31,894 bases of DNA from a virus. The notes below the pieces were generated by a model that saw nothing but the letters and a program-made list of their open reading frames with translations, had not been told where the DNA came from and made no database searches. The position numbers were made by a program, and so were the translations under genes. Within the stretch, counting starts at the first letter, position 1. Every line of letters begins with the position of its first letter. The stretch is from the IMG/VR virus record IMGVR_UViG_3300017917_000415, positions 1-31,894 of that record. One strand, written 5' to 3'. This document shows positions 1 through 31,894 of the stretch, piece after piece.

Positions 1-9
1 GTTTGGGTC

Positions 10-38
10 TACAATACATGTATTGATTGATTAAAGGA
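10..38 (+). promoter_or_regulatory. Promoter -10 and leader of the first gene (left part cut off)
   Basis: TACAAT at 10-15 is followed by a leader that nearly repeats the one at 304-332 (shared ACATGTATTGATTGATT). The Shine-Dalgarno AAAGGAG at 33-39 precedes the ATG at 45. The -35 box would lie outside the window. The leader similarity to the complete promoter at 281-309 is the main support. Confidence 0.6.
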
Positions 39-44
39 GCTGAC

Positions 45-284
45 ATGACTGAATTCGAATCCAAGTGCTATGGTATGACTGAGCAAGCTATCCGTGAACA
101 GTACATGGAAAGTATTACCGCACGTTTCTCGGGTCTGGAAATGGTCGTCATGGGCATTCTGAGTGACTGCCAAGAAATGATGGCAATGGGAACTGGTCCT
201 CGCTCTGTTGAATACGTTCGTAAACAAATGAACGTAGCTAAATTTATTCTGTCCGAAATGCAAGATGCCAAGCAAGCGGCTTGA
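45..284 (+). CDS. Small conserved-type phage protein, unknown function (79 aa)
   Basis: I do not recognise this 79-residue protein. An in-frame TTG at 27 would add six residues, but AAAGGAG ends six bases before the ATG at 45, so ATG 45 is chosen. The sequence is mostly helical in character, rich in Met and Glu, with no signal peptide or membrane segment. It has its own promoter, and its stop codon lies within the -35 box of the next promoter, so it forms a single-gene unit followed immediately by the ATPase gene. The near-identical leaders of the two genes suggest matched early expression. Function unknown. Confidence 0.75.
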   Translation: MTEFESKCYGMTEQAIREQYMESITARFSGLEMVVMGILSDCQEMMAMGTGPRSVEYVRKQMNVAKFILSEMQDAKQAA

Positions 285-309
285 CAATAAATCGTTTTGG
301 GCATATAAT
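281..309 (+). promoter_or_regulatory. Consensus sigma70 promoter for the ATPase operon
   Basis: TTGACA (281-286), a 17-base spacer, and TATAAT (304-309) match the bacterial vegetative consensus perfectly. The -35 box overlaps the TGA stop (282-284) of the upstream gene. The predicted start near 316 gives a leader of about 24 bases containing GAAAGG before the ATG at 340. The strength of the match predicts early transcription by unmodified host polymerase. Confidence 0.85.
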
Positions 310-339
310 ACATGTATTGATTGATTGAAAGGTAACTAA

Positions 340-1341
340 ATGTCTATTGTTCGTGTTCTCTCTGGTTCTTATCGCAACCAACCCGTCAAAGGTGAAATCT
401 TCACACTGGTCAAAGGCTACCAACTTGGTGCTAAGGGTGGTTTCGTGACTGTCAAAAACGAAGGTCAGTTCCCCGGTCGTCCTGCAGAGGTTCGTGTTCA
501 GGTTGACAATCAGGAACAAATTCAATTCATGAGTGGTAAGCCTGAGGTTGTTGAAACTCCTAAAGAAACTGATGAACAGGCAATGGATCGCATTGCAAGT
601 CGTTTTGCTGTGCTTGATGAAATGTCCAGCGCATGTATCGCAGGCAATATTCGTGCTATGATTGTGACTGGTCCTGCTGGTATTGGTAAGTCGCACGGCG
701 TGACCACTCAAATGGAAAAGGCATCTATGTTTGACAAGATTGCCGGCAAGCGTCCTCGCTTTGAGATTGTCAAAGGTGCTATTTCCGGTATCGGTCTGTT
801 CGCTACACTGTACAAGTACTCCGATGCAAAGAATGTTCTGGTGTTTGATGACTGTGATGTATGGGAAGATCAGGACGCTATCAACGTGTTGAAGGGTGCT
901 CTTGATAGTGGCAAAACTCGCCGTATCTCTTGGAACAAGGACTCTCGTCTGTTGCGTGACGAAGGTGTGCCCAATCAATTCAATTTCAACGGCTCTATCA
1001 TCTTCATTACCAACAAAACTTTTGACAACAAAAAGGCTAGTAAGATTCAACCGCACTTGGATGCTCTCCAGTCTCGTTGTCACTTTCTGGATCTGACTGT
1101 TGACAGTGAGCGTGACAAGATGCTCCGCATCAAGCAAGTTCACCGTGATGCTGATGGTGGTCTGTTCGCTGACTACGATTTCACTCAGGAACAAACTGAT
1201 GAAATTATGTCGTTCATTGAGACTAACCACGCTAAACTGCGTGAGGTGTCATTGCGTATGTGTCTCAAGATTGCTGATCTGGTCAAGATTAGTGCTAACT
1301 GGCGCAAATTGGCACAAGCAACTTGCATGAAGGGTGTTTGA
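340..1341 (+). CDS. AAA-type P-loop ATPase
   Basis: A 333-residue ATP-binding protein. The N-terminal ~70 residues form a small beta-rich region, and a P-loop domain follows. Walker A is GPAGIGKS at residues 111-118. Walker B is VFDDCD around residues 168-173, preceded by a hydrophobic strand. A later strand ending in TNK (sensor-1-like) precedes the helical C-terminus. Such stand-alone AAA proteins are frequent in T4-like phages of aquatic bacteria, but their target is not established, and I infer only ATP-dependent remodelling. The start is supported by GAAAGG and the strong promoter just upstream. Its stop overlaps the next start (ATGA), so the downstream small genes are probably co-translated. 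Confidence 0.85.
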   Translation: MSIVRVLSGSYRNQPVKGEIFTLVKGYQLGAKGGFVTVKNEGQFPGRPAEVRVQVDNQEQIQFMSGKPEVVETPKETDEQAMDRIASRFAVLDEMSSACIAGNIRAMIVTGPAGIGKSHGVTTQMEKASMFDKIAGKRPRFEIVKGAISGIGLFATLYKYSDAKNVLVFDDCDVWEDQDAINVLKGALDSGKTRRISWNKDSRLLRDEGVPNQFNFNGSIIFITNKTFDNKKASKIQPHLDALQSRCHFLDLTVDSERDKMLRIKQVHRDADGGLFADYDFTQEQTDEIMSFIETNHAKLREVSLRMCLKIADLVKISANWRKLAQATCMKGV

Positions 1342-1565
1342 TGAACGAACGAATTAAAGAACTTGTTAAGCGGGCCGGCGGACATTTCTCTACTCGCAAC
1401 TTAATGAGCAATCCTGTACAACATCGGGAGTCTATTGAGTTATGGGATGATAGGATTGAAAAGTTCGCCGAGTTGATTGTCAAGGAATGTCGTGATATGT
1501 TTGTAGTCAATAGTGTCAGTTGGAATCTCTTAAATGAGAAACTAGAACATTTCGGAGTTGAATGA
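1341..1565 (+). CDS. Small protein, paralogue of the one at 1657 (74 aa)
   Basis: This begins in the ATGA overlap with the ATPase gene. It shares with the protein at 1657-1875 an N-terminal MNERI-x-EL, a central EKFAELIV-[KR]-EC block, and a C-terminal EHFGVE. The middle parts differ. No enzymatic motif or membrane segment is visible. The pair looks like a local duplication whose ends are conserved and whose centres have diverged. Function unknown. Confidence 0.75.
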   Translation: MNERIKELVKRAGGHFSTRNLMSNPVQHRESIELWDDRIEKFAELIVKECRDMFVVNSVSWNLLNEKLEHFGVE

Positions 1566-1660
1566 TGATTGAATTTTTAATAGTGTATGCTATTGCTCTC
1601 GGAATGTTATTCCTGTTGGCAATAGTGGGCAGTCTTTTTGTTAAAGGATTAGACAAGTGA
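1562..1660 (+). CDS. 32-residue single-pass membrane peptide
   Basis: A very short reading frame: start ATG 1562 (or the adjacent ATG 1565), stop TGA 1658-1660. It overlaps both neighbours by the usual few bases. The product starts MMIEFLIVYAIALG and is one long hydrophobic stretch of about 24 residues ending in a Lys/Asp-containing tail (KGLDK), as expected of a small single-pass inner-membrane peptide. The overlap on both sides and the membrane-type composition are the evidence that it is real. Small phage membrane peptides can act on host envelope or lysis, but nothing here shows which. Confidence 0.6.
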   Translation: MMIEFLIVYAIALGMLFLLAIVGSLFVKGLDK

Positions 1661-1875
1661 ACGAACGAATTCAAGAACTTGCCAATCAAATGTTTAGCAT
1701 GGAACAATTTGAGTATGCTGAGGAATTCCTAAACGATGAATTCCTGGAAAAGTTCGCTGAGTTGATTGTTCGGGAGTGTGCTGGTATTAGTGAACAACAC
1801 AATAGGAACTACTACACAAGTCATGGACAAATAATTGCAAATAAGATTAAAGAACATTTCGGAGTTGAAGAATGA
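1657..1875 (+). CDS. Small protein, paralogue of the one at 1341 (72 aa)
   Basis: Starts at GTG 1657 in a GTGA overlap with the stop of the membrane peptide. It shares MNERI-x-EL at the start, EKFAELIVREC in the middle and EHFGVE near the end with the product of 1341-1565. The segment between the first two blocks is longer and acidic. No catalytic motif is visible. Translation is probably coupled to both neighbours through the overlaps. Function unknown. Confidence 0.75.
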   Translation: MNERIQELANQMFSMEQFEYAEEFLNDEFLEKFAELIVRECAGISEQHNRNYYTSHGQIIANKIKEHFGVEE

Positions 1876-2141
1876 AACAGCGTGGATTTACTCTTATTGA
1901 GTTGATGGTTGGTATCATCTTTATGGTCTGCCTCGGCATTATGGTAATTGGCGCACTTGGTGCCAGAGACAATGCTATTAGTTGGGGTGTCAATGGTGTA
2001 ACCGAAATGCGATGCATTGATGGCTACAAGTTTGTAATCGGTGCGCATGGCCAGGCCCGTCAAGTAATGGATGAGTTTGGTAAAGGTGTCAAGTGTGAAA
2101 TGATTGTCCCCGGTAAGTCAGGTTCATTTGGTTCTATGTAA
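1872..2141 (+). CDS. Type IV pilin/pseudopilin-like protein (89 aa)
   Basis: The N-terminus carries a textbook class III (prepilin) signal: a short basic leader MKQRG, cleavage expected between G5 and F6, then FTLIELMVGI with the conserved Glu at position 5 of the mature chain, followed by about 20 hydrophobic residues. The remaining ~55 residues contain two Cys that could form a disulfide, as in pilin C-terminal loops. If processed by the host PilD-type peptidase it would enter the inner membrane as a minor pilin or pseudopilin mimic. That role is inference; the motif is plain. It is the last gene before the terminator at 2195. Confidence 0.8.
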   Translation: MKQRGFTLIELMVGIIFMVCLGIMVIGALGARDNAISWGVNGVTEMRCIDGYKFVIGAHGQARQVMDEFGKGVKCEMIVPGKSGSFGSM

Positions 2142-2194
2142 GTTACTGCCGTGTGAAGGCAAGAGGGCAACGACAATAAGTCCCTCCCCTATAT

Positions 2195-2220
2195 AAAGGA
2201 GACTTCGGTCTCCTTTTTTT
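2195..2220 (+). terminator. Rho-independent terminator
   Basis: The stem AAAGGAGAC (2195-2203) pairs with GTCTCCTTT (2208-2216) around a TTCG loop, and the T-run extends to 2220. It closes the first transcription unit before the promoter at 2231-2259. The stretch 2142-2194 holds no gene that I can support. Confidence 0.9.
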
Positions 2221-2230
2221 GCCTGTTTAT

Positions 2231-2259
2231 TTGCTTTTCTCTGATTACTTTTGTATAAT
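2231..2259 (+). promoter_or_regulatory. Promoter predicting a leaderless mRNA (gene at 2266)
   Basis: TTGCTT (2231-2236), a 17-base spacer and TATAAT (2254-2259). Only six bases separate the -10 box from ATG 2266, so the normal start position falls on the A of the ATG. No Shine-Dalgarno precedes the ATG. The same arrangement recurs at 4744, 17878, 20280 and 29035. Confidence 0.7.
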
Positions 2260-2265
2260 CTATGA

Positions 2266-3282
2266 ATGGCAGAATTAAAATCTAAAGAAGATATTCTATA
2301 CTTTATGAAAAGTGGCTTATTGAGAATAAGCCGGAGTGACCTACGGTTCATAACAAATCTGCAAACCATCGCTAATACAAAAAAGTATGTTACTAGCAAT
2401 CAAGCAAATCTACTTGACAAAATCATCGTAAAATACGAACGGCAAATAGCCAAACATGAATTACATGTTAATCATCTAGTTTCTCTACCCTGGAATGTAG
2501 AAGTTTTAGAAAGTGCCAATTCATACACCAATGCATTTATTGTCATTGAGCATGGAAGAATATATTTCAGATCACCGTATAACAAACATTTTATAACAGA
2601 CTTTAGGAATAATTCAGCGGGATTGTTAACGTGGAATATGGAGTTAAAAAGGTATGAGGGTGATTATAGCACTGCTGCCTTGAAACTATTAACAACAATG
2701 GTTCCTAAATATTTCAACACAGTAAATTACTGTGAGGAAACTACTAGGCTCTTAGATTCTATTGCGAGATATAATGGCAAGTTATACTGGGACCCTACAC
2801 TAGTATCCGTTAATGATCGTTTAATGATTGTTGCTGCCAACCAACATCTTAATGAAGCGTTAAAGGATGTTGAATTGAATGCTGATATGAAAACTCTTGC
2901 GTTATTGGCAAACTACGGAGTTAAAGTACATCACTCATTACTGCAAACTGATGCAGAAATATTTGCTGCCAAGTATGATCCTATAGTAGAAATAGCAGAC
3001 ATTTCTAACCTAGTTGTGTGGTTAAAAGAATTAGAATGCGACTATGTATACTTGTCAGGTGGAAATAGTTTAAGCAGAATCATTAAGATTATGATTTCAG
3101 AGTTAAATAGTAAGAACATCATGCACTCTGTGGTCACGTATAGAGAAAAGCCATCAGACCCTACTCAATTCAAATTCCCAGTGTTAGTAAGATTCACACG
3201 CACAGGAAACATTGACGTTGAACCAAAAAGAATTGCCAAAATTATCACAATGGTAAATTCTGAACCAATAGACATAAAATGA
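2266..3282 (+). CDS. Unknown protein heading the uvsW operon (338 aa)
   Basis: Not recognised with confidence. Around residues 45-60 it has a NQANLLDKIIVKYERQ segment of a type seen near the N-termini of some phage nucleic-acid enzymes. After that come a mixed alpha/beta region and a C-terminal part that could form a nucleotide-binding-like strand (CDYVYLSGGNSL, then conserved basic residues). There is no Walker A or nuclease signature. It overlaps uvsW by four bases (ATGA), so a role with that helicase in recombination or replication is likely, though only from context. The start at ATG 2266 is favoured over the out-of-frame ATG at 2262. Confidence 0.75.
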   Translation: MAELKSKEDILYFMKSGLLRISRSDLRFITNLQTIANTKKYVTSNQANLLDKIIVKYERQIAKHELHVNHLVSLPWNVEVLESANSYTNAFIVIEHGRIYFRSPYNKHFITDFRNNSAGLLTWNMELKRYEGDYSTAALKLLTTMVPKYFNTVNYCEETTRLLDSIARYNGKLYWDPTLVSVNDRLMIVAANQHLNEALKDVELNADMKTLALLANYGVKVHHSLLQTDAEIFAAKYDPIVEIADISNLVVWLKELECDYVYLSGGNSLSRIIKIMISELNSKNIMHSVVTYREKPSDPTQFKFPVLVRFTRTGNIDVEPKRIAKIITMVNSEPIDIK

Positions 3283-4766
3283 AACAGTGTAAATTAATAA
3301 TCAAAGATGAAGTAAACGTAAAGCTTGAGGGCTTAGAACTGGGTGATCGCAAGACACTGTTAAAGATGTTTGAGTTTGAAGTGCCCGGTGCACGATATCT
3401 ACCTAGTGTTCGTTTAGGTAGATGGAATGGTAAGACAAGTTATTTTGCATTGGGTGGTAGCACATACATTAATCTGCTTCCAGAGATTCTACCTCTGTTA
3501 GATCAAGCAGGATATGATATTGATCTAGATGACCAACGTGAATACACAACCACATTCAATTTTGCTCAAGTGTCCGAGGAGACATTCAAGCACAAGGTTT
3601 GGCCCGCAAAGCACCCCATGGCGGGACAACCTGTTGTATTGCGTGACTATCAAATTGAAATCATCAACAACTTTCTAGCAAACCCTCAGTCAATACAAGA
3701 AGTCGCAACTGGCGCAGGCAAGACATTAACAACAGCGGCACTGAGTTTAAGTGTAGAAGAATATGGAAGAAGTATCGTTATCGTCCCTAATAAGGACCTC
3801 GTTCGTCAGACAGAAGCTGATTATATCAACTTGGGTCTTGATGTTGGTGTTTATTTTGGTGACCGTAAAGAACTTGGACGTACCCACACGATATGTACAT
3901 GGCAGTCGCTTAACAACATGATGAAGAAAACTCAGTCAGGAGAGGCTGAAGTTTCTATTGTAGAATTCATTGAGGATGTTGTTTGCGTCATGGTTGACGA
4001 AGTACACATGGCTAAAGCTGACGCACTAAAAGCATTATTGACAGGTCCAATGGCACGTATTCCTATTCGTTGGGGCTTGACCGGAACTATACCTAAGTCT
4101 AAATTTGAATTCATGTCATTGTTTGTTAGCTTAGGTAACGTGATCGGTAAGTTGTCTGCAAAAGAATTGCAAGACAAGGGAGTACTTGCACAATGTCACG
4201 TGAACATTGTACAGCTAAAAGATGAAGTTGAGTTTACCAACTATCAAAGCGAACTGAAATATCTAACTGAAAACAGTGAGCGTTTAGATGCCATTGCTAC
4301 ACTTATAAAGAAGGTTTCTGAAGGTGGCAATACACTGATATTAGTTGATAGAATCAGTGCTGGTAAAGAACTACAGCGTAGATTAAGTAACATATTCAGT
4401 CTATTGAAAGACGCACCTGATGTATCTTTTGTTTCGGGTGAAACTAATCTAACTGAACGTAGGGAAAGCTATGACGAAGTAGCAACAGCAAGCAATAAGA
4501 TTATCATTGCAACATATGGCGTAGCCGCAGTCGGTATCAATATACCTCGCATCTTTAACTTGGTTCTGTTAGAGCCCGGAAAGTCGTTCGTCAGAGTTAT
4601 TCAGTCAATCGGACGAGGGATTCGTAAAGCAGAGGACAAAGACTTTGTTCAAATCTGGGATATTACCAGCACATGCAAGTTTGCAAAACGTCATTTGACT
4701 CAACGAAAAAATTACTACAAAGAAGCAAATTATCCATTTGATCTTGAAAAACTAGTCTATAAGTGA
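3279..4766 (+). CDS. uvsW: UvsW-like superfamily 2 DNA/RNA helicase
   Basis: A 495-residue SF2 helicase, close to T4 UvsW (about 500 residues). Motif I is ATGAGKT with the P-loop Gly-Ala-Gly-Lys-Thr at residues 145-149. Motif II is DEVH at 240-243. Motif III is LTGT shortly after. The second RecA-like domain contains GINIPR and the arginine-finger motif QSIGRGIRK (442-450). The N-terminal ~110 residues match the position of the UvsW substrate-recognition domain. In T4, UvsW unwinds branched DNA and R-loops and helps switch replication from origin- to recombination-dependent mode. It is translationally coupled to the gene at 2266. Confidence 0.95.
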   Translation: MKQCKLIIKDEVNVKLEGLELGDRKTLLKMFEFEVPGARYLPSVRLGRWNGKTSYFALGGSTYINLLPEILPLLDQAGYDIDLDDQREYTTTFNFAQVSEETFKHKVWPAKHPMAGQPVVLRDYQIEIINNFLANPQSIQEVATGAGKTLTTAALSLSVEEYGRSIVIVPNKDLVRQTEADYINLGLDVGVYFGDRKELGRTHTICTWQSLNNMMKKTQSGEAEVSIVEFIEDVVCVMVDEVHMAKADALKALLTGPMARIPIRWGLTGTIPKSKFEFMSLFVSLGNVIGKLSAKELQDKGVLAQCHVNIVQLKDEVEFTNYQSELKYLTENSERLDAIATLIKKVSEGGNTLILVDRISAGKELQRRLSNIFSLLKDAPDVSFVSGETNLTERRESYDEVATASNKIIIATYGVAAVGINIPRIFNLVLLEPGKSFVRVIQSIGRGIRKAEDKDFVQIWDITSTCKFAKRHLTQRKNYYKEANYPFDLEKLVYK

Positions 4767-4772
4767 TATTAT
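4744..4772 (+). promoter_or_regulatory. Promoter predicting a leaderless mRNA (gene at 4779)
   Basis: TTGAAA (4744-4749), a 17-base spacer and TATTAT (4767-4772), with an extended -10 TG at 4764-4765. Six bases lie between the -10 box and ATG 4779. The -35 and most of the spacer lie inside the 3' end of uvsW. No Shine-Dalgarno is present upstream of the ATG. Confidence 0.6.
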
Positions 4773-4778
4773 TAAAAT

Positions 4779-5279
4779 ATGAACATATTATTGTTAGATA
4801 ACACAAAATACAATTTAGAAAATCTCCCAGAAGAAGTAGATGATCTTAGATTCGCCATCTTAGATAACTCCAATCCTCAAAACGTTGATTACCATTATAT
4901 CCCTCTTATTTTCTTAGAGTCTTTTAGCGCACCCGCACTAGTTTTGCGAATAGGTGATGCTACTATCAAGATGCCAGTTGATTGGCAAATATTGATAGGA
5001 GAAAAAGAACACGGTGACTTAGAGACACTACCACTTACTAGTATCAATGACAGAGGATTTAATGCGTTTGAATTTAATCCATTAACAAGTTTCAGCCCAA
5101 GCTTCTTACCTATTGAAATTATAGACATATACCATGATGTAACATGGTATGCACCTAGATTAAAGAACGGTCAATTCTTGTGCGTACCTATTGACGATGG
5201 CAAAGAACCCAGATGTGTTTACTTTGTTAAAGAGATTAGTAGAAACTGTGAGATTGTAGATTATAGTCAGGCATTCTAA
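4779..5279 (+). CDS. Conserved T4-like protein of unknown function (166 aa)
   Basis: A soluble acidic protein with no membrane segment or catalytic motif that I can name. Its pattern (MNILLLDN start, a central IGEKEHGDLETLPLTSINDRGF segment, and a Trp/Tyr-containing C-terminal half) is of a kind I associate with genes beside uvsW in marine T4-like phages, where function is unassigned. It has its own probable leaderless promoter and abuts the next gene by TAATG, so it probably belongs to the replication set. Confidence 0.8.
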   Translation: MNILLLDNTKYNLENLPEEVDDLRFAILDNSNPQNVDYHYIPLIFLESFSAPALVLRIGDATIKMPVDWQILIGEKEHGDLETLPLTSINDRGFNAFEFNPLTSFSPSFLPIEIIDIYHDVTWYAPRLKNGQFLCVPIDDGKEPRCVYFVKEISRNCEIVDYSQAF

Positions 5280-5875
5280 TGGCAACTAAAAAAGCAACAA
5301 CCCCTGCTGATGAAAAGCTAGACAAGCAAGACTTCCCGTTGTTTGATGCACTCAACGCATTAGACAGAAAAGACTATGCTTGGTTTGATTCATTATCAGA
5401 AGAACAACAGCGTAAGTTTGTAGCGTTTATGATGATAAAATACATGAGCTACATTAAAGGATCTGGTGCAGTCGCAGCCTATTATGCAATGAGCACTGAC
5501 ATAAACGCAAACAAGTATTTCTTTAACGAATATGTTAGTAAGCATCCTAAGTTGCAATGGTTGATGTTGTGTGCTTCAAGTCCGGGCAAGGGCAAACAAT
5601 TTCATCCTTGGATACCGCAGATTAAAGAGAAGGTTAGTCTTCTCAAAGAACATGCAAAAGCTTCGGACATAAAAGAATACTTTAAGAAAATTTATCCATC
5701 TAGCGTTAGCGATAGTGACTTGAAAGAATTAGCAGATGCATATGTGGATGAGCACAAAAGAAAAATGTATCTTGCTAATAAATTCCCTTCAATGAAGATT
5801 GCTGACATAGACTTATTGAGTCAATTGGTTACAGATGAAGAAATCAAGCAATACGAAAAAGACTTCGGAAACTGA
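5279..5875 (+). CDS. Probable DNA polymerase clamp-loader small subunit (gp62-like)
   Basis: A 198-residue protein, near T4 gp62 (187). The features that match the phage clamp-loader A family are an N-terminal FPLFDALNALDRKDY segment, then KFVAFMMIKYMS, then HPKLQWLMLC followed by a basic GKGKQFHPW motif (compare the GKRYGKW region of T4 gp62). gp62 bridges the gp44 ATPases and loads the gp45 clamp. A gp44 partner is not in this window, and in T4 the two genes are adjacent, so the placement is unusual. The assignment rests on motif order rather than a search. The start overlaps the previous stop (TAATG). Confidence 0.6.
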   Translation: MATKKATTPADEKLDKQDFPLFDALNALDRKDYAWFDSLSEEQQRKFVAFMMIKYMSYIKGSGAVAAYYAMSTDINANKYFFNEYVSKHPKLQWLMLCASSPGKGKQFHPWIPQIKEKVSLLKEHAKASDIKEYFKKIYPSSVSDSDLKELADAYVDEHKRKMYLANKFPSMKIADIDLLSQLVTDEEIKQYEKDFGN

Positions 5876-6554
5876 TCTGCCGCACTATGGATGTGAATTC
5901 TGTGGCCGTACATTTGCACGTGAGTCTACTATCACTAAGCATATTTGCGAATACAAACACAGATGGCTAGAAAAAGATAGAGCAGGAAACCGTATTGGCT
6001 TTCAAGTTTGGTTACAGTTCTATAAAAAGAACAGTGCAAGTTCTAAGAATCGCACATATGAAGAATTCATAAAGTCTGCGTACTACACTGCATTCGTTAA
6101 GTTTGGTAATTACTGCGTTGACATAAATGCCATTAACGTTGGTAGATTTGCAGATTGGCTATTAAAGAACCAAGTAAAGATTGATACATGGTGCGCAGAC
6201 AGTACATATACCAAGTACTTGATTGATTACTTGAGAGTAGAAGATCCGTTAGACGCTATCGCTAGAAGCATTGAAACAACATTGTCAATGGCAGAGACTG
6301 CGGGTATTCTGAGCAAAGATATACTACGCTATGGAAATGCAAACAGAATATGCCATAACATTACCGTGGGTAAGATTAGTCCGTGGATGCTGTATCAATG
6401 TCCTAGTGGTACACAGTTCTTGGGTAACTTGAATGATTCTCAAGTTAATATGATTATTGACTATATCAATCCAGAACAATGGAAGATCAAATTCAATCGT
6501 GAGCCAGAGAATGTTAAGCAAGTAAAAGAGATACTTGCACTAGCGGGTTACTGA
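5835..6554 (+). CDS. C2H2 zinc-finger phage protein (239 aa)
   Basis: The N-terminus has one zinc finger: C20-x2-C23-x12-H36-x5-H42, with the typical aromatic and Leu/Ile positions between. The remaining ~190 residues are a largely alpha-helical domain with conserved-looking aromatic motifs (YEEFIKSAYYTAFVKFG and GKISPWMLYQC). Similar single-finger proteins occur next to replication genes in T4-like phages of marine bacteria; I know of no proven role, and DNA or RNA binding is inferred. It overlaps the gp62-like gene by 41 bases. No later Met or Val start precedes the finger, so the ATG at 5835 is needed. Confidence 0.8.
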   Translation: MKKSSNTKKTSETDLPHYGCEFCGRTFARESTITKHICEYKHRWLEKDRAGNRIGFQVWLQFYKKNSASSKNRTYEEFIKSAYYTAFVKFGNYCVDINAINVGRFADWLLKNQVKIDTWCADSTYTKYLIDYLRVEDPLDAIARSIETTLSMAETAGILSKDILRYGNANRICHNITVGKISPWMLYQCPSGTQFLGNLNDSQVNMIIDYINPEQWKIKFNREPENVKQVKEILALAGY

Positions 6555-7750
6555 TGGATCCCATATTTTGCTCATTAGCCCACACAGGGTTTAACGCTAC
6601 TAGTAGTGGCACAGCAACACCTTGCTGTGCAATTGCCCACAAGTACATACCCGAAAGAAGAAGTCGCAAGCCCTTGATTGAAAAGCTGAATCATATTAAT
6701 TTGATTCGTGTTAGAGCGCAACTAAAAGCTGGATTATGGCCAAGCGAATGCTCAACTTGCAAAAAATCAGAGGCTGCGAATTTAGGTTCACTAAGAACAG
6801 TGTTCAATCAGTATAGATTAGATAGAGGACTAGATACTAATCTTACAGGTACAGTTACTCCGGCAGACATATATTCATTGCATGTATCAGTGGGAAACAA
6901 ATGCAACAGTAAGTGTATGACTTGCAATCCAGGCTCCAGCAATCTATGGCAAGATGAATGGAAGACGGTTTGGAATATAAATCAAATCACTAACAATAGC
7001 GATTCAATCTTAGACAACCCATTAGCGATAGACGAGTTAATAACAGATTTTGTCAACTTAAAGAAGATTACATTCTTAGGAGGCGAACCTACTATCAATG
7101 ATAACCACCTAATATACCTAAACAAGCTTATAGAAAATAACAGAAGCACTGATATTGATTTGGGGTATGTCACTAATCTAACAGGCATTGATGACTCATT
7201 GCTTGATGTATGGAGTAAGTTTAGAAACATTGACCTTAACATATCAATAGATGCATACGGGGCAAAGAACGATTATATTCGTTATCCTATTAAATGGCAA
7301 AAGGTAGAATCAAACCTAAGAAAATTTTTAGATTGGGCTAGCAAAGACAAAATTTCTATAGGTCTTAGTCTAACACCCAGTGCCTTTAACTGTATTCATT
7401 TAGATGAAGTTTATGAGTTTTGGTACAGTCTATTGGCAGAATACAATCTACCCATGTACTATGGCATTGCATTGAATAAGATAACTTATCCTATGTATAC
7501 CAGTATGCGTATCACATCATTGTCTTATCGCAACACAGGGATTACTAAGCTAGAAAATATAAAAAAGAAACTACCGCTTGAGTCCCACCGTTCAATTGAC
7601 TATTGTATTGAAATGTTAAACGAACCTATGTTAGATACTGAAACTATAGAAACAGGAAAACACTTTATACAAAAGTCGGACTTGTATCGCAAGCGAAATC
7701 TAAGAGATTATGTACCCGAACTATACGATGAACTATGGAAAAGAAACTAA
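6554..7750 (+). CDS. Radical SAM protein with SPASM/twitch-like cysteines
   Basis: A 398-residue protein. The radical SAM cluster motif C117-x3-C121-x2-C124 is followed by the GGEP motif at 176-179, which contacts S-adenosylmethionine in this family. The N-terminal region has more cysteines (C6, the C24-C25 pair, and a CSTCKKSE block) that could hold an auxiliary cluster. Twitch/SPASM-type radical SAM proteins are recurrent in T4-like phages of aquatic bacteria, where the substrate is unknown; peptide or RNA modification are the usual proposals. It starts in a TGATG overlap with the zinc-finger gene and overlaps the first gene of the small-gene array. Confidence 0.85.
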   Translation: MDPIFCSLAHTGFNATSSGTATPCCAIAHKYIPERRSRKPLIEKLNHINLIRVRAQLKAGLWPSECSTCKKSEAANLGSLRTVFNQYRLDRGLDTNLTGTVTPADIYSLHVSVGNKCNSKCMTCNPGSSNLWQDEWKTVWNINQITNNSDSILDNPLAIDELITDFVNLKKITFLGGEPTINDNHLIYLNKLIENNRSTDIDLGYVTNLTGIDDSLLDVWSKFRNIDLNISIDAYGAKNDYIRYPIKWQKVESNLRKFLDWASKDKISIGLSLTPSAFNCIHLDEVYEFWYSLLAEYNLPMYYGIALNKITYPMYTSMRITSLSYRNTGITKLENIKKKLPLESHRSIDYCIEMLNEPMLDTETIETGKHFIQKSDLYRKRNLRDYVPELYDELWKRN

Positions 7751-7974
7751 TTAACGGTATTGACAATACACATGACTATTGCGTGAAAATACCTTTTGAT
7801 TATTTGCATAGTGTTGCTACAGGGGTAGAAAGATGGAATGATGTTTGTGCTAAAGCTATGGAAATGTTTGGGTTACCCGGAGACAAATATACCTGTAGAT
7901 TCCTAAAAGATAGAATTGAGTTTTGGTTCCTAGACGAAAAAGATGCTATGATGTTTGAACTATGTTGCGGATAA
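7735..7974 (+). CDS. First gene of the small-protein array, diverged LRW-type end (79 aa)
   Basis: The C-terminal half fits the array pattern: a WNDVC helix, then FGLPG, then an IEFWFLDEKDAMMFEL strand-turn-helix, but it ends in CCG where others have RW. Its N-terminal YCVKIPFDYL segment resembles VDCVKLPFEYL in the C-terminal part of the protein at 13672, just beyond the other end of the array. It overlaps the radical SAM gene by 16 bases. Function unknown. Confidence 0.7.
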   Translation: MEKKLINGIDNTHDYCVKIPFDYLHSVATGVERWNDVCAKAMEMFGLPGDKYTCRFLKDRIEFWFLDEKDAMMFELCCG

Positions 7975-8381
7975 GAGCAAGAATTCGTAAGTGGCGCGGA
8001 GAGCGTAAACTAAAAAAGAGCGGCTATTTGACATGGCGAGCTTATAAACATAACAATGATAACGGTGTAGTAAAATACGCTGATTGTGTAGAAGATTACT
8101 ACACCGACTACCCATACATCTACTCTTGCCCAAATCCAAAGCATTACGCATATCAATTGGTAGCCGATTATGGTCCCGCTGGTCAGTATTTCGGGTATGA
8201 AGAAATGAACGATTGGTGCCATGAAAAGATAAGGTGGAACTTTCGTTGTGATTTTCATCGGGTTTGGGAGAACCAATTTACGGGAAAAATGGAGTTTAAT
8301 GATATTGGCGGTTCTGATATAATATACTTTGCATTCAAACGGGAACAAGATTTCACACATTTTTTATTGAGATGGGCTTAA
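7962..8381 (+). CDS. Array protein with long basic N-terminus, ends FLLRWA (139 aa)
   Basis: The longest member of the LRW family proper. Residues 1-25 are strongly basic (repeated Arg/Lys), followed by a Tyr-rich segment with HYAYQLVADYGPAG, then the family helix (EMNDWC) and the terminal IYFAFKREQDFTHFLLRW block. The length suggests this may be closer to the ancestral form, and the shorter neighbours would be derived from its C-terminal half (inference). The first codons overlap the previous stop. The next gene starts inside the AGATGG that encodes its Arg-Trp. Confidence 0.75.
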   Translation: MLRIRARIRKWRGERKLKKSGYLTWRAYKHNNDNGVVKYADCVEDYYTDYPYIYSCPNPKHYAYQLVADYGPAGQYFGYEEMNDWCHEKIRWNFRCDFHRVWENQFTGKMEFNDIGGSDIIYFAFKREQDFTHFLLRWA

Positions 8382-8614
8382 GAATAATTTACATTGAATA
8401 TCAAACACCATTAACATCTGATGTTATTAAATGGTTTATTGATACGTTCGGATCCCCTCAAGAATGGGATGGTGAAGTCTTGGCTCCGACACAGTTAAAA
8501 AGTGGATATCAATGGGCTAACGGTAAGCACGTATTAAATGGAAATCACTATCCTACTCCATGTATTTGGTGTACAGAAAAAGCGTATATGATGTATAAAT
8601 TGAGGTGGTTATAA
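8372..8614 (+). CDS. LRW-family small protein, ends YKLRWL (80 aa)
   Basis: Starts at an ATG formed out of frame by the AGA TGG (Arg-Trp) codons of the previous gene. The family helix here is VIKWFIDTFGSP, and the end is CTEKAYMMYKLRWL. Its C-terminal block is closest to that of the array gene at 13379 (CMSEQIYTYYKLVE). The TTGAGGTGG at 8600-8608 encodes Leu-Arg-Trp and supplies GAGG for the start at 8614. No catalytic motif is visible. Confidence 0.75.
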   Translation: MGLRIIYIEYQTPLTSDVIKWFIDTFGSPQEWDGEVLAPTQLKSGYQWANGKHVLNGNHYPTPCIWCTEKAYMMYKLRWL

Positions 8615-8868
8615 TGGAGCAAGGTAGCTTTAAATACAAGACTGAAAAATATTATGGCAGCACCCGAAACGTTCATACTGTGTCCTGGAAGGGAAGGGGC
8701 GAAGTTGATGGAGACGAGATTCGCCAATGGTGCTTAAATAATTTTGGAACACCTGGATATCAAGATGCTATTGAAGGTACTCGTTGGCTAGATAATATAT
8801 CAGAGCATGGTGAAATCTTCTTGTGCAATGATGAAGACTTGACCTTCTTTTTACTGAAGTGGACATGA
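8614..8868 (+). CDS. LRW-family small protein, ends FLLKWT (84 aa)
   Basis: The start at ATG 8614 (TAATG overlap) is chosen over the in-frame GTG at 8605 because GAGG at 8602-8605 is eight bases upstream. It is a good representative of the family: IRQWCLNNFGTPG, an RW pair in the middle, then IFLCNDEDLTFFLLKW. The N-terminal ~30 residues are specific to this copy. Function unknown. Confidence 0.75.
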   Translation: MEQGSFKYKTEKYYGSTRNVHTVSWKGRGEVDGDEIRQWCLNNFGTPGYQDAIEGTRWLDNISEHGEIFLCNDEDLTFFLLKWT

Positions 8869-9074
8869 GCCTTGAATTTCTAATCCACAAAGTATTCATC
8901 AAGTTACTAGATACTGACACTGATGAAATTGATATGTGGTGCATTGAGCATTTTGGTGAGCAAGGCATAAAATGGGGTAGTTACTTTGCTGATGATAGCC
9001 CATATAATTATGACCAATATTATATATTTGAAAATCACGAAAATGCAGTACTTTTTACTCTAACATGGGTATGA
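8865..9074 (+). CDS. LRW-family small protein, ends FTLTWV (69 aa)
   Basis: Starts in an ATGA overlap with the preceding gene, with GAAGTGG from the LKW codons just upstream. It has the helix IDMWCIEHFGEQG and the terminal strand-helix YYIFENHENAVLFTLTW; Thr replaces Arg in the final motif. The first ~20 residues are copy-specific. Confidence 0.7.
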   Translation: MSLEFLIHKVFIKLLDTDTDEIDMWCIEHFGEQGIKWGSYFADDSPYNYDQYYIFENHENAVLFTLTWV

Positions 9075-9304
9075 GAAGATTACATTTTGAAGGCCCTACA
9101 TGGCACGATACCAAACCAGGTTGGCACGAACTTGAATTGAACCTTAACGGGCAACCAAAACGCTATCGGGAAATTATAGAATGGCTGTATAATACTATAG
9201 ACAAGTGTGAAAGACACTGTAGATGGTTTGAAACCACAAACGGAATAAAAATAAAATTTAGATATGAACGAGATTACATTGTGGCAATGTTGAGGTGGTC
9301 ATAA
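9071..9304 (+). CDS. LRW-family small protein, ends AMLRWS (77 aa)
   Basis: ATG 9071 gives the ATGA overlap typical of the array; an in-frame ATG at 9065 is the alternative. It contains the helix REIIEWLYNTI and the ending IKFRYERDYIVAMLRW. The N-terminal 35 residues are rich in Trp, His and Pro and differ from all other members. TTGAGGTGG at 9290-9298 closes the gene. Confidence 0.7.
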   Translation: MRRLHFEGPTWHDTKPGWHELELNLNGQPKRYREIIEWLYNTIDKCERHCRWFETTNGIKIKFRYERDYIVAMLRWS

Positions 9305-9483
9305 TGGAAATTAAAACTATATACCGTCACCAGGCCGCAAACGACTGGGACGAAAAAGTTAAATGGTGTCAAGAAAATCTATATCACGGGGGTTATTATG
9401 AACCCAAATGGTATTTACGTTATCCTTGGATAGAGTTTGATGATGAGCAAGAATATATTTGGTTTACTTTGAGGTGGACATGA
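9304..9483 (+). CDS. LRW-family small protein, minimal form, ends FTLRWT (59 aa)
   Basis: The shortest array member and so nearly the bare domain: a first strand (IKTIYRH), the helix EKVKWCQENLYHGG, a Trp-containing middle, and WIEFDDEQEYIWFTLRW. The start at ATG 9304 overlaps the previous stop (TAATG), with GAGG eight bases upstream. TTGAGGTGG at 9469-9477 provides the next ribosome-binding site. Confidence 0.75.
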   Translation: MEIKTIYRHQAANDWDEKVKWCQENLYHGGYYEPKWYLRYPWIEFDDEQEYIWFTLRWT

Positions 9484-9689
9484 AATTCATAAAGATTGAT
9501 ATTCCAGAAGAACGCAGAATAGAAGCAACTAAGTGGACACGAGAATTTATCGGTAGAGCCAAAGGTGAAAACGGTGAACTCCATATGAGCGAAATCATTT
9601 GGTACAAAACTTCTTTTCCAAACGGTATAGCTAGATTTTATTTCCGTGACCCTAAACACGCTACATTGTTTATGTTGAGGTGGCTATGA
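9480..9689 (+). CDS. LRW-family small protein, ends FMLRWL (69 aa)
   Basis: Starts with an ATGA overlap, and GAGG from the upstream LRW codons lies five bases before the ATG. It has the first strand KFIKIDIP, the helix EATKWTREFIG, and ARFYFRDPKHATLFMLRW at the end, a clear strand-Asp-helix ending. TTGAGGTGG at 9675-9683 serves the next gene. Confidence 0.75.
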   Translation: MKFIKIDIPEERRIEATKWTREFIGRAKGENGELHMSEIIWYKTSFPNGIARFYFRDPKHATLFMLRWL

Positions 9690-10036
9690 GAGTAAGCATT
9701 TGGTATCGCACAGAATTACAGCAACCTCCTAAGTCAGGTCATTATCTTGCTTATAGAGGCTGGGGCATTGCAGGCAAAGCTGATGATGACAGTGACTGGG
9801 GCTATGTCTATTATGATAAGAAACTAGACGAGTGGCGTGATTATCAATCCGGTGGCCACTATGCTATCGTTTATTATTGGACTGATGCTACACCTGATGA
9901 CTGGACAGACGAAGACCCTCCTAGCATTCAACTACGCAAACTAAAAGAAGAACACAATGTAGCACTAGACGATGCTTGGAAGAAAGTTTGTGAAGCAATA
10001 GACCAGTACAACATGATTAAAGAGTTGGTACGATGA
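9686..10036 (+). CDS. Unrelated insert in the array, DUF551-like Trp-rich protein (116 aa)
   Basis: It does not end in LRW and lacks the family helix. The region PPKSGHYLAYRGWGI, a WGYVYYDKKLDEWRD strand pair, and VYYWTDATPDDW resemble the layout of short DUF551-type phage proteins (a Pro-Gly turn, paired strands, a closing W-x-P). The assignment is tentative. A charged helical tail follows. It still uses the GAGG in the preceding LRW codons as its ribosome-binding site, so any gene can follow an LRW cassette. Confidence 0.65.
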   Translation: MRVSIWYRTELQQPPKSGHYLAYRGWGIAGKADDDSDWGYVYYDKKLDEWRDYQSGGHYAIVYYWTDATPDDWTDEDPPSIQLRKLKEEHNVALDDAWKKVCEAIDQYNMIKELVR

Positions 10037-10440
10037 CACATCAATTGGATACAATAAAGCAGTTGGCTATTGACATTGAGGGCTGGAAGCCCGGTGAATT
10101 GTATGTTATCGCCGGCAGACAGTCTGGTAAGAGTATGCTCAACCAAATATACAATACAAATCTCTGCAAAGAAATTACTTTAACAGGTCAACAGAAGTTG
10201 ATGGAACTTATCTGGGGTCAACCTATGAAAGAAGAAAAATACAAATTCAGTCGTGCTAATTGGTATCAAGCAGAATTCAATGATAAGGATTACTTTGAAG
10301 TAGACGCCTGGTGTAGTCAACAGTTTGGTCCTCATCCTGCTAATCCAGATGCGTGGAGTAGGTGGTGGCATAAGTTTCACAATAGCATCTTGTTTCGTGA
10401 TGAAAAAGACTATGTGTTGTTTATGTTGAGGTGGAGTTGA
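10033..10440 (+). CDS. Chimera: truncated P-loop N-terminus joined to an LRW domain (135 aa)
   Basis: Residues 1-37 read like the front of a phage P-loop ATPase: a GWKPGELYVIAGRQSGKS segment in which A27-x4-G32-K33-S34 satisfies the Walker A pattern. There is no Walker B, and the chain soon changes into an LRW-family domain with VDAWCSQQFGP, a Trp-rich middle, and ILFRDEKDYVLFMLRWS. It is too short to be a complete ATPase, so it looks like a fusion of a broken ATPase start with an array domain. Starts in ATGA overlap. Confidence 0.7.
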   Translation: MTHQLDTIKQLAIDIEGWKPGELYVIAGRQSGKSMLNQIYNTNLCKEITLTGQQKLMELIWGQPMKEEKYKFSRANWYQAEFNDKDYFEVDAWCSQQFGPHPANPDAWSRWWHKFHNSILFRDEKDYVLFMLRWS

Positions 10441-10682
10441 TGTTTATTCATACATACGAACAACAGCCCGATTGGCGAATCAAGACTGCCTGGCTAGTTG
10501 CGGCATTTATGACACCTAAAGAAAATCGTAAAGAGATTACTAAATGGTGCTATAAAACTTATGGTGCACCGGGCATGAATACTTTCACTAAACAGACTAG
10601 GTGGAAAGACAGTATTCAATATGGTGAGGTATATTTCAGTCGCAAAGAAGACCTTGAGTGGTTTGTATTGAGGTGGTCATGA
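10440..10682 (+). CDS. LRW-family small protein, ends FVLRWS (80 aa)
   Basis: ATG 10440 overlaps the preceding TGA, with GAGG eight bases upstream, preferred over the in-frame GTG at 10431. It has the helix EITKWCYKTYGAPG, an RW pair, then GEVYFSRKEDLEWFVLRW. This is one of the most canonical copies; its C-terminal block closely matches the gene at 11295 (KRKEDYEWFVLRWS). Confidence 0.75.
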   Translation: MFIHTYEQQPDWRIKTAWLVAAFMTPKENRKEITKWCYKTYGAPGMNTFTKQTRWKDSIQYGEVYFSRKEDLEWFVLRWS

Positions 10683-10879
10683 TAAAGAGACAATATCGTA
10701 GAGGACAACCTGGCTATTTCAATAACTTCATCATGTCACATGATCCTGAAGGTACTATAGAAACAGAACTTAAATTGTACAAGGCTACTATAGCGAAAAG
10801 CAAAAACAAACATTACATGGTGAATGTAAAGTGGCACGACCATGAACTATACACAATTTTTGTATTGAGGTACGCATGA
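10679..10879 (+). CDS. LRW-family small protein, ends FVLRYA (66 aa)
   Basis: Starts with ATGA overlap, with GAGG five bases upstream. The N-terminal half is basic and lacks the WC helix. The ending MVNVKWHDHELYTIFVLRY is family-like with Tyr for Trp, encoded TTGAGGTAC, so the ribosome-binding GAGGT is kept although the final codon changed. The in-frame upstream TTG at 10658 is not needed. Confidence 0.7.
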   Translation: MIKRQYRRGQPGYFNNFIMSHDPEGTIETELKLYKATIAKSKNKHYMVNVKWHDHELYTIFVLRYA

Positions 10880-11298
10880 CTGACAACGAATTGATTGATT
10901 ATACTATTAAGTTTGATACTGACCCAGTCAGAGTTAGACTTGCTACATACATGGATCGTCACCCCGGTGCTATCCTAGATGACCTTGAACGAGCAGGTAT
11001 GGATCAAACACACTGTACCTTTAGAGATAAAGACACTTGCAATGATTATCTTCCTGGTCAGTATATCACTCACCTTGAAGAAGAAGTTCGTTATCTACAA
11101 GAACAACTACATGACGCATTGGATGAAATTGAAAGCATGAAGCCCATGAAAGTCAGTGAGTTGATTGAACAGCTACGACAAGGAATCACTACTGAAAAAT
11201 TTATGAGAGAACGTGAAGAACGCAGACGGTACGAAGCACAAAAAGAGCGTGATGAAATGAAAAACAAACTTGACATGTGGGCAATACTGAACCGATGA
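10876..11298 (+). CDS. Non-LRW array gene with a coiled coil (140 aa)
   Basis: Not an LRW protein. After an N-terminal acidic region containing a HCTFRDKDTC segment, residues from about 65 to the end form a long charged heptad-like helix (HLEEEVRYLQEQLHDALDEIESM and a basic continuation rich in Arg and Glu), probably an oligomerising coiled coil. It may bind another phage or host protein; no partner is evident. Starts with ATGA overlap and again uses the preceding GAGGT. Confidence 0.7.
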   Translation: MTDNELIDYTIKFDTDPVRVRLATYMDRHPGAILDDLERAGMDQTHCTFRDKDTCNDYLPGQYITHLEEEVRYLQEQLHDALDEIESMKPMKVSELIEQLRQGITTEKFMREREERRRYEAQKERDEMKNKLDMWAILNR

Positions 11299-11537
11299 AT
11301 ACCAATTCTGTTCACAATCTTATTGATAGTCAAATTCTGGCCCAGCTTAGGAAGCTTAATAAGCCTAGTAAAACTTATTGGCCCCATCAGATTATTCTGA
11401 CTTCTTGGCGTGATGTGAATCCTGCTGAACGATTTTGCTATGATAATTTCAAAAGCAAGAACTGGAGAAACGTCGGGGGTGACTTTTATTTCAAGCGTAA
11501 AGAAGATTATGAATGGTTTGTGTTGAGGTGGTCATAA
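11295..11537 (+). CDS. LRW-family small protein, ends FVLRWS (80 aa)
   Basis: ATG 11295 is in ATGA overlap with the coiled-coil gene; the in-frame GTG at 11277 is less likely. The family helix is modified (ERFCYDNFKSKNW), and the ending is DFYFKRKEDYEWFVLRW. TTGAGGTGG at 11523-11531 provides the ribosome-binding site for 11537. The N-terminal ~40 residues are copy-specific. Confidence 0.75.
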   Translation: MNTNSVHNLIDSQILAQLRKLNKPSKTYWPHQIILTSWRDVNPAERFCYDNFKSKNWRNVGGDFYFKRKEDYEWFVLRWS

Positions 11538-11821
11538 TGGAAATATTTTATGGCGGTGGAGGCGCAAGCAATCCTAGTTTTATATACCAATTTAAAGTAA
11601 AAAAATGCACGACTGAAATGTACGATTGGGCTAAAAAATATCCTAGTAAAGGTCCCTTCAGTCGCTGGTACGTAGAATGGGCTATGGTTTATAACAGTGC
11701 AGGTAGACAAAGAGATTATGATGTAATACAGATTGAACACAGTGAAGCAGCTAAAATATTCAAAATAGCATTTGCGGGCGAGTATGAAGATATCACTATG
11801 AAAGAGTACAGACTTGATTGA
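11537..11821 (+). CDS. Array gene of unknown type (94 aa)
   Basis: Starts TAATGG after the LRW-encoding GAGG, like 8614 and 9304. It begins with a Gly-rich segment, then has a TTEMYDWAKKYP helix that could correspond to the family WC helix, and a VIQIEHSEAAKIFKIAF strand-helix like the family ending, but it continues 15 residues further without LRW. It may be a diverged and extended family member. Confidence 0.65.
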   Translation: MEIFYGGGGASNPSFIYQFKVKKCTTEMYDWAKKYPSKGPFSRWYVEWAMVYNSAGRQRDYDVIQIEHSEAAKIFKIAFAGEYEDITMKEYRLD

Positions 11822-11828
11822 AGTCAAA

Positions 11829-12032
11829 ATGATTGACAAACTACCCATTGAGTTTTTGGTCATTGTAAATGAACTCAAACAAAAGGGTTATGTTCACGGT
11901 GTTGACTTTGACTTTACATATCATCCACCCAAATTTGATAACATAACAGGTCATCCCGTGTATAATAGATGTGTAGTCTTTACGTTTTATAAAGAAGAAT
12001 TAGCAACATGGTTCAATCTACTGTATCAATAA
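11829..12032 (+). CDS. Diverged LRW-like small protein, ends FNLLYQ (67 aa)
   Basis: ATG 11829 is used; an in-frame TTG at 11814 would overlap the previous gene and is the alternative. The chain has a predicted helix (EFLVIVNELKQKG), then GVDFDFTYH and the ending CVVFTFYKEELATWFNLLYQ, which matches strand-acidic-helix-F-x-L of the family with LY instead of RW. No strong ribosome-binding site is visible. Confidence 0.65.
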   Translation: MIDKLPIEFLVIVNELKQKGYVHGVDFDFTYHPPKFDNITGHPVYNRCVVFTFYKEELATWFNLLYQ

Positions 12033-12298
12033 CCGCAAGCGATATTTTGTCCGACCAATATGCTGGTATGTTGGCAGATGAAATCCAAAAAGAAATTGAC
12101 AATGAAATTATGATAGACATGCTAGTGTTAGGTGGTTGGACTAAAGTTGAATTAGAACGACTCAAAGATAGATATGAATCAATTGATATTGAACAATGGA
12201 TAGACGAAAACTGCACCGGTAAACACGCTAAGTTAGGCAGAACGTTTGTGTTTGAAAAGAAACAAGATGCTGAATGGTTCATACTTAAATGGCTATAA
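12008..12298 (+). CDS. LRW-family small protein, ends FILKWL (96 aa)
   Basis: It overlaps the previous gene by 25 bases. A unique N-terminal ~45 residues (acidic, with an EIQKEIDNEIMIDML helix) precede a typical domain: IDIEQWIDENC, a GRTFVFEKKQDAEWFILKW ending. The start of the next gene lies within the AAATGG that encodes its Lys-Trp. Like 10033, it looks like a foreign N-terminus joined to the array domain. Confidence 0.7.
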   Translation: MVQSTVSITASDILSDQYAGMLADEIQKEIDNEIMIDMLVLGGWTKVELERLKDRYESIDIEQWIDENCTGKHAKLGRTFVFEKKQDAEWFILKWL

Positions 12299-12585
12299 AC
12301 TGGGGTCGCAGTATAGGTTGGAACATTGACATGCATAGATACAAGAAGCAAAAAGTGGAATATACTATTATTGAAAATGGCGCTGATTGTTATCCATGGC
12401 GTGAAGTATTTGTTTGGTGGCCTTGGGTTACTACTGTCACTGGTAAAAGAGTATGGTGGCAAAAAGTATATAAGCGTAAAGTATGGGTAGTATGGGGCAC
12501 AGGCTTTCATATGGAACCAGAAACGCAATACGCTACTGCATTTGATTTATTAGTTTATGACAATACGTATAGTCCTCAAGCGTGA
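12289..12585 (+). CDS. Trp-rich small array protein, unknown (98 aa)
   Basis: The ATG arises from the AAA TGG codons of the previous gene. The protein is remarkably rich in Trp and basic residues in the middle (VFVWWPWV, RVWWQKVYKRKVWVVW). It has no LRW ending and finishes with YATAFDLLVYDN, which might be a very weak echo of the family helix. Function unknown. Confidence 0.65.
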   Translation: MAINWGRSIGWNIDMHRYKKQKVEYTIIENGADCYPWREVFVWWPWVTTVTGKRVWWQKVYKRKVWVVWGTGFHMEPETQYATAFDLLVYDNTYSPQA

Positions 12586-12778
12586 TTTGACTGGTGAACA
12601 AGAACAATGGCTTGCTAAGAATGTAGGTCCAAGAATGCATTACCTACATAATAGTAAGGGTGGACAAGGCTGGATAGCAAAATACGAGTGGGCTCCGGGC
12701 ATGGTTAGCAGAGAATGGGTCCTTACGATTGAAGATGACCGCTATGCTACATTTTTTACATTGATGTTTCCACAATGA
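12557..12778 (+). CDS. Diverged LRW-like small protein, ends FTLMFPQ (73 aa)
   Basis: It overlaps its neighbour by 29 bases. The first strand (TIRIVLKRDLT), a helix EEQEQW-like region, a Trp-containing middle and the ending WVLTIEDDRYATFFTLMF correspond to family positions, with MF replacing RW. The order of elements is the same as in the canonical copies. Confidence 0.65.
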   Translation: MTIRIVLKRDLTGEQEQWLAKNVGPRMHYLHNSKGGQGWIAKYEWAPGMVSREWVLTIEDDRYATFFTLMFPQ

Positions 12779-13053
12779 ATATATCTAAAGACTTTCAAGA
12801 TTTTGATCCCGATGATCCAGACGGTGATTTCCGTAGGCGCAGATGGGATTACTGGTCGGCACTAAAACTTGTGCGTAAAGAATATATGCAAACACTTGAT
12901 GCATTAGAGGGCCAGTTTGATGCATATGATTTTGAAGACTACCTAGAAGAAAACTATGGAATCAAAATGAACATAGTTGACGGGAATATTACAGATGGAT
13001 ATAAGATTATGGATGAGGCCAAGTATACTTTCTTTTTATTGAGATTTCAATGA
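12775..13053 (+). CDS. LRW-like small protein, ends FLLRFQ (92 aa)
   Basis: ATGA overlap at the start. The N-terminal third is very acidic then basic (DPDDPDGDFRRRRWDYW). The domain part has FEDYLEENYGI and a MDEAKYTFFLLRF ending, with Phe in place of the final Trp. It is probably a true family member with a copy-specific front. Confidence 0.7.
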   Translation: MNISKDFQDFDPDDPDGDFRRRRWDYWSALKLVRKEYMQTLDALEGQFDAYDFEDYLEENYGIKMNIVDGNITDGYKIMDEAKYTFFLLRFQ

Positions 13054-13400
13054 CTACTCCATTTGAAATAGTTGATATGCCCAACAACGATTGGGCAGTG
13101 TCATGGCCTTCATTTGATGATGCTTTCACCGAAAGCATGAAGTTTAACATATTGAAATGCATCTTTAATGAAATACGTTGTGAAGAAGTGGGGTTAGGGG
13201 TAGCCGCGAATAAACATGAGGAATCTACTATCATGTGGATAAACTGTAATATTTGGTTCACTGACATGACAGATGAATATAACCAATATCTTTATAAGTA
13301 TTACCACATTAGGGGTGCAGTATTTCATAAACAGGCTGATGCTGAAAAGTTCAAAGATATATTAGAAAAGAGGTATATGTGGCAATTACTCAAGGAATAA
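13050..13400 (+). CDS. Array gene, possible diverged family member (116 aa)
   Basis: ATGA overlap with the previous gene. It begins with a strand-turn (FEIVDMPNNDWAVSW) and has AVFHKQADAEKFKDIL near the end, which resembles the family strand-acidic-helix block but is followed by about 15 additional residues instead of LRW. The middle has a MWINCNIWF strand. Function unknown. Confidence 0.65.
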   Translation: MTTPFEIVDMPNNDWAVSWPSFDDAFTESMKFNILKCIFNEIRCEEVGLGVAANKHEESTIMWINCNIWFTDMTDEYNQYLYKYYHIRGAVFHKQADAEKFKDILEKRYMWQLLKE

Positions 13401-13663
13401 ACGGAACTTTTTTCCCGGCTCAAGACTATGAAAATGTAGAGCCTATATATTTCCGAAAATTTAAAAAAACTATAGCCGTGGATTCTGTTTGGGAAACACG
13501 TATATTCTACGAGATAACCCGTTTCCCCTTAGGTAGACAATCAACTATTGATTTGTTATGTAAGAACTACGGTGATCCTAAGTATAGTTATACTTGGTGG
13601 TCAACACCTAATGGGATATGCATGAGTGAGCAGATTTATACTTACTACAAGTTAGTGGAATAA
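13379..13663 (+). CDS. Last array gene, diverged family member, ends YYKLVE (94 aa)
   Basis: The start is GTG 13379, with AGAGG seven bases before it. It has a helix STIDLLCKNYGDPK followed by a TWWSTPNGICMSEQIYTYYKL ending that is nearest to the array gene at 8372. It ends in VE instead of RW. The array stops here: eight bases later the larger gene at 13672 begins. Confidence 0.65.
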   Translation: MAITQGINGTFFPAQDYENVEPIYFRKFKKTIAVDSVWETRIFYEITRFPLGRQSTIDLLCKNYGDPKYSYTWWSTPNGICMSEQIYTYYKLVE

Positions 13664-13671
13664 GTACGTGC

Positions 13672-14637
13672 ATGTCTGTATTTGACCTAGAGCACATTTT
13701 CATTGTATTTCACCCCGGAGCGGGTGGAAACTTTATTGCGTCCTTATTGGAAAAGGTAGTAAAGAATGATGATGCGTCTATTAATGTAAGTACTAGCGGC
13801 GCTGCCCACACATTAATAAACAGAAAAATTGCCGGAACTGACTATCTATCTTTTGGAACAGAGATTGACGAACAATCAAATTTCAAGAATCAGGACGAGC
13901 GTATTGATTTTTACTTGGATAAGATAAAAACTGAGTATGCAGATGTGACCGCACCGCAAATCATTTGGTCACATGATTTTACAAACATCCCTATATACAA
14001 GAAGTTTTTCCCTAACTCAAAAATCATAGTCATCACTCAAGAATCTATAAAAGAAAAGATTGCTGTGGTTATATTTAACGTAGCAAAAAATATTTTAGAT
14101 TTAAGTGCAGTGAACCCATTAACTGAAAAACGCATGATTGAGGTCATGAATATGTGGAATCACGGTATGCGTATGGACTTGGTTCATTTAATAGGTGAGT
14201 CTAAGGTAAAAACGTTGCGTAAAGATAGTAAGTTAATACGGTATCTGTCATTTTATAGAATGATGACATATTATCAACTAAATAGTAGCTTAGAAACGCT
14301 AGTAGAACAAGATGACCTTGTGAATACGGTGTTATATCCCTGTAAAGAACTACTTATATTAGGAAAGACTCCCTATACGATTGGTAAGAATTATTCAGAA
14401 TATACTGTTGATTGCGTTAAACTACCATTTGAATATCTTATGAATGATGACGTAAACATGTTAATAACTGCGATATCAGGAATAATTACACTAGATGATG
14501 ACAAAAAGAAAATCATCATAGATAACTACAATCTGTACAGAAATGCACAGAATAAAGAAGTACTAGACGATCCTGTCAAATACTTCCAAAAAATCAGAGC
14601 AGAGGGTCTGCATGAACTAAAACTCTTAACCACATAA
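13672..14637 (+). CDS. Sulfotransferase-like P-loop protein (321 aa)
   Basis: The N-terminus has a strand followed by HPGAGGNFIASLL (P15-G16-A17-G18-G19-N20), like the PAPS/P-loop strand-turn-helix of sulfotransferase-fold proteins in aquatic phages, and a downstream IIVIT strand after a PNSK turn. The classical GKS/GKT is absent, so nucleotide hydrolysis is unlikely. The C-terminal third has VDCVKLPFEYL, echoing the array gene at 7735. Substrate and true activity are unknown; the sulfotransferase label rests on the N-terminal pattern only. Confidence 0.65.
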   Translation: MSVFDLEHIFIVFHPGAGGNFIASLLEKVVKNDDASINVSTSGAAHTLINRKIAGTDYLSFGTEIDEQSNFKNQDERIDFYLDKIKTEYADVTAPQIIWSHDFTNIPIYKKFFPNSKIIVITQESIKEKIAVVIFNVAKNILDLSAVNPLTEKRMIEVMNMWNHGMRMDLVHLIGESKVKTLRKDSKLIRYLSFYRMMTYYQLNSSLETLVEQDDLVNTVLYPCKELLILGKTPYTIGKNYSEYTVDCVKLPFEYLMNDDVNMLITAISGIITLDDDKKKIIIDNYNLYRNAQNKEVLDDPVKYFQKIRAEGLHELKLLTT

Positions 14638-14643
14638 TACACT

Positions 14644-15567
14644 ATGAAACACACTATGAACCTACTAAAATTTATCATACTTTCAATTATGATATCAGTA
14701 TCATCATTTGCAAATGCATTTGATCTGAAAGCAAAACCTATACAAGTTATCATGCCCTTCCCACCAGGTGGCGGTGTAGACCAAACGTTTAGGCATATGC
14801 AAAAATATGCTTCACAAAAGGGAATAACTCTAATAGGAGTATACAAGCCAGGAGCAGAGGGTTTGATTGCAATGAGTGATTTAGTCACTCAACCTAAAGA
14901 TGGTTACCATGTTACTGTAACTACTGTTGCAGGTATAGGATATTTTAGAACACGCAATCCTTCTACTGACATTATTCCTATTACTGGTATTAGAGACACG
15001 ATATTGAGCGTTGTATCTAGTAACAAAGCTAATTTCAAAAACTTTGATGAATTTGAAAAGGCTTTGAAATCTGACCCTAACTTAACAATCGGTGTTGCTT
15101 CACCTTCTCAGAAATTGTTTGTTGAACAGTTATTAGAAGTTAACAAAACAAAAAATACCCCATTGCTTGTACCTTACAAAGGCAGTGCCCCTCTTGTTAA
15201 TGACTTGATTGCTGGCCACGTAAACAGTGCAGTAGTCCCGTACTCTGTAACAAGACAACATGTAGCTTCAGGGAAGCTTACACTATTGGCTTTAAGTTCA
15301 CGTGAAAAATTAGCCGAGACCGGTGTTACTAATATTGGTGTAAGATATCCTAAATGGGAACATACTGACGGATTTGTTTTCGCAGTCGCTGATGGCACAA
15401 ATAAAGAAGTAGTTGAAAAATGGACAGAGTTCTTAAAAGAGTATACTTCGGATCCACAAGTGCAAAAAGAATTCTTAGCAGAAAACACCACTATAACTGA
15501 GTTTGGCAGAAAAAACATAGAGAAAACCATTAGCGTTAGTATTAGGCGCCTACAAAATGCAAAATAA
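14644..15567 (+). CDS. TctC/Bug-family periplasmic solute-binding protein
   Basis: A 307-residue secreted protein. A signal peptide (basic start, hydrophobic core about residues 8-23, probable cleavage after ANA at 25) is followed by PIQVIMPFPPGGGVDQTFR, the family hallmark (P40-P41-GGG-x-D46) where the carboxylate ligand is bound. Later segments (VPYKGSAPLVNDLIAGHV and a GKLTLLALSS strand) are also typical. Bug/TctC proteins bind di- and tricarboxylates for the tripartite tricarboxylate transporter. No TctA or TctB gene is in the window, so it would have to work with the host's membrane components or bind the ligand alone. ATG 14656 is an alternative start. It overlaps the first PP-loop gene by 11 bases. 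Confidence 0.9.
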   Translation: MKHTMNLLKFIILSIMISVSSFANAFDLKAKPIQVIMPFPPGGGVDQTFRHMQKYASQKGITLIGVYKPGAEGLIAMSDLVTQPKDGYHVTVTTVAGIGYFRTRNPSTDIIPITGIRDTILSVVSSNKANFKNFDEFEKALKSDPNLTIGVASPSQKLFVEQLLEVNKTKNTPLLVPYKGSAPLVNDLIAGHVNSAVVPYSVTRQHVASGKLTLLALSSREKLAETGVTNIGVRYPKWEHTDGFVFAVADGTNKEVVEKWTEFLKEYTSDPQVQKEFLAENTTITEFGRKNIEKTISVSIRRLQNAK

Positions 15568-16708
15568 TTACTACGGTGGGTATTACAAAGTAGGAAGTCA
15601 AAAATTTACAAACAAGATCATGGCTGCTATAACAGCCACCGATCTAAGACTTCCTATGACTTGGCACTTTCACGATGAGGTGTTTTCTAAAGTAAAACCC
15701 ATTGGTGTAAGCAATCTTAAAGAACTATATAAACAACGTGCATTGCAATTACGAGACAAGTATGATTACTTGATATTAAACTTTAGTGGGGGCAGTGATA
15801 GCTGGACCGTTCTCAATACATTTTTAGAAAACAATATAAAGCTAGACCATGTATTTGTTAAATGGCCTATGAAAGCCATGGACAAAGGTTTCTACACGCC
15901 TAATAAAATTGATAAGACTGCGTTTAACTTTGTAAGTGAATGGGATTTTACTCTAAAGAAAGACTTAGAGTGGTTGGCTCAATCACACCCTGAAATAAAA
16001 ATAGAAGTTGGTGATTGGTTAGACAACCTCAATAATAGTTATTTCAATGATGACCTATTCGGTAATGCGGTCAACTATAGTTTCATGACCACTTTACTAC
16101 GCTGTCATTATGGCAGTGACACTGAAAAAGAACTAGTAGATAAAGGACTCAAAGTAGGTTCTATATATGGCGTAGATAAACCCTGGATTGCTATTTTAGG
16201 TAATAGCTGCTTCTTTTATTTCGTAGACGGTGCAACTACTACATGCCCGGTAAGAGCAGAGAATCCAGAGGGTACTGAATATTTTTATTGGAGTCCTGAT
16301 ATGCCAGAGATTGCAGTAGAACAAGCATATAAGGTATATCAATGGCACAAAAATAACAAACAAATGCGACACTTGATGTTAGAGTTGCGTATGTCGCCTT
16401 CTGAGAAAGAACAAGCGATAAACAAATACATGAAGAATTTTGAAGAATCGTCTGATGTAGTTAGATCGTTGATATACCCAGACTGGGACTTGTCTAAATT
16501 CCAAGCATTTAAGCCTATACCTGTTCCTGAGTTTGACGGCAAGCAAAAAGATTTTTGGCTAGAAGTTAGACCAGAGTTAGTAGAAATGAAACATACATGG
16601 AGACACTATTGGAGATCCTACTTTGATAAGATAGATTCGTCATTTCTACAGGCAAACAAAGAACTTAAAAAATCAGTAACCAAAATGCACTATTTAGGTG
16701 AGTTATAA
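15557..16708 (+). CDS. PP-loop ATPase, copy 1 (383 aa)
   Basis: The PP-loop motif SGGSDS at residues 77-82 follows a hydrophobic LILNF strand, as in ATP pyrophosphatases of the adenine nucleotide alpha-hydrolase fold (QueC, TilS, PAPS reductase, asparagine synthase C-domains). These activate a substrate by adenylation. A second region with HVFVKWPMKAMDKGFY, a GSIYGVDKPW block, and a YFYWSPDMPEIAVEQAYKVYQW segment is shared with the following gene. I cannot assign a substrate; base or tRNA modification, amide formation or sulfur chemistry are all possible. It is a close tandem paralogue of 16717-17868. Confidence 0.85.
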   Translation: MQNNYYGGYYKVGSQKFTNKIMAAITATDLRLPMTWHFHDEVFSKVKPIGVSNLKELYKQRALQLRDKYDYLILNFSGGSDSWTVLNTFLENNIKLDHVFVKWPMKAMDKGFYTPNKIDKTAFNFVSEWDFTLKKDLEWLAQSHPEIKIEVGDWLDNLNNSYFNDDLFGNAVNYSFMTTLLRCHYGSDTEKELVDKGLKVGSIYGVDKPWIAILGNSCFFYFVDGATTTCPVRAENPEGTEYFYWSPDMPEIAVEQAYKVYQWHKNNKQMRHLMLELRMSPSEKEQAINKYMKNFEESSDVVRSLIYPDWDLSKFQAFKPIPVPEFDGKQKDFWLEVRPELVEMKHTWRHYWRSYFDKIDSSFLQANKELKKSVTKMHYLGEL

Positions 16709-16716
16709 ATTAAAAC

Positions 16717-17868
16717 ATGCAAAATAATTACTATTCTGGCTATTATCAAGTAGGCACTCAAAAGTTTACGAACAAGATCATGGCTGCTATAACAGCTACT
16801 GAACAAAAAATTCCCATGACATGGCATTTCCATGATGAAATATTTGCTAACGTAAAACCCGTAGGTGTTAGTAATATCAAGGAGTTATATAAACAACGTG
16901 CTTTGCAGTTGCGTGACAAGTATGATTATTTGATACTGAACTATAGCGGCGGAAGCGATAGCTGGACTGTGTTGAATACCTTTCTAGAAAACAACATTAA
17001 GTTGGATCATGTGTTTGTTAAATGGCCTATGAAGGCAATGGATAAAGGCTTCTACAAAGCAAATACTGTTGATAGATCAGCGTTTAACTTTGCTAGCGAA
17101 TGGGACTTTACATTAAAGAAAGATTTAGAGTGGCTGGCACAAACTCATCCCGAAATAAAAATAGAGATAGGCGATTGGTTAGATAATCTTGATAACAGTT
17201 ATTTCAATGATAACTTGTTTGATAGCGCAGTAAATTATAGTTTTATGACTAACTTATTGCGTGTACCTTTTGGAAGTACAACTGAAAAGGAACTAGTTGA
17301 GAAGGGCCGCAAAGTGGGTTCTATATATGGCGTAGATAAGCCTTGGACTGCTATTATGGGAAATAGATGTTTCTTTTACTTTATGGATGGTGCACCTTCA
17401 ACATGTCCTGTACGCCCTGAAAATCCAGAGGGTACTGAGTATTTTTATTGGAGTCCTGATATGCCGGAAATTGCAGTAGAGCAGGCATACAAAGTTTACC
17501 AGTGGCATAAAAACAATAAACAAATGCGACACTTGATGTTAGAATTGCACAAGACAGCTACAGAAAAAGAACAAGCAGTATCTAAGTATATGAAAAATTT
17601 TGAAGAATCATCTGATGTAGTTAGATCATTGATCTATCCAGATTGGGATTTATCTAAATTTCAAGCATTTAAGCCCATGCCCATACCAGAGTTTGACGGA
17701 AAACAAAAAGACTTTTGGTTAGAAAATAGACCAGAAGTAATGGAAATGAAACATACATGGAGACATTATTGGAGGTCTTACTTTGATAAGATAGATCCGT
17801 CAATGTTGTATCCTAACAAAGAACTCAAAAAATCAATATCTAGATTGTATTATTTGGGCGAGTTGTGA
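16717..17868 (+). CDS. PP-loop ATPase, copy 2 (383 aa)
   Basis: It has exactly the same length as copy 1, with SGGSDS again at 77-82. The two proteins are identical over most of their length, while the DNA differs at many third codon positions, which indicates an old duplication kept by protein-level selection. The main differences cluster at residues ~185-240 (for example HYGSDTEKELVDKG versus PFGSTTEKELVEKG, and the segment before TCPVR) and in the C-terminal ~30 residues, which would suit a change of substrate or a heterodimer. It starts eight bases after copy 1. Confidence 0.85.
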   Translation: MQNNYYSGYYQVGTQKFTNKIMAAITATEQKIPMTWHFHDEIFANVKPVGVSNIKELYKQRALQLRDKYDYLILNYSGGSDSWTVLNTFLENNIKLDHVFVKWPMKAMDKGFYKANTVDRSAFNFASEWDFTLKKDLEWLAQTHPEIKIEIGDWLDNLDNSYFNDNLFDSAVNYSFMTNLLRVPFGSTTEKELVEKGRKVGSIYGVDKPWTAIMGNRCFFYFMDGAPSTCPVRPENPEGTEYFYWSPDMPEIAVEQAYKVYQWHKNNKQMRHLMLELHKTATEKEQAVSKYMKNFEESSDVVRSLIYPDWDLSKFQAFKPMPIPEFDGKQKDFWLENRPEVMEMKHTWRHYWRSYFDKIDPSMLYPNKELKKSISRLYYLGEL

Positions 17869-17877
17869 CCTTTCTTA

Positions 17878-17906
17878 TTGAAATTTTTTGTGATTAGCTG
17901 TATAAT
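17878..17906 (+). promoter_or_regulatory. Promoter predicting a leaderless mRNA (dexA-like gene)
   Basis: TTGAAA (17878-17883), a 17-base spacer and TATAAT (17901-17906), with ATG at 17912 only five bases later and no Shine-Dalgarno. The whole intergenic gap of 43 bases is taken by the promoter. The best -35 match of the leaderless group. Confidence 0.75.
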
Positions 17907-17911
17907 ACTGT

Positions 17912-18472
17912 ATGGCTAATGATATAATGATTGACATTGAGAGTTTGGATACTAGTCCTGACTGCGTAATCCTAACTATAGGAGCAGTGCGTTTTGATCC
18001 CAGAGGCAATGGTGTGGTTGAAAGACTAGAGCTAAAACCCACGGTTGAAGATCAAACAGAAATTTACAATAGGAGTATCAATGAAGATACATTACGATGG
18101 TGGAGTGAGCAGAGCCCTGAAGCACTTGAAGAAGCATTGGGAGACCAAGGACGCACTCCATTTAGTGAATGCATGGAGACCCTTTATAAGTTTTGTTGGA
18201 ATCGCCGTGCTGTGTGGAGCAATGGCGCTCCATTTGACCTTGTCGTTATGGAGCATGCCTGGAGACAAGTTAGTAACAAGCCTAATCCCATCCCCTGGCC
18301 CTTCTGGTCAATGCGAGACACAAGAACATTGTACGAAATCGCAGGTGTCAGCCTCAAAGACGGTGGACATTCAACAAGTCACAAAGCAGTAGAAGATGCT
18401 GAAAGACAAGCTATTGTCGTACAAAAAGCATATATGAAACTGATGAAAGCAGGATTGGCACAACCGCGATGA
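17912..18472 (+). CDS. dexA: DexA-like 3'-5' DNA exonuclease (DEDDh)
   Basis: A 186-residue exonuclease of the DnaQ/RNase T fold. The metal-binding residues are visible in order: D8-x-E10 in MIDIES, D109 in NGAPFDL, H157 in TSHKAV and D162 in EDAERQ, giving a DEDDh set. T4 DexA (227 residues) has the same layout and degrades DNA from the 3' end. It is somewhat shorter here. It heads a two-gene operon with the mini-DnaE gene (ATGA overlap) behind a predicted leaderless promoter. The symbol is given by family similarity. Confidence 0.8.
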   Translation: MANDIMIDIESLDTSPDCVILTIGAVRFDPRGNGVVERLELKPTVEDQTEIYNRSINEDTLRWWSEQSPEALEEALGDQGRTPFSECMETLYKFCWNRRAVWSNGAPFDLVVMEHAWRQVSNKPNPIPWPFWSMRDTRTLYEIAGVSLKDGGHSTSHKAVEDAERQAIVVQKAYMKLMKAGLAQPR

Positions 18473-19080
18473 AACTTAATGCAGATATTGATATTGACTT
18501 TGGAGACAGAGATAAGTTGTTGAAACTCATTCAGCACACTCCGGCTGCAATGCGTAACGTTAAGCCCATGCGTAGACACAACACTGGTATATACATCACA
18601 GATATACCCTACGACCCTGTATATAATATGGCTGCTATTGACTACACTGAAGCAGAAAAGAGGGGATACTTTAAGTTAGACTTACTGAATGTTCACGTGT
18701 ATGAGAATGTCAAGGATGAAAATCATTTGCAGGAACTAATGTCAGAACCTGATTGGTCTAAACTAAATGATAAACAGTTTGTTGAAAAATTGATTCACTT
18801 GAGCAATCATTATCAGTCATTGCGTAAGATGCCTGAACCAGTGAATAGTATTCCTAGACTAGCAATGTTTTTAGCGTTGATTCGTCCAGCTAAGAAACAT
18901 CTAATAGGTAAAACGTGGAAAGAAGTAAGTCAGACGATTTGGGAAAAAGAAGCTGATGGGTACAGCTTTAAAAAGAGTCACGCTATTGCTTATGCACAAT
19001 TAGTCGTGGTACATATGAATTTGTTAGTCCAGTCTCTTGACCAGGGTGATACTTCTACGTTTACTTCTGCGTTTGTTTAA
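18469..19080 (+). CDS. Miniature DnaE-like protein (203 aa)
   Basis: Motifs of the bacterial DNA polymerase III alpha subunit appear in the right order but with large parts missing. DIDIDF (D6, D8, D10) corresponds to PDxDVDF holding two catalytic Asp (E. coli D401 and D403). HNTGIYITDIP matches the HxxG region. GYFKLDLL (K69, D71) matches GLxKFDFLG with the third catalytic Asp. LALIRPA matches ALxRPG, and FKKSHAIAYA (167-176) matches FNKSHAxAYA. DnaE is over 1100 residues, and these segments span about 360 there against 170 here. Whether it polymerises, binds DNA, or is a decoy is unknown. It is coupled to the exonuclease gene. Confidence 0.65.
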   Translation: MKLNADIDIDFGDRDKLLKLIQHTPAAMRNVKPMRRHNTGIYITDIPYDPVYNMAAIDYTEAEKRGYFKLDLLNVHVYENVKDENHLQELMSEPDWSKLNDKQFVEKLIHLSNHYQSLRKMPEPVNSIPRLAMFLALIRPAKKHLIGKTWKEVSQTIWEKEADGYSFKKSHAIAYAQLVVVHMNLLVQSLDQGDTSTFTSAFV

Positions 19081-19404
19081 TTCATTCATACTGCATGTGG
19101 GTCCGTGCAGTATGACTAAGCTCTTGTTATTAAACGTTCGTATATAGGGCTTGAATATAGACCACTCGTTTTTTAAGAATAGATTAATGGGGATTAGTCT
19201 ATTTGATTCCCACCACCAAATTTCCCCTAATTCTAAGAATTTTTCTTTGATTGCAGCGTCCACAATGGCCCCGTAATCATATATTGTGGTTACCACATCA
19301 TCCCTGTTTTGCACAATTCCAACGTAATCCTGATTAGCATAGGAGCAGACGGTTATGAAAGGGTGTGTTTCGCTTAGTTTCTTGAAAAATTCGTTTTGTA
19401 TCAT
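19024..19404 (-). CDS. Lone minus-strand late protein, unknown (126 aa)
   Basis: The only convincing minus-strand gene. A TAAATA late promoter (19423-19430) lies 18 bases before its ATG. The protein is a compact alpha/beta chain with aromatic motifs (ANQDYVGIVQN, EIWWWESNRLIPINLF) and a basic C-terminus with two RR clusters. I have an impression of similar proteins in other T4-like aquatic phages, but no function. Its last 57 bases overlap, convergently, the end of the mini-DnaE gene. Confidence 0.75.
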   Translation of the reverse strand: MIQNEFFKKLSETHPFITVCSYANQDYVGIVQNRDDVVTTIYDYGAIVDAAIKEKFLELGEIWWWESNRLIPINLFLKNEWSIFKPYIRTFNNKSLVILHGPTCSMNELNKRRSKRRSITLVKRLD

Positions 19405-19422
19405 TATGTAAACTTACCCGTT

Positions 19423-19430
19423 TATTTATC
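19423..19430 (-). promoter_or_regulatory. Late promoter on the minus strand
   Basis: The minus strand reads GATAAATA here, the T4-like late promoter core (consensus TATAAATA, recognised by gp55-type sigma). The start expected about seven bases downstream leaves a leader of about 11 bases before ATG 19404. Confidence 0.7.
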
Positions 19431-19465
19431 ATTTGGTCCCACTTAAATAAATTAATATTTAATAG

Positions 19466-19473
19466 ACTAAATA
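19466..19473 (+). promoter_or_regulatory. Late promoter of the 19493 gene
   Basis: ACTAAATA, with no -35. It is divergent from the minus-strand promoter 40 bases away. A second TAAATA lies at 19444-19449. The predicted start near 19480 gives a 13-base leader to ATG 19493, whose spacing resembles that at 27202. Confidence 0.65.
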
Positions 19474-19492
19474 CTGTATTGAGAACCAATCT

Positions 19493-20266
19493 ATGTACGC
19501 AACTTCAGTTTTTATCTATACTCAGCGCCAAATTGTTGTGCTACTATCCGGGTATTCGCCGAGGAGATATATGCCAGTCTACGCTAAACCATTAACATTA
19601 CACAAAGGGGTTGATAATCAGATTCAATTCCAATTCTTGAACCAAGAACAAAAACCTGTTGATATCACAGGAAAAGAAATAACTTGCAGAATTATTAACT
19701 ATACGGGCGGCGAGGTCCTAATTAGAAAAGCATTAACCTTGCAATTACCTGCAACAGGAATTGCTGCTCTTATTCTAGGTCCTGCTGAACTTGAAGATAT
19801 TGACGCTCAAAAGTGTTACTACTCTTTAGAAATCCCCGTAGGTGAATTTGACTTCCCTGTATTCGTAGACCAAAATGCAGGTGCTAGGGGTGATATGAAT
19901 ATTGTTAATTCAGTATTACCATCCTTCATTCCATCTGAATCAATATCTATCCCAACAGGTCAAGGATTCCCCAACATCTCTGATCTAGCACCAAATTCTG
20001 ACGCAGGCTATACATATTACACTAGCGTGATTTCAACGAATGATAACCCAATATTATCATTACAAGCCGAGTATACTCAATATTACGGCAACGTTATTAT
20101 TGAAGGCTCTACTATTATCAACGGAGATTGGTATCCTATAATAACAGAAACTGACATGGCAAATGTGTCAGAAACCAAAGGGTATGTTGTCAGAGGATAC
20201 CATCCGTATATAAGGATGCAGTTTGTCAGTAATGCTGGTGTAGTAACCAATATATTGGCAAGATAA
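19493..20266 (+). CDS. Structural-type protein with BppU-like N-terminal domain (257 aa)
   Basis: The region YAKPLTLHKGVDNQIQFQFLNQEQKPVDITGKEITCRI has the strand-rich layout of phage baseplate or tail-fibre-upper N-terminal domains (BppU-like immunoglobulin fold: KG-x-D, FxFxNQDxxPVDLTG). The second half is a beta-sandwich-like chain. Transcribed as a late gene. ATG 19571 with GAGGAG just upstream is an alternative start (231 residues), but the promoter distance and the coding-like N-terminus (TQRQIVVLLSG) favour 19493. Probably a virion or baseplate protein; the exact position is unknown. Confidence 0.7.
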   Translation: MYATSVFIYTQRQIVVLLSGYSPRRYMPVYAKPLTLHKGVDNQIQFQFLNQEQKPVDITGKEITCRIINYTGGEVLIRKALTLQLPATGIAALILGPAELEDIDAQKCYYSLEIPVGEFDFPVFVDQNAGARGDMNIVNSVLPSFIPSESISIPTGQGFPNISDLAPNSDAGYTYYTSVISTNDNPILSLQAEYTQYYGNVIIEGSTIINGDWYPIITETDMANVSETKGYVVRGYHPYIRMQFVSNAGVVTNILAR

Positions 20267-20279
20267 TTAACCTGTTCTG

Positions 20280-20308
20280 TTGATTATCGCAAAGCAACAT
20301 GCTATAAT
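20280..20308 (+). promoter_or_regulatory. Promoter of the primase-helicase operon, nearly leaderless
   Basis: TTGATT (20280-20285), a 17-base spacer and TATAAT (20303-20308), with an extended -10 TGC directly before it. Eight bases separate the -10 from ATG 20317, leaving a leader of at most two bases. No Shine-Dalgarno. Confidence 0.7.
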
Positions 20309-20316
20309 AACTGAGC

Positions 20317-21306
20317 ATGTTTGATATTCTATCTATTATCCCGGGCAAGAAACGACAGACCCACGGTGGTTGGGTGTCGTTTAACGGGGTTTGTTGCCAT
20401 CACAGAGGACATCGTGCTGATACACGAATGCGCGGTGGCGTACATACTGATGGCAACAATTGGACATATCATTGCTTTAACTGCGGCTTCACTTCTGGAT
20501 TTACGTTAGGTAAGTCTATACCCTCAAAAGTTAGACAACTATTAACTTGGTGCGGAATTGACGAGAAAGATATATTGCGTTGGAACTTAGAAAGTTTACA
20601 ACAAAAAGATTTGTTAGACTTTACTAAACCAGCAGTTAAAACTAATATCAAATTTGAAACTAAGGAATTGCCTGAGGACTGTGAGAGTTTGAATCTTGAT
20701 GATCCTAGACACTTGCGATACATTGAATATATAGAAAGTAGAAACATACACTACGATAGTTATCCATTCAAAGTCACACCAACTGGTACAGGCAATCTTG
20801 TCTCTAGGAGAGAACATAGGATTATTATTCCTTATTATTTCAAAGGCAAGGTAGTTGGTTATACAAGTAGATTCTTAGATGACAAGTTACCTAAATACAT
20901 TAACGTACAACAGCCGGGGTATGTATTCAATATAGATGCACAACAAGATCAATGGAGTGTGTGTCTAGTAACTGAAGGTATATTTGACGCATTAAGTCTA
21001 GACGGTGTTGCATTGATGCACGATGATATCAGCGCAGAACAGGCAATGTTGTTAAGCACATTGAACAGACAAATAATTGTAGTACCCGATCGTGATGTAA
21101 CGGGATTAAAATTATGCGATAAGGCATTAGAGTTAGGATATCAAGTCAGCTTGCCTAATTGGGAAGCAGGCATCAAAGATGCAAACGATGCTGTCAAAAA
21201 GTACGGAAAGCTACCGACGCTACTAAGTATCTTACAAAGTGCTACAAACAGTAAAATAAAAATAGAATTACAAAGGAAGAAAATTGGCAAACAAAACGGC
21301 TTCTAA
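20317..21306 (+). CDS. 61: DNA primase, T4 gp61-like
   Basis: A 329-residue primase (T4 gp61 has 342). The N-terminal zinc-binding region has CCHHRGH (residues 26-32) and CFNC (53-56). The TOPRIM core shows VTEGIFDAL with the catalytic Glu at 220, and PDRDVTG with D258/D260, followed by KDANDA. gp61 makes short RNA primers on the lagging strand and joins the gp41 helicase in the primosome. Here the helicase gene follows directly, its start lying inside the primase gene, so the two should be co-translated. Confidence 0.9.
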   Translation: MFDILSIIPGKKRQTHGGWVSFNGVCCHHRGHRADTRMRGGVHTDGNNWTYHCFNCGFTSGFTLGKSIPSKVRQLLTWCGIDEKDILRWNLESLQQKDLLDFTKPAVKTNIKFETKELPEDCESLNLDDPRHLRYIEYIESRNIHYDSYPFKVTPTGTGNLVSRREHRIIIPYYFKGKVVGYTSRFLDDKLPKYINVQQPGYVFNIDAQQDQWSVCLVTEGIFDALSLDGVALMHDDISAEQAMLLSTLNRQIIVVPDRDVTGLKLCDKALELGYQVSLPNWEAGIKDANDAVKKYGKLPTLLSILQSATNSKIKIELQRKKIGKQNGF

Positions 21307-22747
21307 AAAACAAATGGAATATACAGTAGACGTACAAAAGTTATTTCTACGTATGATGCTGACCAACGCGGAATTGTATACACGTGTTGCTAACATTATG
21401 AATCCTAGCAACTTTGACAAGTCGCTTAGACCTGTCGTTGAGGCGTTTAAAGAAAGCACAGAAAAGTATAGCACTATCCCAGACCCTCAACTATTAGAAG
21501 CTACCACTGGGGTCAAACTTGAACCTATACCTGAATTGAATGATGGGCACTATGATTGGTTCTTAGATGAATTTGAATCGTTCACACGTAGACAAGAACT
21601 TGAACGTGCTATTTTAACTGCGGCAGATTTACTTGAGAAGGGTGAATTTGATCCTGTTGAAAAGTTAATCAAGGATGCTGTTCAGATTAGCTTACAACGT
21701 GACATGGGTACTGATTACTTTGCAGACCCGGCGGCACGTATCAATAAGTATTTCAATGCAGGTGGTCAAGTATCAACTGGCTGGCCTCAAATGGATAAAT
21801 TATTGTATGGTGGATTCAGTCGTGGTGAATTGAACATCTTTGCTGGTGGTTCAGGCTCAGGTAAGTCACTGGTTATGATGAACATGGCTTTGAATTGGCT
21901 ACAGCAAGGTATGAGTGGTGTGTACATCTCACTGGAACTTTCAGAGGAACTTACAAGTTTGCGTACTGATGCTATGTTAACTAGTATGAGTACTAAGGAA
22001 ATTCGCAAAGCAATTGATGACACTGCGCTTAGAGTTAAAATGGTTGGTAAAAAGTCCGGACAATATCGTGTTAAAGGCATGCCTGCACAGAGTAACGTCA
22101 ATGATATTCGTTCATACTTAAAAGAAGTACAAATTCAAACAGGTATTAAAGTTGACTTTGTAATGGTTGACTATTTGGATCTTGTTATGCCTGTTTCTGT
22201 CAAAGTCAGTCCCAACGATCAGTTTATTAAAGACAAGTATGTAGCAGAAGAATTGCGTAACTTGGCCAAAGAACTAGGAATCTTGTTAGTTACTGCATCT
22301 CAGTTGAATCGTACAGCGGTTGATGAAATTGAATTTGACCACAGTCACATCGCAGGTGGTATCAGTAAGATTAACACAGCGGATAACGTGTTCGGTATCT
22401 TTACAAGTCGCAGTATGCGTGAGCGTGGTAAGTATCAACTTCAGTGTATGAAAAGTCGTAGTTCTACTGGTGTCGGGCAGAAAATTGACTTGGAATACAA
22501 CATTGAAACCATGCGTATCACAGACGAGGATCCTGACGGATATGCAGAGCAACAAGCAAAATATGCCCCGAAACCTGCTCCTAACGATATTATGAGCAGA
22601 ATTAAGGCGCAAACTGTAATTTCACACACAATGGACCCTATCATTGACCAGACAACAGGGGAAATTTTAGAGCCTGTGGCCAAGAAAGTCGTAGCAGACG
22701 TTCGCGGATCCAAGCTTAAAGCTATGCTTAATGACTTAAGTAAATAA
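21284..22747 (+). CDS. 41: DnaB-type replicative helicase, T4 gp41-like
   Basis: A 487-residue RecA-fold hexameric helicase (T4 gp41 475). Walker A is GGSGSGKS at 188-195, followed by YISLELSEE (a motif H1a-like ELS), Walker B at VDFVMVDYLDLV, and ASQLNR plus a MKSRSSTGVG region near the end (the Arg finger side). The N-terminal ~150 residues are the helical domain. It starts at TTG 21284, preceded by AAAGGAAG, which overlaps the primase 3' end by 23 bases. It drives fork unwinding in 5'-3' direction with the gp61 primase. Confidence 0.93.
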   Translation: MANKTASKKQMEYTVDVQKLFLRMMLTNAELYTRVANIMNPSNFDKSLRPVVEAFKESTEKYSTIPDPQLLEATTGVKLEPIPELNDGHYDWFLDEFESFTRRQELERAILTAADLLEKGEFDPVEKLIKDAVQISLQRDMGTDYFADPAARINKYFNAGGQVSTGWPQMDKLLYGGFSRGELNIFAGGSGSGKSLVMMNMALNWLQQGMSGVYISLELSEELTSLRTDAMLTSMSTKEIRKAIDDTALRVKMVGKKSGQYRVKGMPAQSNVNDIRSYLKEVQIQTGIKVDFVMVDYLDLVMPVSVKVSPNDQFIKDKYVAEELRNLAKELGILLVTASQLNRTAVDEIEFDHSHIAGGISKINTADNVFGIFTSRSMRERGKYQLQCMKSRSSTGVGQKIDLEYNIETMRITDEDPDGYAEQQAKYAPKPAPNDIMSRIKAQTVISHTMDPIIDQTTGEILEPVAKKVVADVRGSKLKAMLNDLSK

Positions 22748-22760
22748 TTATCTACCAAAG

Positions 22761-22768
22761 ACTAAATA
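22761..22768 (+). promoter_or_regulatory. Late promoter (gene at 22786)
   Basis: ACTAAATA in the gap after the helicase gene. The expected start near 22775 leaves about 11 bases to the ATG. Confidence 0.6.
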
Positions 22769-22785
22769 CTATTAGGATAGATATT

Positions 22786-23025
22786 ATGCAAAAACAAACT
22801 CGCAGTCTATTGCAGGAACTAGAAGCTATTGGCAATAATCGTGATACAACTCACATTATTGAGAACCGAGCCCATAACATTATTACTAGTGCTATTAATC
22901 TACTTGAAATGATTAACAAGAACTACAATGAGGAACAGGCTCAGTTGTTAGAGAAAAAGCTCCTAAGTGCTATTAAAAGCAGAGACCAGTCTCGTTTTTC
23001 TAAGTCATTAAGGAAAAAACCGTGA
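22786..23025 (+). CDS. Small late protein, all-helical (79 aa)
   Basis: A short helical protein (MQKQTRSLLQELEAIG, HIIENRAHNIITSAINLLEMI) with a basic end. It resembles small late proteins that precede head-related genes in other T4-like phages, but no function is known to me. Late promoter immediately upstream; the next gene overlaps it by four bases (GTGA). Confidence 0.7.
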   Translation: MQKQTRSLLQELEAIGNNRDTTHIIENRAHNIITSAINLLEMINKNYNEEQAQLLEKKLLSAIKSRDQSRFSKSLRKKP

Positions 23026-24509
23026 AGTTAACAGATTTGAAAAAAATAAAAGAAAATACAGACCGTGTAGATGAACTAGCGTTGAATCAAGTAATTGGTG
23101 ACTATGGTGCAGCTGCCGCTAAACAATTAGGAAACAGACTATTAGGTCGCGGAGAAGGCGCATTATCTATCAAAGATAAAATGGCCAAAACTAAATTCAT
23201 ACAAGACTTCGTGGGCCGTGCTTCAACTGCTTTAGATAGTGCGGTATCAAGTGGATTAGTTGATCCTGACTTAGGCGGACCTGCTCCAGCAGCAGCTCCT
23301 GCAAGTCCTGCTGCACCCACTGCTCCGGCAGCAAGTTCTCCGTCTACACCGGCAAGCCCTGCCGCTCCTGCAGCTGCCGCGCCTGCAGCAGCCGCTCCTG
23401 CAAAAGCTGGAATGGGAGTTGGTCAAAAGGCTGCGGCTGCGGCTATGGGTCAACGACAGACCAACCAGAATTTAAACAACTACGTTCAAGGTGCAGCAAA
23501 AGCATTGAATGCTGCAACTGACAAGAATCAAAAGATACAATTAACTAAAGAACTAGTCAATTTCATGGCTGATCGTAAGGATTATCCTGAGTGGGGTAAT
23601 GCTGTATCTACTGTTCAGCAAGTAATTAAGAAGGGCAATGTAGATCCTAATTTTGCAAATGCTGCAATGGCTAAATTAAAAGCAGGTCAAACAATGGCTG
23701 AGTCATGGCAGATGTATTGGATCAATAAGCTATTAGAAGCAGTAGATTTGTCTTGGGAAGATTTAGGACTAACCGTTCTTCACGAATCAAAGAACGGTAC
23801 TTATGCAATCGTAGAAAGTAAATTTCAAAAATTAAACACAATTTTTGAAAGTATCATTAGCGAAGCAGAAGCTGAAAGCATTCAGAGTTGGTTTAAGCGT
23901 TGGTTAAATCAGTATATGAAGGGTGTAGATTTGTCTGATCCTAAAACTGCTGCACAAATTGACCAATACGTTGATGCTATTCAACAAACTTACAGAAAAG
24001 ATAAGGGAAAGGCTGCATTGAATCAATTGGCAAATGCTGCATTCTCATTGTCTTATAGCAATAAGGGAACCCCGGGTGCATTGGGTGCTACTGCAGGTAA
24101 AGCAGCCGAACCCGCTGACACTGGATCAGCAGGTGGTCCTCTAGCTAGAATGGCAGCTAAAGCGGGAGGTCCTGCTACCAGCGGTGCTACAGAGCCGGCT
24201 GATGCAACTGCTGCAAGTAGTCCAATAGCTAGAATGGCAGGTGCATCAAGTGCATCAAGTGCTCAAAACTCTAATGAATTAATTACAGTCGCAAAAGATG
24301 CATTGCAGAAGTTACAGAAGGTTGACCCGGCTGCATACTCTGCTTTCGTTAAAGAGTTAACTTCTCCTAAGGCGCCGGCTGCGTCCGCAGCTCCTAGTGC
24401 TCCGGCAGCAAAACCAAGAACTCCGTTTAGAGCACCCACGAAGGCTCCTGTTGCTAAACCAACAGTAACAGCAGAAAGCAAAAAGATTAAACCATTTAAG
24501 AAATGGTAA
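23022..24509 (+). CDS. Late structural-type protein with Ala/Pro-rich linkers (495 aa)
   Basis: Starts at GTG 23022 after AAGGAAAA. The domain order is: a helical N-terminus (~1-80); a Pro/Ala low-complexity linker (~85-130); a helical middle with KYDYPEWGN-type repeats (RKDYPEWGNAVSTVQQVI); a second helical domain around WFKRWLNQYMKGVDLSDP; an Ala/Gly/Thr-rich linker with two SPIARMAG/GPLARMAA segments (internal duplication); and a Pro/Ala/Lys-rich basic tail. Such beads-on-linker layouts suit internal head or scaffold-type proteins, but the role is inferred. Confidence 0.75.
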   Translation: MKLTDLKKIKENTDRVDELALNQVIGDYGAAAAKQLGNRLLGRGEGALSIKDKMAKTKFIQDFVGRASTALDSAVSSGLVDPDLGGPAPAAAPASPAAPTAPAASSPSTPASPAAPAAAAPAAAAPAKAGMGVGQKAAAAAMGQRQTNQNLNNYVQGAAKALNAATDKNQKIQLTKELVNFMADRKDYPEWGNAVSTVQQVIKKGNVDPNFANAAMAKLKAGQTMAESWQMYWINKLLEAVDLSWEDLGLTVLHESKNGTYAIVESKFQKLNTIFESIISEAEAESIQSWFKRWLNQYMKGVDLSDPKTAAQIDQYVDAIQQTYRKDKGKAALNQLANAAFSLSYSNKGTPGALGATAGKAAEPADTGSAGGPLARMAAKAGGPATSGATEPADATAASSPIARMAGASSASSAQNSNELITVAKDALQKLQKVDPAAYSAFVKELTSPKAPAASAAPSAPAAKPRTPFRAPTKAPVAKPTVTAESKKIKPFKKW

Positions 24510-24511
24510 TT

Positions 24512-25711
24512 ATGAACCTATCAGAATCGTTAGCATTTTTAAAGAACAAGCTTGATAGCATAGACGTAATTACGGAAGCTAAGGGCCACTTAGATCACCC
24601 TGAAGATTTGATATTTTTAGACGGATCACAGGGTGGTTCCCGAGCAATTCAAGCTATCGTTGATACTGTTAAAAATCCAGCTACTGTAACTATTAAATGG
24701 GACGGCTATCCTGCGTTGATTTTTGGCCGTGGAACTAATGGCAAGTTCAGTATCATGGACAAGCATATGTTCAACAAGAAAGACGGCTCAGGACGTAATG
24801 TATACAGTCCTGAAATGTTCGTGCAATACGATATGGCTAGAGGTGTCAACCGTGAAGGTCTTCATAGACTAATACAAAACATTTGGCCAGGTTTAGAAAA
24901 AGCTGATAAAGGCAAGGGCTACTATTGGGGAGACCTATTATTCAGTGAACCTTTAGAAGAAAAGCATGGAGTATACTCATTCAGAGCTAACCCCAACGGC
25001 ATTACATATAACGTAGATGCAAACAGCGAAGTTGGTAAGTTCTTGGGTGGAAAGACTGCAGGTATTGTAGTACATCAATTTATTCCGCCTGACGCTGCAA
25101 CAACTGATGAAGCTACTCCTTTACCGGGGACAATAGGATCGTTGAAGAACAACAGCGATGTTGCGATTGTGCCGGCAAAGATGCCGATCACACCTAAGCT
25201 TAAACTAAACGCTGACTTAGTACGTGCTGCAAAACAAAGCTTAAGAGAAAACGGCAAAAAAATTGATGAGTTTTTTGCTAAGGCTCCTCAAGCTAAAGGC
25301 CCGTTCATCATGTTGTTCACAACATATATCAACAAAAGAATTGTATCTGGAAATTTAAACAACTTAGTTGACGGTTTCTTAGAATACATCGGCACTCGTA
25401 ACATGTCAGATGCACTACGAGGAAAGCTTTTAGGTTATGATACAGTTGACCCCAAGACAAACAAAACAGTACATACCCCTGGATATCTAGACGGTAACAA
25501 GTCAATACTAACTGCAATATTCCAGACGTGGATTGATATCTACAATCTGAAAATGAACATAGTTGAGCAATTGAACAAGGCGGCAGAATCTAGTCCTGTT
25601 AGAGGCTTCTTGCAAGATGGTACTCAGACCCAAGAAGGCTTTGTGTCTAATGGCTTGAAGTTTGTAGACAGAATGGGCTTTAGTCGCCAAAACTTAGCCG
25701 GTCAACGCTGA
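24512..25711 (+). CDS. Ligase-like nucleotidyltransferase-fold protein (DUF6267-like, 399 aa)
   Basis: It contains IKWDGYPALIFGRG with K62-W63-D64-G65, the nucleotidyl-lysine motif KxDG of the DNA/RNA ligase and capping enzyme superfamily, then SIMDKHMFNKKDGSGR and a YYWGDLLF strand that could supply motifs III/IIIa. The rest resembles a DUF6267-type phage family found near late genes of T4-like phages; catalysis of ligation is not proven. ATG 24503, nine bases upstream, is an alternative start inside the previous gene. Confidence 0.75.
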   Translation: MNLSESLAFLKNKLDSIDVITEAKGHLDHPEDLIFLDGSQGGSRAIQAIVDTVKNPATVTIKWDGYPALIFGRGTNGKFSIMDKHMFNKKDGSGRNVYSPEMFVQYDMARGVNREGLHRLIQNIWPGLEKADKGKGYYWGDLLFSEPLEEKHGVYSFRANPNGITYNVDANSEVGKFLGGKTAGIVVHQFIPPDAATTDEATPLPGTIGSLKNNSDVAIVPAKMPITPKLKLNADLVRAAKQSLRENGKKIDEFFAKAPQAKGPFIMLFTTYINKRIVSGNLNNLVDGFLEYIGTRNMSDALRGKLLGYDTVDPKTNKTVHTPGYLDGNKSILTAIFQTWIDIYNLKMNIVEQLNKAAESSPVRGFLQDGTQTQEGFVSNGLKFVDRMGFSRQNLAGQR

Positions 25712-25747
25712 TTTTTACACCCAAAACCAGCATTTTTTTGTGCCAGG

Positions 25748-25755
25748 CATAAATA
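25748..25755 (+). promoter_or_regulatory. Late promoter (gene at 25801)
   Basis: CATAAATA. The leader of about 39 bases is the longest of the late set and ends with a strong AAAGGA, which suggests high expression. Confidence 0.7.
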
Positions 25756-25800
25756 AGTATATGAATCTATAGGATTCAAACTACTTAAAGGAATTTTATC

Positions 25801-26166
25801 ATGGCACAATTTACAAGAGTTAACGGTGACTACTTACCAGTTATTAACTATGACGCAGACTCATACACAAACTCTGGCGTTAACGCAGTTACATCTGGCG
25901 CAACTGTTCAACCACAAGGTCCTAAGTTGGACTTCTTCACAATCACTTTCACAGGTGCATTGACAACAACTCAGTTGAACACAGCTATCCAGACAATTCA
26001 ACAATTAGCTACAATCTATATCTATGAGTACACAGACGCTTCTGATGACACATTAGCTGTTGCTGTATACCCAGTTGGTGCATGGGACACTACATCCCTA
26101 GACACAGCTTTAACTGCTGCTGTTGAAGGTTGTACAGTTGCTGCTTCTGCAACATTCACAGGTTAA
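25801..26166 (+). CDS. Small abundant-type virion protein (121 aa)
   Basis: Thr/Ala/Val-rich, low in charge, mostly beta: MAQFTRVNGDYLPVINYDADSY, then repeated T-A-L-x-T segments. It has the best late promoter and ribosome-binding site in the window and its own terminator, and a Thr/Ala-biased codon choice, all expected of a highly expressed capsid decoration or tail protein. I cannot place it more precisely. Confidence 0.75.
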   Translation: MAQFTRVNGDYLPVINYDADSYTNSGVNAVTSGATVQPQGPKLDFFTITFTGALTTTQLNTAIQTIQQLATIYIYEYTDASDDTLAVAVYPVGAWDTTSLDTALTAAVEGCTVAASATFTG

Positions 26167-26184
26167 TCTTAAATTAATCAAAAT

Positions 26185-26212
26185 AACCCGAGATTTATTC
26201 TCGGGTTTTTTT
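26185..26212 (+). terminator. Rho-independent terminator
   Basis: AACCCGAGA (26185-26193) pairs with TCTCGGGTT (26199-26207) around a TTTAT loop, followed by a T-run to 26212. It isolates the highly expressed gene at 25801 from the next late promoter. Confidence 0.9.
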
Positions 26213-26217
26213 ACCTC

Positions 26218-26225
26218 TCTAAATA
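26218..26225 (+). promoter_or_regulatory. Late promoter (gene at 26227)
   Basis: TCTAAATA lies almost against the start codons ATG 26227/26230. A start seven bases after the box would be at or beyond the first ATG, so either the second ATG is used on a leaderless message or transcription enters from another promoter. Confidence 0.5.
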
Positions 26226-26226
26226 G

Positions 26227-26688
26227 ATGATGAGTTTTACTTTGTCATGTTACACGTTGTTTGATATTACCCCTACTGGAGTAACTCAACGCACCAAACC
26301 AGAACCTGATGAAGACCTTAATAAATGGATGCATAAGAGAAACACTCAATGCAACTTTGATACTATCATACAAGCAATATCTTTACGTTCACAGCCCGAT
26401 CTAACATCTGCGGTAGAATGTATTCAAATAAGATTTGATGAATTCACTGATTTTGGATTTTTGTTTGAGCAAGAAGATAGTGAAACATATTCCTGCTGGA
26501 AGTTTGATTTTGAGATACAACATGCAAGTGTATTCAGTGATGGAATTACTGAATTAGGAGCATTGTATGCTGATTGTGATGGGGTACCCATGATTAAGTG
26601 CGGCACTGAATGGTCTAAGTTACCCTCGTTTTTAGATACCAGTTCTGAACTACGTAACATATATTTTAAGGTGGTACTAAATGATTGA
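26227..26688 (+). CDS. Conserved late protein, unknown (153 aa)
   Basis: Starts MMSFTLSCYTLFDITPTGV. It has a mixed alpha/beta chain with ISLRSQPD and a Phe-rich EFTDFGFLFEQED middle. I associate this start pattern with late genes of other T4-like phages of unknown function. The ribosome-binding AAGGTGG for the next gene is inside its last codons. Confidence 0.7.
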   Translation: MMSFTLSCYTLFDITPTGVTQRTKPEPDEDLNKWMHKRNTQCNFDTIIQAISLRSQPDLTSAVECIQIRFDEFTDFGFLFEQEDSETYSCWKFDFEIQHASVFSDGITELGALYADCDGVPMIKCGTEWSKLPSFLDTSSELRNIYFKVVLND

Positions 26689-27154
26689 TGCCAAAGCAAT
26701 AGAAAAAATAGAAAAGTTCATCCCTAAGTCTTATGTACAGGATTTACAGAACATCATTGTTTATCAAAATGAAGATGGTTCTTATGAACTGTTTAACAAA
26801 TACAAGATCGTAAAGAGTAAGAACAACAGTTACATGGTTTACGTATGGGATGCTAACCCTATACCATTCTATTCGTTGAAAAATGCAGTGGCTTGGTGTA
26901 CATATGACAAAAGAAACCGAATCCTAGACGCTGAACGAATATACTATCTAGATTCTGGATTAATGAGAGTTGATGCTATGATAGAACAGCATCAAAGACT
27001 AGCTAAAAAATCAGCTACATCTGATACTAAACTGATTTACTTAGCAAAGTTGACAGAAGAAAAGCTACGAAAAAAACAAATGGCTGCGGAAATGAGTCGC
27101 TATGTGTATCAATCAATGCTTTGGCAAACCAAGCAATTTGCCAGAAAACCCTAA
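26681..27154 (+). CDS. Late protein, unknown (157 aa)
   Basis: An N-terminal helix (AKAIEKIEKFIP) is followed by a beta hairpin region (ELFNKYKIVKSKNNSYMVYVW), a short LKNAVAWCTYDKRNRI motif, and a C-terminal basic helix rich in Lys, Gln and Met. No catalytic motif. Translation starts after AAGGTGG, overlapping the previous gene by eight bases. Confidence 0.7.
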   Translation: MIDAKAIEKIEKFIPKSYVQDLQNIIVYQNEDGSYELFNKYKIVKSKNNSYMVYVWDANPIPFYSLKNAVAWCTYDKRNRILDAERIYYLDSGLMRVDAMIEQHQRLAKKSATSDTKLIYLAKLTEEKLRKKQMAAEMSRYVYQSMLWQTKQFARKP

Positions 27155-27169
27155 CAATAATACAAAAAA

Positions 27170-27177
27170 GATAAATA
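27170..27177 (+). promoter_or_regulatory. Late promoter (gene at 27202)
   Basis: GATAAATA in the 47-base gap. The predicted leader is about 18 bases. Confidence 0.65.
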
Positions 27178-27201
27178 CTAGATATTAGTCTGGAACCAAC
27201 T

Positions 27202-27930
27202 ATGAAATTAAACGAACTTGATTACAACCCCATTTTAAATGCTCAAAAGGCTTTAAGTGAACAATATGAACTTCCCTTCAATGTAGAAGGAATGTCATTG
27301 ACCTCCACAAAAGCAATGCTACAAAAAGTGCGCGGATTGATTAGCGAAACTAAGCAGTCCCCTGATTTTTATAGCAAGCAAACAAGCCCTGCATACATGA
27401 AAATGGTCTTTATGGAACAAGCACTTGCATATCATTTTAATGATTTGCGTAGCAGACCTCAGCCTCGCATCGTTATAGAAAACGAAGAAGTTGAAAAGTC
27501 TCAAGTTGTCTTGGCTGCACAAGATATGGTTGACTCTGTACAGAAGATGTTAGAAGAAGTAGGACAGATGCAAGTTAAAGAATTGCCTGCTCTAGTTTCT
27601 AGCATTGAATCTGAAATCGGTGTTACTGAAGCACAACAATATGACCAAGAAGTATCTGCATCTCTTGACGCATTAAGCGCATCACTAAAAGAAGCGTTTG
27701 CTGCATTAAAGGGTGCGTTAGGTACAGTCACTGGTCAAGGTGGTGCTGACTTTGGTGTAGGTGCTCCTGAAGCCGATGCTGAAATGGGTGCTGAAGCTGG
27801 CGCTGAAATGGGTGCTGACTTAGGTGCTGAAGCTGGCGCTGAAATGGGTGCTGACTTAGGCGCTGAAGAACTTCCTGCAGAAGAACCAGAAGCTGAACCA
27901 GTAGCTGGCGCAGGCAGAGCAAAGAGATAA
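27202..27930 (+). CDS. Late scaffold/structural-type protein with acidic Gly/Ala repeat tail (242 aa)
   Basis: Residues 1-95 are globular-helical; 95-180 form long helices (SQVVLAAQDMVDSVQKMLEEVG, SLDALSASLKEAFAAL); the tail from about 190 repeats Ala-Glu-x-Gly-Ala with Met/Asp/Leu (see the 36-base tandem repeat) and ends with a basic GRAKR. An elongated helical body and low-complexity acidic tail suit a scaffold or core protein; the function is inferred from composition and late position. Confidence 0.7.
   Translation: MKLNELDYNPILNAQKALSEQYELPFNVEGMSLTSTKAMLQKVRGLISETKQSPDFYSKQTSPAYMKMVFMEQALAYHFNDLRSRPQPRIVIENEEVEKSQVVLAAQDMVDSVQKMLEEVGQMQVKELPALVSSIESEIGVTEAQQYDQEVSASLDALSASLKEAFAALKGALGTVTGQGGADFGVGAPEADAEMGAEAGAEMGADLGAEAGAEMGADLGAEELPAEEPEAEPVAGAGRAKR
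27787..27858 (+). repeat. 36-base tandem repeat, two perfect copies
   Basis: Copies at 27787-27822 and 27823-27858 are identical, with degenerate partial copies on both sides (about 27760-27875). It encodes 12-residue units of the form G-A-E-A-G-A-E-M-G-A-D-L. In-frame, so copy number can change without breaking the gene. Confidence 0.9.
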
Positions 27931-28259
27931 TGCGTCTTTACGAGTTTGATGGTCCTGATCCACTGTTGGCAAAAATTGTAACAGTGAGCGATCAACTTAA
28001 ATCTTTGGTGGACAAGGGTTCCGCCAAAGATTGGACCGTAGACCAACTCATGTCATATTTTCAAAAATATGATGTATCTCTTGATAAAAAAGACCTTTAC
28101 AATATGATTAAGAAACCACCATTGAAGGATGTTATTTCTAACATTCAAGGTGATAAAGTTATATTCAAAGGCAAAGAAGACCCGGTATCGCCTGATACAG
28201 ATGACAGCCAAAAGGTTGTCAAATCAATGGCTGACAAAGCCGCACAAAAAATAGCATAA
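27930..28259 (+). CDS. Small late protein, unknown (109 aa)
   Basis: TAATG overlap with the previous gene. MRLYEFDGPDPLLAKIVTVSDQLKSLV, a helical region (DQLMSYFQKYDV), then IKKPPLKDVISNI and a Lys/Asp-rich tail. The layout suggests a small helical DNA- or protein-binding virion protein, but I do not recognise it. Confidence 0.7.
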   Translation: MRLYEFDGPDPLLAKIVTVSDQLKSLVDKGSAKDWTVDQLMSYFQKYDVSLDKKDLYNMIKKPPLKDVISNIQGDKVIFKGKEDPVSPDTDDSQKVVKSMADKAAQKIA

Positions 28260-28260
28260 A

Positions 28261-29025
28261 TTGGAAATCACACATTTAGTAGTCAACGGCTGTAGTTGGA
28301 CTTATTGCCAAGGCCTTGAGCATCCCGAACGTGACGGTTGGCCCGCATTATTAGCAAAAAAGCTAGGTGTAAAGGTCGTGAACTTAGCTGTTCGTGGTTG
28401 CGGGAATGACAGCATCAACAGAAGAACACATGAGTATGTGTACGAAAATCTTCCCTCTAATAGCAAACCATTCTTTGTAATAGCGTGGAGTCAATATTGG
28501 AGAAGAGAAGCATGGCAGAACGAGTTTTTGGGTTGCAAAGATTACAATGACTATGCTCCTGTCAGTTTTCCAGGTGACTCACCGCAAACCAATCTAGAAC
28601 GTGCTCTATTAGACAACTGGAGCTACTTAGATTTCTACAGAAAAACGTATCTTTTCAAACTGTCTTTAATGAACTTATTTAAAGTACATGATATACCGTA
28701 TTTTATGACAGACTATGCATCGCCCAATCATGAAGACGGGCCTGTCATTGAAACGATACGCAATAGATTTCCTAACTTAGTTAATACAGTTACTAACAAC
28801 CCCAATGAGTTAACACCCTTTCATATACTCACTAAAGATTATCCTGCACTGCCCTGCGGACATGATGATCTAGAAGCACAGGTTGTTCTAGCAGACTATA
28901 CGTATAATGAAATCGTAAAGCGTTATCAAAAGCCCAATGTTATTCAGGGTGACTTCCTAACACTAGACAATTTTAAAATATCAGAAAACCCCGACACTAG
29001 AGACAATCAAACTGTTTGGCGTTAA
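28261..29025 (+). CDS. SGNH/GDSL hydrolase-like protein (254 aa)
   Basis: A first strand leads into NGCSWTYCQG, with S12 in the position of the SGNH nucleophile; NLAVRGCGNDSINRR supplies the Gly and Asn blocks (GND), and PCGHDDLEAQVVLADY contains H201 in the position of the catalytic His. The Asp three residues before His, usual in this family, is not seen, so activity is uncertain. It starts at TTG 28261, the only possible start, since an in-frame stop is just upstream and the first strand begins three codons later. Phage members may modify glycans or tail-associated esters; no substrate is indicated. Confidence 0.65.
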   Translation: MEITHLVVNGCSWTYCQGLEHPERDGWPALLAKKLGVKVVNLAVRGCGNDSINRRTHEYVYENLPSNSKPFFVIAWSQYWRREAWQNEFLGCKDYNDYAPVSFPGDSPQTNLERALLDNWSYLDFYRKTYLFKLSLMNLFKVHDIPYFMTDYASPNHEDGPVIETIRNRFPNLVNTVTNNPNELTPFHILTKDYPALPCGHDDLEAQVVLADYTYNEIVKRYQKPNVIQGDFLTLDNFKISENPDTRDNQTVWR

Positions 29026-29034
29026 CCATAATCG

Positions 29035-29063
29035 TTGCAATCTTTGAAGCATAACGTTATAAT
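29035..29063 (+). promoter_or_regulatory. Promoter predicting a leaderless mRNA (nuclease gene)
   Basis: TTGCAA (29035-29040), a 17-base spacer and TATAAT (29058-29063); six bases later ATG 29070, with no Shine-Dalgarno. An early-type promoter inside an otherwise late region. Confidence 0.7.
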
Positions 29064-29069
29064 TCATAG

Positions 29070-29756
29070 ATGTATATTCCAGACAAATATAATTATGTAC
29101 CTATGCAGAGGGTTGAGATAGACGGTAAACGTAGATATGCAACCCCCGATGGTGAAAAACTCCCTAGCGTTACTACTATCTTAGACGCAACTAAACCCGA
29201 AGAAGCTAAGAAAGCACTTAACGAGTGGCGCAAAAGAATGGGCCCTGTACGAGCCCAACAGATCACCACAGAAGCAGCAGGTCGTGGTACACGAATGCAC
29301 AAGTGGCTTGAAGATTATGTTAAGACTGGACAAATAGGTACTCCGGGATCTAATCCATACAGCATTCAAAGCCACAAAATGGCATCAACCATCATTTATG
29401 AAGGGCTTAGTAAATGTAATGAATATTGGGGCACAGAAGTTCCCCTTTACTTTCCTAAAGTATATGCCGGAACAACTGACTTAGTTGGCGTTCATGATGG
29501 TTCTCCTGCTATCATGGATCACAAGCAAGCTAACAAGCTAAAGAAGAAAGAATGGATTAGTGATTACTTTATCCAGTTAGCCGCATATGCAAATGCACAT
29601 AACGAAGTTCATGGTACAGACATTCGTAAGGGTGTGATTTTTATGTGTACCGCAGACAATATCTATCAAGAATTCATCATTGAGGGTTCTGAATTTGACC
29701 ACTGGACTAATGAGTGGTTTAAGCGAGTAGAACAGTACTACATGCAATTCATCTGA
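29070..29756 (+). CDS. PD-(D/E)XK exonuclease, RecB/Cas4-like (228 aa)
   Basis: The nuclease core has the expected order: GTRMHKWLEDY with H77, AGTTDLVG with D137, AIMDHKQ with D150-x-K152, and FIQLAAYA with Q169 and Y173. That is the RecB-type set (motif I His, II Asp, III DxK, IV QxxxY). Such nucleases process DNA ends for recombination or packaging in T4-like phages. The gene stands alone behind an early-type promoter, between late genes. Confidence 0.88.
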   Translation: MYIPDKYNYVPMQRVEIDGKRRYATPDGEKLPSVTTILDATKPEEAKKALNEWRKRMGPVRAQQITTEAAGRGTRMHKWLEDYVKTGQIGTPGSNPYSIQSHKMASTIIYEGLSKCNEYWGTEVPLYFPKVYAGTTDLVGVHDGSPAIMDHKQANKLKKKEWISDYFIQLAAYANAHNEVHGTDIRKGVIFMCTADNIYQEFIIEGSEFDHWTNEWFKRVEQYYMQFI

Positions 29757-29774
29757 CGTTATGGTCGGGTTTAT

Positions 29775-29782
29775 GATAAATA
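29775..29782 (+). promoter_or_regulatory. Late promoter of the tail-fibre gene
   Basis: GATAAATA, 27 bases before ATG 29810, in the short gap after the nuclease gene. No -35. Confidence 0.7.
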
Positions 29783-29809
29783 AGTGTAAATCTTTTAAAG
29801 AATACACTT

Positions 29810-31894
29810 ATGGCTATAGTACAAATCTCAAAAATCCAACAAAGATCCGGTAATCTAGTAGACCTACCACAGCTTGACGAAGCTGAATTTGGTTGGGCTA
29901 GTGATGCTAAGAGACTCTTTATTGGTAAAACAACGCCAAATGAGAACATTGAAGTATTGACTTCATATTCTACTGTAAGCTTCAGCCAGATCAATGGTGC
30001 TTATGGTAACTTAGACATTGCTAATGCAGTCGTTACTGGACAGGTAATGACCTACAATAAGGTTTCAAACACTTGGGTTAACACAGGTGGTAATGCATTA
30101 GATCCGGGCAATTCTGCATATTTCTCAAATACACCAGTACACTTAGGCAACGTTGCTAACGTAAAGATCGGTGGCGGTGCGATCGGTTATGTTTTAGAAA
30201 CTGACGGTCAAGGTAACTTATCTTGGACCAGCAAGGGCACTTTACGTGCTAACATTACAGGAATTACACGTGATTCCGGTAACGCAAACATCATTGTTGT
30301 TACTGTACCTAATACCACTCCTTACACAAACGGTACTGCTATCACTATCAGTGGTGCAAACGGTGTTTCAAACAGTGTGGTTAACGGTAACACTTTCTAT
30401 GTGAAAGTTGCAAGCGACTTTGCTACATCCGGTAACGTAAGATTATATTCTGATATATCTTTGACTACTGCTGTAACAAGTACAAACATTTCGTATACAA
30501 ACTCACCAAACGCTTTAGCAATTACATCTTTGGGTAGCACCGGCGCTGCTGCTGCGGGTGGTTCTAATACTACAATACAGTTCAATAATAACAACATCTT
30601 AGATGGTGATGCAGATTTCACATATAATTTCAATACCAACTTATTAACACTAAACGGTAATGCTAACGTAGCTAACTTAAATGCAAGTGGTGCAGTAACG
30701 TCATCAACTTTATTATCTAATGTAGCTACTGGTACCCCTCCGTTGACTGTTACAAGTACAACACGTGTAAGCAACTTAAACGTTACTTATGCAAACGTAA
30801 GTGACTTTGGCGTAACTACTGCACAAACTACAGGTACATTCTTCCCTGTATTTGTTAATGGCAGCGCAACTGCTAACCGTGCATTAGCAGCTAACGCTAA
30901 CTTAGGATTCAACGCAGCTACAGGTAACTTGTCAGCTACTATTTTAAATGCTAACGCATCAATCGCTGCCGGTACAACAATAACTGCTACAGGAAACGTC
31001 ACTGGTTCTAACCTATTAACTGCAGGTAATGTTACTGCAAGCAGATTAATTTCTAACGTAGCTACCGGCACTGCACCATTAACAGTAACAAGCACAACAC
31101 GTGTAGGTAATCTAAGTGTTGATTACGCAAACGTCAGTGACTTTGGTGTTGTAACTGCACAGACTACAGGAACATATTTCCCTACATTCGTCAGTTCTTC
31201 TGCAACCGGTAACAGAGCACTGGCGGCTAATAGTACGTTCAGTGCTAACTTAGCAAATGGTGCATTAATAGCTACAACGTTTGTGGGTGCATTAAGTGGT
31301 GCGGCTACTAGCGCAACTACAGCAGGTACAGTAACAACTGCTGCACAACCAAACATTACTAGCGTCGGTACATTGACAAGTTTAGGTGTTAACGGAACAA
31401 TTACCGCAGTAGCAGTTACAGCAAACACAGGGGTATTCACTGGTAACGGTAGTGGATTAAGTTCATTGGCAGGAGCCAATGTAACTGGTACTGTAGCTAA
31501 CGCCACATATGCAACTAGTGCGGGCACTGCTACTAGCGCAACTACAGCAGGTACAGTAACAACTGCTGCACAACCTAATATTACTAGTGTCAGCACATCA
31601 TTTACTAGCTTGACATTCGCCAATGCTCAAACTATCTCAGGTAACAATCTATCATTGACTACTGGTGCTAATACTAATGCAGGTACTATAACAGGTAACT
31701 GGACGTTAACTACTGGATCTAGGTTACAAGCAACATACGCTGACTTGGCAGAATACTATGAAGCTGATGCTCATTATGAGCCGGGTACAGTATTAGAGTT
31801 TGGTGGAGACAAAGAAGTTACTGTTGCAGAAGACGGAACTACAAGAGTTGCAGGTGTAGTATCTACTGATCCTGCATATGCAATGAATGCAAAA
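29810..31894 (+). CDS. Tail fibre / tail-associated protein, 3' end outside the window (695+ aa)
   Basis: The reading frame is open to the last base. The protein begins MAIVQISKIQQRSGNLVDLPQL, an N-terminal motif typical of T4-like aquatic phage fibre proteins, then is dominated by Asn/Thr/Ala/Gly/Ser beta-repeats (TGNVTGSNLLTAGNVT). Two ~75-residue repeats start at 30716 and 31052. Near the end is YADLAEYYEADAHYEPGTVL, the start of a domain that usually precedes a C-terminal chaperone/autoproteolysis region. Probably adsorption to the host. Confidence 0.85.
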   Translation, partial: MAIVQISKIQQRSGNLVDLPQLDEAEFGWASDAKRLFIGKTTPNENIEVLTSYSTVSFSQINGAYGNLDIANAVVTGQVMTYNKVSNTWVNTGGNALDPGNSAYFSNTPVHLGNVANVKIGGGAIGYVLETDGQGNLSWTSKGTLRANITGITRDSGNANIIVVTVPNTTPYTNGTAITISGANGVSNSVVNGNTFYVKVASDFATSGNVRLYSDISLTTAVTSTNISYTNSPNALAITSLGSTGAAAAGGSNTTIQFNNNNILDGDADFTYNFNTNLLTLNGNANVANLNASGAVTSSTLLSNVATGTPPLTVTSTTRVSNLNVTYANVSDFGVTTAQTTGTFFPVFVNGSATANRALAANANLGFNAATGNLSATILNANASIAAGTTITATGNVTGSNLLTAGNVTASRLISNVATGTAPLTVTSTTRVGNLSVDYANVSDFGVVTAQTTGTYFPTFVSSSATGNRALAANSTFSANLANGALIATTFVGALSGAATSATTAGTVTTAAQPNITSVGTLTSLGVNGTITAVAVTANTGVFTGNGSGLSSLAGANVTGTVANATYATSAGTATSATTAGTVTTAAQPNITSVSTSFTSLTFANAQTISGNNLSLTTGANTNAGTITGNWTLTTGSRLQATYADLAEYYEADAHYEPGTVLEFGGDKEVTVAEDGTTRVAGVVSTDPAYAMNAK
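30716..31275 (+). repeat. Two long internal repeats in the tail fibre
   Basis: The segment beginning SNVATGT-x-PLTVTSTTRV at 30716 recurs at 31052 with the same following order (NLNVTYANVSDFGV / NLSVDYANVSDFGV, QTTGTFFPVFV / QTTGTYFPTFV, NRALAAN). The copies run about 225-230 bases each and are separated by a variable piece. Confidence 0.8.
31304..31575 (+). repeat. 47-base direct repeat in the tail fibre
   Basis: 31304-31350 and 31529-31575 are identical over 47 bases (starting GCTACTAGCGCAACTACAGC), far more than the coding similarity requires, so a recent copying or recombination event is likely. They encode ATSATTAGTVTTAAQP. Confidence 0.85.

Follow-up and report, generated by a model that had tools for sequence, protein, structure and literature searches.

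The window analysed here (31,894 nucleotides, positions 1 to 31,894 of IMG/VR record IMGVR_UViG_3300017917_000415) derives, to judge by its sequence, from a large uncultured T4-like phage and contains an array of 22 small co-directional ORFs at 7735..13663 on the + strand, the strand of all features below. The ORFs were tiled, with junctions consisting of short start/stop overlaps or a 1-base TAATG, and all 13 neighbouring genes that a first-pass annotation had grouped into one family ending in F-x-L-R-W were present in this arrangement. Array proteins contained 5.4% Trp versus 1.1–1.6% elsewhere. The window contained no T4-type late promoter (TATAAATA). The array is real, and its anatomy taken alone, with cassettes, a common C-terminal unit, a dual-coding junction, and exchangeable front modules, is very probable.

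Leave-one-out profile tests placed 12 of the 13 core copies above all 200 shuffles (E = 4e-12 to 5e-3 at Z = 1000), among them 8372..8614, 9304..9483, 9480..9689, 10440..10682, and 11295..11537; only 12775 failed when taken singly. With the last 6 residues trimmed, genes 8614, 8865, 9071, 10033, 10440, and 11295 still outscored every shuffle, so homology extends beyond the terminal residues, and the proposal of a homologous family stands. Profile-supported members 8614..8868 and 9071..9304 had orthologues in the related array L003 (73% and 86%, respectively), while 8865..9074, also supported by the profile, was missing between its flanking genes in L003 and L004, a case of cassette gain or loss. 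Member 10679..10879 ended in LRY, and 7962..8381 belonged to a 139 aa subfamily with the core N-DIGG-x-D-I-I-Y-F-A-F. Four other ORFs had been described as worn copies. Two of them, 7735..7974, whose subfamily ends in F-E-L-x-x-G and lacks LRW, and 11829..12032, from a 34-locus subfamily ending in NLLYQ here and LRW elsewhere, are not worn but belong to subfamilies with conserved orthologues in many further arrays; 12557..12778, a probable member ending in TLMFPQ, had a conserved orthologue; and 13379 had no significant relatedness in the profile test. Membership of residents 9686, 10876, 12289, and 13050 was undetectable with the family profile. By-eye comparison with an L052 relative ending in FTLRWL suggests that 11537 is a member extended at its C-terminus.

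The cassette proteins are small and Trp-rich, with a predicted common C-terminal beta-beta-alpha unit. Two models were obtained, one beta-alpha-beta-beta-alpha and one alpha-alpha-beta-beta-alpha, the latter for a second body type (12775..13053; pLDDT 78), and both shared an alpha-beta-beta-alpha end. For member 10033..10440, the 71 aa C-terminal domain was modelled with a pLDDT of 89. Compared with the ferredoxin-like/RRM arrangement beta-alpha-beta-beta-alpha-beta, the model was without the last strand, and PDB matches were weak (Z ≤4.2). The fold search returned no significant PDB match, and therefore no function could be assigned from the fold. Pfam, PHROGs, and NCBIfam gave no recurrent match for the common domain, in agreement with its description as an unnamed family. 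Uncultured Caudovirales proteins in BFVD (A0A6J7WGD3, A0A6J5L6V8, and others) had a similar predicted fold, with the best two matches at 33 and 38% identity; these are listed without name or function.

The terminal LRW was encoded by TTG-AGG-TGG, in which GAGGTG is also the predicted Shine-Dalgarno site for the gene that follows. Seven copies of the DNA tail TTGAGGTGG were counted in the window, every one within the array, versus 0.17 expected: at 8600..8616 (encoding LRW) for the ATG at 8614, 9290..9306 for 9304, 9469..9482 for 9480, 9675..9688 for 9686, 10426..10442 for 10440, 10668..10681 for 10679, and 11523..11539 for 11537. At the sequence level, these junctions combine a purine-rich site complementary to the end of 16S rRNA with a start shortly downstream, overlapping or adjoining the stop of the preceding gene. 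The Arg site used AGG in 82% of coupled copies, 28% of uncoupled copies, and 7.8% of positions elsewhere in the same ORFs; a repeat on loci collected by protein similarity gave 151/184 coupled, 10/27 other, and 75/996 background. An alignment of 9 members proved too heterogeneous for pattern searching, so relatives had been gathered with a DNA pattern, and the resulting bias was corrected later. Using a domain profile built without the last 6 residues, L[RK]W was kept in 95/112 coupled and 22/42 uncoupled copies (p = 8e-5 after this correction). A purely protein tag was ruled out by the codon use and the loss of R-W in uncoupled copies, and a purely DNA signal by the persistence of F and L in uncoupled copies, 52% of which keep LRW. 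Arg codon use marks the R-W of the shared ending described in the first reading as partly a nucleotide-level signal. In good part, the codons of the terminal motif serve as the predicted ribosome-binding site of the next gene. Silent recoding of TTGAGGTGG to CTTCGTTGG would be expected to lower translation of the second gene and leave the first protein unaltered.

Translational coupling via a Shine-Dalgarno site within the upstream gene is a known principle, and the array genes resemble such cases in holding GAGGTG at the 3' end with a start that overlaps the stop. The array differs in that the site sits in a conserved protein motif repeated across paralogues, and therefore the cassettes would be interchangeable: with the codons of the last residues supplying the next Shine-Dalgarno site, any cassette may follow another and be translated. 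Related arrays were present in >100 uncultured viral contigs of up to 374 kb, supporting the earlier expectation of clustered homologues in other T4-like viruses, here with shuffled cassettes. L003, L004, and L006 contained the same genes in another order with an identical junction; the units behave as interchangeable cassettes that are gained, lost, and reordered at this junction between related phages. Cultured phages yielded no DNA matches and no convincing protein matches to the domain, and no relatives were found in bacterial genomes. Some cultured-phage matches were seen to the parent proteins of the modules described below. With the last 22 residues removed, bodies formed 167 clusters at E 1e-3, of which 123 were singletons. 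This diversity, together with the Trp enrichment, would fit a broad accessory array whose small, varied proteins serve host takeover or anti-defence, mostly via their own N-terminal or surface specificities, with the module-bearing class as a side branch. Such an array leaves the core-protein modules and their recurrence unexplained, and we consider it quite improbable as the main account.

The variable N-terminal part is a separate exchangeable module. In 23 pairs, members had the N-module in common with little or no similarity between bodies, and the finding of one N-module on different bodies supports the earlier suggestion that N-termini vary on a shared C-terminal core. In one member class, sequence comparison identifies the modules as copies of conserved stretches from the phage's own core proteins. 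Sources included gp23 around T4 residues 92–138 and 251–318 and, in a further module, a YYAPY stretch resembling the C-terminal part of gp23, making two or three capsid segments copied in this class. Other modules resembled the gp41/terminase-like Walker A, the NLCxE of ribonucleotide reductase, and, once (in L106), the ClpX zinc finger. Modules matched the Gp23 Pfam with E values of 4e-13, 3e-11, and 7e-7, and a non-redundant scan found a gp23 match in 8/150 members. The gp23 profile gave 15 hits versus 0 in shuffled and 14 versus 0 in reversed sequences. With members as queries, a search across all of the 320-kb genome G004 returned gp23 (9 queries) and ClpX as core-protein targets, plus two stand-alone paralogues. 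Member 12008..12298 has a gp23-like N-terminal helix, with the segment YAGMLADEIQKEIDNEIMIDML at 12059..12124 identified through its N-terminal subfamily, whose profile matched G004 gp23 residues 164–210 in a profile-profile comparison (E = 4e-6, probability 87%). Gene 10033 combines an N-terminal motif string, including a Walker A module GRQSGKS (10114..10134) and the ribonucleotide-reductase-like NLCKEI (10159..10176), with a KFSRA-W body, and its N-module recurs on a different body in L110|1007 (E = 4e-7). We found no support for a gp23 origin of the KFSRA-W body itself.

Single copies of the Walker A and NLCxE modules, both short, score weakly (Pfam E = 0.02–0.13), and their support comes from recurrence. 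In G004, the Walker A module profile matched the gp41-type helicase (E = 8e-6); the terminase Walker A of both G004 and Mosig reads RQ[TS]GKS. Of the N-termini of one body, 36/46 contained one or more of four motifs, against shuffle means of <0.01 each, in one protein-collected set whose N-termini are related, so that motif counts are not independent. Core-protein modules were recognisable in about 5–10% of all family members, mostly in few body types. The modules contained no full-length capsid protein, only about 25–60 gp23 residues, and no ribonucleotide reductase barrel domain, only NLCxE and sometimes LCTLG. Between module and gp23 DNA, codon positions 1 and 2 were mostly 60–90% identical and position 3 about 15–45%. 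This near-saturation rules out recent gp23 copies and, together with the same module on different bodies, indicates that the copies are old and maintained. It also weighs against a recombination hot spot whose junctions swap cassettes and N-termini and capture core-gene pieces because conserved DNA recombines, leaving the modules functionless. The identical junction sequence at many boundaries, the N-terminal position of the modules, and the many bodies without any module would fit such a hot spot, but the protein was kept, and unselected scraps should have decayed instead of recurring on several bodies. We regard it as rather unlikely.

Two functional alternatives start from the composition of these proteins. 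One common C-terminal unit with exchangeable fronts, including the ClpX zinc-finger front in L106, could suit adaptors in which the C-terminal unit docks one partner (e.g., a protease or translation factor) and the fronts act as recognition tags, bringing binders of core motifs to it. There is no partner candidate, the fold search gave no hint, and F-x-L-R-W is partly nucleotide-driven, all of which makes adaptors improbable. It is unlikely, too, that modules are interface peptides that bind full-length oligomeric counterparts and poison or tune them, in a co-infecting T4-like phage or in the phage's own late programme. The parent proteins, gp23, helicase, reductase, and ClpX, all form rings, lattices, or complexes; the copied segments are conserved among T4-like phages, and several array-bearing genomes also carry full-length gp23. 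However, NLCxE and Walker A are motifs of catalysis rather than of interfaces, and an early copy of the phage's own gp23 stretch would risk self-poisoning.

We favour, at a probability of about 0.36, a cassette array whose module-bearing proteins act as decoys, anatomy and mechanism taken together. Immune sensors of the host would be expected to recognise what phages cannot change by mutation, and this is what the modules copy; presented as an array, such features would keep the sensors occupied. The C-terminal unit that members share would provide either the fold or a docking site for one partner. More tentatively, the array may be a counter-immunity library in which cassettes display invariant self-epitopes on a common scaffold and junction codons double as ribosome-binding sites. 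To our knowledge, no sensor that recognises motifs of ribonucleotide reductase or helicase has been established, which counts against decoys, as do the small share of members with recognisable core-protein modules and the weak individual scores of the Walker A and NLCxE modules. Capsid proteins trigger CapRel (PMC9712102) and Thoeris (PMC11312562), and Gol, a 29-residue gp23 stretch termed its most conserved region, triggers Lit (PMC3014915). The module spanning T4 gp23 residues about 92–138 covers the conserved first-quarter stretch containing Gol, a comparison of sequences in which the limits of Gol are approximate; here, the stretch is excised and fused to several small bodies. Anti-defence and anti-CRISPR islands (PMC7648647) likewise are single-operon stretches of small unnamed genes that change fast, whereas the array, compared at the gene level, has one C-terminal domain throughout, a junction with dual coding, and modules from core proteins. 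A narrow search of the open-access literature returned no description of such arrays.

A role against host systems, raised by the first-pass annotation, is compatible with the modules and better motivated than before; the ribosome-binding terminal motif, the cassette interchange, and the core-protein fronts in one class had not been foreseen. Even without a decoy role, a dual-coding junction that lets genes be exchanged within an operon is an unusual solution, as are proteins assembled from excised motifs of the same genome's essential genes. As decoys, the arrays would amount to a natural list of the phage features watched by bacterial immunity (segments of gp23, the Walker A shared by the packaging and replication motors, the active site of the reductase, and ClpX), and every module would indicate a sensor, some yet to be found. 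Several of the P-loop modules also begin with a candidate exonuclease-like motif, D-[IL]-E-T.

The small ORFs of the array (window 7735-13663, + strand; genes are named by start coordinate) were located where and how the first-pass annotation described them, and 12/13 of its core copies scored better than all 200 shuffles against leave-one-out profiles. The terminal motif F-x-L-[RK]-W partly defines the family, and similarity reaches beyond it, as six core members still separated from shuffles with the last six residues trimmed. Two of the four genes read as worn copies, 7735 and 11829, were instead orthologues of subfamilies present across many other arrays. Pfam and PHROG searches returned no family matching the domain, in keeping with its earlier description as unnamed, and searches of cultured phage genomes and bacterial genomes gave no convincing match to it. 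Members were richer in Trp (5.4% of residues) than other T4-like phage ORFs (1.1-1.6%). For 10033, the C-terminal 71 residues had a predicted beta-alpha-beta-beta-alpha fold (pLDDT 89, pTM 0.75), and divergent 12775 was predicted as alpha-alpha-beta-beta-alpha (pLDDT 78). Fold searches found nothing significant in the PDB, and BFVD matches were uncharacterised proteins from uncultured phages.

Gene 10033 had close relatives in five viral contigs, and the junction DNA pattern matched at least 120 stretches. Most pattern-matched loci were arrays of small ORFs ending in F-x-L-[RK]-W, with up to 18 in 11 kb, and homologues were clustered elsewhere as anticipated: larger contigs mostly held members in one stretch of several to ~20 kb. 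We collected 624 and later 690 distinct members from a locus set that, except for the protein-similarity collections, is biased to pattern-matching contigs; array-bearing genomes were all metagenomic. The C-terminal motif lay at most four residues from the stop in nearly all profile matches. The 320-kb viral genome G004 also has stand-alone members outside its array, at L170:13420-13731 (ending LKW) and L174:13808-14104 (ending LYW).

The LRW codons (TTG AGG TGG) contain GAGGTG, which is complementary to the 16S rRNA 3' end and sits 5 or 8 nt 5' of the next ATG; at junctions this ATG overlaps or abuts the upstream stop. At the Arg site, AGG made up 82% of Arg codons in genes coupled in this way (search-pattern-corrected) and 28% in uncoupled genes; its share outside this site was 7.8% in these ORFs. 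Loci collected by protein similarity gave 82, 37, and 7.5% (coupled, uncoupled, background). With the last six residues kept out of the domain profile, L[RK]W was retained in 85% of coupled vs 52% of uncoupled copies (p 8e-5, indicative only because related copies are non-independent). The AGG bias and the loss of L[RK]W in uncoupled copies argue that R-W is partly a ribosome-binding site, with F and L kept at the protein level.

Cassette content varied around these junctions. Loci L003 and L004 had the backbone order of the window, lacked orthologues of 8372, 8865, 9304, and 9480, and carried other cassettes. In locus L006, 11537 directly followed 10033 and 10440 directly followed 11295, with the junction sequence unchanged. 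A conserved non-member resident of the array (window 10876-11298; 140 aa, coiled-coil-like by eye) was 77-87% identical in L003 and L006, although its neighbours differ.

Proteins sharing the C-terminal body of 10033 differed in their front part, and some N-terminal modules matched gp23. One such protein had tblastn matches to gp23 in >1000 phage records, and Pfam confirmed Gp23 at E 4e-13, 3e-11, and 7e-7. A ten-sequence gp23 profile matched 15 members and none when shuffled, mapping to T4 residues ~92-138 and ~251-318, and the N-module subfamily of 12008 matched gp23 by profile-profile comparison (E 4e-6). Among non-redundant members, Pfam found Gp23 in 8/150 and a ClpX zinc finger in one, while PHROGs found major head protein in seven and reductase and DnaB-like helicase in one each. 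Full-length gp23 was often encoded elsewhere in array-bearing large viruses. Codon positions 1 and 2 agreed mostly at 60-90% between modules and gp23 and position 3 at ~15-45%. The modules are therefore old, with conservation at the protein level; unselected capture of the modules is a possible alternative. A different small-gene run with other C-terminal ends (e.g. ..DVSISVL, ..VVAQL) and gp23-like pieces occurred in L158 (359-kb viral genome G026) at 3033-4892. In this run, 3704-4030 matched gp23 segment 92-138 (E 1e-12), and 4385-4696 looked by eye like the N-terminus of gp23 (MTKLLETTWGEAKRALMEDRR). Motif copying may be wider than the F-x-L-R-W family.

Members compared with the whole proteome of Pelagibacter phage Mosig matched gp23 repeatedly, ribonucleotide reductase once, and a few others marginally; the reversed-protein control gave two marginal matches to other targets. 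Core-protein targets in the non-array part of G004 were gp23 (nine queries) and ClpX, alongside two stand-alone paralogues and marginal matches, with one match in the reversed control. P-loop modules matched the G004 helicase of gp41 type (E 8e-6), and in G004 and Mosig the Walker A of the terminase reads RQ[TS]GKS, as it does in these modules. Collection by protein similarity gave a set of 46 distinct N-termini on the 10033 body, in which 36/46 had at least one of NLCxE, RxxGKS, YYAPY, and GVQPM-like motifs and 15/46 had two or more. An N-module was common to 23 pairs with little or no body similarity, including 10033 and the member L110|1007. Modules of related proteins are non-independent observations. 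The member at L106:2321-2689 (- strand) had a ClpX C4 zinc finger as its N-terminus (Pfam 2e-15), and G004 encodes a 400-aa ClpX-like protein. P-loop modules often opened with D-[IL]-E-[TAS] (L003:3833-4090, L114, L148, L150, L110, L034, and window 10033), which resembles exonuclease motif I and is possibly a further copied motif.

What the modules share is an origin in those stretches of essential phage proteins that are least mutable. Lit is triggered by Gol, 29 residues of gp23 that are called its most conserved region (PMC3014915); CapRel (PMC9712102) and Thoeris (PMC11312562) likewise respond to capsid proteins. Modules could act as decoys carried on a common scaffold, which would explain the copying and keeping of least mutable parts rather than random ones. 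Interference of modules with the full-length proteins and use of family members as adaptors are also possible.

Helicases, exonuclease, a polymerase piece, primase, and DnaB-like helicase mark the window as a T4-like replication region. The window contained no TATAAATA late promoter, a hint that the array is expressed with the replication genes, in the early or middle phase. A radical SAM protein gene (window 6554-7750) overlaps the first array gene, making the array a continuation of an upstream operon. Two adjoining short genes at window 17912-19080 had matches to part of an exonuclease profile (PHROG 255) and to a DNA polymerase family of 197 aa, and are possibly a split polymerase or exonuclease.
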